64,000 bases of DNA from Micromonospora kangleipakensis (GTDB lineage Bacteria > Actinomycetota > Actinomycetes > Mycobacteriales > Micromonosporaceae): NCBI RefSeq assembly GCF_004217615.1, contig NZ_SHLD01000001.1, forward strand, positions 7,068,001 to 7,132,000. Reading direction: 5' to 3'. Below, one piece after another: positions 1 to 64,000 of this stretch (positions are counted from its first letter, which is position 1; every line of letters begins with the position of its first letter). A model generated the notes under the pieces. The model searched no databases. It saw only the letters and a program-made list of their open reading frames with translations, and had not been told where the DNA came from. The translations under genes were made by a program, and so were the position numbers.

Positions 1-135
1 GACTGGGGCACGGCGGAGGGGGCGAGCCACGCCTTCCTCCAGGTCGAGCAGCGCAACACCCCGGCGGTGGCCCTCTACCGGGGGTTGGGCTTCACCACCC
101 ACCACACCTACCTGACCCGGGTCGCCCCGCGCTGA
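1..135 (+). CDS. GNAT-family acetyltransferase, C-terminal fragment cut by window edge
   Basis: Only the last 44 residues are present, in frame 1 and ending in TGA. The text around LQVEQRNTPAVALYRGLGF is the usual end of a GNAT fold: a strand, then an N-x-x-A-x-x-L-Y-x-x-x-G-F helix that packs beside acetyl-CoA. Family membership is seen in this motif. The substrate cannot be judged because the N-terminal half lies outside the window. Its stop codon is inside the hairpin it shares with the convergent gene that follows. Confidence 0.7.
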   Translation, partial: DWGTAEGASHAFLQVEQRNTPAVALYRGLGFTTHHTYLTRVAPR

Positions 136-168
136 CCGGGCACCCGGGTCAGGGGTGGGCCCGGTCAG
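132..168. terminator. Bidirectional hairpin containing both convergent stop codons
   Basis: CTGACCGGGC at 132-141 pairs perfectly with GCCCGGTCAG at 159-168 (10 bp). The TGA of the plus-strand acetyltransferase (133-135) and the TGA of the minus-strand gene (complement at 165-167) sit inside opposite arms, so one palindrome supplies both stops and a shared terminator. No U-tract follows, as is common for actinobacterial hairpins. Confidence 0.6.
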
Positions 169-629
169 CGGCGGACGACCCGGCGGGGCTTGGCGGCCTT
201 GAGCTGGGCGTACCGCTTGAGTTGCTGGGAGCGGTGGTCCAGGCCGAGCGCGGTGAGGATCAGGTAGCCGACCAGCACGCCCGCAGCCGTGGCGGCCAGG
301 TAGAGCCAGATCTGGGCGAAGAAGAGCCCGGCGCCACCGCCGAACGGGTTCTCGCCGACCAGCAGCGGGGCCACGAAGACCGTCAGCGTCAGCGCCACGC
401 CCACCGCGGCGGCGAGGTCGCCGGCCCAGCGGGCCACCGGACGGTCACGCCCCCAGCGGAACGCCACCGCCGCGAGGATCAGCCCGATCACCACGAACAT
501 CACCAGGGACACCCGGTCGGCGGCGGTGTCGTCGCCGTCGAAACCGAACCTGATCACCAGCCGGGCCAGCACGTTGACCGCGAACAGCGCCATCGCGAGC
601 AGACCGACCGCGCGCCATCGCTGCAACAT
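165..629 (-). CDS. Small integral membrane protein, function unknown
   Basis: The start at 629 (protein begins MLQRWRAVG) is preferred over the upstream ATG at 689 because GGAGGTGTGCG lies directly before it. The 154-residue product has about four hydrophobic segments: near residues 8-28, 39-57, 68-90 and 103-125. It ends in a basic tail rich in Lys and Arg, expected to be cytoplasmic. It resembles no enzyme family I recognise. It is transcribed toward the shared hairpin at 132-168, and the next gene upstream on the same strand is the membrane protein at 709-1164, about 80 bp away, so a common transcript from mshB is possible. Confidence 0.6.
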   Translation of the reverse strand: MLQRWRAVGLLAMALFAVNVLARLVIRFGFDGDDTAADRVSLVMFVVIGLILAAVAFRWGRDRPVARWAGDLAAAVGVALTLTVFVAPLLVGENPFGGGAGLFFAQIWLYLAATAAGVLVGYLILTALGLDHRSQQLKRYAQLKAAKPRRVVRR

Positions 630-708
630 CGCACACCTCCGCCGTACCGCCCGCCGGACGGCGGGACTTCTGGCAGGAATATCTACCATTGCAACCTGTG
701 TGCCGTCA

Positions 709-1164
709 TCACCCGTCGTGGCGGGCGGGCGGCGCGAGGATCTGCCGGAAACCCATCACCGCGAACGTCATCGCCCCGGCGACGATCATCGCCAGCCCCA
801 CCCAGTTGTCGCCGGAGACGAGCAGGTCCCCCTCGGTGGTCCGGACCGAGGCCACCGCCATCAGCGCGAACCACGGCAGGGCGGGCAGCACGACCGCCCA
901 CCGGGCGCCGACCGCCTCGTGGGCGAACCAGCTCAGCGCGATGCCGGCGCCGATCGCCACCAGCGCCGACACGCCGATCAGCTGACCGCCCACCCGCACG
1001 GTGGCCAGCAACAGCTCCAGCACCGCCGAGAGCACCCCGGCGAGCATGGCGATCACGCCGCCGGCGACCCGCAGCGCGAGGTCGAGCGCCGGCCGCGGGC
1101 GCGCGGGCGGCGCGGCGGGCTCCTGCTCCGGTACGACCGACATCGGCGCGGTCGGCAGGGTCAC
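709..1164 (-). CDS. Membrane protein translationally coupled to mshB
   Basis: This 151-residue protein has a proline-rich N-terminus and then about four membrane segments, at roughly residues 28-53, 60-82, 87-105 and 119-143. The GTG start overlaps the mshB stop as GTGA (1161-1164), which points to translational coupling; an in-frame ATG at 1143 is an alternative start. A small membrane protein directly after mshB is a recurring actinobacterial arrangement (I recall the DUF6113 family there), but the name is an inference and no function is known. It may help anchor or transport something in the mycothiol pathway, though nothing in the sequence proves it. Confidence 0.6.
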
Positions 1165-2084
1165 CGGAGGCCGGCCGCCGCGACCGGGGACCGGTCCGGC
1201 CCGTCCACCGGCAGGCCGGCGAAGAGGTCGTCCTCCCAGCCGTACGGGCCGTTGCCCGGGCCCTTCTCGCCGACTGCGAGGGTGAAGTACTCCACGCCCA
1301 TGAACTCGGCGCCGAAGTTGCCGGCGATGGAGTAGAGCCAGGAGGTGGCCGGGATCTGGGTGGCGTGCGCCCGCATCGCCGCCTCCTTGGCGGCGTGCTG
1401 CTCGGTGGCGTCCATCCGCGCGGCGATCTCCGGGTCGGGCGTGCCGAAGGGCAGCTCGTCGGCGCTGTCGATGCCGGCGAAGGGATTGTCCGAGGCCTCC
1501 ACGAAGTGGTCCAGGCCGGCCTCCAGCACGCTGCGCGGCAGGGCCGTCCAGTAGACCTTCGCCGGGGCGATCCCCTCGGCGGCGGCCAGCTCGACGGCCC
1601 GCATCGCGACCCGGTGCGCCTGGATGTGGTCCGGGTGCCCGTAGAAGCCGTTCGGGTCGTACGTGATCATGACCTGCGGGCGGACCTCCCGCATGATCTC
1701 CACCAGGTGCCCGGCGGCCTCGTCGAGGTCGGCCTGCCAGAAGGCGCGGGGGTGCTCGTTGGTGGCGAGCCCCATCATCCCGGAGTCGCGGTAGCGGCCC
1801 GCGCCGCCGAGGAAGCGGTGGTCGGTGACGCCGAGCGCGGCGCACGCGGCGGCGAGCTCGCCGATCCGGTACCCGCCGAGCTGGTCGGCCTCGGCCGCGG
1901 CGAGCTGCGCCAGCTCCGGCACGTGGATCTCGCCCTCCTCGCCCAGGGTGCAGGTCACCAGCGTGACGTGGGCGCCGGTCGCGGCGTAGTGGGCCATGGT
2001 CGAGCCGGTGCCGATGGACTCGTCGTCGGGGTGCGCGTGGACCAGCAGCAGGCGGCGGTCGGGCAGCGTCGTCACGACCGTCAC
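1161..2084 (-). CDS. mshB: N-acetyl-GlcN-inositol deacetylase (mycothiol biosynthesis)
   Basis: MshB is a cytoplasmic zinc deacetylase that removes acetate from 1-O-(2-acetamido-2-deoxy-glucopyranosyl)-myo-inositol, giving the amine that MshC ligates to cysteine. The diagnostic AHPDDE zinc motif lies near the N-terminus, and a second metal ligand is in the YGHPDH motif. The product is about 307 residues, normal for the family (about 300). Two GTG starts fit, at 2084 and 2075; I use 2084, and the longer ATG frame to 2138 would add residues not seen in the family. It heads a two-gene unit with the overlapping membrane protein. A mycothiol gene marks this as an actinobacterium. Confidence 0.9.
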
Positions 2085-2170
2085 TCTAACCGGCGGTCCG
2101 GTCCGGTCGAGCCTGACGCGTCCACGCAGGTCGGCCACATCACGCCCGACGCGGCTCTACGATCCGAACT

Positions 2171-4315
2171 GTGGACTTTCCCGAGCTGGCCGCCCGTACC
2201 CGCCGGTTCAGCCACGGGGCGCCGCGCGCCGTCTCCGTCGCCGACGACGGCTCCCGGGTGGTCTTCCTGCGCTCGTCCGGTCCGGAGGATCCCGCCGACG
2301 CGCTCTGGCTGCTGGACGTCGCCTCCGCCGAGGAACGGCTGGTCGCCGACCCGGCGACCCTGCTCGAGTCGGACGCCGACCCGGCCGCGCTGGCGCCGGG
2401 CGAGCGGGCGCTGCGCGAACGGCTGCGGCTCAGCGCTGCCGGCATCGGCTCGTACGCCCTGGACGCGGCCGGCCGGGTGGCGGTGTTCCCGCTGGCCGGC
2501 CGCCTGTTCCGGGCGGACCTGGTGCACGGCGACGTGGTCGAGGTGACCACCGTCGGCCCGGTGATCGACCCACGGCCGGATCCGACCGGGGAGCGGCTGG
2601 CCTACGTCACCGACGCCGCCGAGGGGGTGCGCCGGGGGCAGCTCCGGGTGGTCGAGTCCGACGGCACGGACACCCTGCTGGCCGGCGAGGACAGCGGCGT
2701 CACCTGGGGCCTGGCCGAGCACATCGCGGCGGAGGAGTTCGACCGGTTCCGCGGCTACTGGTGGGCCCCGGACGGGCGCTCGGTGCTGGCCGCGCGGGTG
2801 GACGAGTCCCGGCTGCCCCACTGGCACCTGCACGACCCGGCCGATCCGGCGAGCCCGCCGACGACCGTCGCGTACCCCCGGGCCGGCGGCCCGAACGCGG
2901 AGGTCAGCCTGCACCTGCTCGACCTCGACGACGGCTGGGTCGACGTGCACTGGGACCGCGAGACCTACCCGTACCTGACCTCGGTGGACTGGGCGGACGG
3001 CGGGCCGCTGATCACCGTGCTGCGCCGGTCCCAGCAGCACGGCCTGGTGCTCGCGGTGGACCCGCGTACCGGGGAGACCCAGGTGCACGCCGAGCTGGCC
3101 GACCCGCGCTGGGTTGAGCCGATCCCCGGCACCCCGGCCCACCTGCCGGACGGGCGGGTGCTGGTCGGCGGGGAGCTGGCCCACGACGGGTACGACGCCC
3201 GCTGCCTCTTCGCCGACGGCACCCTGCTCACCCCGCCGTCGCTCTACGTACGCCGGGTGGTGGGCCGGCTGCCCCCGGGCCCGAACGGCCCGGCGGACCT
3301 GCTGGTCGAGGCGAGCGAGGGCGAGCCGAGCCAGCGGCACCTGTTCCGGGTCCGGACGGCCATCGGCGGCGGCGTGGACGCCCGCCGGATGAGCGGTGAC
3401 CCGGGTTGGCACACCGCCGCGATCGGCGGCTCGACGCTGGTGGTCGGCACCGCCTCGCTGGAGCACCCGGGGACCAGGTGGTCGGTCTGGCACGGCGACC
3501 GGGAGGTGGCGCAGCTCCGCTCGCTGGCCGCCACCCCGCCGTACGCGCCGAGACCGACGCTGGTCCGGGTGACCGACCGGCGGTTGCCGACCGCGGTGCT
3601 CTACCCGACCGACCACGTCAAGGGCACCCGGCTGCCGGTGCTGCTGGACGTCTACGGCGGTCCCGGGCACCAGGAGGTGATCGCCACCCGGGCGGCCTGG
3701 CTGGAGCGGCAGTGGTGGGCCGACTCGGGCTTCGCGGTGGTGACCACCGACAACCGGGGCACCCCCGGGATCGCCCCGTCCTTCGAGAAGGCGGTCCACC
3801 GGCGGCTGGCCGACGTGATCCTGGCCGACCAGGTGGACGCGCTCACCGCCCTGGCGGACAAGCACCCGGACCTGGACCTGGAGCGGGTGGCCGTGCGGGG
3901 CTGGTCGTTCGGCGGCTGGCTGGCCGGGCTGGCGGTGCTGCGCCACCCGGAGCTGTTCCGGTGCGCGATCGTCGGCGCGCCGGTCACCGACTGGACGCTG
4001 TACGACACCGCCTACACCGAGCGCTACCTGGGCCTGCCGGACGACGGGATGGACGTCTACGCCCACCACTCGCTGGTGGAGCTGGCCGCCGAGCCGGTCG
4101 GCGACCCGGAGCAGGCCCGGCCGATGCTGCTGGTGCACGGCCTGGTGGACGACAACGTGCTGGCCGCGCACACGCTGCGGCTCTCGGCGGCGCTGCTGGC
4201 CGCCGGGCGGCCGCACGCGGTGCTGCCGCTGACCGGGGCCACCCACATGGCCTCCGGCGGTACGGCGGAGCGACTGCTCCGGCTGGAGCTGGACTTCCTG
4301 CGGCGGCACCTGTAG
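2171..4315 (+). CDS. S9-family prolyl oligopeptidase / dipeptidyl-peptidase IV-like
   Basis: The 714-residue product has the S9 layout: an N-terminal beta-propeller (DPP-IV N-terminal type, about 30-430) that gates access, then an alpha/beta hydrolase domain. The catalytic triad is visible: Ser579 in GWSFGG, Asp661 in HGLVDD and His692 in GATHMA. No signal peptide is seen, so it is probably a cytoplasmic peptidase that trims short peptides with proline or alanine near the N-terminus. It starts at GTG 2171 and is divergent from mshB across an 86-bp gap. It ends against a strong hairpin shared with the peptide importer; a link between peptide uptake and peptide hydrolysis is plausible but inferred. 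Confidence 0.9.
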   Translation: MDFPELAARTRRFSHGAPRAVSVADDGSRVVFLRSSGPEDPADALWLLDVASAEERLVADPATLLESDADPAALAPGERALRERLRLSAAGIGSYALDAAGRVAVFPLAGRLFRADLVHGDVVEVTTVGPVIDPRPDPTGERLAYVTDAAEGVRRGQLRVVESDGTDTLLAGEDSGVTWGLAEHIAAEEFDRFRGYWWAPDGRSVLAARVDESRLPHWHLHDPADPASPPTTVAYPRAGGPNAEVSLHLLDLDDGWVDVHWDRETYPYLTSVDWADGGPLITVLRRSQQHGLVLAVDPRTGETQVHAELADPRWVEPIPGTPAHLPDGRVLVGGELAHDGYDARCLFADGTLLTPPSLYVRRVVGRLPPGPNGPADLLVEASEGEPSQRHLFRVRTAIGGGVDARRMSGDPGWHTAAIGGSTLVVGTASLEHPGTRWSVWHGDREVAQLRSLAATPPYAPRPTLVRVTDRRLPTAVLYPTDHVKGTRLPVLLDVYGGPGHQEVIATRAAWLERQWWADSGFAVVTTDNRGTPGIAPSFEKAVHRRLADVILADQVDALTALADKHPDLDLERVAVRGWSFGGWLAGLAVLRHPELFRCAIVGAPVTDWTLYDTAYTERYLGLPDDGMDVYAHHSLVELAAEPVGDPEQARPMLLVHGLVDDNVLAAHTLRLSAALLAAGRPHAVLPLTGATHMASGGTAERLLRLELDFLRRHL

Positions 4316-4323
4316 CGACGCGA

Positions 4324-4356
4324 AGGGCCCCGGCCGACGTGGTCGACCGGGGCCCT
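4324..4356. terminator. Bidirectional terminator hairpin
   Basis: AGGGCCCCGG (4324-4333) pairs perfectly with CCGGGGCCCT (4347-4356) across a 13-nt loop. It lies between the stop of the S9 peptidase (4315) and the stop of the convergent solute-binding protein (4370). Confidence 0.75.
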
Positions 4357-4369
4357 CGAGGCGCGACGG

Positions 4370-6106
4370 CTACTGCTTGACGTAGGCGTTCGTCAGCGCC
4401 GGGTAGCCGAAGATGCTGGACAGGTAGATCCCGCCCACCTTCGAGCCGTGCAGGTAGTAGCCCTGCTCCACGAAGAGCGGCACGGCCGGAGCCAGCTCGG
4501 TCATCACCCGCTTGTCGAGCTTGGCCCACTCCTTGCCCTGCTCGCCGGCGGGCATGGCGAGCACCCGGTCGAACTCCTTGTTGATCTCGTCGCTGTTGAC
4601 GTACGAGGTGTTGCTGTTGTTCTCGGCCTTGATGGCGCGGCCGTCGAAGAGCACCGGCAGGATCGCCGCGCCGCTGGGCCAGTCGGCGGCCCACTGGTCG
4701 ATGTAGAGGTCCCACGGGTTGTTCTTCTTGCCGACCTCGTCGAGCTTCGAGTCGGCCGGGATGCTCTTCAAAGTGACCTTGAAGCCGGCCTTCTCCAGGT
4801 TGCCCTTGAGCTGGGTCCCGTACTCCGGGTAGTCGTCGCCGACGCCGAGCACCAGCTCCGGCGTCTTGCCGGCGAGCAGCTCCTTGGCCTTCTCGATGTT
4901 GCCGCTCGGGCCGGCCGGGTAGGCGTCGTACTTCTCGAAGCCGATGGTCGACGGCGGCATCAGCGTGGTGACCGCCTTGGCCGAAGCCTCACCGCCGTAC
5001 ACCTTGATGAAGCCGTCCCGGTCGATGGCGTAGTTCAGCGCCTGCCGCACCGACAGGTCGGTGACCCGCTGGGTGTTGATGGTGAGCCGCCAGAGGCTCG
5101 GGGTCTGCCCCTGCACCGAGCGCTGCTTGAGGGTCGCGTCGCCGGTGACCCGGGCGATCAGCGCCGACGGCACGCCGTTCCAGGCCAGCGCCGTCTGGTC
5201 GTCACCGTTGTCGGAGATCACCCGGTTGGCGCCCGCCTCGGCGTCCGGGCCGTAGTTCCACACGATCTTGTCCGGGTACGCGTGCCGCACCGGGTCGGTC
5301 TTCGGGTCCCAGTTCTCGTTGCGCTCCATCACCAGCTCGACGCCGGCGGTGTTCTTCGTGATCTTGTACGGCCCGGAGGAGAAGGGCTGGTTGTCCAGGT
5401 TGACCCCGGTGTCCTTCTCCGGCTTCAACGGGGCGGTGTACGGCAGCGACGCGGCGAACGGCAGGTCGCAGTGCGGCTTGGCGAACTCGAACTTGAGCGT
5501 CTTCGCGTCCGGGGCGGTCAGGCCCGGCGGCAGCGAGGTCTTGTTCGTCTTGAAGTTCCACTTGGTGTCGTACTGCGGGCTGTCGGCGAGCCACTCCTGC
5601 AGGTAGGTCGGGCCGCCGGTCAGGTCGGGGTCGAAGGAGCGGGCGATGCCGTACGCGATCTCCTTCGAGGTGATCGGGCTGCCGTCCTCGAACTTCACCC
5701 CGTCCTTGATCTTGAATTCCCAGACCTTGCAGTCCTTGTTGACGTCCGTGCCCGGGGTTTCGGCGAGGTCGCCGACCAGGGTCACCTTGCCCGAGCCGTC
5801 GTCCTTGAACGTGGTCAGGAAGCGGCTGTAGAGCGGCGCGTTCATCAGACCGGCGAACGAGTAGACCCGCTGCGGGTCGAGGTGGGAGATCTTGGTCTCC
5901 CGGATCACCCGGAAGGTGCCGCCCTTGGCGGCGCCCTGGACCTCGGCGGCCGGCCCCATCGAGTCCTTCGGGTCGGTGGCGATCGATCCGCTCTGCACCC
6001 GGTCGGCGTCGTTGCCGCCGTCGGTGCCCTTGTTCTCGCTGCACGCCCCCATCACCACGAGCAGTGCGAGCGCTCCGCCAGCGGCGGTTGCCCTCTTCAG
6101 GCGCAT
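4370..6106 (-). CDS. Peptide ABC transporter substrate-binding lipoprotein (family 5)
   Basis: The 578-residue SBP_bac_5 lipoprotein captures peptides or similar solutes outside the membrane and delivers them to the permeases encoded upstream. It begins MRLKRA, then a hydrophobic stretch and lipobox VMGAC with Cys22 as the lipidated residue. GGAGGAGG precedes the ATG. It is the last gene of a five-gene minus-strand operon (D-F-C-B-A order), 107 bp after the first permease. A small hairpin (CGTAG/CTACG at 6145-6159) lies in its leader, so it may have its own promoter or processing site, which would suit the high level usually needed for binding proteins. The exact ligand cannot be read from sequence. 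Confidence 0.9.
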   Translation of the reverse strand: MRLKRATAAGGALALLVVMGACSENKGTDGGNDADRVQSGSIATDPKDSMGPAAEVQGAAKGGTFRVIRETKISHLDPQRVYSFAGLMNAPLYSRFLTTFKDDGSGKVTLVGDLAETPGTDVNKDCKVWEFKIKDGVKFEDGSPITSKEIAYGIARSFDPDLTGGPTYLQEWLADSPQYDTKWNFKTNKTSLPPGLTAPDAKTLKFEFAKPHCDLPFAASLPYTAPLKPEKDTGVNLDNQPFSSGPYKITKNTAGVELVMERNENWDPKTDPVRHAYPDKIVWNYGPDAEAGANRVISDNGDDQTALAWNGVPSALIARVTGDATLKQRSVQGQTPSLWRLTINTQRVTDLSVRQALNYAIDRDGFIKVYGGEASAKAVTTLMPPSTIGFEKYDAYPAGPSGNIEKAKELLAGKTPELVLGVGDDYPEYGTQLKGNLEKAGFKVTLKSIPADSKLDEVGKKNNPWDLYIDQWAADWPSGAAILPVLFDGRAIKAENNSNTSYVNSDEINKEFDRVLAMPAGEQGKEWAKLDKRVMTELAPAVPLFVEQGYYLHGSKVGGIYLSSIFGYPALTNAYVKQ

Positions 6107-6213
6107 CTGCGCCCTCCTCCCCTATCTGGAGCCTCGTCAGACGACGTAGGAAAACTACGGTTTGTGTAACAGAGAGCGGCGGATTTCTCCATGCCCTTCC
6201 CGCCGCCGTTGCG

Positions 6214-7200
6214 CTATCGCAACCGGACCCGGGGATCGATGGCGGCGTAGAGGAGGTCCACCACGATGTTGGCGACCACGATGAAGACCGCGGAGATCAG
6301 CACGGTGGCCATGATGGTCGGCAGGTCGCCCGCCTTGACCGCGTCGACGGCGGTGCGGCCGAGCCCCTGGATGCCGAAGGTTGTCTCGGTGATCACCGTG
6401 CCGCCGAGCGCGCTGCCCACGTCCAGGCCGGCGATGGTGACCACCGGGGTGATCGCGGCGCGCAGCGCGTGCCGCCCGTACACCGTGGGTTTGGCCAGGC
6501 CCTTGGCCCGCGCGGTGCGGACGAAGTCCTCCGACAGCGTCTCCAGCATCTGCGCCCGGGACAGCCGGGCGTAGATCGCGGAGAAGAGGAAGGCCAGCGA
6601 CACCCAGGCGAGCACGAGCCCGCTGGCCCATTTCACCGGGTTGTCGAAGATGGAGGTGTAGCCCGGGGTCGGGGTGATCCGCAGGTTGTAGGTGAAGACC
6701 AGCAGCAGCACCGCGCCGACGAAGTACAGCTGCATGGAGGCGCCGGCCAGCGAGAAGCCGATCGCCACCCGGTCCAGCACCGTGCCGCGGCGTAGCGCGG
6801 AGATCATCCCCAGCCCGACGCCGAGCACCAGCCAGAGGACCGCCGCCGGGATCACGATGCTCAGCGTCACCGGGAGCACCCGGGCCATGGTGTCGGTGAC
6901 CGCCTCGCTGTTGACGTACGAGTAGCCGAGGCAGGGGGCGTCACACCGGCCGCCCTGGGAGCTGCCCAGGTCCCGGCCGGTGACGATGCCCTTCATGTAG
7001 TTGGCGTACTGCTCGGGCAGCGGGTCACGCAGGCCCAGCTCCTCGCGGACCCGCTCCAGCCGCTCGGCGTTGCAGTTCTTCGGGCACATGCCGCTGACCG
7101 GGTCCCGGGGCAGGCCGAAGAACATCAGGAAGCTGAGCACGCTCACCGCGAAGAGGGTGAGCACGGCGGTCAGCAGCCGCCGCACCAGGAAACGCGTCAT
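6214..7200 (-). CDS. Peptide ABC transporter permease, DppB/OppB type
   Basis: The 328-residue inner-membrane permease starts with the typical MTRFLVRRLL helix and has about six membrane segments. The EAA-type loop (around RTARAKGL) that contacts the ATPase is present. Length and topology match the DppB/OppB family. It has the large periplasmic loop expected between segments 1 and 2, here with several cysteines (CPKNC, and GGRCDAPC further on), which may form disulfides. It lies 9 bp after the DppC-type permease and before the binding protein, so it works as half of the channel of this importer. Confidence 0.9.
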   Translation of the reverse strand: MTRFLVRRLLTAVLTLFAVSVLSFLMFFGLPRDPVSGMCPKNCNAERLERVREELGLRDPLPEQYANYMKGIVTGRDLGSSQGGRCDAPCLGYSYVNSEAVTDTMARVLPVTLSIVIPAAVLWLVLGVGLGMISALRRGTVLDRVAIGFSLAGASMQLYFVGAVLLLVFTYNLRITPTPGYTSIFDNPVKWASGLVLAWVSLAFLFSAIYARLSRAQMLETLSEDFVRTARAKGLAKPTVYGRHALRAAITPVVTIAGLDVGSALGGTVITETTFGIQGLGRTAVDAVKAGDLPTIMATVLISAVFIVVANIVVDLLYAAIDPRVRLR

Positions 7201-7209
7201 GACACACCC

Positions 7210-8217
7210 CTACCGGGACGACTTCGGGTCGAGCGCATCACGCAGCGCGTCGCCGAGCAGGTTGAAGGCGAGCACGAGGAGGAAGATCGTGACGCCGGGG
7301 AAGAAGACGTACGCCGGGTCGGTCTGCAGGTACGGGATGCTCTGGAAGATCATCCGACCGAAGTCGGCGGTGGGCTCGAGGATGCCGATGCCGAGGAACG
7401 ACAGCGCCGCCTCGCCGGTGATGTACTGCGGCACCGCCAGCGAGAACGCCACCAGGATCGGCGCCCAGAGGTTCGGCAGCAGCTGCCGGAAGAGCATGTG
7501 CCCCAGCCCGGCGCCGCTGGCCCGGGCCGCCTCCACGAACTCCCGTTCGCGCAGCGAGATCACCTGACCGCGGACCAGCCGGGCGGTGCTCGTCCAGCCG
7601 AACGCGGCGAAGATGCCGATCAGGACGGCCACCTGGAACGCCGCCGGCACCTCCTCGCGGGGGCCGTAGAAGCGCAGGCCCACGGTCGGCACCACGGCCA
7701 GGGCGAAGATGAGGAACGGCAGGGCCAGCGCCACGTCGGTGATCCAGCTGATCACCGCGTCGACCACCCCGCCGAGGAAGCCGGCGACGATGCCGGCCGC
7801 CACGCCGATCGCCGTGGTCACCAGGGCGGCGGCGAACGCGATGAAGAGCGATGTCCGCATCCCGTAGATCATCCGAATGAAGATGTCCCGGCCCAGCCGT
7901 GGTTCCAGCCCGAACCAGTGGTCGCCGGTGATCCCGCCGACGTAACCCAGCGGCATGCCGTTGCCGTCCAGCAGGGTGGAGAACTGCTCGTTCGGGCCGA
8001 CGCCGTAGAGCCTGGAGACCAGCGGCGCGGCCAGCGCGAGCACGATGAAGAGCAGCAGCACGGCGGCGCAGACCATGGCGGTCCGGTCCCGGCGCAGCCG
8101 GGCCCACGCGAGCTGGCCGGGCGACCGGCCGACGATCGCCCTCTCGTCGGGCTTGACGGTGTCGGCGGCCGGCTCGATCTCGGCCCGCGCCGCACCCTCG
8201 ACCGGGGACAGGCTCAC
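7210..8217 (-). CDS. Peptide ABC transporter permease, DppC/OppC type
   Basis: The 335-residue second channel subunit has an N-terminal cytoplasmic stretch, six predicted membrane segments and the conserved EAARASGAG coupling loop near residue 230. The GTG start overlaps the stop of the preceding ATPase gene as GTGA (8214-8217), so translation is coupled. It is followed 9 bp later by the DppB-type permease. Its C-terminal [12 protein letters not shown] ending is typical of the family. Confidence 0.9.
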
Positions 8218-9236
8218 TGCGACACCTCCACGGTTTCGCTGGTCGCGGCGGCGACCGGCCCCTGCTCGGGGTAGTGGCAGGCGGTGAGTTGCCGGCCGGC
8301 GTCGCGGCTGACCAGGGCGGGTTCCTCGGTGGCGCAGCGGTCCTGAGCCTTCCAGCAGCGGGTACGGAACCGGCAGCCCGAGGGCGGGTTCAGCGGAGTC
8401 GGCACGTCCCCGGTGAGCCGGATGCGTCCGGCCGGGCCGAGGGTGGTCACGTCGGGGATCGCCGACAGCAGCGCCCGGGTGTAGGGGTGCTGGGGGCGTT
8501 GGTAGATGTCGTCGCGGTCACCGATCTCGACGATCTTGCCCAGGTACATGACCGCGACGCGGTGGCAGAAGTGCCGCACCACGGCCAGGTCGTGGGCGAT
8601 GAACACGAACGCCAGGTCCAGGTCGCGTTGCAGGTCGCGCAGCAGGTTGATCACCTGCGCCTGGATCGACACGTCCAGGGCCGAGACCGGCTCGTCGGCG
8701 ACGATCAGCTTCGGCCGCAGCGCCAGGGCGCGGGCGATGCCGATGCGCTGGCGCTGCCCGCCGGAGAACTCGTGCGGGTACCGGTTGTAGTGCTCCGGGT
8801 TCAACCCCACCAGCTCCAGCAGTTCCTGGACCCGCTTGCGGACCCCGCCGGGCGGGGTGATCCCGTTGACCTGCAGCGGCATCGCCACGATCCGACCCAC
8901 GGTGTGCCGAGGATTCAACGACGCGTACGGGTCCTGGAAGATGATCTGCAGGTCCTGCCGCAACGGCCGCAGCTCACCCCGCCGCGCATGGGTGATGTCC
9001 CGCCCCGCGAACTCGATCGACCCCGCGGTCGGCTCCAACAACCGCACCAGCATCCGACCCGTCGTCGTCTTCCCACACCCCGACTCCCCCACCAGGCCCA
9101 GCGCCTCGCCAGGCCGGACGTCGAAGTCGAGCCCGTCGACCGCCCGGACCGCCCCGGTCGACCGGAAGCCGCTGCGGACCGGGAAGTGCTTGGTCAGGCC
9201 ACGCACCCGCAGCAGCGGCTCGGTGCCCTCGCTCAT
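8214..9236 (-). CDS. Peptide ABC transporter ATPase, DppF/OppF type
   Basis: The 340-residue cytoplasmic ATPase energises the importer. The start at 9236 (MSEGTEPLL) is chosen because its ATG overlaps the upstream stop as ATGA; the longer frame upstream is only antisense-like arginine-rich text. Walker A GESGCGKT is at residues 50-57, followed by the FSGGQRQR signature and Walker B with DEPVSALD. The oligopeptide-type C-terminal extension with a CRFRTRC motif is present and may hold an Fe-S cluster or metal, as proposed for this subfamily. It pairs with the DppD-type ATPase encoded just before it. Confidence 0.9.
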
Positions 9237-10336
9237 CGCGCGACCCCCACCTGTGCGATGTCCTCCTGGTAGAGCCGGGTGCGCTCCTCCACGGGCAGGT
9301 GGCAGGCGGCCAGATGGCCGGCCTCCCCGGCCGGGCGCAGCTCCGGGACCTCCGTCAAGGAGCGGTCGCCGTTGCGACCGGCGTACCGGCAGCGGGGATG
9401 GAACGCGCACCCCGACGGCAAATTGATCAACGACGGCGGGTTACCCGGGATCGGCAACAGGTCCGCGTCCGCGTCACCGTGCAACGACGGCACACTCGAC
9501 AACAACCCCCACGTGTACGGATGCTGCGGACGCCGCAACACCTGCTCCACACTCCCGCACTCCACCGCCCGACCCCCGTACATCACCAACACCTCGTCGG
9601 CCACCTGAGACACCACCCCCAGGTCATGGGTGATCAGCACGATCGCCGAGTGGAACTCCGCCTGCAGATCAGCCAACAGATCCAAAATCTGCGCCTGCAC
9701 GGTCACATCCAACGCCGTCGTCGGCTCATCCGCGATCAACAGATCCGGATCGTTCACCAACGCCATCGCGATCATCACCCGCTGCCGCATCCCACCCGAA
9801 AACTCATGCGGAAACTGATCGAACCGCCGCGCCGGCTGCGGAATCCCCACCCGACCCAACATGTCCACCGCCCGCTGCCGGGCCTCCCGCTTCCCCGCCC
9901 GCGGGTGATGCACCCGGTACGCCTCCGCGATCTGCCGCCCCACCGTGTAGTACGGATGCAGCGCCGACAACGGATCCTGAAAGATCATCGCCATGTCCCG
10001 GCCCCGCAGCCGCCGCACCTCCTCCTCCGGCAGACCGACCAACTGACGGCCGCCCACGGAGATCTCGCCGGTGATGGTGGCGCGCTTGGCGTCGTGCAGG
10101 CCCAGGACGGCCAGCGAGGTCACGCTCTTGCCCGAGCCGGACTCGCCGACGATGCCGAGGGTGCGACCGCGCTCGACCGCGAACGACACCCCGTCGACCG
10201 CGCGGACCACGCCGTCCTCGGTGTCGAAGCGGACCCGCAGGTCGCTCACCCGCAGATAGGGCCCTTCGCCGGAGCGCTGCTCCGGCACCTCGGGGCGGTC
10301 CGGTTTCCCGGACGGCGCCGACTCCGACCTGCCCAC
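9233..10336 (-). CDS. Peptide ABC transporter ATPase, DppD/OppD type; first gene of operon
   Basis: The 367-residue ATPase has Walker A GESGSGKS at residues 64-71, signature FSGGMRQRV, Walker [11 protein letters not shown] and the oligopeptide C-terminal domain with CAFHPRC. It starts at GTG 10336 with GAGGGAGG upstream. It is the promoter-proximal gene of the D-F-C-B-A operon, so the promoter should lie in 10337-10572, opposite the Uma2 gene. Placing the ATPases first and the binding protein last is the reverse of the second importer at 58-64 kb. Confidence 0.9.
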
Positions 10337-10572
10337 GACCGCCTCCCTCAGTAATGAAGAGAACCTACAACAAACTTCTGAGGGCGAAAATAAGCTACAA
10401 GACGGTAGCTGTCAGCGGGCCACAGCGTAACGAGTCAGCATCGGCCGTGAACAGCCCTCACCTGCATATTCGCGTCGGCAACTCGACGTCGTTCAACCGC
10501 GGTCACACCTCAGGTGCGACCATGGTTGCGGCGACCACGGGAGGATTCCCGCCGACAGAGGTGGAGGTGACC

Positions 10573-11121
10573 ATGACCACGGCGGTGTTCGGCCACGACG
10601 GGCCGTGGACCGAAGAGGAGTACCTCGCCCTCGGCGAGACGCAGGATCGCGTCGAACTCTTCGACTGGAGTCTCCACGTGACCCCAGGACCTACCCCTCT
10701 TCACCAGAACATCTCCGGTGAGCTGCGTGCCGTACTTCGGGCACCCGTGCGCCAGGCCGGACTTCGCGTGCTGGAAGCGGTGAACGTTCGACTCAGGCCA
10801 GGCCGCATCCCGATCCCCGACCTTGTGATCACGAATGACGTCGACCTCCGGGTACTGGTCATCGATGCGAGCGATGTCCGGCTGGTTTGCGAGATCATCT
10901 CGCCGAGCAACGCCGCCACGGACAAGGTGCTCAAGATGCACTACTACGCCGCCGCCGGCATCGAGTGGTACCTGCTCGTCGACCAGGAGACCCTGACCAT
11001 GCACCTCTACCAGCGGCGGGGCGCGCACTACGTGGAGCGATCGGTCACCAAGGCTGGCGACGCGCTGGAGCTGGTCGAGCCGGTCCGGGCCACCATTCGA
11101 CCCGAGGACCTGCTCGGCTGA
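10573..11121 (+). CDS. Uma2-family (DUF820) PD-(D/E)XK nuclease-like protein
   Basis: The 182-residue protein starts at ATG 10573, chosen because GGAGGTGACC lies just before it; an in-frame ATG at 10522 is less well supported. The Uma2 fold is visible: an N-terminal WTEEEYLAL segment, a PDLVITND strand carrying the acidic residue, and a CEIISPSN strand supplying the E-x-x part of a PD-(D/E)XK site, followed by KMHYYAAAGIEWYLLVD. Such proteins occur in many copies in actinobacteria and their role is not known; nuclease activity is inferred from the fold. Third-position GC is slightly lower than in neighbouring housekeeping genes, which fits an accessory gene. Confidence 0.75.
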   Translation: MTTAVFGHDGPWTEEEYLALGETQDRVELFDWSLHVTPGPTPLHQNISGELRAVLRAPVRQAGLRVLEAVNVRLRPGRIPIPDLVITNDVDLRVLVIDASDVRLVCEIISPSNAATDKVLKMHYYAAAGIEWYLLVDQETLTMHLYQRRGAHYVERSVTKAGDALELVEPVRATIRPEDLLG

Positions 11122-11154
11122 CGGATGTCGGTCGGCTCGCCTAGGGTCGGTCGC

Positions 11155-12591
11155 ATGACCGAGTTCGACGCGGCGAGCGCCGCCGTCCAGGCCGCCCTCG
11201 ACGCGGGCGCCCGGTACGCGGACGCCCGGGTGATGCACCGCCGCTACGAGTCGATGTCGGCCCGCAACGGCGAGATCGAGGAGCTGACCCAGGACGAGAG
11301 CATCGGGCTGGGTGTCCGGGCGCTGGTCGGGTCGAGCTGGGGCTTCCACGCCGTACCCGACCTGTCGGACGCCGCGGCCCGCGACGCCGGGTGGCGCGCC
11401 GCGCGGATCGCCGCCGCGAGCGCGCGGGTCCCCGGCCCGCCCATCGACCTGGTCCCCACCGAGGCGACCACCGCGAGCTGGGCGTCCGGGTGCGAGGTGG
11501 ACCCGCTCGGCGTCCCGCTCTCCGACAAGGGCGACCTGCTGGTCCGGGCCACCGGGACGATGCGGGAGCACGGCGCCGACCTGGCCGAGGGGCTCTACCA
11601 GATCTGGGACACCGCCAAGTGGTTCGTCTCCAGCGAGGGGCACCGGATCGACCAGCGGATCCGGGAGTGCGGCGGCGGCATCTCGGCCACCGCCATCGGC
11701 GACGGGGAGACGCAGCGCCGCTCCTACCCCAGCTACCGGGGCCAGTACGGCACGACCGGGTGGGAGCTGGTCACCTCGCTCGACCTGGCCGCGCACGCCG
11801 CCCGGATCGCCGAGGAGTCCCGGGAGCTGCTCACCGCCCCCGAGTGCCCGTCCGGCGAGACCGACCTGATCCTCGGCGGCGAGCAGCTCGCCCTGCAGAT
11901 CCACGAGTCGGTCGGGCACGCGATCGAGCTGGACCGGATCCTCGGCTGGGAGGCCGCCTTCGCCGGCACGTCCTGGCTGGACCTCGCCCAGCTCGGCTCG
12001 CTGCGCTACGGCTCCGAGCTGATGAACGTGACCATCGACCCGACCATCCCCGGCGCGCTGGGCAGCTTCGGCTTCGACGACGAGGGCTCCCCGGCGGTCG
12101 CCCGGGACGCGGTCCGCGAGGGGCGCTGGGTGGGCGTGCTCGCCGGCCGGGACTCGGCCGCCGTCGCCGGTCTCGACTACGGCGGCAGCGTACGGGCCGA
12201 CGGCTGGGCCCGGCTGCCGATGGTGCGGATGACCAACGTGGGCCTGGAGCCCGGTCCGCACACCCTGGACGAGATCGTCGCCGCCACCGACGACGGGGTG
12301 CTGATGGACGTCAACCGCTCCTGGTCGATCGACGACAAGCGGCTCAACTTCCAGTTCGGCTGCGAGATCGGCTGGGAGGTGAAGAAGGGCCGGCGCGGCC
12401 GGATGCTGCGCAACCCGACGTACACCGGCATCGGCCCGCTCTTCTGGCGCTCGATGGACATGCTCTCCTCCGAGATCGTCCCGTGGGGCACGCCGAACTG
12501 CGGGAAGGGTCAGCCCGGCCAGACCGGCCACACCGGCCACCCGGCCGCGCCGGCCCGCTTCCGCAACGTCCGGGTGGGGGTGCGCGCATGA
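11155..12591 (+). CDS. tldD: TldD-type metalloprotease subunit
   Basis: The 478-residue product of the TldD/PmbA (U62) family carries the HESVGH zinc-binding motif at residues 250-255. TldD with TldE forms a heterodimeric cytoplasmic protease that degrades unfolded short peptides and, in enterobacteria, cleaves the microcin B17 leader. The start at 11155 (MTEFDAAS) avoids a ten-residue extension from 11125. The next gene overlaps it as ATGA and encodes the partner, confirming the pair. No RiPP cluster is adjacent, so the natural substrate here is open. Confidence 0.88.
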   Translation: MTEFDAASAAVQAALDAGARYADARVMHRRYESMSARNGEIEELTQDESIGLGVRALVGSSWGFHAVPDLSDAAARDAGWRAARIAAASARVPGPPIDLVPTEATTASWASGCEVDPLGVPLSDKGDLLVRATGTMREHGADLAEGLYQIWDTAKWFVSSEGHRIDQRIRECGGGISATAIGDGETQRRSYPSYRGQYGTTGWELVTSLDLAAHAARIAEESRELLTAPECPSGETDLILGGEQLALQIHESVGHAIELDRILGWEAAFAGTSWLDLAQLGSLRYGSELMNVTIDPTIPGALGSFGFDDEGSPAVARDAVREGRWVGVLAGRDSAAVAGLDYGGSVRADGWARLPMVRMTNVGLEPGPHTLDEIVAATDDGVLMDVNRSWSIDDKRLNFQFGCEIGWEVKKGRRGRMLRNPTYTGIGPLFWRSMDMLSSEIVPWGTPNCGKGQPGQTGHTGHPAAPARFRNVRVGVRA

Positions 12592-14069
12592 CCGGCTCCC
12601 GTGGCCGCGAGGGAAGGGACGGCGACATGACCGAGCTGGAGATCGCCGGTCAGGTGGTGGAGCTGGTCCGCCGGCTCGCCGGGCCGGACGCGCAGGCCGA
12701 GGCCCTGGTGACCCGGATCGACCTGGCCCTGACCCGGTTCGCCAACTCCTTCATCCATCAGAACGTCGCCGAGTCGGGTGTCGCGGTGCGGCTACGGCTG
12801 CACGCCGACGGGCGCACCGCGGCCGGTAGCGGCAGCCTGGTCGGCGCCGACGGGCTCCGCGCGCTGGTCGAGCGGACGCTGGCTGCGGCCCGGCTCTGCC
12901 CGCCCGACCCGGCCTGGCCGGGGCTGGCCCCGCCCGCCCCGGTCCCGCCGAGCGCCGTCTTCGACGAGTCGACCGCGTTAGCCGAGCCGGACGAGCGCGC
13001 CGCCCGGGTACGCGCCTTCGTGGACGCGGTGGGCGGGCTGGAGGCGGCCGGCTACTGCCGCACGGCGTACCGGTCCGGGGCGTTCGCCAACTCCGCCGGC
13101 CACTCGGCGGTCGGCCGCACGGCCGAGGCGGCGATGGACGGCATCGCCCGCGCCGGCGGCGCGGACGGGGTGGCCCGGCTCTGCGCCGACCGCCTCGCCG
13201 ACCTCGACGGCGCGGCGCTGGGCGCCCGGGCCGCCGCGAAGGCCCGCGCCGCCGCCGACCCGGTCGAGCTGCCGCCGGGCCGGTACGAGGTGGTGCTGGA
13301 GCCGGCGGCCGTCGGCGACCTGCTGCAGAACCTCTCCTGGTACGGCTTCAACGGGAAGCGGTACAACGAGCGGCAGAGCTTCGCGGACCTGGGCGCCGCC
13401 CAGTTCGACCCGTCGGTGACCCTGGTCGACGACCCGCTGCACGGCTCGGCCCTGCCGTACGACCTGGAGGGCTCTCCCCGACGCGCGCTGACCCTGGTCG
13501 ACGCCGGCACCACCATGGCTGTGGCGCACGACCGGCGCAGCGGCGCCGAGGTGGGTGTCGCGTCCACCGGTCACGGGATGCTCGGCGCGTCCACCTTCGG
13601 CCCGATCCCCCGCAACCTCCGCCTGCTCCCCGCCGCCGCTCGCGCGGTCGGCGGCGACGGCCCGGCGTCCGCCGTCGAGGCGGGCCAGAGCGGCGCGGGC
13701 GGTGACGCCTCGACGTCGGCCGGCGGGACGGGGGCCGTCGCCGACCCGGACACCGCCGCGCTGGTCGCCGGGGTGGAGCGCGGGCTGCTGGTGAGCGACT
13801 TCTGGTACACCCGGGTGCTCGACCCGAAGAGCCTGGTCATCACCGGGCTCACCCGCAACGGGGTGTGGCTGGTCGAGGACGGGGTGCCGACCAGGGCGGT
13901 CCGCGACTTCCGGTTCACCGAGGCGTACCCACGGGCACTCGGGCCGGGTGCGTTGCTGGGCGTGGGGCGGCGGGCGGTGCGGCAGCCGGACCGGATGGAC
14001 GGCGTCTGGTGGGAGGCTCCGCCGCTGCGACTGGCCGCCTGGAACTTCACCGGCGGAGCCTCGGGCTGA
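12588..14069 (+). CDS. tldE: TldE/PmbA-type protease partner
   Basis: The 493-residue partner of TldD lacks the HExxxH motif, as expected for TldE. The N-terminal nucleophile-like fold and C-terminal barrel region are recognisable (NSAGHSAVGRTAE and YGFNGKRYNER stretches). The ATG at 12588 overlaps the tldD stop (ATGA); an in-frame ATG at 12627 after GAGGGAAGGG is a credible alternative start. A low-complexity Ala/Gly/Ser insert of about 40 residues (near residues 355-395) interrupts the family alignment and is probably a surface loop. Confidence 0.82.
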   Translation: MTGSRGREGRDGDMTELEIAGQVVELVRRLAGPDAQAEALVTRIDLALTRFANSFIHQNVAESGVAVRLRLHADGRTAAGSGSLVGADGLRALVERTLAAARLCPPDPAWPGLAPPAPVPPSAVFDESTALAEPDERAARVRAFVDAVGGLEAAGYCRTAYRSGAFANSAGHSAVGRTAEAAMDGIARAGGADGVARLCADRLADLDGAALGARAAAKARAAADPVELPPGRYEVVLEPAAVGDLLQNLSWYGFNGKRYNERQSFADLGAAQFDPSVTLVDDPLHGSALPYDLEGSPRRALTLVDAGTTMAVAHDRRSGAEVGVASTGHGMLGASTFGPIPRNLRLLPAAARAVGGDGPASAVEAGQSGAGGDASTSAGGTGAVADPDTAALVAGVERGLLVSDFWYTRVLDPKSLVITGLTRNGVWLVEDGVPTRAVRDFRFTEAYPRALGPGALLGVGRRAVRQPDRMDGVWWEAPPLRLAAWNFTGGASG

Positions 14070-14259
14070 GAGCGGTATGGTGGTCGTCGGCACGCTCGCG
14101 TGCCGGACCTCCTGACCTGGCGCCCACGCCGCCCGGCCGAGCGGGGGCGAAGGTGGCCCATTGCCATCGCGAGTTCTGCGTGTCGTTCAGGATGATCCGC
14201 CGGACGGACGCGACGCTGGCGTGGGGTACGGCGATCGCGCTGTCCAGAAGGCGTAGATC

Positions 14260-15588
14260 ATGACCGAACGGAAGAAGCTCAAGCAGCGAATCCGGGCGCG
14301 GATGGCGGCCACCGGCGAGAGCTGGACCACCGCCCGCCGCCAGGTGCTGGCCGCCGCCGAGACATCGACGGCCCGGGCGCTCCCGTCGGGTCTCGTGCCC
14401 GGGTACCGGACCTTCGGCCCGCGCCAGCACCGCGAGTCGGGCCTGCTCGCCCACGTGCTCGAGGCCCAGGGGGTACGCGCGCCGCACACCGGTGCGCCGT
14501 ACACCGAGGCGATGCTCGCGGGTCTCGGCGGCGGCGTCGGCTTCATGTACGCGGTCTTCGAGTACCGCGACCTGCCCCCGCTGCTGACCATCGTGGCGCA
14601 GCACCACCCGCAGCCCTGGGTGCCCGCCGCGCTCGACCGGCTGGGCCTGACGTACGCCGACGAGCACAGCGCGACGGCGGGCGCCGCACTCAACCGGCTC
14701 CGGGCGGCGCTGGGCGCCGGACGGCCGGTCTTCGCCACCGTCGATCGCAGCCGGCTGCCGTGGCACGGCCTCGACCCCGGGCCGGGTACCGACCCGTACC
14801 TGGTGGTGGTCGCCGGGGTCGACGGGGACATCCTGCTCCTGGACGACGAGGGTCCGCAGCCGCGTCCGCTCCCGGCAGAGGAGTTCGCCGCGGCCTGGTC
14901 GGCCCACCGCAAGGGCCGCCACCAGGGCATCACGATCGGCGACCCGCATCAGCGGGCCGATCTACCGGACGCGATCCGCGACGCCGTGGCCACGACCGTG
15001 GCGCACCTGACCGGCCCGGTCCTCGGCAACAGCTTCGACGCCAATTTCGGCTTCCGTGGCATGGCGAAGCTCGCCGAACAGCTGCGGGACGTCCGTACCC
15101 GGAGCGGGTGGGTCCGGCGCTTCGGCGCCCCCGTGCCCTTCTTCCACGGGGTACGCCGGCTGTACGAGTGCTTGGAGTTGGAGTACACGGCGCCCGGCGC
15201 GACGCGCCCGGTCTACGCCGACTTCCTCGATGAGGCCGCGCAAGTGGTCGGCAGCAGCCGGTTCGCCGAGGCCGCCGAGCTGTTCCGCCGCTCCGGTGAG
15301 CAGTGGTCGCGGCTGGCGGAACTCGCCCTGGAGACGGTGCAGGACCTCGGGGCGTACACCGAGGTGGCCGAGGAGCGCATGGCGTTGGTCTTCAGCCGGG
15401 GACGGGACGCCGAACCCGAGATCCGGAGGCTGACCCGGCGGCTGACCGAGCTGGCGGAGGAGTACGCCGCCGCCGACCCGCTCGGCGAGGCCGGCCGCCG
15501 AGCGCTGTTCGCCGCCATGGCCGACCTGGTCGAGTCCTGCCTGGAACTCGAACGGGACGCGGTGGCGGCGCTGCGCGATCTTTCCTAA
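14260..15588 (+). CDS. Orphan BtrH_N / DUF4872 domain protein
   Basis: The 442-residue protein begins with a basic motif (KKLKQRIRARMAATGESWTT) seen at the start of many actinobacterial proteins. A BtrH-type N-terminal domain (about residues 50-205) and a DUF4872 helical region (about 215-435) follow. BtrH itself moves an acyl group from a carrier protein onto the aminoglycoside ribostamycin. Here the position I expect to hold the catalytic cysteine of H-C-x-S reads HRES, so acyl transfer by a thiol is doubtful. No carrier protein, PKS or NRPS gene is near. It lies 190 bp after tldE on the same strand, without overlap. Function unknown. Confidence 0.7.
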   Translation: MTERKKLKQRIRARMAATGESWTTARRQVLAAAETSTARALPSGLVPGYRTFGPRQHRESGLLAHVLEAQGVRAPHTGAPYTEAMLAGLGGGVGFMYAVFEYRDLPPLLTIVAQHHPQPWVPAALDRLGLTYADEHSATAGAALNRLRAALGAGRPVFATVDRSRLPWHGLDPGPGTDPYLVVVAGVDGDILLLDDEGPQPRPLPAEEFAAAWSAHRKGRHQGITIGDPHQRADLPDAIRDAVATTVAHLTGPVLGNSFDANFGFRGMAKLAEQLRDVRTRSGWVRRFGAPVPFFHGVRRLYECLELEYTAPGATRPVYADFLDEAAQVVGSSRFAEAAELFRRSGEQWSRLAELALETVQDLGAYTEVAEERMALVFSRGRDAEPEIRRLTRRLTELAEEYAAADPLGEAGRRALFAAMADLVESCLELERDAVAALRDLS

Positions 15589-15823
15589 CGGCCGGAGATC
15601 GATCATGCTCCGGGTCTTTCCAACGTGCGGGACACACGGGACACTGCGTTGCGCGGCCGGGCCGCGAAGATCGGCGTAACGTGTGTCATTTAGCTACGCC
15701 GGTACGCCGGTGTGGTCGTTGGTGTGCGCAAGACGTGGCAGTGGACGCGGTCTCGCCGGTCCGCTGACCGGTACGGAAAGTGATCCGCCGCCCGCGAGGG
15801 CCCCGTCAGGGAGACGAACTCGA

Positions 15824-16630
15824 ATGACATCAACGGCAACGAAGCCGCGGGGGGCGCGAGCACGCGCCGCGATCGCGGCGAAGACGTTGCGGACCGACCG
15901 CTGGTGGTTCCAGCCTCTGATCACCGTCATCGGGCTCAGCGCCTGGGTCGCGTACGCGACGGTCCGGGTCTTCATGCACAAGTGGTACTGGGTGGACACG
16001 TACCACTACCTGACCCCGTTCTACTCCCCGTGCGTGACGGACCGGTGCGTCGAGGGCTCCTCGCACTTCGGCAGCTTCCTGCCCGGCTGGTGGATCATCC
16101 CGGACGCGGCGCTGACCCTGCCGTTCCTGCTGCTGTTCCGGCTGACCTGCTACTACTACCGCAAGGCGTACTACCGGTCGTTCTGGCTGTCGCCGCCGGC
16201 CTGCGCCGTGCCGGACGGGCACCAGGCGTACGGCGGGGAGACCCGGTTCCCGCTGCTCGGCCAGAACCTGCACCGCTATTTCTTCTACGCCGCCGTGATC
16301 ATCTCGCTGATCAACACGTACGACGCGATCTACGCGTTCCACTCGCCGAAGGGCTTCGGCTTCGGCTTCGGCAACCTGATCCTGCTGGCCAACGTGGTGA
16401 TGCTCTGGGCATACACCATCTCCTGCCACTCCTGCCGGCACATCATCGGCGGTCGGCTCAAGCACTTCTCGAAGCACCCGGTGCGTTACCAGGCCTGGAC
16501 GTTCATCTCCTGGCTGAACGTCCGGCACATGCAGCTCGCCTGGATCACCCTCGGCACCCTGGCGCTCACCGACTTCTACGTCATGGCGGTGGCGGCCGGC
16601 TGGTTCAACGACCTGCGGTTCATCAACTAG
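15824..16630 (+). CDS. sdhC: Succinate dehydrogenase cytochrome b membrane subunit
   Basis: The 268-residue membrane anchor has about five hydrophobic helices and several histidines placed for haem binding. It begins MTSTATKPRG at ATG 15824 with AGGGAGA a few bases upstream; the frame further upstream to 15683 is an untranslated leader. The protein takes electrons from the Fe-S subunit to menaquinone. It starts the sdhCAB operon: sdhA begins 11 bp after its stop. Extra cysteines (SPCVTDRC, and ISCHSCRH further on) are notable for a cytochrome b and are typical of this actinobacterial anchor type as I recall it. Confidence 0.85.
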   Translation: MTSTATKPRGARARAAIAAKTLRTDRWWFQPLITVIGLSAWVAYATVRVFMHKWYWVDTYHYLTPFYSPCVTDRCVEGSSHFGSFLPGWWIIPDAALTLPFLLLFRLTCYYYRKAYYRSFWLSPPACAVPDGHQAYGGETRFPLLGQNLHRYFFYAAVIISLINTYDAIYAFHSPKGFGFGFGNLILLANVVMLWAYTISCHSCRHIIGGRLKHFSKHPVRYQAWTFISWLNVRHMQLAWITLGTLALTDFYVMAVAAGWFNDLRFIN

Positions 16631-16641
16631 AGGCCCTGGAC

Positions 16642-18555
16642 ATGACTGAGACGCGAATCGAACGACACCACTACGACGTCGTCGTGATCGGGGCCGGCGG
16701 CGCCGGCCTGCGGGCGGCGATCGAGGCCCGGCTGGCCGGCAAGAAGACCGCGATCATCTCCAAGTCGCTGTTCGGCAAGGCGCACACGGTGATGGCCGAG
16801 GGCGGCGCGGCGGCCGCGATGGGGAACGTGAACAGCCGGGACAACTGGCAGGTGCACTTCCGCGACACCATGCGCGGCGGCAAGTTCCTCAACAACTTCC
16901 GGATGGCCGAGCTGCACGCGAAGGAGTCGCCGCAGCGGATCTGGGAGCTGGAGACGTACGGGGCGCTCTTCGACCGCACCAAGGACGGGAAGATCTCGCA
17001 GCGCAACTTCGGCGGCCACGAGTACCCGCGCCTGGCGCACGTCGGTGACCGGACCGGCCTGGAGCTGATCCGTACCCTCCAGCAGAAGATCGTCTCCCTC
17101 CAGCAGGAGGACAAGCGCGACCTCGGCGACTACGAGGCCCGGATCAAGGTCTTCTCCGAGACCACCATCACCGAGCTGCTGCTCGACGGGGAGCGGGTGG
17201 CCGGCGCGTTCGGCTACTACCGGGAGTCCGGCGAGTTCGTCCTCTTCGAGGCCCCCGCGGTGGTCCTCGCGACGGGCGGCGTCGGCCGGTCCTACAAGGT
17301 CACCTCGAACTCCTGGGAGTACACCGGGGACGGCCACGCCCTCGCGCTGCGCGCCGGGGCCACCCTGATCAACATGGAGTTCCTCCAGTTCCACCCGACC
17401 GGCATGGTCTGGCCCGTATCGGTGAAGGGCATCCTGGTCACCGAGTCGGTGCGCGGCGACGGCGGTGTGCTGAAGAACTCCGACGGCAAGCGGTTCATGT
17501 TCGACTACGTCCCCGACGTCTTCCGCAAGCAGTACGCGGACAACGAGGAGGAGGCGGACCGCTGGTACAAGGACCCGGACAACAACCGGCGTCCGCCCGA
17601 GCTGCTCCCCCGCGACGAGGTCGCCCGGGCGATCAACAGCGAGGTCAAGGCCGGTCGCGGTACGCCGGCCGGCGGCGTCTACCTGGACATCGCCTCCCGG
17701 CTGCCGGCCGAGGAGATCCGCCGCCGCCTGCCGTCGATGTACCACCAGTTCAAGGAGCTGGCCGACGTCGACATCACCAAGGAGCCGATGGAGGTCGGCC
17801 CGACCTGTCACTACGTGATGGGTGGCGTCGAGGTGGAGCCGGACTCGGGCGCCGCGTACGGCAGCGTGCGCGGGCTCTTCGCCGCGGGCGAGGTCTCCGG
17901 CGGCATGCACGGCTCGAACCGGCTCGGCGGCAACTCGCTCTCCGACCTGCTGGTCTTCGGCAAGCGGGCGGGCGGCCACGCCGCGTCGTACGCGGACCAG
18001 TTGACCTCGCGCCCGAAGGTGTCGGTCACGGCGGTGGAGAGCGCGGTGGAGACGGCGCTGGCGCCGTTGCAGCGGGACACCGGGGAGAGCCCGTACACCC
18101 TCCAGCAGGACCTCCAGGCGGTGATGGGAGATCTGGTCGGAATCATCCGGCGCGAGGGTGAGCTGGTCGACGCGCTGGCCCGGCTGGCCGAGCTGCGCGA
18201 GCGGGTGGCGAAGGTGAGCGCGGCCGGCGGCCGGCGCTACAACCCGGGCTGGCACCTGGCGCTGGACCTGCGCAACATGCTGGTGGTCTCGGAGTGCACC
18301 GCGAAGGCGGCGCTGGAGCGGCAGGAGTCGCGCGGCGGCCACACCCGGGAGGACCACCCGGCGATGGACCCGAAGTGGCGGCGGGTCAACCTGGTCTGCT
18401 CGCTGGACGGCGACACCGTCCGGCTGACCCACAAGCCGCTGCCGAAGATGCGCGGCGAGCTGATCGGCCTCTTCGACCGTAACGAGCTGTCCAAGTACCT
18501 GACCGACGAGGAGCTCGCCGAGTTCGACGCCCTCGCTGAGGAGGCGGGCAAGTAA
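16642..18555 (+). CDS. sdhA: Succinate dehydrogenase flavoprotein subunit
   Basis: The 637-residue flavoprotein oxidises succinate to fumarate. The FAD-binding GAGGAGLRAA motif is at residues 17-26, and His48 in KAHTVMAEGG is the expected covalent flavin attachment site. The capping-domain and active-site stretches (HPTGMVWP, and HGSNRLGGNSL with its catalytic arginine region) are intact. It starts 11 bp after sdhC and ends in TAATG, sharing one base with the sdhB start. Length matches the actinobacterial type, which carries a charged C-terminal domain. Confidence 0.93.
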   Translation: MTETRIERHHYDVVVIGAGGAGLRAAIEARLAGKKTAIISKSLFGKAHTVMAEGGAAAAMGNVNSRDNWQVHFRDTMRGGKFLNNFRMAELHAKESPQRIWELETYGALFDRTKDGKISQRNFGGHEYPRLAHVGDRTGLELIRTLQQKIVSLQQEDKRDLGDYEARIKVFSETTITELLLDGERVAGAFGYYRESGEFVLFEAPAVVLATGGVGRSYKVTSNSWEYTGDGHALALRAGATLINMEFLQFHPTGMVWPVSVKGILVTESVRGDGGVLKNSDGKRFMFDYVPDVFRKQYADNEEEADRWYKDPDNNRRPPELLPRDEVARAINSEVKAGRGTPAGGVYLDIASRLPAEEIRRRLPSMYHQFKELADVDITKEPMEVGPTCHYVMGGVEVEPDSGAAYGSVRGLFAAGEVSGGMHGSNRLGGNSLSDLLVFGKRAGGHAASYADQLTSRPKVSVTAVESAVETALAPLQRDTGESPYTLQQDLQAVMGDLVGIIRREGELVDALARLAELRERVAKVSAAGGRRYNPGWHLALDLRNMLVVSECTAKAALERQESRGGHTREDHPAMDPKWRRVNLVCSLDGDTVRLTHKPLPKMRGELIGLFDRNELSKYLTDEELAEFDALAEEAGK

Positions 18556-19625
18556 TGGGAAACAAGCGACAGTTCCGCATCTGGCGGGGCGACGAGACCG
18601 GCGGCGACCTGCAGGACTACACGGTCGAGGTCAACGAGGGCGAGGTGGTCCTCGACGTCATCCACCGGCTCCAGGCCACCGACGCACCCGACCTGGCCTG
18701 CCGGTGGAACTGCAAGGCGGGCAAGTGCGGCTCCTGCTCGATGGAGATCAACGGCAAGCCGCGGCTGAGCTGCATGACCCGGATGTCGACGTTCGAGGAG
18801 GCCGAGACGGTCACCGTCACGCCGCTGCGGACCTTCCCGGTCATCCGGGACCTGGTCACGGACGTCTCGTTCAACTACGCGAAGGCCCGGGAGACCCCGG
18901 CCTTCGCGCCGCCGGCCGACGTCGCCCCGGGCGACTACCGGATGCAGCAGGTGGACGTCGAGCGCTCGCAGGAGTTCCGCAAGTGCATCGAGTGCTTCCT
19001 CTGCCAGAACGTCTGCCACGTGATCCGCGACCACGAGGAGAACAAGCAGGCGTTCTCCGGTCCGCGGTTCTTCATCCGGGCCGCCGAGCTGGACATGCAC
19101 CCGCTCGACGCGAAGACCGACCGCAAGGAGTACGCGCAGACCGAGCAGGGTCTGGGCTTCTGCAACATCACCAAGTGCTGCACCGAGGTCTGCCCCGAGC
19201 ACATCAAGATCACGGACAACGGGATCATCCCCATGAAGGAGCGGGTCGTCGACCGCAGGTACGATCCCCTCGTGTGGCTTGGTAGCAAGATCTTCCGGAG
19301 GGGTCAGGTGCCTCAGACCTACGTGACCAGCGCGCAGCACGGCGGCGCGATGCACTCCAGCGCCCCCCGCGGCGGCGTGCATTCGCACGCGGGCGGCTCG
19401 CACGACCCGCAGCATGAGGAGGAGGCGCAGCGGGGCGTCAACTGGCACCGGGAGGTGCCGCACCCGACCGCCCCGGCGACCGACGCCAACGGCAGGCTGC
19501 CGCTGACGGAGCTGACCTTCGACCGTGCGGCGGCACCCTCGCCGTTCGGCGACGACGTCACCTTCCCGCTGCCGCCCGAGCACCTCAACTTCGCTCACCC
19601 GAGCCAGGACGAGCCGAAGCACTGA
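18555..19625 (+). CDS. sdhB: Succinate dehydrogenase Fe-S subunit with long His-rich C-terminal tail
   Basis: The first 249 residues are a normal SdhB. The [2Fe-2S] cysteines are C49, C53, C58, C61 and C73, and later CIECFLCQNVC and CTEVCPEH motifs hold the [4Fe-4S] and [3Fe-4S] clusters. The usual family end (WLGSKIFRR) is followed by 107 more residues with 11 histidines, many glycines and prolines, and no cluster motif. The reading frame is continuous, GC3 stays high, and a strong hairpin follows the stop, so the tail appears to be translated. It could be metal-binding or disordered; I know no role for it. The start overlaps the sdhA stop by one base. Confidence 0.9.
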   Translation: MGNKRQFRIWRGDETGGDLQDYTVEVNEGEVVLDVIHRLQATDAPDLACRWNCKAGKCGSCSMEINGKPRLSCMTRMSTFEEAETVTVTPLRTFPVIRDLVTDVSFNYAKARETPAFAPPADVAPGDYRMQQVDVERSQEFRKCIECFLCQNVCHVIRDHEENKQAFSGPRFFIRAAELDMHPLDAKTDRKEYAQTEQGLGFCNITKCCTEVCPEHIKITDNGIIPMKERVVDRRYDPLVWLGSKIFRRGQVPQTYVTSAQHGGAMHSSAPRGGVHSHAGGSHDPQHEEEAQRGVNWHREVPHPTAPATDANGRLPLTELTFDRAAAPSPFGDDVTFPLPPEHLNFAHPSQDEPKH

Positions 19626-19644
19626 GCAGGACGACAACAACGAA

Positions 19645-19679
19645 GACGGGGGCCGCGGCATCTGCCGCCGGCCCCCGTC
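19645..19679. terminator. Terminator between sdhB and convergent mutT
   Basis: An 11-bp stem (19645-19655 with 19669-19679, GACGGGGGCCG against CGGCCCCCGTC) is topped by a short CGGCA/TGCCG stem with a two-base loop. It ends the sdhCAB transcript and probably the mutT transcript from the other side. Confidence 0.7.
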
Positions 19680-19710
19680 CCGTTTCCGCCCCGGTGTCCG
19701 CTTCCGCCGA

Positions 19711-20151
19711 TCAGGGGGTGGCGAGCAGCGGGCGGAGGGCGGCGACGATGGGGGCGTCGGCGGGCAGCCAGGTGACGGAGTCCAGTTCGGCGGCGGTGAG
19801 CCAGCGCAGCTCCGAGTGCTCCAGGGCCTTCGGCTGGTCGCCGTGGAGCAGCCGGGCCGCGTACACCTTGAGCACCGAGCGACCGTGCGCCATCCGGACG
19901 TCGCGGCCGACCCGGTCGCCGATCTCCACGCGTACGGCGAGCTCCTCGGCGCACTCCCGGATCAGCGCGGCGGTCTCGCTCTCCCCCGGCTCGACCTTGC
20001 CACCAGGGAACTCCCACCGGCCGGCGACCTCGGGCGGCGCGGAGCGCGCGCAGGCCAGGACCCGCCCGTCCGCGATGATCGCCGCTCCGACGACGACCTT
20101 CGGCTCGCGCCGGTCGGCCTGTCCGTTTCCGCTTACCCGTTCGGTCCGCAC
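19711..20151 (-). CDS. mutT: MutT-type Nudix hydrolase
   Basis: The 146-residue protein carries a full Nudix box from Gly51 to about residue 73 (GGKVEPGE, then RECAEEL). This hydrolyses nucleoside diphosphates linked to X; for this short MutT-like class the likely substrate is 8-oxo-dGTP, which would keep oxidised guanine out of DNA. The box ends EELAV rather than EELGV, a common variant. A start at the first methionine is assumed; no clear ribosome site separates it from inner starts. It is convergent with sdhB. Confidence 0.82.
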   Translation of the reverse strand: MRTERVSGNGQADRREPKVVVGAAIIADGRVLACARSAPPEVAGRWEFPGGKVEPGESETAALIRECAEELAVRVEIGDRVGRDVRMAHGRSVLKVYAARLLHGDQPKALEHSELRWLTAAELDSVTWLPADAPIVAALRPLLATP

Positions 20152-20335
20152 GGGCGTCCAGCGTGCCAGATCAATCGGCGGTTTGGGTAGCGCAGCCGGC
20201 CGTCAGGCCAACAGAACACGGAAGTGTGGGCGTGGACACACCATCTGTGCGACGACAGACTAGAGGTCGTCTACGAGGACACGGGATGGCGACGATTTGG
20301 CCACAAGCCGGCAACGACGCCTGGGAGGTTCGGTG

Positions 20336-20650
20336 ATGCGTGTGCTGTTCGGCGGCCGGGCAAAGCACGACTACCTCAGCGACGCGCTCACCCTGCTGTC
20401 CGGCTGGACCCGGGAGGGCGAGCAGATCCGCCGGACGATGGTCCTCGACGACACCCAGCACGCGGCCCTGACCGAAAGGGTCAAGGTGGTCGCGGACGCC
20501 CTGCGCCTGCGCCCCGAGATCAGCCGCCGGGCCGACCGCACCCACATCCGGGTCGGGCACGGCGACGGCGAGCCGCTGACCGAGGGCGAGGTCCTGCTGG
20601 CCGCCCGCATCGAGGACGCCTTCCGCGCAGTCACCGACTCCCCCTCCTGA
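20336..20650 (+). CDS. Pterin-4a-carbinolamine dehydratase-like protein lacking the catalytic HH motif
   Basis: The 104-residue protein starts at ATG 20336, seven bases after GGGAGG. Its pattern (LSGW, IRRTMVL, VADAL, a paired helix, then THIRVGHGDGEPLTEGEVLLAARIEDAF) follows the 4a-hydroxytetrahydrobiopterin dehydratase fold. In true enzymes the central helix carries HHP; here the same place reads RLRPEI, so the catalytic histidines are absent. It may be a non-enzymatic relative (DCoH-like binding protein) or act on another compound. It stands alone between mutT and a small membrane protein. Confidence 0.6.
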   Translation: MRVLFGGRAKHDYLSDALTLLSGWTREGEQIRRTMVLDDTQHAALTERVKVVADALRLRPEISRRADRTHIRVGHGDGEPLTEGEVLLAARIEDAFRAVTDSPS

Positions 20651-20840
20651 CCCACCTCGCCACTCCGCCCTTCCCTCCGCCGCAGGGCAGATGCCCACCA
20701 CTCTCCGTGGCGGCTGAGAAAGAGCTGAACGCAATCTTGTTTCCGGCGAAGTACGCACGGGTAACTGAACCGCAGCGGGAGGGCACGAACCTCCTGTAAC
20801 CGACAGATTATCTTATTACGTACTCTATTCGGGAGCTGAC

Positions 20841-21185
20841 ATGGCGACGCCCACCACTGCGAGCACGAACCGCGTGACCGACGATGTCGACCACGCGCAC
20901 ACCGGCCACCTCGACCGCGACGTCCGGCACCCGTACGGGCACGGCGAGGAGACCAAGCCGGCGTGGAAGACCACGGAGCTGGCCGTCTACCTGCTGTCGG
21001 TCATCGGTGTGCTGATCGCCTCGAACGCCGTCGGCGACGGCGCCGCCAACAACGGGAGCGACTACTTCGCCGCCGACAAGGCCTGGTGGTACATCACCCT
21101 GCTGACCGTCGGTTACCTGATCAGCCGCGGCCTGGCCAAGGCCGGCAGCCGCACCCGGGACGACGACCCGCGCACCAACCACTGA
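20841..21185 (+). CDS. Small two-helix membrane protein
   Basis: The 114-residue protein starts at ATG 20841 with GGGAGCTG just upstream. A hydrophilic His/Asp-rich N-terminus of about 45 residues precedes two hydrophobic helices (about 47-65 and 84-103) and a charged tail. An unusually AT-rich stretch for this genome (20801-20833, with TTATCTTATTACG) lies just upstream and probably contains the promoter. A perfect 14-bp hairpin follows, so it appears to be a single-gene transcript. Function unknown. Confidence 0.65.
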   Translation: MATPTTASTNRVTDDVDHAHTGHLDRDVRHPYGHGEETKPAWKTTELAVYLLSVIGVLIASNAVGDGAANNGSDYFAADKAWWYITLLTVGYLISRGLAKAGSRTRDDDPRTNH

Positions 21186-21200
21186 GCACCACGTCCTACC

Positions 21201-21240
21201 GGAGCCCCGCCGCGAATCCGTCGATGCGCGGCGGGGCTCC
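21201..21240 (+). terminator. Perfect 14-bp terminator hairpin
   Basis: GGAGCCCCGCCGCG (21201-21214) pairs with CGCGGCGGGGCTCC (21227-21240) around a 12-nt loop, 16 bp after the stop of the small membrane protein. Confidence 0.8.
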
Positions 21241-21272
21241 GTCGTTGGCGCGCCCTGCCTACCGTGGGACGC

Positions 21273-21634
21273 ATGGCGAACGTGACGTACGACCGCAAGG
21301 AACAGTTCCAGCAAATCCAGAGTGGGCTCCTGGACGGCGAGCAGATCATCGCCGTCTACGACGCGGTCGGCGCGGGCACCGGATTCATCGGCCTGACCGA
21401 CCGGCGGGTGATCATCCAGGACCGTTCGTTCGTCGGTAAGCGGTACGCCATCACCAGCATCCCGTATTCGAAGATCACCAGCGTCAGCGTGGTCAGCAAC
21501 AAGTCATGGGCGGGTCGTTCTTCTCCACCGGCTCGATCGCCGTCCACGTCGGCGCGCACACCTACGAGGTCGAGTTCCGGGGCGCGCAGAAGAGCCACCA
21601 CGTGCACAACGTGATCCTGCACTACATCTCCTGA
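21273..21634 (+). pseudogene. PH-domain (bPH-type) protein gene with a one-base deletion
   Basis: From ATG 21273 the frame reads a bacterial PH-domain start (MANVTYDRKEQF, later FIGLTDRRVIIQD and SVVSNKSW). It then turns into Ser/Arg/Thr-rich nonsense near 21512 and stops at 21614. The next frame continues with GGSFFSTGSIAV, HTYEVEFRGA and HNVILHYIS and stops at 21634. Adding one G in the TGGGCGGG run (about 21509-21516) gives a smooth 120-residue protein. Either the gene is broken in this strain or the assembly lost a base in a G run. Intact relatives are small soluble proteins of unknown role. Confidence 0.7.
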
Positions 21635-21652
21635 CCCCTATCCTGATCAGTC

Positions 21653-22030
21653 ATGGCGGATCTCCACGCGCACCGGCCGCAGGACGTCGACCGGTTCATG
21701 GCCGAACTGGACCACCCGCTCAGGGCCGAGGTGGCCACGCTGCGCACGCTCATCACCGGCGTGGACGAGCGGATCACCGAGCAGATCAAGTGGAAGGCGC
21801 CGTCGTTCAGCCGGGGCGACTACATCGCCACCTTCAACTTGCGGGACCGGAAGCGGGTGCACCTGGTCTTCCACAACCCGCACCTGGCCACGATCGACAG
21901 TCCTCTCCTCGAAGGCGACTGGCCGGACCGCCGGATGGCGTACTTCACCGACCGGGCCGACGTCGAGGCCAAGCGCGCCGAGCTGGAACGGGTGATCCGG
22001 GAGATCATCCGCCGGAACGACGGGGCCTGA
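21653..22030 (+). CDS. DUF1801 (YdhG-like) family protein
   Basis: The 125-residue soluble protein has the DUF1801 pattern: a helix with LRTLITGVDERITEQIKWKAPSFS, then strands around YIATFNLRDRKRVHLVF and a C-terminal helix. The ITExIKWKxPxF motif is the clearest family mark. Its role is unknown; relatives are found with stress or iron-chaperone-like genes. The next gene starts with GTG directly at the base after its stop, suggesting one transcript. Confidence 0.75.
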   Translation: MADLHAHRPQDVDRFMAELDHPLRAEVATLRTLITGVDERITEQIKWKAPSFSRGDYIATFNLRDRKRVHLVFHNPHLATIDSPLLEGDWPDRRMAYFTDRADVEAKRAELERVIREIIRRNDGA

Positions 22031-22756
22031 GTGGACGGTCGCCTCGCGACCATCTACGACGTCGAGTGCCCGTGGGGCCGCGACGACGACTTCTTCCTCG
22101 CCACGGTCGGCGAGACCCCGGCGGCCCGGGTGCTCGACCTGGGCTGCGGCACCGGCCGCCTCACCCTGGCGCTGGCCGCCGCCGGCCACACCGTCACCGG
22201 CGTCGACCCGGACCGTGCCTCCCTCGACGCCGCGCTGGCCAAGCCGGGCGCCGACCGGGTCACCTGGATCGAGGGCACGTCCGGGGTGCTGCCGCGCGCG
22301 GCGTACGACGTCGCGGTGCTGACCAGCCACGTGGCGCAGGAGATCCGCGCCGAGGAGGACTGGACGCGTACCCTCGGCGACCTGCGTCGGGCGCTGGCAC
22401 CGGGCGGCCGGCTGGTCTTCGACTCGCGCGACCCGGCGGCGCGCCGGTGGGAGCGCTGGAACCCCTGCGACTCGCGGCGCCGGCTGGCGCTGCCCGACGG
22501 CACGGTGGTGGACGCCTGGACCGAGGTGACCGAGGTACGCGACGGCCTGGTCAGCTTCGTCCACCACTACCTCCTGCCGGGCGGCGACGAGCTGCGCAGC
22601 TCGGGGACGCTGCGCTTCCGGCCCGAGGCGGAGCTGCGGGCGGCCCTGGCCGCCGCCGGCTTCACCGTCGAGCGGATCCACGGCGGCTGGCACCGGGAAC
22701 CGGTGGGCGCGAGCGACGACGGAGAACTGATCGTCACGGCCCGCGCCGCGGGCTGA
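22031..22756 (+). CDS. Class I SAM-dependent methyltransferase
   Basis: The 241-residue Rossmann-fold methyltransferase has the SAM-binding motif VLDLGCGTGRLT near residues 36-47, the acidic ribose-binding VDPD following, and a C-terminal beta region. It starts at GTG 22031 abutting the previous stop. The substrate is not indicated. It is convergent with the gene at 22775 and only 18 bp separate the stops. Confidence 0.8.
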   Translation: MDGRLATIYDVECPWGRDDDFFLATVGETPAARVLDLGCGTGRLTLALAAAGHTVTGVDPDRASLDAALAKPGADRVTWIEGTSGVLPRAAYDVAVLTSHVAQEIRAEEDWTRTLGDLRRALAPGGRLVFDSRDPAARRWERWNPCDSRRRLALPDGTVVDAWTEVTEVRDGLVSFVHHYLLPGGDELRSSGTLRFRPEAELRAALAAAGFTVERIHGGWHREPVGASDDGELIVTARAAG

Positions 22757-22774
22757 CCAGCCCGGCGGGCGGCG

Positions 22775-23230
22775 TCAGCGGCGGTAGGCCAGCTCGAAGT
22801 CCAACGTCCAGTCGACGCCGTCGGTGGACCTCTCCCATCGGCCGTCGATGGTGTCGCCGTCGGCGCTCAACGTGCCGGTGAAGCGCTGGTGGAAGCCGGG
22901 CGCGTCCCGCCAGATCCGCCACACGCGGTCGGCGAACGTCATCCGGTAGACCCGGTGCACGCCCCGCGCGTCGGCGTACAACATCGTGAATTCCTCGGCG
23001 GCGTCGTCGAGACCGATCAGCGACGTCACCGGCAACGGATTGTTCTCCCGCCAGGCCTGCGGCGCAGTATCCGGCACCGGTTCGGCGTCGGAGAACTGGC
23101 GGAGGAACCGGCCGTCCTCGACCCAGTCGAGGTCCGTCCACCCGGTGCCGAGGCCCTCGACCTTCGGCTGCACGGTCCACCGCCCGACGAGCACGTCGAG
23201 CCGCGCGAGCGCGGCATGCCGCTCCTTCAT
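22775..23230 (-). CDS. DUF1579-like small beta-barrel protein
   Basis: The 151-residue protein has a pattern of repeating aromatic and charged strands: LVGRWTVQ, WVEDGRFLRQF, YADARGVHRVYRMTF, GFHQRFTGTLS, WERSTDGVDWTLDFELAY. Proteins like this form small lipocalin- or DUF1579-like barrels without known enzyme activity. No signal peptide. The family assignment is tentative. Confidence 0.5.
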   Translation of the reverse strand: MKERHAALARLDVLVGRWTVQPKVEGLGTGWTDLDWVEDGRFLRQFSDAEPVPDTAPQAWRENNPLPVTSLIGLDDAAEEFTMLYADARGVHRVYRMTFADRVWRIWRDAPGFHQRFTGTLSADGDTIDGRWERSTDGVDWTLDFELAYRR

Positions 23231-23397
23231 CCCTCTACCTCCTCCGACGTCGATGGACTCACGCTAGCGGCGGGCCCCGACAACGGCCGGGATTACCCGG
23301 TCAGCGGAGCAGGCGGCGGGTGCACGGTCCGTCGTGGTCGGCACGGAGGAGGCAGCGCCGGCCGCCGGGCAGCAACAGGTCACAGAAGACCCGATGC

Positions 23398-23481
23398 CGG
23401 ATCCTGGAGGTCCGCGACCCGAAGGGCAACGTCGAGGTCCTGCCCGGCGACGAGGTCGAGCTGACCCGCCCGCCGGCCTGA
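23398..23481 (+). pseudogene. Possible remnant of a VOC-like gene C-terminus
   Basis: One frame ending in TGA at 23479-23481 reads RILEVRDPKGNVEVL and a further 12 residues. The DPKGN stretch resembles the last strand of VOC/glyoxalase-fold proteins. No start codon or upstream part of the fold can be found in this frame, so it is at most a fragment. Confidence 0.2.
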
Positions 23482-23492
23482 CAATTCGCCAG

Positions 23493-23929
23493 ATGCCCGC
23501 CCCCGACGCGCCGTCGCCCGACATCGACCAGCTCGACGCCCGGTTCGGCCGGCTCGCCGCAAAGTACGACAGCCGCAGGGCCGCCGCCGAGGCCGCGGTC
23601 ACCCGCTGGGAGTCTGATCCCCGGCCGAGCTGGACGGCGACTGGACGGTCGACCCCGACTCGGTGGCCGACGATCTCCGGCTGGTCCGTCAGCAACTCAC
23701 CCTGGCCGACGGGGATGCCTTTCCCGCCGGGAGCGAGCGGTGGCGCGAGGCGCTCTGTGCGGCGGCGGCCGAGCTGAACCGTCAGGACTGGACGGTGCGG
23801 ATGCCGGTCACGGACGACTTCGTCGTCTACGCCGTCGACCTGGAACTCGTCGACCTGGATCGCAACCTGGCGGCCTGTGTGCCGGCCCAGCGCCTGGCCC
23901 TGCTGCGCGATCGCGGCCTGGTGCGGTGA
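23493..23929 (+). pseudogene. Hypothetical gene split by a frameshift
   Basis: An ATG at 23493 opens a frame reading DIDQLDARFGRLAAKYDSRR and on to about residue 45, which then degrades. From about 23620 the adjacent frame takes over with ELDGDWTVDPDSVADDLRL and runs cleanly to the stop at 23929. The second part has an in-frame TGA just before the junction, so it has no start of its own in the right place. One missing base near the CCCC run at about 23615-23620 would join the halves into a protein of about 145 residues. I do not recognise the family. Confidence 0.5.
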
Positions 23930-23965
23930 CCGGCCCAGGCGGTGGTCCTCGGCCGATGGGACGCC

Positions 23966-24442
23966 TCAGGGTTGCAGGCGCTTGCGCATCTTGATCGCGG
24001 TGACCTCGTAGCCCATCTGCTCGTACAACGCGCGGGCGCCGAGGTTGAACCCGAAGACGCTCAGACCGACCGAGACCACGCCGAGTTCCCGGCACACCCG
24101 CTCGGCGGCCTGCATGATCGCCCGGCCGTAGCCCTTCCGGCGCAGGTCCTCCCGGACCTCGAAGTCGTAGCCGAAGGCGTGCAGGCCGTCCGACTTCTGC
24201 TCCAGGTGCAGCCAGAGCATGCCGACCTCGTCGTCGCCGTCATAGACCGTCCACAGCCGGTGGCCCTCCGTCGCCAGCCCGTCCGGCAGAAGGCGCTCGT
24301 AGTCCTCGCGCGCCTTCTCCTGCGCCTCCGGCAGTGGCATCGAGCCCGAGTCGGCGATGTTCTGCGCGTACTCCGCCTCGGCGCGCCGCCGGTACCGCAG
24401 GTACTGCTGGTCGGTCATCGGTTCCAGTCTCAGCGTCGCCAC
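23966..24442 (-). CDS. GNAT-family N-acetyltransferase
   Basis: This GNAT protein is about 158 residues long. The acetyl-CoA loop is visible as VREDLRRKGYGRAIM, followed by the closing motif FGFNLGARALYEQMGYE. GTG 24442 (ATLRLEPMTDQQYL) is preferred because relatives start a few residues before this methionine; ATG 24418 is the alternative. Neither has a strong ribosome site. Substrate unknown. Confidence 0.75.
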   Translation of the reverse strand: MATLRLEPMTDQQYLRYRRRAEAEYAQNIADSGSMPLPEAQEKAREDYERLLPDGLATEGHRLWTVYDGDDEVGMLWLHLEQKSDGLHAFGYDFEVREDLRRKGYGRAIMQAAERVCRELGVVSVGLSVFGFNLGARALYEQMGYEVTAIKMRKRLQP

Positions 24443-24604
24443 ATCGGTACGGTATTGCACGCCGTGCGGCCCGTCCGCCCTGGCACACGAACCCCGAGGA
24501 ACCCCGTCGGCACCGCCGCAGCCTCTTGTTGACGTCCGCCCACCGGGTGGGCAACCTCTTCGTGTGGCCGGTCGCAAGATCTCGGCCGGATCCGGAGGGA
24601 CGGT

Positions 24605-25258
24605 GTGGCGACGATGGCGGACACCACCGGGATGACGAAGGATGCCACCATCTCCGTCGTGCCCGCCAACAAGGCGAGCTGGGAGGACCTCCAAGCCGTC
24701 TTCGGCGCGCGCGGCAACGCGGCCGAGTGCCAGTGCCAGTGGTTCCAGTCCACCCCCGCCGAGTGGCGGTCGCAGTCGGTCGCGGAACGCACCCGGCGAC
24801 TGCGCGAGGAGACCCGGTGCGACCAGCCCCGGGCGCGCACGACGAGCGGCCTGGTCGCCTACCTCGACGGCGAGCCCGCCGGCTGGTGCGCGGTTCAGCC
24901 GCGCTCTGTCTATGTGCACCTGCTGGGCAGCCGGGTCGTGTGGGCCGGCCGCGACGAGGACCCGGCCGACGACGGCGTCTGGGCCGTGACCTGCTTCGTC
25001 ACCCGCGTGGGTTTCCGGCGACGCGGCGTCAGCGGCGCGCTCGCCGCCGCAGCCGTCGACTTCGCCCGGGAGCGCGGCGCCCGAGCCATCGAGGGCTATC
25101 CGATGATCACGGTGCCCGGCAAGGTGATCACCTGGGGCGAGCTCTACGTCGGCAGCCGCAGCATCTTCGAGGACGCCGGGTTCACCGAGGTAACCAGACC
25201 GACGCGCCGGCGCGTCGTGATGCGGATCGACTTCCAGCCGCGCCGCGCGTACGCATGA
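24605..25258 (+). CDS. GNAT-family N-acetyltransferase with Cys-rich N-terminal segment
   Basis: The 217-residue protein starts at GTG 24605 after GGAGGGA. The segment ECQCQWFQ and the acetyl-CoA motif VTRVGFRRRGVSGALAAAAVDFAR are clear, as is the C-terminal IFEDAGFTEV. This subtype, with a CQCQWF-like stretch near residue 40, is common in actinobacteria and uncharacterised. The following membrane-protein gene overlaps its stop as ATGA, suggesting one transcript. Confidence 0.75.
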   Translation: MATMADTTGMTKDATISVVPANKASWEDLQAVFGARGNAAECQCQWFQSTPAEWRSQSVAERTRRLREETRCDQPRARTTSGLVAYLDGEPAGWCAVQPRSVYVHLLGSRVVWAGRDEDPADDGVWAVTCFVTRVGFRRRGVSGALAAAAVDFARERGARAIEGYPMITVPGKVITWGELYVGSRSIFEDAGFTEVTRPTRRRVVMRIDFQPRRAYA

Positions 25259-25610
25259 GAGGAGGCAGTGGTGGCACCATGGGGCGGAGGCCTCGCCGAT
25301 TGGACGCCGCCGTCTCTGGCCTCGTCACGGGCATCCTGGTGCACGCCGTGGCTGGGATGGTGTTCGCCGCCCTTGTCCTGTTGGAGTTCGAGGGATGCAA
25401 CATCCATGACGGGCGGGCCGGGGCGCTCTCGGTGGCCGTCATCGTCGATGTGCTCCTGACGGGACCCCTGCTCTGGATCGTTCTTCGACGCAACAGACAG
25501 ATCGGCTCGCCGTCCTGTCCGGTTGGGTCCTGAGTCTCGTTCCCGCGCTCGCGCTGCTCACCGCAGCCGCGGTACACGTCAACTCGCTTCCGTCCGGTTG
25601 TCCTGTGTAG
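25255..25610 (+). pseudogene. Small membrane protein gene with a one-base deletion
   Basis: ATG 25255 overlaps the previous stop (ATGA); ATG 25279 is an alternative start. The frame encodes two hydrophobic helices (about residues 17-42 and 57-76), then runs into a short polar end at 25533. The neighbouring frame continues with a third helix (RLAVLSGWVLSLVPALALLT) and stops at 25610. One extra base near 25490-25500 restores a three-helix protein of about 118 residues. Function unknown. Confidence 0.5.
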
Positions 25611-25807
25611 CGGCTCCCTGCGCACGACGTCAGATCCGTCTTGGCTCCCCGGGCCGTGTCCGGATTGAAGTGGACCCGGGACCAGGACTCGGCCGCGTGT
25701 GGCGGCGGCGACCGTGGCGGTGAACTGTTGACGCTTTACGGAGCCGTGCATGAAGGCACCTCGTGTCGGTTTCGACAGCGGGTGGGCTGGCGTTGTCGCT
25801 GTCGGCC

Positions 25808-26776
25808 TCAGGCGAGCAGCGGTTCGAAGATGTCGCGGCCGAGCGTCACGGCCTGGTCCTGGTCGAGAATCGTGGCGGCCAAGCCGGGATGGGCGGTGAT
25901 CCACGCCTGAGCGTTGGAGGCGCTCGTGAAGAAGTTGATGGTGGAGCAGCAGGTGTCCACGGAGCGGCCGCCGTCTCCGGTGGCTGCGTACACGATCACC
26001 GCTTCCGCCGGCTGGTAGGTGGCGGCACCGTTTGTGATGGTCACGCGGACCGGCTGGCGGGTGTGCGGATCGGCAGAGGTGATCGTCGCCTCGGTGTCGA
26101 GCATGAACGGCATGCCCAACGCATCGATCGCACACATCGCGAACACTTGAATATCGCCGAGCGACACCACGTGCGGCGTGGGCGTTGGCGAGAACGGGTA
26201 GGCCGCGACCAGACGCCCGGCGCTGTCGACGGCCACAAGGTCTTCCCGGGCAAGTTCCCGCAACGCCTGGGCGGTGTCCAGGTCTTCCCCGTTCACAGCA
26301 GCGCGGATATCGGCGTCCGTCGGGGCTGTCCCGGTGGCGGCGAAGTGACGCAGGATCGCCCGGTGCACCTGCCGGAGCCTGTCGGGCAGCTGCTCGGCGC
26401 GGCGGGGCCGGTCAGTCCGGATAGCGTTGCCCGGCTGCCCGCAGCAATCCACACCGCTCGGCTCCGTCCCGACGGTGGCGGATTCGGCGCCTATCGCCTG
26501 GCACAGGGCAGCGCGGATGCGCTCGCCGGTGGGGAGATCGAGGCGACACGCCGCCGAATCGCCGCCGGTGCCGCCCATCACGTCCACGCCGTTGACCAGG
26601 ATCGACGGCGACGGATAATCCCCCACCACCTCGCTTACCACCGAGAGCGGCAGCCCGAGGTCGGCCAGCGCGGCGCGCAGCTCCTGCCGAGCGGGGGCGA
26701 GGTTCGGACAGTCGGGCACGGAACGAAGCTCAACAGCCACCCGACCCTCTGCTGCGCGATCTGCTGCTGCGGTCAT
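25808..26776 (-). CDS. merB: Organomercurial lyase with N-terminal thioredoxin-like domain
   Basis: The 322-residue product starts at ATG 26776 after AGGAGGG. Residues about 12-95 look like a thioredoxin-type domain with a single active-site-like Cys23 (PDCPN). Residues about 130-195 are the winged-helix part normal for MerB, and the rest is the MerB catalytic domain. The residues for breaking the carbon-mercury bond are present: Cys215 and Asp218 in FAMCAID, and the Cys276-Cys277 pair in DTCCSTINFF. A further CC pair at 111-112 lies in the linker. MerB protonates organomercurials and releases Hg(II), normally for MerA; no merA is in the window. It is divergent from merR. Confidence 0.88.
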   Translation of the reverse strand: MTAAADRAAEGRVAVELRSVPDCPNLAPARQELRAALADLGLPLSVVSEVVGDYPSPSILVNGVDVMGGTGGDSAACRLDLPTGERIRAALCQAIGAESATVGTEPSGVDCCGQPGNAIRTDRPRRAEQLPDRLRQVHRAILRHFAATGTAPTDADIRAAVNGEDLDTAQALRELAREDLVAVDSAGRLVAAYPFSPTPTPHVVSLGDIQVFAMCAIDALGMPFMLDTEATITSADPHTRQPVRVTITNGAATYQPAEAVIVYAATGDGGRSVDTCCSTINFFTSASNAQAWITAHPGLAATILDQDQAVTLGRDIFEPLLA

Positions 26777-26854
26777 CACAGCCCTCCTAGCAAACGGCTC
26801 CTGGTGGCATGACGCATACCACCTGGCCGTCACGGCTCTACCCGTACCAGACTG

Positions 26855-26878
26855 GACCTTCCAGTGCAGGGGAAGGTC
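26855..26878. promoter_or_regulatory. MerR-type operator/promoter between merB and merR
   Basis: GACCTTCC (26855-26862) and GGAAGGTC (26871-26878) form a perfect 8-bp inverted repeat with an 8-bp spacer, the classic form of MerR/CueR/ZntR operators. On the minus strand a consensus -35 TTGACC (26875-26880) precedes a long 19-20-bp spacer and a weak CAGTCT -10, so the site is placed to control merB. The long spacer is what MerR proteins correct by twisting DNA. Confidence 0.75.
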
Positions 26879-26904
26879 AAGGCGCGATGACAGGAGGTCA
26901 CCGG

Positions 26905-27294
26905 ATGCGGATCGGGGAACTCGCCGAGGCAACCGGTACCACCACCAAGACCCTGCGCTTCTACGAAGCCAGCGGCTTGCTCCCGCCTACCGCCCGCACC
27001 CCAGCTGGCTACCGCGACTACGGCGACGAGGCAATTGCCCGGCTCGACTTCATCCGCCGCGGCCGCGCCGCCGGACTCACCCTCGCCCAAATCCGCGACA
27101 TCCTCACCGTCCGCGACACCGGCCATGCCCCCTGCGGACACGTACGCCAACTACTCGCCCAACAGCTCAATGCCATCGACGGCCAGCTCAACGACCTGCG
27201 CGCACTCCGGGGCACCGTCGCCCAGCTCTACGACGCCGCCAACAACGCCGAACCCGACGCTTGCCCACCCGAGCAGGTCTGCCGCTATCTGTAG
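26905..27294 (+). CDS. merR: MerR-family metal-responsive regulator
   Basis: The 129-residue regulator starts at ATG 26905, seven bases after AGGAGGT. The N-terminal winged helix (MRIGELAEATGTTTKTLRFY) is followed by the GLLPPTARTPAGYRDY wing, a dimerisation helix, and metal-site cysteines at 77, 120 and 126. The three-cysteine arrangement resembles MerR's C82/C117/C126, so it probably senses Hg(II) or an organomercurial; copper, zinc or lead sensors of the family use other sets. The operator lies 27 bp upstream, so it should regulate both itself and merB. Confidence 0.85.
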   Translation: MRIGELAEATGTTTKTLRFYEASGLLPPTARTPAGYRDYGDEAIARLDFIRRGRAAGLTLAQIRDILTVRDTGHAPCGHVRQLLAQQLNAIDGQLNDLRALRGTVAQLYDAANNAEPDACPPEQVCRYL

Positions 27295-27651
27295 GCGCTC
27301 ACGGTAGGACGCCTGTGTGCCCCACACTGGCAGGAGCAGGCAAAGGGTCGTCAGCCTCGCCCGGCGCTGCTCAACCGTTCCGCCGACGTACGGGGGTGGT
27401 CCGGCCGGGTGCAACGCCTTGGCTACTCGCGTGGCTACTCAGGGCGCCGGCCCCGCTGGGGGCTCCGACCCCCGCCGGGGGAGCCGGGTAGGTCGCACCA
27501 ACGGCTCCGGCTGGGTGGCAGGGACTGTCGACACGCGCAGGGTTGCGGCCATCTGGTGATACCTGGCCACGGTTGTCGCTATGGGTTTCGCTGCCTTCTT
27601 GCTGCCTGGGCTGCCCTTCCGTCGGCCTCGGCCAGCCGTCAAGCCGGCGCG
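27295..27651. other. Gene-free stretch
   Basis: No credible gene was found in these 357 bases. Several frames are open on both strands, but their products are Pro/Arg/Gly-rich and match no family I know. A GC hairpin (GGCTCC/GGAGCC at about 27461-27484, with C5/G5 runs inside) may terminate transcription. The stretch lies between merR and the region of decayed mobile DNA and may itself be remnant material. Confidence 0.4.
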
Positions 27652-27996
27652 TCAGATTGCGACCGGGTGGCGCGGTTCGTAGAGACCGAGTTCGCCGCCA
27701 CCGGGCAGCCGCAGCGCGGTGCGCAGCCCCCACCGCTCCTCGGTGACCGGGATCGTGAACTCGACGCCCTTCGCGGCCAGGTCGGCCATGGTCGCCGCGA
27801 CGTCGTCGCACATCAGGAAGAGTTCGTGGGCCGGCTCGCCCTCGGTCGGGTGCATGGCGAGCTCGGCCGGCGGGAGCTTGAAGATGAGCCAGCCATGGCC
27901 GGCGTCGACGTGGTGGTAGCCGAGCGTGTCCCGGAAGAAGGCGCGGTCCGCCTCTGGGTCACGGCTGTAGATGATCACATGAGCACCATTGATCAT
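27652..27996 (-). CDS. VOC-superfamily (glyoxalase-fold) protein
   Basis: The 114-residue protein has paired beta-alpha-beta-beta-beta modules: AHVIIYSRDPEADRAFFRDTLGY, then AHELFLMCDDVAATMADLAAKGVEF, and the closing RLPGGGELGLYEPRH. Metal ligands likely include a His near the start of module one and the Glu near the end. The role could be antibiotic resistance, dioxygenase or lyase activity; the sequence does not decide. It starts at ATG 27996 on the minus strand. Confidence 0.75.
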   Translation of the reverse strand: MINGAHVIIYSRDPEADRAFFRDTLGYHHVDAGHGWLIFKLPPAELAMHPTEGEPAHELFLMCDDVAATMADLAAKGVEFTIPVTEERWGLRTALRLPGGGELGLYEPRHPVAI

Positions 27997-28146
27997 TCAC
28001 CGACCATAATGCTGAGGCCCGACGTGGCAACGCCAATCTCGCCAGAAAATGCCGCCACCGCTCGCGCCGCCCCAACTGTCGGCACCCGGGGGCCAGGTGC
28101 CCGATGATCTCTTCGCGGCGTTGTCGCAGCTCAGCGGCGGTGAAAA

Positions 28147-28171
28147 GTGGGCCGCCAGGGACTCGAACCCT
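28147..28171 (-). other. tRNA 3'-end fragment, candidate attachment site
   Basis: Read on the minus strand, GGTTCGAGTCC forms a full T-loop, and five paired positions on each side give a T-stem. GCGGCCC then A follows, as for the 3' acceptor strand and discriminator base. Upstream of the T-arm the match to a tRNA fades, so only the 3' end exists. The 3' ends of tRNA genes are common att sites. The isotype is uncertain; tRNA-Lys is my best guess from the acceptor sequence. Confidence 0.5.
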
Positions 28172-28460
28172 AACGTCGATACCCACGCGGAATCCGTGCG
28201 CCCCTGCCTACCCGGCTCCAGGTAAGCCGGGGTGCTTCCCTCACCCGGAGGACCGCGAGGGCGGCAGCGACCTGGTCGGAGTGCTGCGCGCTCGCGGCGG
28301 CCAACTCGTCGGCGGCCGCCTCCGTCCGGATGAGCAGCGCCCGCAACGCCCCGTCGTCATCGGTGTCGACGCCAGCGCCCGCCAGGGCGTTCATCTCGGA
28401 TGCCACGGCTGGATTGTGGCCGGGATGTGCCATGGCACCAACGCGCCGGTCGCCAACCAT
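28170..28460 (-). CDS. Hypothetical protein ending inside the tRNA-like site
   Basis: An open frame of 96 codons contains a helical stretch (ALRALLIRTEAAADELAAASA, one residue per codon with good GC3 in the middle) but a poor start; inner methionines at 28433 and 28394 are possible. The C-terminus runs into the tRNA-derived sequence, so its last residues are encoded by the att region. It may be a small phage-type gene or chance. Not recognised. Confidence 0.3.
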   Translation of the reverse strand: MVGDRRVGAMAHPGHNPAVASEMNALAGAGVDTDDDGALRALLIRTEAAADELAAASAQHSDQVAAALAVLRVREAPRLTWSRVGRGARIPRGYRR

Positions 28461-28538
28461 TGCTCAAGTCAAAGGTGACCAGTTCCCTTCACGCATGACC
28501 GTGTTCCTTACCGATTTGATCAACAGTTTGGAGATAGC

Positions 28539-29708
28539 GTGAAACGCACCGCCATCGCCGGCGCACCGCCGACCAGCAGATCGTGGTACTCCCGGTGATC
28601 AGCGTCCGTCGGCACGGCGACGACCCTCGCCGTGCTGGTGGCGCCGTCCGTCGCTTCGGCAAGTACGACCGACAGGGCACCGGCGGCGACCCCGACCACG
28701 GTGGCCACCACCGCCGGCGTACCCACCGGCTTCGCTCCCACGTCCACCTCGTGGACCGGCCCCACCGACGGCTGGGTGCTGGGCTTCGCGCCGTGCCGGA
28801 CCGGTTCATGCCCGACCCTGATCAGCACCTCGGACGACGCGCGAACCTGGCAGCAGCGCACCGCCCCACGGATGTCGTCCACACCCGACCAGACGAAGAT
28901 CCACTTTGCCAACAAGCTCGACGGGTGGGCCACCGACGGCCAGGTTCTCATGGCCACCCATGACGGTGCCAGCATGTGGTGGCGCGTGCGGCTGCCCGGC
29001 GCTATCGGCTCGGTCAGCATCTCCAAGCTGGCTTCGACCGACCGGTACGCCTATGCGATCGTCACCTACGGGGTCGGAAGCACCAAGACCACCCAGCTCT
29101 ACTCCTCGCCCCTCGGCGAGGACAGCTGGCAGCCGGTGGCCGGCGTCGCGGTACCTGGCAGCGGCGGGTGGGACATCGCCACCCACGGTTCGGCCGCCTA
29201 CGTCGCCCTCGGCGTGATCCACACGTCGATCCGGATGTGGTCGGCAGCCGACGGTAGTGGCTGGACCGAGGTCCAGCCGGTCTGCTCGGTGGACGACGCG
29301 GTGCGGCTGAGCAGCACTAAGCCCGATGACGTCAAGGGCATGTGCAGCTCTAATCCGATCCGCGGCTACATGCAGAAGCAGCTGGTCGAGTCGGCAGGCG
29401 GCGCGGCCCCCGTCGTGCTGGGGCAGGCGCCCAACACGGGGATCACCACCGGGTTCGCGACGGCCTCGGACAGTACCGCGGTCGTGGCCGGTGTCGGTGC
29501 GGGCGCGAGCTGGCTGCACGCCAGCTTCGATGGCGGTACGACGTGGGAGACGCCCCTGACGATTCCCGACGTGCAGCTCCCGATGCTCGACCTGGACTTC
29601 CAAGACGCCACGCACGGCGTGGTGGTCTGGGGCGGACCCGCATGGTCGGGAGCCGCGTTGTACCGCACCACCGATGGCGGTCACACGTGGAGCCAGCTCA
29701 CGCTTTGA
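28539..29708 (+). pseudogene. Secreted BNR/beta-propeller protein with a stop codon in its signal peptide
   Basis: A GTG at 28539 with GGAG ahead starts MKRTAIAGAP, but TGA at 28596-28598 stops it. The same frame then continues as GTATTLAVLVAPSVASAS, a typical hydrophobic core and cleavage site, and about 340 residues of propeller repeats (ISTSDDARTWQQ, LHASFDGGTTWETP and YRTTDGGHTWSQL are BNR-like). The only in-frame start after the stop is GTG 28632, with no ribosome site and a truncated signal. Export is therefore doubtful. Two compensating frameshifts or a single point mutation could explain it. The mature part is otherwise intact. Confidence 0.55.
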
Positions 29709-29718
29709 CGTCAAGGCG

Positions 29719-29751
29719 GCGGTCCGGGGATCGTTTCGGCCCCCGGACCGC
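29719..29751 (+). terminator. Terminator after the propeller gene
   Basis: GCGGTCCGGGG (29719-29729) pairs perfectly with CCCCGGACCGC (29741-29751) around an 11-nt loop, 11 bp after the stop codon. Confidence 0.7.
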
Positions 29752-29784
29752 ATGACCCCGCACGATCGGCCTGGGCAACGGGTG

Positions 29785-30160
29785 CTACAGGTCTCCTCGG
29801 TCGCGCCGCCCTGCTTCGGCATCTCCACCAACAAGAAGCTCGTCCAGCCGCAGCCCCTCCAGCGTCAAAGACGACCGGCCGCCGTAGCACTGAAAGAACC
29901 CACCCAGGCCGCAGGACGGCTCAGGCGTAGACCGCAGTCGCCAAGACGCCTCGTTTACAAGCTCTGTGCAGCCGGTACGTCCACGTCTGGGAACGGTCGT
30001 CAGCTCGGAGAGGAGTCCGTCGCTGCGCTCGTCCGCACGTCCTTGCAGCTCCTGGAAGCTCCCCGTCGCCACCTTCTCCGCTGCCCCGCACGATGTACAC
30101 GACTCCGGCGATGCCGGCGTCGATGACGGCGACCGCTGTGGCGATCTTCAGCGGGTCCAT
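29785..30160 (-). pseudogene. Frameshifted small membrane protein of a lysis-like cassette
   Basis: ATG 30160 overlaps the DUF1906 stop (TGATG) and encodes MDPLKIATAVAVIDAGIAGV, a single membrane helix with the size and position of a phage holin-like protein. After about 30 residues the frame loses coding character, while the adjacent frame continues with ATGSFQELQGRADERSDGLL and more. An extra base near 30080 would explain the shift. The end of the original gene is uncertain. Confidence 0.4.
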
Positions 30161-31023
30161 CAGCCGGCTCCCGGAACGAGCCGCACCGAGGCGAGCACCT
30201 CGCGCAGCTGCTCGACCGTTACCCCGGGCTGCAGCAGCGGGGCGAGCGCCGTCGCAAGGGTTTGCTCGTCGACGTCGGCCAGGGGCCGCGCCTGCGCGGC
30301 CAGGGGCCGCGCCTGCAGCTCCTTCACGCCGCGGTAGGTGTCCTGCAGCGCCACCCCGACGGTCGGGCCGGTGCTGCCGAGAATCCGGCCGAGTAGCCGG
30401 GTGGCCACGAGGTCGGCGTCCGCGTTGGTCAGTGGCATGTCGTCTCCTTGTCCCCATTGGCCGTAGTCAGCTGTCTTGGCGCGGCACAGGTCGACGGTGC
30501 CGCCGGCCAGGGCCACGTGATTGCGGTACTGCTCGAGATGGTTGCCGGGCACCCACACGCCACCCGACCATGCGTAGGTCTGCCAATACCACGCCGCGAC
30601 CCGGTCACGCCGTGCCCATTCGATCGCCCGCCGGCCGCCGTACACGCCGACCCGGCCGGCGCCGATGACGCTGGCCGCGCCGCGCAGCGCGTCGGCGACC
30701 ACCGGCCACTGTCCCGAGGTCACGTCGAAATCCACGGACAGGTAGATCGGCCGGTCGGCAGGCATGCCCAACGCGCGGAAGTGCGCATCGGCCTGACGCG
30801 CCCAGTCGATGCCGGCCGACCGGCCGCCGAGCAATCCGTCGGCTGCGCCTTCGGCGTTGGCCACGATGGACAGCCCGGCCCTGATGAGTGCGCTCGCTTC
30901 CGCGGCGTCGATGTGCTTCCAGCTTCCGCCGGGCCCGCCGTACCTGACAACGAACTTCTTGCCGGCCGCGACCAGCCCGGCAACGCTCGGCCGGTCCCCG
31001 GAGTAGTCAACACCCTCGATCAC
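30160..31023 (-). CDS. DUF1906 glycoside-hydrolase-like protein (phage lysin type)
   Basis: The 287-residue protein starts at GTG 31023 after GAGAGGTGA. The DUF1906 barrel is visible: IEGVDYSGDRP, KKFVVRYGG, LSIVANAEG, PIYLSVDFDVT, RVGVYGGRRAI, YWQTYAWSGG and the Gln-Tyr end motif LEQYRNHV (about residues 1-195). A Q/A/R-rich helical tail follows. Actinophage and prophage genomes often carry such proteins beside holin-like genes, where they are thought to act on the cell wall; Rv2525c is a related cell-wall protein. No signal peptide, in keeping with holin-dependent release. Confidence 0.72.
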   Translation of the reverse strand: MIEGVDYSGDRPSVAGLVAAGKKFVVRYGGPGGSWKHIDAAEASALIRAGLSIVANAEGAADGLLGGRSAGIDWARQADAHFRALGMPADRPIYLSVDFDVTSGQWPVVADALRGAASVIGAGRVGVYGGRRAIEWARRDRVAAWYWQTYAWSGGVWVPGNHLEQYRNHVALAGGTVDLCRAKTADYGQWGQGDDMPLTNADADLVATRLLGRILGSTGPTVGVALQDTYRGVKELQARPLAAQARPLADVDEQTLATALAPLLQPGVTVEQLREVLASVRLVPGAG

Positions 31024-31036
31024 GAGTCACCTCTCG

Positions 31037-31168
31037 CTACGGTGTCGTTTGAACGACAGGCTCCGCTCGCAACCTGAATGCACGCTGATTGCCGTGACGT
31101 CGATCGATCTGGACCGGCCGGCGCTCGGTCGGTCGGTCACCGGCGTAATCGACGCCTTCGATCGCCAT
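31037..31168 (-). pseudogene. Truncated second DUF1906 gene start with intact ribosome site
   Basis: ATG 31168, directly after GGAGGGTGTGTG, encodes AIEGVDYAGDRP, nearly identical to the start of the full DUF1906 protein. The similarity then ends and the frame runs on for 30 unrelated residues to 31037. It looks like a partial duplication or recombination scar of a neighbouring lysin gene. The 43-residue product might still be translated. Confidence 0.5.
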
Positions 31169-31483
31169 CACACACCCTCCACCAGGATCTTGTTGATCTG
31201 GCTCCCTGGGTGAAGCCACGGGCAGGCGCCGGCCGTGCGGGTCCCGAGCCGCCGCCGATCCCGAAGGTGACGTCGTCGACGTCCTCGGTGCCCTGGCGGT
31301 TGTGTGCCAGGCAAGACCCCGACATGTCGGGGTCGTCGGTGCGGTACAGCAGGGCGACGTACTCACCGCGACGCTCGGCCAGAACGAGCCGGGCCCGCTC
31401 CAGGTCCAGGACGCGTACGCCCGTCCACCGCCTACACCGCCTGGCAGGACGATGACGGCGGCCGTCAGCGCGGCCGCAGCCAC
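31169..31483 (-). pseudogene. Frameshifted membrane/secreted protein remnant
   Basis: A GTG at 31483 starts AAAALTAAVIVLPGGVGGG, a signal-peptide-like helix. The reading then passes to the neighbouring frame, with ERRGEYVALLYRTDDPDM and TEDVDDVTFGIGGGSG and typical codon use, ending near the truncated DUF1906 start. No domain is recognised. The gene is probably broken; the exact ends are uncertain. Confidence 0.3.
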
Positions 31484-31517
31484 GGAGATGAGGAGCAGAC
31501 GCCGACAGCCGGAGGGA

Positions 31518-31533
31518 TCGAACGTGTGTTCTA
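31518..31533. promoter_or_regulatory. LexA/SOS-box-like palindrome
   Basis: TCGAACGTGTGTTCTA matches the actinobacterial SOS box TCGAACRNNNGTTCGA at all specified positions except the final GA, which reads TA. It lies 35 bp upstream of the minus-strand membrane/DUF1906 remnants and 12 bp upstream of the integrase tail. SOS control of a lysogenic element is reasonable, but binding is only inferred. Confidence 0.4.
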
Positions 31534-31544
31534 GTAGGCTGCTC

Positions 31545-31706
31545 GGGGTGGAGGTACGTGGTCGGTTGGGGCACGAGAACGCGACCCTGGTCCTGTCGAC
31601 GTATGGGCGCCTGATGCCGGACTCGGAGGAGCGCACCCGCCGGGCGGTCGATGACGCGTGCGGTTGTGCCCCCGGTGTGCCCCAGATCGAGGGCACAACC
31701 GCCTGA
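31545..31706 (+). pseudogene. C-terminal fragment of a tyrosine integrase
   Basis: The 53 residues read GRLGHENATLVLSTYGRLM, then SEERTRRAVDDA. This is the last catalytic block of phage-type tyrosine recombinases, with the LGH box and the nucleophile tyrosine in STYGRL. All upstream catalytic boxes (R, H-x-L-R) are missing and the DNA before 31545 is unrelated, so it is inactive. Confidence 0.7.
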
Positions 31707-31726
31707 CCTGCGAGAATGGGCGGCGT

Positions 31727-32812
<1,086 letters not shown>

Positions 32813-32908
32813 GGGCGGCCAGTCTACGCGGCCCCCGACCCGGCCCTCCCGGCCGGCTTCCGGACCGGTACGCCGACCGCCCGTTCCCGGCCCACCACGC
32901 GCCCCCGG

Positions 32909-33085
32909 CTGGCCTCGACCGATGAGGACGACTACCCCTACTTCCGGTGGCGGGTCGAGCTGACCCCGATGGACCGGACGGTGGACGAGGGCCACCAGAT
33001 CGCGCTGGCCCGGGAGCTGCTCCAGGCGATCGAGGGCCCGGAGGTCCGGGCCACCGTCTGCGCCGCCTTCGAGGACCGGGTCTAA
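32909..33085 (+). CDS. Small protein with no canonical start codon
   Basis: The 58 codons before TAA at 33083-33085 read like a real protein (DEDDYPYFRWRVELTPMDR, then RELLQAIEGPEVRATVCAAFEDRV) with high GC3 throughout. No ATG or GTG precedes this part in frame; CTG at 32909 is the closest candidate. The gene may start at CTG, may be cut from a larger one, or a frameshift at the ATG of ACCGATGAGG may hide the start. Its stop overlaps that of the convergent peptidase gene. Family not recognised. Confidence 0.4.
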   Translation: MASTDEDDYPYFRWRVELTPMDRTVDEGHQIALARELLQAIEGPEVRATVCAAFEDRV

Positions 33086-33816
33086 CCGAGCAGCCGGGGC
33101 TCGATCCGGGTCTCCCGGACGCTGCCGTCCTCGGCCCGGCTCACCTCGTACGCCGCCACGCCCTCGCGGTCCGCGACCGCCTCGACCAGGCGGGTGCCTC
33201 GGTAGACCAGCCCCACCCCGTCGTCGGTGCAGTGGCTCACCGGCAGCGTGCCGTCGCCGACCAGCTTGTGCATCAGCGGCCGCCGCTGCTCCTCGCCGTC
33301 GTAGTGCACCCCGTTGCCGTACGGCAGCCAGCCCAGCCCGTCGGTGAACCCGCGCAGCGTCGGGCCGAAGCTGTCGGTGGCGCCGCCGAGGTGCCAGCAG
33401 ATCGACCCGGCGGAGACCCCGCCCAGCACGACGCCGGCCTGCCAGCACTCGTGCAGGATCTCGTCGAGGCCGTGCGCTCGCCAGACCGCGCAGAGGTTGG
33501 CCACGCTGCCGCCGCCCACCCAGATGATGTCCTGGGCGAGCAGGTGGGCCCGCACGTCCTCGACGTTGGGCATCGGGAAGAGGGCCAGGTGGGACGGGCG
33601 GAACCGGGTGCCGGCGAACGCGCCGTAGAAGACGGTGAACGAGGTCGGCTGGTCGCCGACCGCCTGGTTGAGGTAGCAGATCCGGGGCGCATCACCGGCC
33701 TGCGCCAGCTCGGCCATCAGGTCGAAGACCGGGCCGGGCTGCGCGTCGTACGGGCCGCGCCGCCGGCTGGAGAAGCCCATGCTGGTGGCGACGATGGTCG
33801 GTGCACTGGCGGGCAT
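33082..33816 (-). CDS. Peptidase E-like S51 serine peptidase
   Basis: The 244-residue protein of the S51 (class I glutamine-amidotransferase-like) fold has its nucleophile elbow GGVSAGSICW with Ser135. The strand IIWVGGGSVANL (about 97-109) and a His-containing segment (SHCTDDG) near residue 190 complete the pattern. Peptidase E cleaves Asp-X dipeptides in enterobacteria; the family here is divergent, so the substrate is inferred. Cytoplasmic. Its stop codon overlaps that of the small gene on the other strand. Confidence 0.8.
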   Translation of the reverse strand: MPASAPTIVATSMGFSSRRRGPYDAQPGPVFDLMAELAQAGDAPRICYLNQAVGDQPTSFTVFYGAFAGTRFRPSHLALFPMPNVEDVRAHLLAQDIIWVGGGSVANLCAVWRAHGLDEILHECWQAGVVLGGVSAGSICWHLGGATDSFGPTLRGFTDGLGWLPYGNGVHYDGEEQRRPLMHKLVGDGTLPVSHCTDDGVGLVYRGTRLVEAVADREGVAAYEVSRAEDGSVRETRIEPRLLG

Positions 33817-33878
33817 GGTCGTCCTTCCGGTCGGTCCTGGTCACGATCATCCTGCGCCACGCCGGCCGGCCCGGTCGC

Positions 33879-34397
33879 TCAGCCCTCCGCCTCGGCGGCG
33901 GCGAGCAGCGTCCGCAGCAGGTCGGCCAGGCGGGCCTGGTCCTCGGGCGGCAGCGCGTCGAGGATCTGCCGCTGCACGGCGAGCCCGGCGTCGACCGACT
34001 CCTCGACCACCCGGCGACCGGACTCGGTGAGGGTGACCCGCAGCCCGCGCCGGTCCGCCGGATCGGGCGTACGCCGGACCAGGCCGGCCCCTTCCAGCCG
34101 GTCCAGCCGGCCGGTCATTCCGCCGGAGGTGAGCATCAGCCCGGCGGCGAGCGCCTTCGGCGCGAGCGTGTACGGCTCGCCGGAGCGGCGCAGCGCGGCG
34201 AGCACGTCGAACTCGCCGCGGCCGATGCCCCAGCCGGCGTAGACCTTCTCCTGGCGGTCGCCGACCAGCCGGGCCAGCCGGTAGATCCGACCGAAGACGG
34301 CCATCGGCTCGGGCCGCATCCCGGCCCGTTCCCGTCGCCACTGCTCGACGATCACGTCGACGTCGTCCGCTGCTGCCACTCCGGGATTGTGCCGCAC
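33879..34397 (-). CDS. MarR-family transcriptional regulator
   Basis: The 172-residue winged-helix regulator starts at GTG 34397 after GGGGAAGGG. The recognition region MLTSGGMTGRLDRLEGAGLVRRTPDPADRRGLRVTLT is typical (read in two parts: the helix from LTSGG to LEGAG and the wing with DPADRRG). It is divergent from an EamA-type transporter with a palindrome between the two starts, the standard layout for ligand-controlled repression of an exporter. The ligand is unknown. Confidence 0.87.
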   Translation of the reverse strand: MRHNPGVAAADDVDVIVEQWRRERAGMRPEPMAVFGRIYRLARLVGDRQEKVYAGWGIGRGEFDVLAALRRSGEPYTLAPKALAAGLMLTSGGMTGRLDRLEGAGLVRRTPDPADRRGLRVTLTESGRRVVEESVDAGLAVQRQILDALPPEDQARLADLLRTLLAAAEAEG

Positions 34398-34425
34398 CTC
34401 GCCCTTCCCCTTTCACTCGACATTA

Positions 34426-34442
34426 ATTAGCTTAGTGCTAAT
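34426..34442. promoter_or_regulatory. Candidate MarR operator
   Basis: ATTAGC-TTAGT-GCTAAT is a perfect 6-bp inverted repeat in an unusually AT-rich patch midway between the divergent marR and eamA starts. It is 30 bp from each start codon, where both promoters must lie. Size and location fit a MarR dimer site. Confidence 0.65.
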
Positions 34443-34472
34443 CTACTTAGCGACGAGGTAAGGACGGAACAC

Positions 34473-35564
34473 ATGGACCGACGCTGGAGCGACGTCGCGC
34501 TGACCGCCGCCGCCCCCACCGCCTGGGGCACCACCTACCTGGTCACCACCGAGCTGCTCCCCGCCGACCGGCCACTCTGGTCCGGCGCGCTCCGGGCGCT
34601 GCCGGCCGGGCTGCTGCTGCTCGCGCTGACCCGCCGCCGACCGCACGGCGTCTGGTGGTGGCGTTCGGCCCTGCTCGGCGCGCTCAACATCGGCGCCTTC
34701 TTCCCGCTGCTGTTCCTCGCCGCGTACCGGCTGCCCGGCGGGACCGCCGCCGTGCTCGGCGCGGCCCAACCGCTGCTGGTCGCCGCGCTCGGCGTGGTCG
34801 CCCTCGGCGCCCGGCCCGGCCGGCCGGCGCTGCTCGCCGCGCTGGCCGCGCCGCTCGGCGTGACCCTGGTGGTGCTGCGACCGGGGGCGGCGCTGGACCC
34901 GCTCGGCATCGCGGCCGGCCTCGCCGGCACCGCCGCCATGGCCGCCGGGCTGGTGCTCACCCGGCGCTGGGGACGGCCCGCCGGGGCCGGCACCCTCGCC
35001 GCGACGAGCTGGCAGCTCGTCGCGGGCGGCCTGATGATCGTGCCGCTGGCCGCCGCCGTCGAGGGCGCGCCCGCCGCACCGGACCGGGCCGCCCTGCTCG
35101 GGTACGCCTGGCTCGGGCTGGTCGGCACCGCCGGGGCGTACGCGCTCTGGTTCCGGGGCGTCGCGCTGCTGCCGGTGACCCGGGTGTCGGTGCTAGGCGC
35201 GCTCAGCCCGCTGACCGCCGCCGCGCTCGGCTGGCTGGTGCTCGACCAGGCGCTCGGCCCGGTGCAGCTCGCCGGCTTCGCCGTGGCGGTCATCGCGACG
35301 GTGGTCGGCCAGCTGCCCGGTCAGCCGGCCAGCAACCGACGCCAGTCGGGGGCCGGGCCGTCGCGCTCCACCCACTCGGGCAGCGGGCCGGGCGACAACT
35401 CCGCCGCCGCGGCGCGCGGCAGGACGAAGCGGTGCGCGGCGGCGGGGCCGGCCGCGTACGACTCGTCGAGCATCCAGCGCACCTCGTCGACGGTCCAGCC
35501 CAGCCCGGCCCGGCCGGCGATCTCCCGGACCAGCCGCAGGCCCACCCGGGTGTCGTCGTCGTAG
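34473..35564 (+). CDS. EamA/DMT-family transporter with antisense-overlapping tail
   Basis: The 363-residue product has ten hydrophobic helices in two EamA repeats (residues about 8-140 and 148-285), fitting a drug/metabolite exporter. AGGTAAGGA precedes ATG 34473. The transporter fold should end near VVGQLPGQP (about 35330). The frame, however, runs 78 residues further as a Ser/Arg/Pro-rich tail lying fully antisense to the convergent gene at 35321-35785. The natural stop may have been lost, or the tail is tolerated. It is controlled in all likelihood by the divergent MarR protein. Confidence 0.82.
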   Translation: MDRRWSDVALTAAAPTAWGTTYLVTTELLPADRPLWSGALRALPAGLLLLALTRRRPHGVWWWRSALLGALNIGAFFPLLFLAAYRLPGGTAAVLGAAQPLLVAALGVVALGARPGRPALLAALAAPLGVTLVVLRPGAALDPLGIAAGLAGTAAMAAGLVLTRRWGRPAGAGTLAATSWQLVAGGLMIVPLAAAVEGAPAAPDRAALLGYAWLGLVGTAGAYALWFRGVALLPVTRVSVLGALSPLTAAALGWLVLDQALGPVQLAGFAVAVIATVVGQLPGQPASNRRQSGAGPSRSTHSGSGPGDNSAAAARGRTKRCAAAGPAAYDSSSIQRTSSTVQPSPARPAISRTSRRPTRVSSS

Positions 35565-35785
35565 AAGCGCACGCACCAGTGGTGCGCCCACATGCCGAGC
35601 GCGCGCAGCCCGGCCGCGTCCAGCGAACCGGCGAGCCGGCCGCAGGCGGTCTCCGGAAAGGCCCGCCCCGGGTCGTCGGCGCGGTCCCGCTCGATCGCGC
35701 CGTAGGCTGCCGGCGCCACCACCCGCATCCGGTCGTAGAAGCCCTGCACCACCGCGCGGTCCAGCCGGACCCGTCCGGACCGCAT
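35321..35785 (-). CDS. Hypothetical soluble protein
   Basis: The 154-residue protein starts at ATG 35785 with GAGGTG upstream. It is helical, with several aromatic and charged stretches (VVQGFYDRMRVVAPAAYGAI, GMWAHHWCVRFYDDDTRVG, VDEVRWMLDESYAAG). GC3 is high on this strand, which supports it over the antisense transporter tail. No domain recognised. Confidence 0.55.
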   Translation of the reverse strand: MRSGRVRLDRAVVQGFYDRMRVVAPAAYGAIERDRADDPGRAFPETACGRLAGSLDAAGLRALGMWAHHWCVRFYDDDTRVGLRLVREIAGRAGLGWTVDEVRWMLDESYAAGPAAAHRFVLPRAAAAELSPGPLPEWVERDGPAPDWRRLLAG

Positions 35786-35958
35786 CAGCGGGCACCTCGC
35801 CCGGCCACGCTCGCCATCCCCCGCACCTTTTCTTGAGTTGGTGGCGGGACGGTACCGGCCACTACCGACACTTTCGGGCCGGAAATCGTTGCGGCGCCAG
35901 GGATAGCTGGCCTGAGCTGGGGCGTCTGTAACTGTGACAGTGAAAACGGGGAGGGTGG

Positions 35959-36468
35959 GTGGACGAGGACGAACGGGCCCGGCTGGCCGACTTCGTGGCG
36001 AGCCGGACCCCGGCGCTGATGCGGGTCGCGTACCTGCTCACCGGGGACCGGCACGCCGCCGAGGACCTGGTCCAGTCGGCGCTGGCCAAAACCATCCCGA
36101 AGTGGCGGACGCTGCGGCACGCCGACCCGGAGGGTTACCTGCGCGCGGTCATGTACCGCGAGCAGGTGAGCTGGTGGCGGCGGCTGCGGCGACGCCGGGA
36201 GACGACGCTCACCGGGGCCGACGAGGCGGTCCAGGCGGACTTGAGCGGTAACACCGACGTACGGCTGGCGATGCGCGCCGCCCTGCGCCGGCTGCCGCCC
36301 GCGCAGCGCACGGTGCTGGTCCTGCGCTACTACGAGGACCTCACCGAGACCCAGGTGGCCGAGCTGCTGGACTGCTCGATCGGGACGGTCCGCAGCCGCA
36401 CCCACCGGGCGGTGGCCCGGCTGCGCCAGCTCCTGCCGGACGTCGAACTCCTGGAGGTACGGCCGTGA
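35959..36468 (+). CDS. SigE-family ECF RNA polymerase sigma factor
   Basis: The 169-residue sigma factor of the actinobacterial SigE-like ECF group has region 2 (ASRTPALMRVAYLLTGDRHAAEDLV, read across residues 12-38), the region-2.4 basic stretch, and region 4 (LPPAQRTVLVLRYYEDLTETQ, then GTVRSRTHRAVARLRQLL). It starts at GTG 35959 after GGGGAGGG. The downstream gene overlaps by GTGA and encodes a membrane protein, as ECF/anti-sigma pairs do. The trigger is unknown. Confidence 0.9.
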   Translation: MDEDERARLADFVASRTPALMRVAYLLTGDRHAAEDLVQSALAKTIPKWRTLRHADPEGYLRAVMYREQVSWWRRLRRRRETTLTGADEAVQADLSGNTDVRLAMRAALRRLPPAQRTVLVLRYYEDLTETQVAELLDCSIGTVRSRTHRAVARLRQLLPDVELLEVRP

Positions 36469-36953
36469 CCACGCCCTTCGAGGACCTCATCCGCACCACC
36501 CTCTCCGATCTGGCCGAGGAGGCACCGACAGTGCAGGACCAGTTGATCCCGGCGGAACGCCGGGCCCGGCACCGCCGGCGCACGACCGTGGCGCTGGGCG
36601 CGGCGGGGACGTTCGCCGCCGTGCTGATCGCCGCCCCGCTGGCGATCGCGGCGACCAGCTCGGACGCCCCGCGCCCGGCCGCCCCGAGCGCCCCGCCCAG
36701 CCCGGCGGCACCGGGCCCGACCGGCATCCTTCCGTCGGCGCCGCCGACACCGAGCCCCACGTCCCCGGCCGAACCGCCGTTCCCCAGCCCGTCGGCGTCC
36801 GACCGGCCCTGGCCGACGGCCACCCCCAGCCCCGCCCGCCCGGAGGCGCCGGGAGCGCCGGCCGCGGTCCCGGCCGCCCCCGGGCTCCCCGCCGCCTCGC
36901 CGAGCCCGACCGGCACCTGGCCGGCGCCGTCGCCCAGCCCGTCACCCCGCTGA
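36465..36953 (+). CDS. Single-pass membrane protein with Pro/Ser/Ala-rich exported tail; anti-sigma candidate
   Basis: The 162-residue product overlaps the sigma gene as GTGA. About 40 cytoplasmic residues (FEDLIRTTLSDLAEEAP, then a basic cluster) lead to one membrane helix (about 43-64). About 95 residues of Pro, Ser, Ala and Thr follow, expected outside the membrane. No zinc-binding ZAS motif is present. The position argues for a role in holding or releasing the sigma factor, with the tail as a wall-spanning sensor; this is inference. Confidence 0.6.
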   Translation: MTTPFEDLIRTTLSDLAEEAPTVQDQLIPAERRARHRRRTTVALGAAGTFAAVLIAAPLAIAATSSDAPRPAAPSAPPSPAAPGPTGILPSAPPTPSPTSPAEPPFPSPSASDRPWPTATPSPARPEAPGAPAAVPAAPGLPAASPSPTGTWPAPSPSPSPR

Positions 36954-36960
36954 CCGCACG

Positions 36961-36989
36961 CCGCCGGCCCGGCCACCTCGGGCCGGCGG
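36961..36989 (+). terminator. Terminator after the sigma operon
   Basis: CCGCCGGCCC (36961-36970) pairs perfectly with GGGCCGGCGG (36980-36989) around a 9-nt loop, just after the stop at 36953. Confidence 0.7.
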
Positions 36990-37083
36990 CGCGGCCGGAC
37001 GGGGAGGCGGCCCGGCGGCACCCGTACGGCCAGGTCCGAATCCCGCCAGCCATCGTCCCGACCAGCAAGGCAGTATCGGTGGC

Positions 37084-38604
37084 GTGGAGTTGGACTTCGA
37101 ACGGTGCTACCGGGCCGTGGACAGCCGTGACCAGCGGTTCGACGGCTGGTTCTACACCGGCGTGACCTCGACCGGGATCTACTGCCGGCCGTCCTGCCCG
37201 GCGACGACGCCGAAGCGGCAGAACGTCCGGTTCTTCCCGTCCGCCGCCGCCGCGCAGGGCGCCGGGCTGCGGGCCTGCCGCCGCTGCCGCCCCGACGCCG
37301 CCCCGGGCTCCCCGCAGTGGGACGTCCGCGCCGACGTGGTCGGGCGGGCGATGCGGCTGATCGCCGACGGGGTGGTCGACCGGGACGGCGTACCGGGGTT
37401 GGCGGCCAGGCTCGGCTACACCGAGCGGCACCTGCACCGGATGCTCCGCGCCGAACTGGGTGCCGGACCGCTCGCGCTGGCCCGCGCCCAGCGCGCCCAG
37501 ACCGCCCGGATCCTCATCGAGACCACCGGCCTGGGCATGGCCGAGATCGCGTTCGCCGCCGGGTTCGGCAGCGTCCGGCAGTTCAACGACACGGTCCGGG
37601 AGGTGTACGCGGCCGCCCCGTCCGAGCTGCGGATCAGCCGGGGCGGCCGGCCCGCGACCGGCGGGGCGGGCACGATCACGCTGCGGCTGGCGTACCGGCC
37701 GCCGCTGCACGCGACGGCGCTGCTCGACTTCCTCGCGCTACGGGCGTTGCCCGGCGTGGAGGAGGTCCGCGACGGGACGTACCGCCGGGGGTTGCGGCTC
37801 CCGCACGGGGCCGGCGAGGTCGCGCTGACCCCCGCCGACGGGCACGTCTCCGCGACGCTGCGGCTGGCCGACATGCGCGACCTGGCCCCCGCGGTCGCCC
37901 GCTGTCGCCGCCTGCTCGACCTCGACGCCGACCCGGTCGCGATCGACGAGACCCTCGCCCAGGACCCCGCCCTGGCCGCGGCGGTGGCTGTCGAGCCGGG
38001 AGTACGCCTCCCCCGCGCCGTCGACGGCTTCGAGATGGCGCTGCGCGCCATCACCACCCAACAGGTCTCCCTCCAGTCCGCCAGAACCACCCTCACCCGC
38101 CTCCTCCAGGCAGCCACCCCCACCCCCACCGGCCCGGGTGATCATGAAGTTGTTGCCCATGGACACGGCGTGTCAGAACAACAACTTCATGATCAACGCG
38201 AGCGGGAGCGCGGGCCGGGCGCGGCGCTGCGGGGGTTTGTCAGCGCGGGGGAGGTGGTGGGGTTGGGAGACAGCGCGTTCGGGATGCCGGTGGCGCGGCG
38301 GGAGACGATCCGGGCGCTGGCGCGGGCGGTCGTGGACGGGGAGCTCGAGCTGGAGCCGGGCGGGGACCGGGAGGAGACCGTGCGGCGGCTGACGGCGCTG
38401 CCCGGGATCGGGCCGTGGACCGCCGGCTACGTGGCGATGCGGGCCCTGGGCGACCCGGACGTCTTCCTCCCCACCGACCTCGCCGTCCGCCGGGGCGCGG
38501 CCGCGCTCGGCCTGCCCACCGACCCGAAGACCCTCGACGCGTACGCCGACCGCTGGCGCCCCTGGCGGTCGTACGCCGTGATCCGACTCTGGAGAGCAGC
38601 ATGA
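37084..38604 (+). CDS. alkA: Ada-AlkA fusion: alkylation-response regulator and 3-methyladenine glycosylase
   Basis: The 506-residue product has an N-terminal Ada zinc domain (Cys34, Cys38, Cys65, Cys68), an AraC-type DNA-binding region (about 85-185) and an AlkA glycosylase domain (about 200-505). The glycosylase has the helix-hairpin-helix LPGIGPWTAGYVAMRALGD and the catalytic aspartate region FLPTDLAVRRG. One Ada cysteine takes methyl from phosphotriesters and turns the protein into an activator; AlkA then removes alkylated bases. A 57-bp palindromic repeat (38139-38195) is built into the frame at residues about 352-371 between glycosylase helices. The stop overlaps ogt as ATGA. Confidence 0.9.
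   Translation: MELDFERCYRAVDSRDQRFDGWFYTGVTSTGIYCRPSCPATTPKRQNVRFFPSAAAAQGAGLRACRRCRPDAAPGSPQWDVRADVVGRAMRLIADGVVDRDGVPGLAARLGYTERHLHRMLRAELGAGPLALARAQRAQTARILIETTGLGMAEIAFAAGFGSVRQFNDTVREVYAAAPSELRISRGGRPATGGAGTITLRLAYRPPLHATALLDFLALRALPGVEEVRDGTYRRGLRLPHGAGEVALTPADGHVSATLRLADMRDLAPAVARCRRLLDLDADPVAIDETLAQDPALAAAVAVEPGVRLPRAVDGFEMALRAITTQQVSLQSARTTLTRLLQAATPTPTGPGDHEVVAHGHGVSEQQLHDQRERERGPGAALRGFVSAGEVVGLGDSAFGMPVARRETIRALARAVVDGELELEPGGDREETVRRLTALPGIGPWTAGYVAMRALGDPDVFLPTDLAVRRGAAALGLPTDPKTLDAYADRWRPWRSYAVIRLWRAA
38139..38195. repeat. Palindromic element copy A, in frame inside alkA
   Basis: TGATCATGAAGTTGTTG (38139-38155) and its exact complement (38179-38195) form 17-bp arms around a 23-nt centre that includes CACGGCGTGTC. 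At 57 bp (19 codons) it keeps the frame and encodes a hydrophilic stretch starting DHEVVAHGHG. A C-rich run (CCACCCCCACCCCCACC) precedes it and G-rich DNA follows. The second copy is at 55768-55824. Confidence 0.85.
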
Positions 38605-39110
38605 CCACCCTGGACAGCACCGTCATCGACACCCACACTGGCCCGCTGAGCATCCTGACCGGCCCCGACGGGGCGGTCCGCGCGGCCGGCTTCACCGCCG
38701 ACCCGGCCGGCCTGCTGCCGCTGACCCACCCGAGCCTGCGCGGCGAGCTGCGGCACCGGCCGGAGCTCGGCCCGGTGACCGCCGCCGTCCGCTCCTACCT
38801 GGATGGTGACCTGACCGCGATCGACGCGGTGCCGGTGGAGCAGCACAGCGGCGGCTCGTTCCTGACCCACGCCTGGCAGGTGCTCCGCGAGGTGAAGCCG
38901 GGCGAGCCGGTGACGTACACCGGTTTCGCCGGGCTGGCCGGGCGCCCGGCGGCGGTCCGCGCCGCCGCGGCCGCCTGCGCCCGCAACGCCGCCGCGCTCT
39001 TCGTCCCCTGCCACCGGGTGCTGCGCACCGACGGAACGCTCGGCGGCTACCGCTGGGGGCTGGAGGTGAAGCGGTGGCTGCTGCACCACGAGGCCATGAG
39101 CAGGCAGTGA
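38601..39110 (+). CDS. ogt: Methylated-DNA--protein-cysteine methyltransferase
   Basis: The 169-residue suicide enzyme moves O6-methyl groups from guanine to Cys137 in the VPCHRV motif. The helix-turn-helix with an arginine finger and the YTGFAGLAGRPAAVRA stretch match the family. The start overlaps the Ada-AlkA stop (ATGA), so both repair activities are translated together. The regulatory Ada half of the upstream protein probably controls the pair. Confidence 0.92.
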   Translation: MTTLDSTVIDTHTGPLSILTGPDGAVRAAGFTADPAGLLPLTHPSLRGELRHRPELGPVTAAVRSYLDGDLTAIDAVPVEQHSGGSFLTHAWQVLREVKPGEPVTYTGFAGLAGRPAAVRAAAAACARNAAALFVPCHRVLRTDGTLGGYRWGLEVKRWLLHHEAMSRQ

Positions 39111-39158
39111 CGGGAAGCTGACACCGGCGCGTCACACAATTGACGCTACCGTCGGGTA

Positions 39159-40973
39159 GTGCCTGCGCAGAGCGACGGCGACCCGGCGGCCCGGGACGGC
39201 GCCCGTCGGCACCCGCTGCGCAACCTCTGGCGGCTGCGCTCCTACCTGCGCCCGTACGCAATGGAGTTCGCCTGGCTGCTCCTCGCGGCCCTGGCGGCCA
39301 CCGCGGCGAGCCTCGCCGTACCGCTGGTGGTGCAGCGAGTGGTGGACGGGCCGGTCGCCGGGCACGACGCGGCCGGACTGTTCCGGCTCGGCCTCCTCGC
39401 CCTCCTCCTCGGCCTGGCCGAGGCCGTGCTGATCTTCATCCGGCGGTGGACCCAGTCCTCCTCCTCGGTCGGCATGGAGGCCGCCATCCGCGCCGACATC
39501 TACGCCCACCTGCAACGCCTGCCGGCCGGCTGCCACGACCGGTGGCAGTCCGGCCAGCTGCTCTCCCGGATCACCAGCGACCTGTCGGTGATCCGCCGCT
39601 TCCTCTCCTTCGGCGTGCTCTTCCTGGTCCTCAACCTGGTCACCTACCTCGCCGTGGTGGTGCTGCTGGTCCGCCTGCACCCGGCGCTGGGGCTGCTGGT
39701 GGCGGTCAGCGCGGTGCCGCTGTTCCTGATCAGCCGCCGGTTCGCCCGGCACTACCACGCCGCCTCCCGCCGGATGCAGGACCAGCAGGGCGACGTGGCC
39801 ACGCTGGTCGAGGAGACGGCGCAGGGGCTGCGCACCATGCGGGCGTACGGGCGGGGGCCGGAGCTGGCCGCCCGGTTCGCCGCCGGCGCCCGCGCGCTGC
39901 ACGACACCGGCGTCGGCAAGGCGCGGCTGCTGGCCCGCACCTCGGCGCTGTTCGACCTGGTCCCCAACCTGACCCTCGGGGTGGTGCTGGTGGCCGGCAC
40001 GGCCGCCGCCGCCCGCGGGGCGCTCAGCATCGGCGAGCTGGTCGCCTTCGTCAGCCTCCAGCTGATGCTGATCTGGCCGGTGCAGTCGCTCGGCTGGATC
40101 ATCGCCAACGGCCAGGAGGCGGCGACCGCGGCCGACCGGATCCAGGAGGTGCTGGACACCCCACCGACCATCGTGGACGCCCCGCACGCCCGGCCGCTGG
40201 ACCGCGCCGACGTACGCGGCCGGCTCCGCTTCGAAGGGGTCTCGTTCCGCTATCCCGGCAGCACCACGCCGGTGCTCCGCGAGGTCGACCTCACCGTGGA
40301 ACCGGGCGAGACCCTGGCCCTGGTCGGGGCCACCGGCTGCGGCAAGAGCACGCTGCTCTCCCTGGTCCCCCGGCTGCACGACGTGACCGGCGGGCGGATC
40401 ACCCTGGACGGGCGCGACCTGCGGGACCTGCGGCTCGCCTCGCTGCGCCGGCTGGTCGGGGTGGCCTTCGAGGAGCCGACGCTCTTCTCCATGTCGGTCT
40501 GGGAGAACCTCACCCTCGGCCGGCCGGACGCCGGCGAGGCGGAGGTCCGGGCGGCGCTCGCCCTCGCCCAGGCCGAGTTCGCGTACGAGCTGCCGTGGGG
40601 GCTGGCCACCCGGGTCGGCGAGCAGGGGCTCAGCCTCTCCGGCGGGCAGCGGCAGCGGCTGGCGCTGGCCCGGGCGGTGCTCGGCAGGCCGGCGCTGCTC
40701 GTGCTGGACGACCCGCTCTCGGCCCTCGACGTGCACACCGAGGCGCTGGTCGAGGCGGCGCTGCGCCGGGTGCTGCGGAACACCACCGCGCTGCTGGTGG
40801 TGCACCGCCCGTCGACCGTGGCGCTCGCCGACCGGGTGGCCCTGCTCGAGGGCGGCCGGATCGTCGCCGTCGGCACCCACTCCGAGCTGCTGGCCACCGT
40901 GCCGGCGTACCGCGCGGTGCTCTCGGCCGGGCCGGTGGAGCGGCACGACGGCGCCGGCCTGGTGCGCTCGTGA
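39159..40973 (+). CDS. ABC exporter half with degenerate ATP site
   Basis: The 604-residue type IV ABC exporter has six membrane helices in residues about 25-320 and an ATPase domain with Walker A GATGCGKS at 390-397 and signature LSGGQ. After Walker B the catalytic glutamate is aspartate (VLDDPLSALD), the mark of the non-hydrolysing site in heterodimeric exporters. It starts at GTG 39159. Its stop overlaps the next gene as GTGA, and that gene has the intact glutamate, so the two form one heterodimer. Substrate unknown; lipids, drugs or peptides are possible. Confidence 0.88.
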   Translation: MPAQSDGDPAARDGARRHPLRNLWRLRSYLRPYAMEFAWLLLAALAATAASLAVPLVVQRVVDGPVAGHDAAGLFRLGLLALLLGLAEAVLIFIRRWTQSSSSVGMEAAIRADIYAHLQRLPAGCHDRWQSGQLLSRITSDLSVIRRFLSFGVLFLVLNLVTYLAVVVLLVRLHPALGLLVAVSAVPLFLISRRFARHYHAASRRMQDQQGDVATLVEETAQGLRTMRAYGRGPELAARFAAGARALHDTGVGKARLLARTSALFDLVPNLTLGVVLVAGTAAAARGALSIGELVAFVSLQLMLIWPVQSLGWIIANGQEAATAADRIQEVLDTPPTIVDAPHARPLDRADVRGRLRFEGVSFRYPGSTTPVLREVDLTVEPGETLALVGATGCGKSTLLSLVPRLHDVTGGRITLDGRDLRDLRLASLRRLVGVAFEEPTLFSMSVWENLTLGRPDAGEAEVRAALALAQAEFAYELPWGLATRVGEQGLSLSGGQRQRLALARAVLGRPALLVLDDPLSALDVHTEALVEAALRRVLRNTTALLVVHRPSTVALADRVALLEGGRIVAVGTHSELLATVPAYRAVLSAGPVERHDGAGLVRS

Positions 40974-42871
40974 CGGAACCGCCGGACGGGTCACCACCGG
41001 TCCCCCGACCGAGGAGCGCCCCGGACGACGAACTCGACCTGACCCGGTGGCGCGGGCGGGCCACCGACCCGGACGCCGACCGCAGCCGGGCCGAGGACGT
41101 CACGCCGGAGGCCGTCGCCCGGCTCCGGGCCCGCAGCCGGGCCCTGCTCGGGCAGCTTCTCCGCCCGCACCGGCGCCGGCTCGGGCTGGCCGTGGCGCTG
41201 CTGCTGGCCCAGAACGCCGCCGCGATGTCCGGCCCGTACCTGGTCATGCTCGGCATCGACCGGGCCATCGCGCCGCTGCGGGCCGGCGACCCGGGACCGC
41301 TGGTCACCATCGCCGCGGCGTTCGGTGCCGCGAGCGTCACCGAGTACGCGGCCCGGCGCGGCTTCCTCACCCTCGCCGCCCGGATCGGCCAGGCCGTCCT
41401 GCTCGACCTCCGCCAGCGGGTGTACGGCCACTTCCTCCGCCTGGACGTCGGCTTCCACGAGCGGTACACCTCCGGCCGGATGGTCTCCCGGCTGACCAGT
41501 GACCTCGACTCGATCGCCGAGCTGGTCGACGGCGGGATCGACAACCTGGTGGTCGCCGCGCTGTCGGTGCTCTCCGTCGCCGGCATCCTGCTCTGGCTGG
41601 ACCTGCCGCTGGCCGCGGCGACTTTGCTCGCCTTCCCGTTCCTGTTCTGGCTGTCCCGCTGGTTCGCCCGGGCCTCCGCCGGTGCGTACCGGCGGACCCG
41701 GGAGGCGGTCGCGCTGGTCATCGTGCACTTCGTCGAGTCGCTGCGGGGCATCCGGGCGGTGCAGGCGTACCGGCGGGAGTCGCGCAACCAGCGGATCTTC
41801 GCCGCGGTGAACGACGGCTACCGGCAGGCCAGCCTGCGCGCCTTCCGGCTGATCGCGGTCTACTCGCCGGGGATCAAGGTGATCGGCAACCTCACCGTGG
41901 CGATGGTGCTGGGCTACGGCGGCTGGCGGGTGCTGCAGGGGCGGACCGAGGTGGGCGTGCTCGCCGCGTTCCTGCTCTACCTGCGCCGGTTCTTCGAGCC
42001 GATGCAGGAGCTGAGCCAGTTCTACAACTCGCTGCAGTCGGCCACCGCCGCGCTGGAGAAGCTGGCCGGGGTGCTCGACGAGCGGCCCGCGGTGGCCGAG
42101 CCGGAACGGCCGGCGTCGCTGCCGACCGGGCCGGGTCGGGGCGCGGTGGCCTTCCGGTCGGTCTCCTTCGGTTACCGGCCGGACGCGCCGATCCTCTCCG
42201 AGCTGGAGCTGACCGTGCCGGCCGGGCAGACCGTCGCGCTGATCGGCCCGACCGGCGCCGGCAAGTCGACCATCGCCAAGCTGCTGGCCCGGTTCCACGA
42301 CCCGGCCGCCGGCGCGGTCACCCTGGACGGGGTGGACCTGCGGGACCTGGCCGACGCCGAGCTGCGCCGGGCGGTGGTGCTGGTCACCCAGGAGAACCAC
42401 CTGTTCAGCGGCTCGGTGGCGGAGAACATCCGGTTCGGCCGGCCGGGTGCGGACGACGCGGCGGTGGAGGCCGCCGCCCGGGCCATCGGCGCGCACGACT
42501 TCATCGCCGCGCTCCCGGACGGGTACGCCACCGAGGTGCACCGGCGCGGCGGCCGGCTCTCCGCCGGGCAGCGCCAGCTCGTCGCGTTCGCCCGGGCGTT
42601 CCTGGCCGACCCGCGGGTGCTGATCCTGGACGAGGCGACCTCGTCGCTGGACGTGCCGACGGAGCGGCTGGTGCAGCGGGCGCTCGGCAGCATCCTGCGG
42701 GACCGGACCGCGCTGGTGATCGCGCATCGGCTCTCCACCGTGGAGATCGCCGACCGGGTGCTGGTGCTCGACGGCGGCCGGATCGTCGAGGACGGTTGCC
42801 CGGCCGAGCTGGCCGCCGCCGGCGGACGGTACGCCGCCCTGCACCGCCAGTGGCACGACTCGCTGATCTGA
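40970..42871 (+). CDS. ABC exporter half with catalytic ATP site
   Basis: The 633-residue partner of the preceding exporter subunit has a 60-residue charged N-terminus before its six helices. Walker A GPTGAGKS is at 426-433, the signature is LSAGQ (second Gly to Ala) and Walker B DEATSSLD keeps the catalytic glutamate; the H-loop is IAHRLSTV. Signature variation in one half and Walker-B variation in the other is the usual division of labour in these heterodimers. It ends at 42871, and a 200-bp gap without a gene leads to valS. Confidence 0.88.
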   Translation: MTEPPDGSPPVPRPRSAPDDELDLTRWRGRATDPDADRSRAEDVTPEAVARLRARSRALLGQLLRPHRRRLGLAVALLLAQNAAAMSGPYLVMLGIDRAIAPLRAGDPGPLVTIAAAFGAASVTEYAARRGFLTLAARIGQAVLLDLRQRVYGHFLRLDVGFHERYTSGRMVSRLTSDLDSIAELVDGGIDNLVVAALSVLSVAGILLWLDLPLAAATLLAFPFLFWLSRWFARASAGAYRRTREAVALVIVHFVESLRGIRAVQAYRRESRNQRIFAAVNDGYRQASLRAFRLIAVYSPGIKVIGNLTVAMVLGYGGWRVLQGRTEVGVLAAFLLYLRRFFEPMQELSQFYNSLQSATAALEKLAGVLDERPAVAEPERPASLPTGPGRGAVAFRSVSFGYRPDAPILSELELTVPAGQTVALIGPTGAGKSTIAKLLARFHDPAAGAVTLDGVDLRDLADAELRRAVVLVTQENHLFSGSVAENIRFGRPGADDAAVEAAARAIGAHDFIAALPDGYATEVHRRGGRLSAGQRQLVAFARAFLADPRVLILDEATSSLDVPTERLVQRALGSILRDRTALVIAHRLSTVEIADRVLVLDGGRIVEDGCPAELAAAGGRYAALHRQWHDSLI

Positions 42872-43071
42872 GGGCCGTCAGGGCTGCTCCGGCGCCGCCG
42901 TGGTGGCGGCCTCGGCGCGCACCTCGTCCATGGCCTGGCTCCCCCGCGTCACGGGCGCGGGAGATGCTGTCACAGGAGACGGGCGGCCCGCTGTCCCGCC
43001 GGAGACAACCGGAAGGGCGGCACGACGCTTAAGCCGTGGTCGTCTCGTCACCCGCTGCCTAGGATCGGCTG

Positions 43072-45636
43072 ATGAGCGATACGGCGAGGACGGCCCGCGC
43101 CGGCGTCCCCGAGCGTCCGACCCTGGACGGCATCGAGGAGACCTGGGCGCGCCGCTGGCAGGAGGACGGCACGTACGCGTTCGACCGGGCGAAGGAGCGC
43201 TCGGACGTGTACGCGATCGACACCCCGCCGCCGACGGTATCCGGCGAGCTGCACATGGGACACGTCTTCTCGTACACGCACACCGACACTGTGGCCCGCT
43301 TCCAGCGGATGCGCGGCCGGACGGTCTTCTACCCGATGGGCTGGGACGACAACGGCCTGCCCACCGAGCGCCGGGTGCAGAACGTGTACGGGGTGCGCTG
43401 CGACCCGGCCCTGCCGTACGACCCGTCCTGGGTGCCGCCCGCCGCCCCGGTGAGTGAGGCGGCCCGGAAGGACCCGACCCCGATCTCCCGGCGCAACTTC
43501 ATCGAGCTGTGCGAGCTGCTGACGGTCGCCGACGAGGAGGTCTTCGAGGCGCTGTGGCGGCGGCTCGGGCTGTCGGTGGACTGGTCGCTGACGTACACCA
43601 CGATCGGCCACGTCGCCCGGGCCACCAGCCAGCGGGCGTTCCTACGCAACCTGGCCCGGGGTGAGGCGTACCAGGCGGAGGCGCCGACCCTCTGGGACGT
43701 CGGGTTCGCCACCGCGGTCGCCCAGGCGGAGCTGGAGGACCGGGAGCGGCCCGGGGCGTACCACCGGCTGCGGTTCACCGGGCCGGACGGGCGCGAGGTG
43801 CTGATCGACACCACTCGGCCCGAGCTGCTGCCGGCCTGCGTGGCGCTGGTCTGCCACCCCGACGACGAGCGGTACGCGGACCTGGTCGGCACGGCCGTGC
43901 GTACCCCGGTCTTCGGGGTCGAGGTGCCGGTGCGCGCGCATCCGCTGGCGGACCCGGCCAAGGGCACGGGCATCGCGATGGTCTGCACGTTCGGCGACCT
44001 GACCGACGTGACCTGGTGGCGGGACCTGGGCCTGGAGACCCGGGTGGTGATCGGCCGGGACGGTCGGCTGCTGCCCGAGCCGCCGGCCGGCGTGCCGGCC
44101 GAGCCCTACGCGGCGCTGGCCGGGCAGACGGTCAACGGCGCCCGCCGGACCATCGTCCAGCTGCTGGCCGACGCGGGCGACCTGGTCGGCGAGCCGCGCG
44201 AGATCACCCACCCGGTGAAGTTCTACGAGCGCGGCGACCGGCCGCTGGAGATCGTCTCGACCCGGCAGTGGTACCTGCGCAACGGCGGCCGGGACGCCGG
44301 CCTGCGCGAGGAACTGCTGGCCCGGGGCCGCGAGCTGCGCTGGGTGCCGGAGCACATGAGGCACCGGTACGAGCACTGGGTGGCCGGGCTGACCGGCGAC
44401 TGGCTGGTCAGCCGGCAGCGCTTCTTCGGGGTGCCGGTGCCGGTGTGGTACCGGCTCGACGACGTTGGCGAGCCGGACTGGTCCCAGCCTCTCACACCGG
44501 CCGAGTCGAGGCTGCCGGTCGACCCGTCCAGCGAGCCGCCGCCCGGCTTCGACGAGTCGCAGCGCGGCGTGCCGGGCGGCTTCGTCGGCGACCCGGACGT
44601 GCTGGACACCTGGGCCACCTCGTCGCTGACCCCGCAGATCATCGGCGGGTGGGAGACCGACCCGGACCTGTTCCGCCGGGTCTTCCCGATGGACCTGCGC
44701 CCGCAGGGCCACGACATCATCCGGACCTGGCTCTTCTCCACCGTGCTCCGCTCCCACCTGGAGCACGGGGTGCTGCCCTGGCGGGACGTCGAACTCTCCG
44801 GTTGGATCCTCGACCCGGACCGGAAGAAGATGTCCAAGTCCAAGGGGAACGTGGTCACCCCGATGGGCCTGCTGGAGCAGCACGGCTCCGACGCGGTCCG
44901 GTACTGGGCCGCCAGCGGCAAGCCCGGGATGGACCTGGCCTTCGACCCGGCGCAGATCAAGGTGGGCCGGCGGCTCGCCACCAAGCTGCTCAACGCCTCC
45001 CGGTTCGCCCTGGGGCTGGGCGCCGCGGACGCGTTGCGCGCCGCGGCCACCGAGCCGCTGGACACCGCCATGCTCGCCGAACTCTCCGGCCTGGTCGCCA
45101 CCGCGACCACCGCCTTCGACGGGTACGACCACACCGCGGCGTTGCAGGCCACCGAATCGTTCTTCTGGCGGTTCTGCGACGACTACATCGAGCTGGTGAA
45201 GGAGCGCGCCTACGGCACCGGGCCGGGCGCCGACTCGGCCCGGGCGGCGCTGGCCACCGCGCTCTCGGTGCAGCTGCGGCTCTTCGCGCCGATGCTGCCG
45301 TACGTGACCGAGGAGGTCTGGTCCTGGTGGCGGTACGGCTCGGTGCACCGGTCGACCTGGCCGACGACGTACGAGGTGGGGCGGGCCGTCCAGGCTCCCG
45401 GTGACCCGGAGCTGCTACGGCTGGCCGCCGACGCGCTCAGCCAGGTGCGCCGGGCCAAGTCGGAACGGAAGCTGTCGATGAAGGCGGAGGTGCCGCTGGC
45501 CGAGGCGCTCGGCCCCGCCGCCCTGCTCGACCAGCTCACCCTCGTCGCCGACGACCTCCGCGCCGCGGGCCGGATCGCCAAGCTCGACCTGCTCCCCGAC
45601 CGCACCCCGGAGCTCGTCATCGCCTGCGCGTTCTGA
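43072..45636 (+). CDS. valS: Valyl-tRNA synthetase
   Basis: The 854-residue class I synthetase charges tRNA-Val. The HMGH form of the HIGH motif is at 61-64 and KMSKS at 586-590. A CP1 editing domain lies between, and the anticodon-binding domain fills the C-terminal third. Ends are clean, with a perfect 15-bp hairpin after the stop. It is not accompanied by folC, which often follows valS elsewhere. No T-box-like leader was seen in the 200 bp upstream. Confidence 0.95.
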   Translation: MSDTARTARAGVPERPTLDGIEETWARRWQEDGTYAFDRAKERSDVYAIDTPPPTVSGELHMGHVFSYTHTDTVARFQRMRGRTVFYPMGWDDNGLPTERRVQNVYGVRCDPALPYDPSWVPPAAPVSEAARKDPTPISRRNFIELCELLTVADEEVFEALWRRLGLSVDWSLTYTTIGHVARATSQRAFLRNLARGEAYQAEAPTLWDVGFATAVAQAELEDRERPGAYHRLRFTGPDGREVLIDTTRPELLPACVALVCHPDDERYADLVGTAVRTPVFGVEVPVRAHPLADPAKGTGIAMVCTFGDLTDVTWWRDLGLETRVVIGRDGRLLPEPPAGVPAEPYAALAGQTVNGARRTIVQLLADAGDLVGEPREITHPVKFYERGDRPLEIVSTRQWYLRNGGRDAGLREELLARGRELRWVPEHMRHRYEHWVAGLTGDWLVSRQRFFGVPVPVWYRLDDVGEPDWSQPLTPAESRLPVDPSSEPPPGFDESQRGVPGGFVGDPDVLDTWATSSLTPQIIGGWETDPDLFRRVFPMDLRPQGHDIIRTWLFSTVLRSHLEHGVLPWRDVELSGWILDPDRKKMSKSKGNVVTPMGLLEQHGSDAVRYWAASGKPGMDLAFDPAQIKVGRRLATKLLNASRFALGLGAADALRAAATEPLDTAMLAELSGLVATATTAFDGYDHTAALQATESFFWRFCDDYIELVKERAYGTGPGADSARAALATALSVQLRLFAPMLPYVTEEVWSWWRYGSVHRSTWPTTYEVGRAVQAPGDPELLRLAADALSQVRRAKSERKLSMKAEVPLAEALGPAALLDQLTLVADDLRAAGRIAKLDLLPDRTPELVIACAF

Positions 45637-45642
45637 CGGCGC

Positions 45643-45677
45643 GTCGCCCGCGCCCCGATCCCCGGGGCGCGGGCGAC
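45643..45677. terminator. Perfect 15-bp terminator between valS and ABC-2 operon
   Basis: GTCGCCCGCGCCCCG (45643-45657) pairs with CGGGGCGCGGGCGAC (45663-45677) around the five-base loop ATCCC. It lies between the convergent stops at 45636 and 45682 and probably ends both transcripts. Confidence 0.85.
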
Positions 45678-45681
45678 CCGG

Positions 45682-46392
45682 TCAGCTCGTCTCGCCGGCC
45701 ACGCTGAACGAGCGGAGCCGGTCGATCGCCAGGACGGTGAAGCCGACGCTGACCAGGGCGGTGAGCACCCCGGCCACCGGGACGGAGACCGTGGTGGAGA
45801 GCAGCTCCGTCGGGGCCATCCGGTCGGCGAGGGCGATCACCCACTGCTGGATCGAGAGCACCTTCGTGCCGCTGACGAAGTTGCCGAGCAGCCCCTCCCA
45901 GATCAGCACGTAGACCAGGCCGAGCAGGACCGGCCGCCGGGTGACCAGGCTGAGCGCCAGGAACAGCGCCGAGTACGCCAACGCGCCGAGCGCCGAGGCA
46001 GCGGCGAGCGCCAAGCCGAGGCGTACCGAATGGGCGAGCACGCCCGCGACGTAGAGCGGGACGGCGACGGTGACCGCGCTGACCCCGACGGCCACCGCCA
46101 GCTTCGGCAGCACGATCTGCCAGCGGGGCAGCGGCTTGGTGAGGATGTGCACCACCGTCCCGTCGTCGATCTCGGCGCCGAGCACGCCGGTGCCGACGAT
46201 CAGCGCCACCACCGGCAGCACCACGGCCAGGCCGAGACCGACCAGCACCGGCGGCCCCCACTGGCCCGGGTCCACCCCCAGCGACCGGCAGAGCACCGCC
46301 AACGCCACCAGCACGAGCGGCAGGGGCAGCAGCATCAGGAACCGGCGGCGGCCGAAGAGCCCGCGCGCGGTGATCCAGGAAATGGTCGACAT
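45682..46392 (-). CDS. ABC-2 permease (last gene of four-gene operon)
   Basis: The 236-residue product has six hydrophobic helices and the EIDDGTVVHILTKPLPR cytoplasmic segment often seen in ABC-2 permeases that work with a separate ATPase. Its start shares one base with the ATPase stop (TGATG). It likely forms a transporter with the ATPase at 46392-47351. Substrate unknown. Confidence 0.82.
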   Translation of the reverse strand: MSTISWITARGLFGRRRFLMLLPLPLVLVALAVLCRSLGVDPGQWGPPVLVGLGLAVVLPVVALIVGTGVLGAEIDDGTVVHILTKPLPRWQIVLPKLAVAVGVSAVTVAVPLYVAGVLAHSVRLGLALAAASALGALAYSALFLALSLVTRRPVLLGLVYVLIWEGLLGNFVSGTKVLSIQQWVIALADRMAPTELLSTTVSVPVAGVLTALVSVGFTVLAIDRLRSFSVAGETS

Positions 46393-47351
46393 CAGGCCTC
46401 CACCAGGTAGGAGAAGACGCTCTCCAGGGACTCGTCCTCGGGGGTCAACTGCCGGACCCGAATGCCGTGGGCGAGCGCGATCTTCGGCAGTGCCCGGGTG
46501 AAGGCGCCGTAGTCACCCGCCCGCACGGTCAGGCCGGACCGGTCCAGTTCGACGCCGGTGACCGAGACCTCGGCCATCAGCGCCACGGCCAGCGCCCGGT
46601 CGTCGGTGGAGCGGACCGCGAACACGTGCGGCCGGTTGGTCATCAGCCGGCGGATGGTGCGGAAGTCGCCGGAGGCGGCGAGCCGGCCGGCCACCATCAC
46701 CTGGACGGTGCCGGAGACCTGCTCGACCTCCTCCAGGATGTGCGAGCTGAACAGGATGGTCCGGCCGGCGTCGCCCAGGCGGTGCAGCAGCTGCATCATG
46801 TGCAGCCGCTGGCGCGGGTCCATCCCGTTGAACGGCTCGTCGAGCAACAGCACCTGCGGGTCGTGGACCAGCGCCGCGGCGACCCGGGTCCGCTGCCGCA
46901 TGCCCTTGGAGTACGTGCCGATCCGCCGGTCCTGCGCGTCGGCCATCTCGACCAGGGCGATCGCCCGCCGGGCCGCCGCCTCCGGGTCGGGCAGCCGGTG
47001 CAGCTTGGCGCTGGCCAGCACGAACTCGTACGCGGTGAGGAAGCTGTGCACCGCCTCCCGCTCGCTCACCAGGCCCAGCCGCCGGTAGACGCCCGGGTTG
47101 CGCCAGGTCGGCTCCCCGTCCAGGGTCACCGCGCCCCGCGAGGGGGCGAGGAACCCGGCCATCATGTGCAGCAGGGTGGTCTTGCCGGCCCCGTTCGGGC
47201 CGAGCAGGCCAGTCACCCCCGGGCCGAGCCGCATGGTGACATCGTTGACCGCCACCACGTTGCCGTACCAGCGGGAGACGCCGGCCAGGTCGAGGGTGCT
47301 GGCGGCGGTGGTCGGGGCAGCCGCCTCCGGGCTGGCGCTGAGCGTGGTCAT
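46392..47351 (-). CDS. ABC transporter ATPase, second in operon
   Basis: The 319-residue ATPase has Walker A GPNGAGKTT (about 50-58), signature YSKGMRQR and Walker B LLLDEPFNGMD. A C-terminal region of about 90 residues follows that drug-type ABC-2 ATPases share. It overlaps the upstream permease stop (ATGA) and the downstream permease start (TGATG), so all members are coupled. Confidence 0.88.
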   Translation of the reverse strand: MTTLSASPEAAAPTTAASTLDLAGVSRWYGNVVAVNDVTMRLGPGVTGLLGPNGAGKTTLLHMMAGFLAPSRGAVTLDGEPTWRNPGVYRRLGLVSEREAVHSFLTAYEFVLASAKLHRLPDPEAAARRAIALVEMADAQDRRIGTYSKGMRQRTRVAAALVHDPQVLLLDEPFNGMDPRQRLHMMQLLHRLGDAGRTILFSSHILEEVEQVSGTVQVMVAGRLAASGDFRTIRRLMTNRPHVFAVRSTDDRALAVALMAEVSVTGVELDRSGLTVRAGDYGAFTRALPKIALAHGIRVRQLTPEDESLESVFSYLVEA

Positions 47352-48232
47352 CGGGCGGCCACCTTCCGGTATCGCAGCAACAACAGGGCGACGCAGGCGG
47401 CGACCAGCAGGACGGCGGCCACCCCGTAGACGGGGCCGAAGCCACCGATCGGGACGCCGCCGCCCCGGCCCTCGGGCACCAGCAGGTCACCGAGCGCCCA
47501 GGTGCCCACCCCGCCGACGAGCGTCGAGGGCGACGCGAGGAAGGCCAGCTCGTTGATCGTCCGGGACGGCAGGATCGACAGCGTCCCGACGATCGGGGTG
47601 GTCATCAGGAAGACCGCCACGATCCCGCCGGCGGCGAAGGCGCGCTTGCCGGTGAGCGAGGCGACCAGCAGCCCGATCGAGGCGAAGACCGCCGCCCACA
47701 GCCCGGCGTAGAGCAGGCCGGGCAGCAGGTCGAGCAGCTCGTCCCAGACCCCGCGCATGCCCTTGTCGGTGGTGAACGCGGCGCCGAGGAACATCACCAG
47801 CTGCGGCCCGCCGAGCAGCAGCCAGATCGCGCTGACCAGGGCCAGCAGCTTGGCCAGCGGGTAGTCGTCGCGGGGCAGCGGCCGGGAGAAGTACAGCGGC
47901 AGCACGCCGCTGCGCAGATCCCGGGAGACCAGCTCGGGGGCGGCCACCGCGACGAAGAAGATGACCAGCCAGCTCATCGAGTCGGCGAACTGGGCGTACG
48001 TCATCACCACCTCGCCGATCTGGCTGCGGACCGCGGTGATCCCGGCGGCGACCAGGGTGACGATGCCGACCACCAGCCAGGGGAAGATCTTCGCCTTGGC
48101 GGTACGGCCCAACCCGAAGACGGTCCGCAGGCCGTGCAGGTAGAGCGCGCCGAAGACGTGCCGGCGGCCCAGCCGGGGACCGGTGTAGCGCTGGTAGCCG
48201 ATGTCGTGGATGACACCGGTCGGCTCAGACAT
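47348..48232 (-). CDS. ABC-2 permease, first permease of operon
   Basis: The 294-residue protein has a 45-residue N-terminus (IHDIGYQRYTGPRLGRR) then six helices. The YQRYxGPR motif before the first helix is a known feature of one ABC-2 permease group. It overlaps the first ATPase gene by 8 bp and the second ATPase by 4 bp. Confidence 0.85.
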   Translation of the reverse strand: MSEPTGVIHDIGYQRYTGPRLGRRHVFGALYLHGLRTVFGLGRTAKAKIFPWLVVGIVTLVAAGITAVRSQIGEVVMTYAQFADSMSWLVIFFVAVAAPELVSRDLRSGVLPLYFSRPLPRDDYPLAKLLALVSAIWLLLGGPQLVMFLGAAFTTDKGMRGVWDELLDLLPGLLYAGLWAAVFASIGLLVASLTGKRAFAAGGIVAVFLMTTPIVGTLSILPSRTINELAFLASPSTLVGGVGTWALGDLLVPEGRGGGVPIGGFGPVYGVAAVLLVAACVALLLLRYRKVAAR

Positions 48233-49139
48233 GGCTGGGCTCCCTCGTGGCGAAGAGTTCGGCCACCCGGTGCCGGCGCTGGTCCAGCCGGTGCAGTGGC
48301 AGGTCCAGCTCGGCGACCGCGCCGAGGATCAGGTCGTAGGTGGCGTCGTCGGCGAGCGGGACGAGCAGCAGCCGCCCCTCGCGGGCCACCGGCAGGTCGA
48401 GCGCGGCGAGCCGGGCCGCGAGGTCGTCCGTACCCTCGCTGACCTCGACCGCGAGGACGTCGGTGGCCGACGTCATCGCGGCGATGCGGTCGGCGCGCAG
48501 CAGCCGGCCGCCGTCGATGGCGACCAGCGCGTCGCAGATCCGCTCCACCTCGCCGAGCAGGTGCGAGCAGACCAGGACGGAGATGCCGAACTCGGTGCCG
48601 ATCCGGTGGATCAGGGCGAGCATGGCGTCCCGCCCGGCCGGGTCGAGACCGTTGGTCGGCTCGTCGAGGAGCAGCAGGTCCGGGTCGTGCACCAGGGCCT
48701 GGGCGAGCTTGACCCGCTGCTTCATGCCGGTGGAGTAGCCACCGACCGGGCGGTAGCGCTCCTCGTAGAGGCCGACGTGGCGCAGCGCCTCGGAGGCCCG
48801 TTCCCGGGCCACCGTCCGGGGCAGCCCGCTGATCCGGCCCAGGTGGGTGACCAGCTCGGCGGCGGAGAGGTCCGGCGGGAGGGCGTCGTGCTCGGGCATG
48901 TAGCCGACCCGGGCGCGGACCGCCGCCGGGTCGGTGGTCGGGTCGAGGCCGAGCACGGAGACCCGGCCGCTGGTGGGCGGGAGCAGGCCGAGCAGGATCT
49001 TGATCAGGGTCGACTTGCCGGCGCCGTTCGCGCCGACCAGGCCGATGATCCCCGGCTCGACCGACACCGTGAGGTCGGCCAACGCGGTGACCCCACCTCC
49101 GTACGTCTTGGTCAGCGACTCGGTCGCGATCAGTGTCAC
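48225..49139 (-). CDS. ABC transporter ATPase, first in operon
   Basis: The 304-residue ATPase starts at GTG 49139. Walker A GANGAGKST is near residues 36-44, signature YSTGMKQR, Walker B LLLDEPTNGLD. It begins a four-gene set: ATPase, permease, ATPase, permease, each overlapping the next. Such paired sets may form two transporters or one asymmetric complex. It resembles the NatA/CcmA-type group; the substrate is not indicated. Confidence 0.88.
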   Translation of the reverse strand: MTLIATESLTKTYGGGVTALADLTVSVEPGIIGLVGANGAGKSTLIKILLGLLPPTSGRVSVLGLDPTTDPAAVRARVGYMPEHDALPPDLSAAELVTHLGRISGLPRTVARERASEALRHVGLYEERYRPVGGYSTGMKQRVKLAQALVHDPDLLLLDEPTNGLDPAGRDAMLALIHRIGTEFGISVLVCSHLLGEVERICDALVAIDGGRLLRADRIAAMTSATDVLAVEVSEGTDDLAARLAALDLPVAREGRLLLVPLADDATYDLILGAVAELDLPLHRLDQRRHRVAELFATREPSHV

Positions 49140-49513
49140 GCCGCTCAGCCTAGGAACTCGACGCTCGTCGGGGCATCCGGCGCGCCCCTGATCCTGGCGT
49201 CCTCCCCCATTAGGGGTAAGCCTTCCGTAAGGCGGTGGGGCGGTGACCGGGCCGGATCCGGCCGGGGCACTGTGGACATGAACCGCCGTGACCTACCGGC
49301 CGGGACCGACCCGACCGGGCTGACCAGCGTGTCGATCTGGTGCGAGCGGTTCGCGGTGTCGTTCGGCGCCGCCCCGCTGACCCCCGCCGGCTGACCCGGC
49401 CGCGCCCGGTCGACGGCCGCCCGAACGGCTGGTGGCCGGCAGGTGGAGTGGCGCTCTCGACCGATCGCCGGCGGGCTGCGAAACTGTGTGCCGGCCGGTG
49501 AGTTGGGGGTTAG
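49140..49513. other. Divergent intergenic region with small palindrome
   Basis: This 374-bp stretch separates the ABC-2 operon from the APS kinase gene and must carry both promoters. A 14-bp palindrome GCCTT-CCGT-AAGGC (49220-49233) sits in a relatively AT-rich part and could be an operator. It also holds a 38-codon open frame listed separately. Nothing else was recognised. Confidence 0.45.
49278..49394 (+). CDS. Candidate 38-residue small ORF upstream of the APS kinase gene
   Basis: ATG 49278 opens a frame with 36 of 38 third positions G or C, far above what chance gives in non-coding DNA here. The product (MNRRDLPAGTDPTGLTSVSI, then WCERFAVSFGAAPL and four more) is not a known domain. It has one cysteine, next to tryptophan. 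It ends 119 bp before the APS kinase start on the same strand and might be a leader peptide sensing sulfur supply; no ribosome site is obvious. Confidence 0.4.
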   Translation: MNRRDLPAGTDPTGLTSVSIWCERFAVSFGAAPLTPAG

Positions 49514-51043
49514 ATGAGCAACGGGTGGGTGCTGCCCGAGGACGTGCTGCGGGACGCTCCGGCGTACGCGCCGCGCACCAGTGAACTGGCCGATCTGGAG
49601 TTGCTGCTGACCGGGGCGTACGCCCCGCTGACCGGCTTCATGACCCGCGCCGACCTGGCCTCGCTGAGCCGGCGTGGCCGACTCGCCGACGGGACGCCCT
49701 GGCCCGTACCGGTGACCCTGCAGGTGCCGGCAAGGCTCGCCGACGGCCTGGCGCTGGACGACCCGCTGCGCCGGGCGCTGGTGCTCACCGACGGCGAGGG
49801 CGCTCCGGTGGCCGCGATGGACGTGACCGACGTGTGGCCGGTGCGGGACGGCACGGTGGGCGTGGGCGGCGCGGTCCGCCGGCTCGGCGACGGCGGGCAC
49901 GGGCCGTTCCAGCGGCTGCGCCGTGGCCCGGACGAGGTCAGGGCGCTGCTGCCCCCGGGCCGGGTGCTCGGGGTCTTCGCCGACCGTCCGCTGCACCGGC
50001 CGCAGCTCGCCCAGATCGCGCACGCGGCCCGCACGCTCGGCGCGCACCTGCTGATGATGATCCCGGTGGGCGAGGAGGCGACCGCTGGGGTGCCGGCCGA
50101 GGCGCTGGTCCGCAGCGTCTTCGCCGCCCGGGACCGGATGCCCCCGGCCACCGTGGTGGCGGTGCCGCTGGTCCGGCGGCGCGACGAGATCAGCGACGCG
50201 CTGCTGCGGGCCCGGGTCGCCGCCGCGTACGGGGTGACCCACCTGCTCTCCACCGGCGAGATGCTCTCCGGCGCGGGCCTGCGGGTGCTGGTCCCCCGCG
50301 AGCTGGCCTACGACAACCGGGACGGGCAGTGGCGGTGGCGGGAGGACATCCCGCCGCGCAACCGGCGGCTGGCGCTGACCCAGGAGGAGATCGACGACCT
50401 GCTGGACCGAGGCTTCCCGCTGCCCGAGTGGCACACCCCGCCGGCGGTGGCCAAGGAGCTGGTCCGGGCCCGCCCGCCGCGCCGGCACCGGGGCCTGGTG
50501 GTCTTCTTCACCGGGCTCTCCGGGTCCGGAAAGTCGACCATCGCCCGCGGCCTGGCGGACGCGCTGCGCGAGGGCGGCGACCGGACGATCACCCTGCTCG
50601 ACGGGGACGTGGTGCGCCGGGAGCTCTCCGCCGGGCTGACCTTCAGCAAGGCCGACCGGGACCTCAACGTGCGCCGGATCGGCTGGGTGGCCGCCGAGAT
50701 CGCCCGGCACCGGGGGGTCGGCATCTGCTGCCCGATCGCCCCGTACGCCGCCGCCCGGGCCACCGCCCGGGAGATGGCGCACGCCGCCGGGGCGGGGTTC
50801 CTGCTGGTCCACGTCGCCACCCCGCTGGAGGTCTGCGAGCAGCGCGACCGCAAGGGCCTGTACGCCCGCGCCCGGGCCGGCCTGCTCACCGGGATGACCG
50901 GCATCGACGACCCGTACGAGGAGCCGACCGACGCCGACCTGGTGGTGGACACCACCGAGATGACGATCGAGGAGGCGGTCCAGGTGGTGATGGGCCACCT
51001 GACCGAGACCGGCTGGGTGGAGCCCCGCCTCCAGTCCGCCTGA
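49514..51043 (+). CDS. APS kinase fused to an ATP-sulfurylase-like domain lacking its active site
   Basis: The 509-residue fusion has residues about 5-320 folded like ATP sulfurylase (PUA-like start with LTGAYAPLTGFMTRADL) and residues 328-500 as an APS kinase with P-loop GLSGSGKS at 334-341 and LDGDVVRREL. In real sulfurylases Q-T-R-N-P-x-H-x-x-H binds substrates; here the same site reads FADRPLHRPQ (155-164), and the later GRDHAG motif has become STGEMLSGAG. The kinase half looks active (PAPS formation), while the first half is probably structural or regulatory. No cysD or cysN is adjacent. Confidence 0.82.
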   Translation: MSNGWVLPEDVLRDAPAYAPRTSELADLELLLTGAYAPLTGFMTRADLASLSRRGRLADGTPWPVPVTLQVPARLADGLALDDPLRRALVLTDGEGAPVAAMDVTDVWPVRDGTVGVGGAVRRLGDGGHGPFQRLRRGPDEVRALLPPGRVLGVFADRPLHRPQLAQIAHAARTLGAHLLMMIPVGEEATAGVPAEALVRSVFAARDRMPPATVVAVPLVRRRDEISDALLRARVAAAYGVTHLLSTGEMLSGAGLRVLVPRELAYDNRDGQWRWREDIPPRNRRLALTQEEIDDLLDRGFPLPEWHTPPAVAKELVRARPPRRHRGLVVFFTGLSGSGKSTIARGLADALREGGDRTITLLDGDVVRRELSAGLTFSKADRDLNVRRIGWVAAEIARHRGVGICCPIAPYAAARATAREMAHAAGAGFLLVHVATPLEVCEQRDRKGLYARARAGLLTGMTGIDDPYEEPTDADLVVDTTEMTIEEAVQVVMGHLTETGWVEPRLQSA

Positions 51044-51163
51044 CCCGCACGGCGTTCCCGCCGCCCGCCTCCCGCCATCGTCCGCTCGTCGGCCGGCCGG
51101 CGGGGACGGGCGGCGGCGTCGTTTCGCCCCACGACTCCTTCCGTCGTGACCTTCTGCGCGCTA

Positions 51164-51185
51164 GTGTTCATCTTTGTTGGAACAC
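51164..51185. promoter_or_regulatory. Candidate DeoR operator
   Basis: GTGTTC (51164-51169) and GAACAC (51180-51185) form an inverted repeat across 10 bp, 48 bp upstream of the deoR start. The TTCATCTTTGTTGGAA interior is AT-rich for this genome and likely overlaps the promoter. Self-regulation of the deoR-galT operon fits. Confidence 0.5.
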
Positions 51186-51232
51186 GTTCGACCGCGTGGA
51201 GACGTGGTCGCGGGACCCCGGAGGTACGGCGG

Positions 51233-52032
51233 ATGCTGGCGCGGCAGCGGCAGACGGCCATCCTGGAGCGGGTCCGCAGCGCCGGCGGCGTGCGGGTCAC
51301 CGACCTGGCCGCCGAGTTCGGCGTCTCCGACATGACCATCCGGCGGGATCTGGAGACGCTGCACGAGCAGGGCCTCCTCGCCAAGGTGCACGGCGGCGCC
51401 ACGCTGGCCGGCCCGGGCTCCACCGACGAGCCCGGCTTCCACGCCAAGTTGGTCCGCCAGTCGGCGGAGAAGGCGGCGATCGCCGCCCGCGCCGCCGAGC
51501 TGGTCGGCCCCGGCGCCGCGATCGCCCTGTCCGCCGGTACGACCACCGCCGAGCTGGCCCGCCGCCTGGTCGACGTGCCGGGGCTGACCGTGGTGACCAA
51601 CTCGCTGCCGGTGGCCGAGGTCCTGCACGTGGGCGGACGACCGGACCAGACCGTGGTGCTCACCGGCGGCGTCCGTACGCCCTCCGACGCGCTGGTCGGC
51701 CCGCTGGCCGTGGCGGCGATCGGGTCGCTCCACCTGGACCTGCTCTTCCTCGGCGTGCACGGGATCAGCGAACGGGCCGGCTTCACCACGCCGAACCTGA
51801 TGGAGGCGGACACCGACCGGGCCCTGGTGGCGGCCGCCGACCGGCTGGTCGTCCTCGCCGACCACACCAAGTGGGGCACCGTGGGGATCTCCTCCATCGT
51901 CGGCCTGGCCGCCGCGGACGTGCTGGTCACCGACGACCGGTTGGCACCGGACGCGCGACGGGTGCTCGACGAGAAGGTGGGTGAGCTGGTGATCGTGCCG
52001 GGCACGGGGCGGCCCACGGGGAAGGCGGCGGA

Positions 52033-52036
<4 letters not shown>
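51233..52036 (+). CDS. DeoR-family sugar-responsive repressor
   Basis: The 267-residue repressor starts at ATG 51233, seven bases after GGAGGT. The winged helix-turn-helix (QRQTAILERV, then VTDLAAEFGVSDMTIRRDLETL) precedes a sugar-phosphate-binding domain of the isomerase-like type (SAGTTTAELARRL, and LVVLADHTKWG). galT overlaps its stop as GTGA, so it probably senses a galactose or related sugar phosphate and controls the operon. Confidence 0.88.
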
Positions 52037-53106
<1,070 letters not shown>

Positions 53107-53151
53107 GCCGGGGTGCCGCCCCCGTCAGCCGGACCGCTGCCGCAGGTCCCG

Positions 53152-53223
53152 GGACGTTGCCGCGCAACGTCCACCGGAGTGGGCACAGACAGGGCGCGGG
53201 GGGCCCGGGACAGGGCCCCCCGC
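53152..53223 (+). terminator. Two hairpins after galT
   Basis: GGACGTTGC/GCAACGTCC (53152-53160, 53164-53172; three-base loop) is followed by GCGGGGGGCCC/GGGCCCCCCGC (53196-53206, 53213-53223; six-base loop). Both are perfect. The second is the stronger terminator candidate; the first may help stop or protect the transcript. Confidence 0.7.
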
Positions 53224-53242
53224 AGGGAAGGGACGGCTGGCT

Positions 53243-53365
53243 GTGCGCGACAGCCGGGAAGGCTGGCTGGTCGGCACTCGGGCCGCGAGGCGACCACGGT
53301 CAACCTTCCTGGACGAGACTGGCATCACGTCCATTCAGCTCAACGACCCACCAACCCGCCAGTGA
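53243..53365 (+). CDS. Candidate 40-residue small ORF between galT and icd
   Basis: GTG 53243 lies 10 bp after GGAAGGGA. The product starts MRDSREGWLVGTRAARRPR and ends STFLDETGITSIQLND with a short PPTRQ tail: a basic first half and an acidic, hydroxyl-rich second half, like a leader/core split. GC3 is 31 of 40, lower than in neighbours but above random in amino-acid logic. The rest of the 53107-53475 gap holds only hairpins. It could be a peptide precursor or chance; I do not recognise it. Confidence 0.35.
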   Translation: MRDSREGWLVGTRAARRPRSTFLDETGITSIQLNDPPTRQ

Positions 53366-53421
53366 CGCCCGCCCCGGCGGGCCGGACCCGGTGCGGCGGG
53401 GGTGCGGGTCCGCCCCGGGTA

Positions 53422-53459
53422 CGACCGAGCCCGCCGGCGGGTGCCGGCGGGCTCGGTCG
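53422..53459 (-). terminator. Strong terminator after icd
   Basis: CGACCGAGCCCGCCGG (53422-53437) pairs with CCGGCGGGCTCGGTCG (53444-53459), 16 perfect pairs with a six-base loop, 16 bp beyond the icd stop on the minus strand. Confidence 0.8.
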
Positions 53460-53475
53460 GTGCGGCGGGACGGAA

Positions 53476-54693
53476 TCAGGCGTTGATCTTGCGCGCCAGG
53501 TTCTCGTCGAGCGCGTTCATGAACTCGTCGGTGGTCAGCCACGGGGCGTCGCGCGAGATGAGCAGCGCGAGGTCCTTGGTCATCTGGCCACCCTCGACGG
53601 TGTCGACGATGACCTGCTCCAGGGTGTTGGCGAACTCGGTGACCGCCGGGGTGCCGTCCAGCTTGCCCCGGTGGGCCAGGCCCCGGGTCCAGGCGTAGAT
53701 CGAGGCGATCGGGTTCGTCGAGGTCTTCTCGCCCTTCTGCCACTGCCGGTAGTGCCGGGTGACCGTGCCGTGCGCGGCCTCGGCCTCGACGGTGCGGCCG
53801 TCCGGAGAGAGCAGGACGGAGGTCATCAGGCCGAGCGAGCCGAAGCCCTGCGCGACGGTGTCGGACTGCACGTCACCGTCGTAGTTCTTGCAGGCCCAGA
53901 CGTAGCCGCCCTCCCACTTGAGCGCGGCGGCGACCATGTCGTCGATCAGCCGGTGCTCGTAGGTGATGCCGGCGGCGTCGAACTCGGCCTTGAACTCGTT
54001 CTCGAACACCTCGGCGAAGATGTCCTTGAACCGGCCGTCGTACGCCTTGAGGATGGTGTTCTTGGTGGACAGGTAGACCGGGTAGTTGCGGTCCAGGCCG
54101 TAGCGGAACGAGGCGCGGGCGAAGTCCCGGATCGACTCGTCGAAGTTGTACATGCCCATGGCGATGCCGCCGCCGGGGAAGTTGGCGACCTCCATCTCCA
54201 TCGGGGCGGAGCCGTCGGCCGGGGTGTAGGTGATGGTCACCTTGCCCGGGCCGGGGACCACGAAGTCGGTGGCCTTGTACTGGTCACCGTGGGCGTGCCG
54301 GCCGATGATGATCGGCTTGGTCCAGCCCGGGACCAGCCGCGGCACGTTGGACATGATGATCGGCTCGCGGAAGACGACGCCGCCGAGGATGTTGCGGATG
54401 GTGCCGTTCGGCGACCGCCACATCTTCTTCAGGCCGAACTCCTCGACCCGGGCCTCGTCCGGGGTGATCGTCGCGCACTTGACGCCCACGCCGTGCTGCT
54501 TGATGGCGTTGGCGGCGTCGACGGTGACCTGGTCGTCGGTCTCGTCGCGGTGCTGGATCGACAGGTCGTAGTAGTGCAGGTCGACGTCGAGGTAGGGCAG
54601 GATCAGCTGCTCCCGGATCTGCTTCCAGATGATCCGGGTCATCTCGTCGCCGTCGATCTCCACGACCGGGTTGTTTACCTTGATCTTCGCCAT
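53476..54693 (-). CDS. icd: NADP-dependent isocitrate dehydrogenase
   Basis: The 405-residue homodimeric eukaryote-like isocitrate dehydrogenase converts isocitrate to 2-oxoglutarate with NADPH in the TCA cycle. The substrate-binding SPNGTIRN loop, the metal-binding [13 protein letters not shown] aspartates and the NADP-selective [13 protein letters not shown] region are all present. The [20 protein letters not shown] start is typical of the family. It ends at a strong hairpin and is divergent from the MBL gene, with 135 bp between starts. Confidence 0.95.
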
Positions 54694-54828
54694 CGGCCGG
54701 CGCTCCTCTCGGGGGACACGTGCTCAAGCAGTACGAGCGTACTGGAAACTGGCCGGGGTGCCCCAGCCGGCCTCGGTCGGCCGGGAATCGGGGTGCACGG
54801 CGCAGGAGATCACTGGCAGCATCACCGG

Positions 54829-55635
54829 ATGCCACTGAGCCGCACCCTCGGGTCTATCACGGTCACCGCCCTCACCGACGGCGAGGGCCCGTTCTTCCAG
54901 TCCCGCGTCGAGGCGTTCCCCGACGCCACGGAGGCACAGTGGCGCGAGGCCGACCGGCGTGATCCCGCGTCGGTGACCGCCGACGGGGAGTGGTGGCTGC
55001 AGTTCCGCAGCTTCGCCGTCCACGGCGACGACGGGTCGGTGACGCTGGTCGACGCCGGCATCGGCCCGGCCGACTCGCTCGCCGCGGGCTGGGCGCCGGT
55101 GCCGGGCCGGCTGCCGGCCGAACTGGCCGCCGCCGGCATCGACCCCGCCGACGTGCGGACCGTGGTGCTGACCCACCTGCACAGCGACCACGTCGGCTGG
55201 GCGGTGACCGGCACGCCGGGCCGCCCCTACTTCCCCAACGCCGACTACGTGCTGCAGCGGACCGAGCTGGCAGCGCTGGAGCTGTTCCACCCCGAGCTGC
55301 CGGCCCGGCTGGTCGGCCCGTTGCGCGCCGCCGGCCAGCTCCGGGTGGTCGACGGCGACACCCCCCTCACCCCGGCGGTACGCGTGCTGAGCACCCCCGG
55401 CCACACTCCCGGCCACCAGTCGGTGCTGGTCGACTCCGGCGACGAGCGCCTGCTGCTCACCGGCGACCTGCTGGTGCACGCCATCCAGCTCGTCGACCCC
55501 GCCCTGGCGTACGCCCACGAGGTGGACCCGGCCACCGCCCGCGCCTCCCGCACCACCCTCCTGCACACCCTCACCACCGCCGCCCCCACCACCCTCGCCA
55601 CCCCCCACCTGACCACCCCCTTCACCCCCCTCTGA
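54829..55635 (+). CDS. Metallo-beta-lactamase-fold hydrolase
   Basis: The 268-residue protein has the metal-binding HLHSDH at 116-121, TPGHTPGH near 190 and TGDLL near 210, which suits a lactonase- or glyoxalase-II-like enzyme. The start ATG 54829 lies after GCAGGAGA, 30 bp upstream. The last 30 residues are Thr/Pro/Leu-rich and run up to the CCCTCR repeat array, which begins 13 bp after the stop; repeat expansion may have shaped this end. Confidence 0.82.
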   Translation: MPLSRTLGSITVTALTDGEGPFFQSRVEAFPDATEAQWREADRRDPASVTADGEWWLQFRSFAVHGDDGSVTLVDAGIGPADSLAAGWAPVPGRLPAELAAAGIDPADVRTVVLTHLHSDHVGWAVTGTPGRPYFPNADYVLQRTELAALELFHPELPARLVGPLRAAGQLRVVDGDTPLTPAVRVLSTPGHTPGHQSVLVDSGDERLLLTGDLLVHAIQLVDPALAYAHEVDPATARASRTTLLHTLTTAAPTTLATPHLTTPFTPL

Positions 55636-55647
55636 CCACCGCCCCCG

Positions 55648-55765
55648 CCCTCACCCTCACCCTCGCCCTCACCCTCGCCCTCGCCCTCGCCCTCACCCTC
55701 GCCCTCGCCCTCGCCCTCGCCCTCGCCCTCGCCCTCGCCCTCGCCCTCGCCCTCGCCCTCGCCCC
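55648..55765. repeat. Hexanucleotide tandem array (CCCTCR)n
   Basis: About 19.7 units of CCCTCG or CCCTCA lie without interruption between the MBL stop and the palindromic element. Four CCCTCA units are among the first eight; the rest are CCCTCG, so the array grew mostly from one end. The top strand is C-only apart from T, G and A at fixed places, giving strong strand asymmetry. It lies outside any credible gene. Confidence 0.9.
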
Positions 55766-55767
55766 GG

Positions 55768-55824
55768 TGATCATGAAGTTGTTGTCACCCGCCACGGCGT
55801 GTCGCGACAACAACTTCATGATCG
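55768..55824. repeat. Palindromic element copy B, intergenic
   Basis: GATCATGAAGTTGTTGTC (55769-55786) and GACAACAACTTCATGATC (55806-55823) form 18-bp arms around a 19-nt loop containing CACGGCGTGTC. Aligned to copy A (38139-38195), 47 of 57 positions agree; the arms and central 11 bases carry nearly all the identity. It joins the C-rich hexamer array to a G-rich tract. Confidence 0.85.
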
Positions 55825-55833
55825 ACGGGAGCC

Positions 55834-55891
55834 GGGGCGGGGTGGGAGGGGTGGGGGGTGGGGGGGTGGGGGGTGGGGGGTGGGGGGTGGG
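55834..55891 (+). other. G-run tract, potential G-quadruplex
   Basis: More than ten runs of three to seven G separated by single T, A or C residues occupy about 58 bases on the plus strand. By the usual rule of four or more G runs with short loops this can form several quadruplexes. It faces the (CCCTCR)n array across the palindrome. Confidence 0.7.
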
Positions 55892-55895
55892 ACGG

Positions 55896-55931
55896 CGAAG
55901 GGGCACGCCGGGGTGCCGGCGTGCCCCTTCG
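55896..55931. terminator. Perfect 16-bp terminator after mdh
   Basis: CGAAGGGGCACGCCGG (55896-55911) pairs with CCGGCGTGCCCCTTCG (55916-55931) around the loop GGTG. It is 15 bp beyond the mdh stop on the minus strand and would also stop transcripts from the MBL gene. Confidence 0.85.
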
Positions 55932-55945
55932 TGGGCTGGGTCGGG

Positions 55946-56896
55946 TCACATGTTGGCGACGTCGGCCTGCTTGGCGCGGACGGCCTCGGCGGCCGCGTTG
56001 AGGCTGGCCAGCTCGTCGGCGTCCAGGTCGGTCTCGACGATCCGCCGGATGCCCTCGCGGCCGATCTCGGCCTCGACGCCCAGGTAGACGCCGGAGATGC
56101 CGTACTCGCCGTCGACCCAGGCGCAGACCGGCATGATCTCGCCGGAGTCCTCCGCGACGGCCTTGGCCATCCGGGCGGCGGCGGCCGACGGGGCGTAGTA
56201 CGCCGAGCCGGTCTTCAGCAGGGCGACCACCTCGGCGCCACCGTTGCGGGTCTTGACGACCAGCTCCTCGATCTGCTCGGCGGGCATCGCCTCACGCAGC
56301 GGCTTGCCGTTGACGGTGCTCTTGGACGGCACCGGGACCATCGTGTCGCCGTGCGAGCCGAGGGTGAGGGTCTTGACCGACTTCACCGGTACATTCAGCG
56401 CCTCGGCGACGAAGTTGGTGAACCGGGCGCTGTCCAGCATGCCGGCCTGGCCGAGCACCCGGTTCTTCGGGAACTGGGTGGCGAGCTGGGCCAGCGCGGT
56501 CATCTCGTCGAGCGGGTTGGAGACGACGATGACGACGGCGTTCGGCGCGTACTTGGCGACGTTCTCGGAGACCTGGCGGACGATCTTGGCGTTGGTCTCC
56601 AGCAGGTCCATCCGGCTCATGCCCGGCTTGCGGGGCAGGCCGGCGGTGATGACCACGACATCGGAGCCCTCGATGGCCTCGTAGCCCTCGCCGTTCGGGC
56701 CGGTGGTGACGCCGACGACCTTGGTCTCGAAGCCCTCGACCGCGCGCGACTGGTTGAGGTCCAGCGCGAGACCCGCCGGCTTGCCCTCCACGATGTCGGT
56801 GATCACGACGGTGTCGAAGATGTCGTACTCGGCCAGGCGCTGTGCGGTGGTGGAGCCGTAGAAGCCGGCCCCGACGACAGTGACCTTCTTACCCAT
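55946..56896 (-). CDS. mdh: Malate dehydrogenase (lactate-dehydrogenase-like type)
   Basis: The 316-residue NAD-dependent enzyme interconverts malate and oxaloacetate. The dinucleotide-binding GAGFYGSTTA (8-17), the VITAGLPRKPGMSR substrate loop with its Arg, the SNPLDEM loop and the catalytic GSHGDTMVP histidine are all present. This subtype is shared by many actinobacteria and archaea. An internal codon choice at the loop supports malate over lactate (Arg in RKPGMSR). It is followed by a perfect hairpin. Confidence 0.93.
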   Translation of the reverse strand: MGKKVTVVGAGFYGSTTAQRLAEYDIFDTVVITDIVEGKPAGLALDLNQSRAVEGFETKVVGVTTGPNGEGYEAIEGSDVVVITAGLPRKPGMSRMDLLETNAKIVRQVSENVAKYAPNAVVIVVSNPLDEMTALAQLATQFPKNRVLGQAGMLDSARFTNFVAEALNVPVKSVKTLTLGSHGDTMVPVPSKSTVNGKPLREAMPAEQIEELVVKTRNGGAEVVALLKTGSAYYAPSAAAARMAKAVAEDSGEIMPVCAWVDGEYGISGVYLGVEAEIGREGIRRIVETDLDADELASLNAAAEAVRAKQADVANM

Positions 56897-57013
56897 GGTC
56901 GTCCCACTCCCTGATACCAGTCGGTTTTCCGGACCGTATCAGCCATCCTGGCACCGATCCGGCCAGGGGCGGACGGTTATGACGCGCTTGGGCGGAACGA
57001 CACACCGGCTCGG

Positions 57014-57049
57014 CGGCCGGCGGACGACGCCGGCGCCGTCCGCCGGCCG
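57014..57049 (-). terminator. Terminator after folD
   Basis: A 13-bp stem pairs 57014-57026 with 57037-57049 (CGGCCGGCGGACG against CGTCCGCCGGCCG, ten-base loop), three bases beyond the folD stop. Confidence 0.75.
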
Positions 57050-57051
57050 GA

Positions 57052-57912
57052 TCAGCCGCGCTCGGCGCGCTCGACGACGTTGGTCAGCAGCATCGCGCGG
57101 GTCATCGGGCCGACGCCGCCCGGCATCGGCACCAGCGCGCCGGCGACCTCGGCCACCTCGGGGTCCACGTCGCCGGTGTAGCGGCCCTTGCCGTCCGCGC
57201 CGATCACCCGGGTGATGCCGACGTCGACCACGGTGGCGCCCGGGGTGATCATGTCGGCGGTGAGCAGGCCGGGCACGCCGGCCGCGACGATGACGATGTC
57301 GGCCGCCCGGGTGTGCGCGGCGAGGTCCAGGGTGCCGGTGTGGCAGAGGGTCACGGTGGCGTTCTCGCTGCGGCGGGTGAGCAGCAGGCCGAGCGGGCGG
57401 CCCACCGTGTTGCCCCGGCCCACCAGCGCGACCTTGGCGCCCCGCAGCGCCACGTCGTGCCGGCGGAGCAGCTCGACGATGCCGCGCGGGGTGCAGGGCA
57501 GCGGAGCGTCGTAGCCGAGCACGAGGCGGCCCAGGTTGACCGGGTGCAGGCCGTCGGCGTCCTTGTCCGGGTCGATCATCTCCAGCGCGCGCTGGGTGTC
57601 GAGGTGGGCCGGGAGCGGCAGCTGGACGATGTAGCCGTGGCAGGCCGGGTCCGCGTTGAGGTCGGTGAGCACTTCGTCGAGCTGGGCCTGGGTGGCGTCG
57701 GCGGGCAGCTCCCGCCGGATCGAGGCGATGCCCACCTCTGCGCAGTCCCGGTGCTTGCCGTTGACGTACGCCTGGGAGCCGGGGTCGGCGCCCACCAGGA
57801 CGGTGCCCAGCCCGGGGGTGACGCCCCGCTCCGCGAGCGCCTTGACCCGCACCCGCAGCTCGTCCTTGATCTCCGCCGCGGTCGCCTTGCCGTCCAGGAT
57901 CGTCGCCGTCAC
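57052..57912 (-). CDS. folD: Methylenetetrahydrofolate dehydrogenase/cyclohydrolase
   Basis: The 286-residue bifunctional FolD interconverts 5,10-methylene- and 10-formyl-tetrahydrofolate. The catalytic lysine lies in YVNGKHRDC, and PLPAHLDTQ and [14 protein letters not shown] mark the folate and NADP sites. It starts at GTG 57912. The 412-bp gap upstream separates it from a divergent peptide importer. No glyA or purH is adjacent. Confidence 0.93.
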
Positions 57913-58324
57913 GCCCTGATCGTCTCACGCGCGCCGGCTGGCGGGCCGACGACAGCAAACGGTGACGATCCGTAACGTGTGGTTAGTCACTCACAGTGAC
58001 AGAGTGTGGATCGCGCCACATGATGGGATGGGCAGGCGATCATGAGACACCCCAGAGCGGACGACGGTGACGCAACCTCGCGCCGGCTTCGAGACGGCGC
58101 GACAGGCGCGGCCGGACATTCGAAACGACGGCTCTGAGCAGGCCTTCTGGCTCTCCTCCTTAGCAGAGGCGCGAGACGCCGACAAGGCCGGGCCCCCCAC
58201 TCCGTTACCCCTTTGCAACGCTCTCGTTGCCGAACCGCCTCCGACGACCTACCGTTGCCGATTGTTGCGCAGCGTTACCCAACGGCGGGCCTGACTGCGC
58301 AGCGTGAGGAGATGAGGAGACTCA
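57913..58324. other. Divergent promoter region of folD and a peptide importer
   Basis: No credible gene was found in 412 bases. A 15-bp palindrome GTCACT-CAC-AGTGAC (57986-58000) about 75 bp upstream of folD and 325 bp upstream of the importer may be an operator. TGCGCAGCGT occurs twice (58266-58275 and 58296-58305) close to the importer start and may belong to its leader. GAGGAGA immediately before ATG 58325 is its ribosome site. Confidence 0.4.
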
Positions 58325-59929
58325 ATGCGAGTTCGTAGGCTTGCTGCCTGGACCGCCCTCCCGCTCGCGGTGACCCTGGGCCTCGCGGCCTGCGGCAGCG
58401 GCGGAGGCAGCGGATCCGGCAGCAGCGACCCCAACGCGGCCGTCAGCATCCAGATCAGCGAGCCGCAGCACCTGGTTCCGTCGAACACCACCGAGGTATC
58501 GGGTTCCCAGGTGCTCGCCGGCCTGTTCAGCCCGCTCGTCGACTACGACGCGCAGAACAAGCCGTACGAGGTGGCGGCCCAGTCGGTGACGTCGTCGGAC
58601 AACAAGGTCTGGACGATCAAGCTGAAGGACGGCTTCACCTTCCACAACGGTGAGAAGGTCACGTCCGAGGACTACATCAACGCGTGGAACTACGGCGCGT
58701 ACGCCCCCAACGGCCAGGGCGGCAGCTACTTCTTCGAGAAGATCGCCGGCTACCAGGACCTGCAGGGCGAGAAGCCGAAGGCCAAGACGATGTCCGGGCT
58801 GAAGAAGGTCGACGACCTCACCTTCACCGTGACGCTGTCCGAGCCGTACATCGACTTCAAGACGATGCTCGGCTACACCTCCTTCTACCCGCTGCCCGAG
58901 GCCGCGTTCTCCGCCCCGGGCGTGCTGAAGGACTCGTACGAGCAGGCGCCGATCGGTCAGGGCCCGTTCAAGATGAAGGGCACCTGGCAGCACGACGCCA
59001 AGATCGACGTCGAGCGGTACGACGCGTACCCGGGCGAGAAGCCCAAGGTCAAGGGCGTCGAGTTCCGGGTCTACCAGCAGCTCGCCGCGGCCTACGCGGA
59101 CGTGCAGGGGGACAACCTGGACGTCCTCGGGACGATCCCGACCGAGAACCTGAGCACCGCGCCGACCGACCTGGGCGACCGGTACCAGACCAGCCCGATG
59201 TCGTCGTTCCAGTTCCTGGCGTTCCCGACGTTCGACAAGAACTTCAGCAACCCGGACGTGCGCAAGGCCATCTCGATGGCGATCGACCGGGACGAGATCA
59301 CCAAGTCGATCTTCAAGGGTTCGCAGAAGCCGGCCCGTTCGTTCGTCTCGCCGGTGCTGCCGGGCTACCGGGACAACACCACCGGCGCGGCGGGTGAATT
59401 CAACCCGACCGAGGCCAAGAAGCTCTACCAGGCCGCCGGCGGCCCGTCGAAGATCGTCATCTCCTACAACGGGGACGGCGGTCACAAGGACTGGGTCGAC
59501 GCCACCGCCAACCAGCTGAAGGCCAACCTGGGCGTCGACGTGGTCGGCTCGGCCGAGCCGAAGTTCGCCGACCTGCTCACCAAGGTCGAGAAGAAGCAGC
59601 CGGTCGGCTTGTTCCGGATGGGCTGGGTGATGGACTACCCGTCCATGGAGGACTACCTCGGCCCGCTGTACAGCACCAACGGCTCGTCGAACTACTACGG
59701 CTACAGCAACCCGGAGTTCGACAAGCTGGTCAAGGAGGGTTCGGCCGCCAAGACGCAGGACGAGGCGATCGCCAAGTACCAGCAGGCGGAGGACATCCTG
59801 GCCAAGGACATGCCGGTGATCCCGCTCCGCTTCGGCGAGAACGTGTTCGGCCACTCGTCCAAGGTCAAGAACGTCGAGATGGACCTGTTCCAGCGGGTCA
59901 ACCTCGTCAAGATCGAAACGGCCAGCTGA
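58325..59929 (+). CDS. Oligopeptide ABC transporter substrate-binding lipoprotein (family 5)
   Basis: The 534-residue binding protein starts MRVRRLAAWTALPLAV with lipobox GLAAC and Cys23 as the lipid site, then a Gly/Ser linker. Conserved SBP_bac_5 segments (GEKVTSEDYINAWNYG, SNYYGYSNPEFDKLV) place it in the oligopeptide group. It is first in its operon, unlike the binding protein of the importer at 4-10 kb. A perfect hairpin follows, which should trim downstream transcription and keep this product more abundant than the permeases. Confidence 0.93.
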   Translation: MRVRRLAAWTALPLAVTLGLAACGSGGGSGSGSSDPNAAVSIQISEPQHLVPSNTTEVSGSQVLAGLFSPLVDYDAQNKPYEVAAQSVTSSDNKVWTIKLKDGFTFHNGEKVTSEDYINAWNYGAYAPNGQGGSYFFEKIAGYQDLQGEKPKAKTMSGLKKVDDLTFTVTLSEPYIDFKTMLGYTSFYPLPEAAFSAPGVLKDSYEQAPIGQGPFKMKGTWQHDAKIDVERYDAYPGEKPKVKGVEFRVYQQLAAAYADVQGDNLDVLGTIPTENLSTAPTDLGDRYQTSPMSSFQFLAFPTFDKNFSNPDVRKAISMAIDRDEITKSIFKGSQKPARSFVSPVLPGYRDNTTGAAGEFNPTEAKKLYQAAGGPSKIVISYNGDGGHKDWVDATANQLKANLGVDVVGSAEPKFADLLTKVEKKQPVGLFRMGWVMDYPSMEDYLGPLYSTNGSSNYYGYSNPEFDKLVKEGSAAKTQDEAIAKYQQAEDILAKDMPVIPLRFGENVFGHSSKVKNVEMDLFQRVNLVKIETAS

Positions 59930-59943
59930 GCTGACCATGGTGC

Positions 59944-59975
59944 GGGCCACCCGGGCGACGACGCCCGGGTGGCCC
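59944..59975 (+). terminator. Intra-operon hairpin after the binding-protein gene
   Basis: GGGCCACCCGGGCG (59944-59957) pairs with CGCCCGGGTGGCCC (59962-59975), 14 perfect pairs around loop ACGA, 15 bp after the binding-protein stop and 152 bp before the first permease. It probably works as a leaky terminator or 3' end protector. Confidence 0.8.
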
Positions 59976-60126
59976 GGACCGCGCTACCCGGCCCGGGCGG
60001 CACGCCCGGCGTCGGTGGCGGCGCCGGCCTCCCCCGGGCCGGACGGCATGCGCTTCGGATATTTCCGGTACGACCAGAGATGCCGTCCTGCGACCCTTTC
60101 GCATTTTTCCGGAGAGACTGCTAAGC

Positions 60127-61065
60127 ATGTTCCGCTACATCTTGCGGCGCCTACTGCAGATGGTCCTCGCGTTCTTCGGGACCACCCTGATCGTCTATGC
60201 GCTGATGTTCGCCGGCCAGGGCGACCCCATCCAGGCCCTCGCGGGCGAACGACCGGTGACGGCGGCCCAGCGGGCATACCTGACCGAGAAGTACCACCTG
60301 GACGCCACCGGCGTCGGTGGCTTCTTCTACCGCTACTTCGACTACGTCAAGAGCCTGCTCCAGGGTGACCTCGGCCAGTCGCTGACCGGCCGCCAGATCG
60401 GCGACATCCTTCAGGCGGCCTGGCCGGTCACCGTGAAGCTCGCGCTGATCGCGCTCGCCGTGGCGATCATCTTCGGCGTCACCGCCGGCGTGATCGCCGG
60501 CATCCGGCGGGCCAGCATCTTCGACAACTCGACGCTGGTGCTCACCCTGCTGGTGCTCGGCATCCCGACCATCGTGCTGGCGCCGCTCGCCCAGTACTTC
60601 CTGGGCGTCAAGTGGCAGCTCTTCCCGCCCACCGCCGGCGCCGAGCCGACGTTCTATGCGCTGCTGCTGCCGGGCATCGTGCTCGGCTCGCTGTCGCTGG
60701 CCACCGCGCTGCGGCTGACCCGTACCTCGGTGGCGGAGAACCTGCGTGCCGACTACGTCCGGACCGCCCGGTCCAAGGGCCTGGTCAAGCGGCGCATCGT
60801 CAGCGTCCACGTGCTGCGCAACTCGCTCATCCCGGTGGTCACCTTCCTCGGTGTGGAGCTGGGCAACCTGATGAGCGGGGCGATCATCACCGAGGGCGTC
60901 TTCAACATCCCCGGCGTGGGCTTCAACCTCTTCCGCGGCATCCGCACCGAGGACGGCCCCCTGGTGGTGGGCATCGTCAGCGTGCTGGTCGTGGTCTACC
61001 TGGTCTCGAACCTGGTGGTGGACGTCCTGTACGCCGTACTCGACCCGAGGATCCGCTATGAGTGA
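60127..61065 (+). CDS. Oligopeptide ABC transporter permease, OppB type
   Basis: The 312-residue permease starts MFRYILRRLLQM with GGAGAG upstream. It has six helices and the cytoplasmic coupling loop RTARSKGLVKRR near residue 215. It follows the leaky hairpin after the binding protein. The next gene overlaps it by 8 bp. Confidence 0.92.
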   Translation: MFRYILRRLLQMVLAFFGTTLIVYALMFAGQGDPIQALAGERPVTAAQRAYLTEKYHLDATGVGGFFYRYFDYVKSLLQGDLGQSLTGRQIGDILQAAWPVTVKLALIALAVAIIFGVTAGVIAGIRRASIFDNSTLVLTLLVLGIPTIVLAPLAQYFLGVKWQLFPPTAGAEPTFYALLLPGIVLGSLSLATALRLTRTSVAENLRADYVRTARSKGLVKRRIVSVHVLRNSLIPVVTFLGVELGNLMSGAIITEGVFNIPGVGFNLFRGIRTEDGPLVVGIVSVLVVVYLVSNLVVDVLYAVLDPRIRYE

Positions 61066-62014
61066 CTTCGAGACTGTGGCGGCGACCGAGAACCAGGCCG
61101 CGCGGCGTGGCCCCTCGGGCGAGCCGGGCGCGCCCAACCAGGTCGGCGTGCCGAACAAGCCGCGCAGCCTGGCCGGGGACGCCTGGCGCGACCTGCGCCG
61201 CAACCCGATCTTCTGGATCTCGCTGGCACTGGTGGTCATCTTCACCCTGATGGCCGTGATCCCTGGCGTGTTCACCACGAACGACCCGAGCGACTGCCTG
61301 CTCTCCCGGCAGCACGCCGGGCCGTCCGGCGGGGCCATCTTCGGGTACGACTTCCAGGGCTGCGACACGTACTCCCGGGCGGTCTACGGCACCCGGGCCT
61401 CACTGCTGGTCGGCGCGCTCTCCGCGCTGGGCACCGGGGTGATCGCGCTGGTGGTCGGCATGGTGGCCGGTTACTTCGGCCGCTGGATCGACGCGGTGCT
61501 CTCCCGCGTGATCGACGTGGTGCTCGGCATCCCGCTGCTGCTGGCCGCGATCGTGCTGCTCAAGCGGGTCGGCAGCGCCAGCCCGACGGTCCGGATCACC
61601 GCGGTGATCTTCGTGCTGGCCATCCTCGGCTGGACCACGGCCGCCCGGGTGGTGCGTTCCTCGGTGATCACCGCGAAGGAGCAGGACTACGTCGCGGCGG
61701 CCCGGATGCTCGGCGCCGGCCACGGCCGGATCATGTGGCGGCACATCCTGCCGAACTCGCTGGCCCCGGCCATCGTGGTGCTGACCATCGCGCTCGGCTC
61801 GTTCATCGCCGCCGAGGCGACGCTCTCCTTCCTGGGCATCGGTCTCAAGGCGCCGACGATCTCGTGGGGCCAGGACATCGACACCGGCCGGATCCACATG
61901 CGGGAGTCGGCGACGCCGCTGATCGTCCCGTCGACCTTCCTCGCGCTGACCGTGCTGGCGTTCATCATGCTCGGCGACGCGATCCGTGACGCCTTCGACC
62001 CGAAGCTGCGGTGA
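61058..62014 (+). CDS. Oligopeptide ABC transporter permease, OppC type
   Basis: The 318-residue second permease has about 45 cytoplasmic residues before its first helix. The coupling loop VAAARMLGAGHGR is near residue 210 and the end LGDAIRDAFDPKLR is typical. Overlap of 8 bp with the upstream permease and a gap of 4 bp to the first ATPase indicate one transcript. Confidence 0.92.
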   Translation: MSDFETVAATENQAARRGPSGEPGAPNQVGVPNKPRSLAGDAWRDLRRNPIFWISLALVVIFTLMAVIPGVFTTNDPSDCLLSRQHAGPSGGAIFGYDFQGCDTYSRAVYGTRASLLVGALSALGTGVIALVVGMVAGYFGRWIDAVLSRVIDVVLGIPLLLAAIVLLKRVGSASPTVRITAVIFVLAILGWTTAARVVRSSVITAKEQDYVAAARMLGAGHGRIMWRHILPNSLAPAIVVLTIALGSFIAAEATLSFLGIGLKAPTISWGQDIDTGRIHMRESATPLIVPSTFLALTVLAFIMLGDAIRDAFDPKLR

Positions 62015-62018
62015 GCTC

Positions 62019-63056
62019 ATGAGTCAGTCTGCTGTCCGCCCGACGCCGGCCTCCCCCACCCCGCCCGGCGGCCACCTGCTCGAGGTCCGGGACCTGCACA
62101 TCGAGTTCCGGACCGGCGAGGGCGTGGCCCGGGTGATCAACGGGGTCTCGTACCACCTGGACCCCGGCGAGACCCTGGCGGTGCTCGGCGAGTCCGGCTC
62201 CGGCAAGTCGGTGACCGCTCAGGCAATCATGGGCATCCTCGACACTCCCCCGGCCTTCGTTCGTTCCGGCCAGATCCTCTATCAGGGCCGGGACCTGCTG
62301 ACGCAGTCGGAGGAGCAGCGCCGGCAGGTGCGCGGCAAGGAGATCGCGATGATCTTCCAGGACGCGCTCTCCGCGCTGAACCCGGTCTTCCCGGTCGGCT
62401 GGCAGATCGGCGAGACGCTGCGCCAGCGCGAGGGGATGTCCCGGGCCGACGCCCGACGGCGGGCCGTCGAGCTGATGGACCTGGTGCAGATCCCGGCCGC
62501 GGCGAAGCGACTGGGCGACTACCCGCACCAGTTCTCCGGCGGCATGCGGCAGCGCGTCATGATCGCGATGGCGCTGGCGCTGGACCCGAAGGTGCTGATC
62601 GCCGACGAGCCGACCACGGCGCTCGACGTCACCGTGCAGGCCCAGATCATGGACCTGCTGGCCGACCTGCGCCGCGACCTCAACATGGCGATGATCCTGA
62701 TCACCCACGACCTCGGCGTGGTCGCCGGCGTCGCGGACCGGATCGCCGTCATGTACGCCGGCCGGATCGTCGAGCACGCCGACGTCCGCTCGCTGTACCG
62801 GTCGCCGGCCCACCCGTACACCAAGGGGCTGCTGGAGTCGATCCCGCGGATGGACGTCCGGGGTCAGGCGCTCTCCACCATCAAGGGGCTGCCGCCGAAC
62901 CTGATGCGGATCCCCTCCGGCTGCCCGTTCCACCCCCGGTGCCCGTACGTGCAGCAGGTCTGCGTGGACGTGGTGCCGCACGACCTGGTCCTCGGCGACG
63001 GCCGGACCAGCGCGTGCCACTTCGCGCAGGAGGTCCGTGATGACAGCGCCCGCTAG
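62019..63056 (+). CDS. Oligopeptide ABC transporter ATPase, OppD type
   Basis: The 345-residue ATPase starts at ATG 62019 ([11 protein letters not shown]), four bases after the permease stop. Walker A GESGSGKS is near residue 63, signature [12 protein letters not shown], Walker [11 protein letters not shown]; the C-terminal [14 protein letters not shown] stretch has the cysteines expected of this subfamily. It overlaps the next ATPase by 17 bp. Confidence 0.93.
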
Positions 63057-64000
63057 CCCGACGAAGGTCCGCGGCGAGACGATCCTCTCCGTCGACAACG
63101 TGGTCAAGCACTTCCCGATCAGCCAGGGGGTGCTGTTCAAGAAGCAAACCGGGGCGGTCAAGGCCGTCGACGGGGTGAGCTTCGAGCTGCGCCGGGGCGA
63201 GACGCTCGGCATCGTCGGCGAGTCCGGCTGCGGCAAGTCGACCCTCGCCCGGCTGCTGATGCGGCTGGAGACGCCGACCGCCGGGCGGGCCACCCTGGAG
63301 GGGAAGGACCTGTTCAAGGCCTCCGGGTCGGAACTGCGCCGGCTGCGCCGCAACATGCAGATGGTGATGCAGGACCCGTACACCTCGCTGAACCCGCGGA
63401 TGACGGTCGGCGACATCATCGGCGAGCCGTTCGAGATCCACCCGGACGCCGCCCCGAAGGGCAGCAAGCAGAAGCGGGTGCAGGAGCTGCTGGACGTGGT
63501 CGGGCTCAACCCCGAGCACATCAACCGGTACCCGCACCAGTTCTCCGGCGGCCAGCGGCAGCGCATCGGCATCGCCCGGGCCCTGGCGCTGCGGCCGGAG
63601 ATCATCGTCTGCGACGAGCCGGTCTCGGCCCTGGACGTGTCGATCCAGGCCCAGGTGATCAACCTGCTGGAGCAGCTCCAGGACGAGTTCGGGCTGTCGT
63701 ACATCTTCATCGCGCACGACCTGTCGGTGGTCCGGCACATCTCCGACCGGGTCGCGGTGATGTACCTCGGCAGGATCGTGGAGATCGGCACCGAGGAGGA
63801 GATCTACGAGCGGGCCACCCACCCGTACACCCAGGCGCTGCTCTCGGCGGTGCCGGTGCCCGACCCGGACGCCCGGACCGGCCGGAACATCATCCGGCTC
63901 ACCGGCGACGTGCCGAGCCCCGCCGAGCCGCCGAGTGGTTGCCACTTCCGCACCCGCTGCTGGAAGGCCCAGGACGTCTGCGCCACCCAGGATCCGCACA
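63040..64000 (+). CDS. Oligopeptide ABC transporter ATPase, OppF type, cut by window edge
   Basis: ATG 63040 follows AGGAGGT. The frame is open to the end of the window (320 residues seen). Walker [10 protein letters not shown] is near residue 59, signature FSGGQRQR, Walker [10 protein letters not shown]. It ends inside the cysteine-containing tail ([17 protein letters not shown]), so only a few residues are probably missing. It completes the A-B-C-D-F importer. Confidence 0.92.

Follow-up and report, generated by a model that had tools for sequence, protein, structure and literature searches.

How a 57-bp palindrome comes to be read in frame within a DNA-repair gene of Micromonospora kangleipakensis is the question raised by the 64,000-nucleotide stretch of DNA analysed here (the window). 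A preliminary description had taken the element for an in-frame insertion of the kind known from Rickettsia, had pointed to a second copy elsewhere in the window, and had proposed that genomes be searched with the arm and AlkA orthologues be aligned.

The palindrome in ada-alkA

The features of the locus, in window coordinates, are:

37084..38604, plus strand: ada-alkA gene, 506 aa (Ada_Zn_binding 8-71, HTH_18 106-183, AlkA_N 199-314)
38040..38139, plus strand: C-rich left flank within ada-alkA, GC skew -0.51 over 100 bp
38139..38195, plus strand: palindromic element of 57 bp, GTGTC-centre type, in ada-alkA
38139..38155, plus strand: left arm, 17 bp, its outer part GATCATGAAGTT common to the family
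38156..38178, plus strand: centre, 23 nt, with CACGGCGTGTC at 38164-38174
38179..38195, minus strand: right arm, 17 bp, inverted repeat of the left arm
38140 to 38196, plus strand: element codons 353-371 of ada-alkA, GAT at 38140 being codon 353
38195..38294, plus strand: G-rich right flank within ada-alkA, GC skew +0.43 over 100 bp

The perfect 17-bp arms and 23-nt centre that had been claimed were confirmed at 38139-38155 and 38179-38195, and so was the in-frame reading, the 506-codon frame crossing the element without a stop. The 19 codons assigned to a loop of the glycosylase part are codons 353-371 and do fall in a variable loop. The product carries an Ada metal-binding domain, an AraC-type HTH and an AlkA N-terminal domain, while its last part matches solved AlkA chains; an HhH-GPD match at residues 400-495 is under Pfam's cut-off. 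Against chain 3oh6_A, DNA-3-methyladenine glycosylase 2, the insert lies between query residues 341 and 397, equivalent to residues 146-177 in the numbering of that chain. The predicted structure of the product (alignment of 5, mean pLDDT 49.5, residues 326-384 below 50) was set aside. As single-stranded DNA the element folds at -22.9 kcal/mol (z -5.67), and an Rfam scan of 37900-38400 gave four matches, all far under their gathering cut-offs. With up to 3 mismatches the arm 16-mer has five matches in the window, and the two copies' arms account for four; shuffles averaged 0.06 matches and none got to five.

The second copy and its surroundings are:

54829..55635, plus strand: metallo-beta-lactamase-fold gene, ending upstream of copy 2
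55640..55768, plus strand: C-rich left flank of copy 2, a CTCGCC-like minisatellite, skew -0.60 in the last 100 bp
55769..55823, plus strand: second copy, from GATC to GATC, intergenic, same centre type as the alkA copy
55824..55923, plus strand: G-rich right flank of copy 2, skew +0.69 over 100 bp
55946..56896, minus strand: malate dehydrogenase gene (mdh), convergent, ending beyond copy 2

The near-identical copy announced at 17.6 kb is thus found 17,629 bp away, between convergent genes; the arms and CACGGCGTGTC are indeed alike, but the remaining centre differs. A terminator-like hairpin, judged by eye, follows the mdh stop at about 55897-55930. The CTCGCC-like minisatellite (55640-55767) adjoins copy 2, and similar tract growth is seen beside alkA copies of other species (L149, L150, L170 and L175). 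A further long inverted repeat, of score 16 and unlike the family in sequence, lies near position 138 of the window; its C-to-G flip is moderate (0.51).

An interspersed family in Micromonosporaceae

The element is one of an interspersed family of roughly 55-61-bp palindromes in Micromonosporaceae. The genome that contains the window (G000; 7,267,142 bases) has 33 copies with exact 12-bp ends. In our own typing of the family, with types named A, B, C and D/Q, 25 of them are of type A (CGGCGTGTC centre), seven of type D/Q (GATCAAGA arms) and one of type B (GATCTCC-like centre). By eye, its 40 exact arm matches are mostly paired at 39 bp with an arm of at most 2 mismatches, and a dozen weaker ones lack a partner. 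The proposed arm search of this genome and its relatives therefore revealed dozens of copies, not just the two of the window. Within the family, 71 of 250 genomes contain the exact-ended pattern; they belong to 8 of 44 genera and include 62 of the 63 genomes searched in the genus. The reversed-pattern control gave zero matches in the same 250 genomes. In a collection of 84,980 species the perfect type-A pattern returned 116 stretches, titled Micromonospora (105) or Verrucosispora (11), and a 61-nt type-A query had zero matches in the phage and plasmid collections. Between the GATC ends 263 copies measure 52-58 nt, a spread bounded by a search pattern that allowed about 50-60, and 205 of them are H-armed copies of 55 nt.

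Some further observations concern the distribution of copies. The region from 3.85 to 6.01 Mb of the window's own genome (2.2 Mb, about 30% of the chromosome) has none of the 33 exact-ended copies. Among 117 copies collected across genomes (L240-L355), 33 lie less than 500 bases from a locus edge, several at contig ends, as if assemblies break there, and at L195 and L207 two family copies are 48 and 29 bp apart.

No description of the family was found among the literature matches listed, in which subscription papers are thinly covered. Among those matches, strings of the element's sequence occur in two off-topic papers, on plant microsatellites and on salmon colour, and the word palindromic in the excerpt of PMC5765111 refers to CRISPR, not to the present family.

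Anatomy of arms, centres and ends

Arm pairs 9, 13, 14, 15 and 17 are formed, in 164 intergenic 55-nt copies with H arms, at a frequency that none of 300 shuffles attained, and both sides of the pairs show changes. The remaining outer arm positions are nearly invariant, although the outer 12 bp seem so partly because the search patterns required them (the arm pattern demanded the outer positions, with at most 2 mismatches per arm). Many of 280 distinct centres hold CGACACGCCG, GGAGATC or AGCGCT, each at a fixed position, and 6-mers of the CGACACGCCG/CGGCGTGTCG motif recur at a fixed place in 114-145 of these copies. Motif orientation is independent of gene direction (32:26, p 0.51). Covarying inner pairs, fixed motifs and free orientation thus suggest recognition at the DNA level, by sequence in the outer part and by structure in the inner part, and the element probably acts as DNA and not as one RNA strand.

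Family copies have terminal inverted repeats. Their ends read GTY/RAC and are inverted, not direct; the TGATCA at both ends is self-complementary and could hide a target duplication. No T run follows the hairpin, the flanks being C-rich and G-rich instead. In the carB-pyrD gap of one locus (L369) we noted a shorter, GC-richer palindrome whose pairing is kept through changes in both arms and which, by eye, looks like an ameliorated copy.

Position relative to genes

Genes were called with a simple, purpose-made codon-usage caller. In a set of 213 distinct copies, enriched for alkA by the queries used, 83 lie between codirectional genes, 74 between convergent and 9 between divergent ones, and 47 are inside an ORF; outside alkA the last class shrinks to three, all in weak ORFs. 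A sample gathered independently of genes comprised 117 perfect-armed copies in 116 loci, 33 of them too near an edge and 84 classifiable: 41 codirectional, 30 convergent, 7 divergent and 6 inside an ORF, five of these six in alkA and one in a weak ORF. Among 36 copies classed in the window's own genome, the alkA copy and one in a weak ORF are the only ones inside a reading frame. The entry into many genes implied by the likeness to Rickettsia elements is therefore not supported, convincing coding copies being found in alkA only. Of 71 codirectional copies, 59 are closer to the upstream stop than to the next start (medians 41 and 112 nt), and 15 of 183 adjoining gene ends take the element's own TGA as stop.

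Strand asymmetry of the flanks

Read towards the element, the flanking strand has a C content of 0.62 and a G content of 0.20 at 10-20 nt, and the two are equal at 250-300 nt. In flank statistics on 152 of the 213 copies (alkA, mdh and inside-ORF copies dropped), 142 show a flip above the 97.5th percentile of 304 control positions, and the window's two copies hold ranks 1 and 2 for flip among all window positions. The maximal flip is 0.79 in convergent gaps with a copy (n=27) versus 0.27 in those without (n=49), 0.75 (n=35) versus 0.29 (n=181) in codirectional gaps, and 0.66 (n=3) versus 0.32 (n=80) in divergent ones. With copy-less gaps low on average, we reject on the whole a flip that would be a property of convergent gene junctions. 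Seven mdh junctions have no visible copy: four, including that of G032, which is nearest to the window's species in the alkA tree, flip by 0.78-0.94 in 80-bp windows (L211, L212, L215, L219), and three by 0.28-0.54 (L216, L229, L236). The flips there may mark remnants, or the flip may exist independently of the element.

Several sources of the asymmetry were considered. An origin in transcription direction was rejected, the skew being 0.386 on the promoter side and 0.368 on the 3' side (p 0.50), as was growth with copy age, since skew strength bears no relation to arm mismatches (rho 0.01, n=152). Within alkA the skew was not ascribed to the copy: third-position skew is stronger in 53 rows with a palindrome score of at least 11 (-0.39/+0.44), but the rows are related to each other and the remaining 37 also show it (-0.27/+0.31). 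Predicted G-quadruplex motifs occur on 171 of 304 outward strands, on one opposite strand and on two at 450-600 bp; shuffling the same flanks gave 115 outward motifs on average and at most 131. In other genera the flip is 0.89 in g32 (n=9) and 0.36, 0.37 and 0.22 in g58, g30 and g53 (n=3 each). The symmetry of the flip resembles replication-origin skew and may derive from recurrent processing of the hairpin.

The proximity to upstream stops, together with an approach that is C-rich and G-poor on both strands, would suit a bidirectional transcription terminator, in which a C-rich RNA for Rho loading is followed by a hairpin readable from either side. Copies in the middle of alkA and between carB and pyrD speak against such a role, as do the equal skew on promoter and 3' sides, the terminator-like hairpin that mdh has of its own (by eye), the free motif orientation and the missing T run, and we regard it as improbable.

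The alkA loop across the genus

An alkA match was found in all 101 genomes searched, some of them partial, and the loop was retrieved from 90. A recognisable family palindrome, of several types, is present in 55 of the 90 loops, six have a remnant and 29 have none, so that the proposed orthologue alignment leaves 35 of 90 without a recognisable full copy. Of the 90 loops, 89 have a length divisible by three. In the exception (L171, the alkA of G036) the palindrome-bearing loop is one base off frame and the protein match is split in two there. The frame used contains no stop in any of the 54 well-preserved alkA copies, while 145 of 209 other copies are free of one (Fisher 5e-8, kinship ignored), and the Q-armed type measures 55 nt in 10 of 13 alkA copies versus 7 of 30 elsewhere, where it is mostly 54 (p 0.002, kinship ignored). 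A palindrome that keeps its host gene open, as originally envisaged, is thus borne out by 89 of 90 loops and 54 of 54 copies, but convincing cases were seen in alkA only. There are signs that the frame and openness of the alkA copies are kept by selection; the peptide they encode is probably without function of its own and tolerated.

The state of the loop has changed often. A tree of 90 rows, built from the coding flanks by a quick method, requires no fewer than 20 changes of presence and no fewer than 19 of centre type. Three near relatives (L090, L092 and L159) have at alkA a type-A copy, a GATC type and none, respectively. The closest relative in this tree, G032, has another type at alkA, no copy at mdh and a slightly damaged type-A copy at carB-pyrD. 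Eleven alkA copies with exact GGCGTGTC share one orientation throughout, which may reflect shared descent.

Fixed addresses and probable replacement in place

Among 172 equal-length alkA pairs with flanks more than 85% alike, 85 have the same centre, 85 have unrelated centres and two look inverted; pairs at 93-95% identity occur in both the same-centre and the unrelated-centre group. Vertical inheritance with template switching at the hairpin would homogenise arms and invert spacers, as an excerpt of PMC8604942 describes, with no exchange between copies. The covarying inner pairs agree with it, and template switching may still maintain the arms. As an account of the whole it is very improbable: alkA genes 93-95% alike carry unrelated, non-inverted centres, the arm class changes too (in the G095/G098 comparison below), and spacer inversion as the source of centre change was rejected at 2 of 172 pairs.

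Other addresses behave similarly. At carB-pyrD (best 30 of 100 genomes by protein match) 19 of 30 species have a copy, and 10 of the 19 copies start exactly 19 nt past the carB stop, three of type A and seven of type B by eye; in five of the 11 without a copy the carB stop overlaps the pyrD start. The mdh junction (best 30 of 101 genomes) has a copy with at most 3 mismatches in 15 of 30, of types A, B and Q.

The genomes of two species, G095 and G098, permit a comparison over many loci. From G095 we retrieved 50 of 58 copies, and from G098 25 of 37 in 24 loci (one holding two). Counterparts were found for 17 of the 24, of which L426, matching by chance over 268 bp, was discarded, and seven had none among the retrieved G095 loci. 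At the 16 shared addresses flank identity is 77-95% (median 92-93%); nine have the same centre and seven, including alkA and mdh, a different element. In one pair (L428/L448) the two left flanks stay almost identical right to the edge of the element, and there a 55-nt H type in one genome faces a 54-nt Q type in the other. With the two-copy locus L440 excluded, six replaced and nine retained pairs have identities of 0.94 and 0.92 at 50-150 bp, of 0.83 and 0.82 over the first 50 bp, and of 0.63 and 0.76 over the first 10 bp. Flank identity being alike in replaced and retained pairs, no long tract accompanied the change; the exact borders are blurred in most pairs because the base pairs next to a copy diverge fast. 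Arms of the GAGGTTGrCG kind, counted by eye, are found in five of the seven replaced G098 alleles and in none of the nine retained ones. A succession of different types at one address is thus well supported. To the element first described, these data add skewed flanks, other types and wholesale replacement at fixed addresses, all three missing from the preliminary description.

Possible origin of the type changes

The reading that we favour, and hold to be probable by a modest measure, is that the addresses are old and inherited and that the palindromes residing there give way, in place, to other members of the family. These addresses would have been inherited mostly just 3' of genes, with one coding address in the length-variable AlkA loop. 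Recognition would proceed through the shared outer 12 bp plus a hairpin or cruciform, and a resident copy would be swapped whole for one of another type. Since the types are nearly equal in length, replacement in alkA can keep the frame, and selection would purge alkA copies with a stop or a wrong length. Copies might recombine ectopically or exchange cassettes through the outer arms that they have in common, presumably with a protein as the driver, and recurrent processing at the hairpin could yield the C-to-G strand flip of the flanks. Ectopic gene conversion on its own is a strained explanation, since ordinary RecA recombination needs a longer stretch of homology than 12 bp. Alternatively, a copy may have been lost and a new one inserted at its former site, which the states of L090, L092 and L159 fit, or a short allelic tract may have come in from another species.

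A non-autonomous mobile element, similar to MITEs or RPEs, could likewise be inserted, lost and reinserted in trans by a transposase, with sites like the alkA loop as hotspots. Copies that are dispersed and variably present at orthologous sites (alkA, mdh, carB-pyrD), along with arm types prevalent in some species but not in others (by eye), accord with it, and the five species with overlapping carB stop and pyrD start offer candidate empty sites. It is harder to reconcile with different types at nucleotide-exact addresses (10 of 19 copies at carB-pyrD), with the flanks kept in the replaced G095/G098 pairs, and with GTY/RAC ends and no clear target duplication. Y1 transposases (PF01797), the candidate class tested in a search that yielded no mover enzyme, number zero in the window's own genome and are present in 4 of 25 carrier and 1 of 9 non-carrier genomes; a RAYT/Y1 mover was accordingly rejected for the 21 of 25 carriers without one. 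Overall we consider such an element rather unlikely.

Replacement in place at inherited addresses may be part of something larger. We tentatively put forward, as a conjecture with a smaller chance of being right than the replacement itself, a Micromonosporaceae DNA system that exchanges whole palindromic cassettes among fixed addresses and recognises them by a structured centre together with the outer 12 bp. One type after another would sweep a genome and replace the residents, as the GAGGTTGrCG arms of G098 may illustrate, leaving an origin-like skew and rewriting a 19-residue segment of a repair enzyme. The alkA copy is a natural experiment, in which a repair enzyme tolerates the wholesale replacement of that segment, and, should an enzyme carry out the exchange, it would represent a precise replacement system for short cassettes.

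Comparison with known systems

Integron attC sites have end boxes of a set orientation; those of the present element face the other way, and this affiliation was rejected. REP elements sit mostly 3' of genes and have a GTAG-type head. The Micromonospora palindromes resemble the REP/RAYT system in being small, numerous and mostly 3' of genes, but their ends are symmetric and lack such a head.

The Correia, ERIC and RUP MITEs are short and dispersed and have terminal inverted repeats, according to an excerpt of PMC2229807. The present palindromes share these traits; they differ in their nearly fixed length, in exchange at fixed addresses, and in that no parental transposon was seen at the arm matches of the window's own genome. 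Near-perfect palindromes are also maintained in the coding DNA of Nematomorpha mitochondria (an excerpt of PMC6649704), as in alkA; those, however, lie in organelle genes, and a dispersed sequence family does not appear in that excerpt.

Excerpts of PMC10969869 and PMC2229807 describe RPEs as interspersed palindromes lying in frame in protein genes that remain unbroken, 105-146 or about 150 bp long and present in many unrelated genes, and RPEs lose repeat identity with time in the account excerpted from PMC6649704. Being in frame in a gene that is left open, the alkA palindrome has in RPEs its nearest known precedent in effect, as first suggested. The parallel fails in length (about 55-61 bp), in gene range (one gene only) and in behaviour, as residents are replaced by other types and most arms stay perfect or covary, unlike the decaying repeats of those excerpts. 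The usual account of small palindromic repeats has them insert once and decay afterwards. In Micromonospora the address persists and its content is swapped, at many loci per genome and with a strong symmetric strand flip at nearly every address, so that the movement of such repeats becomes testable by strain comparison.
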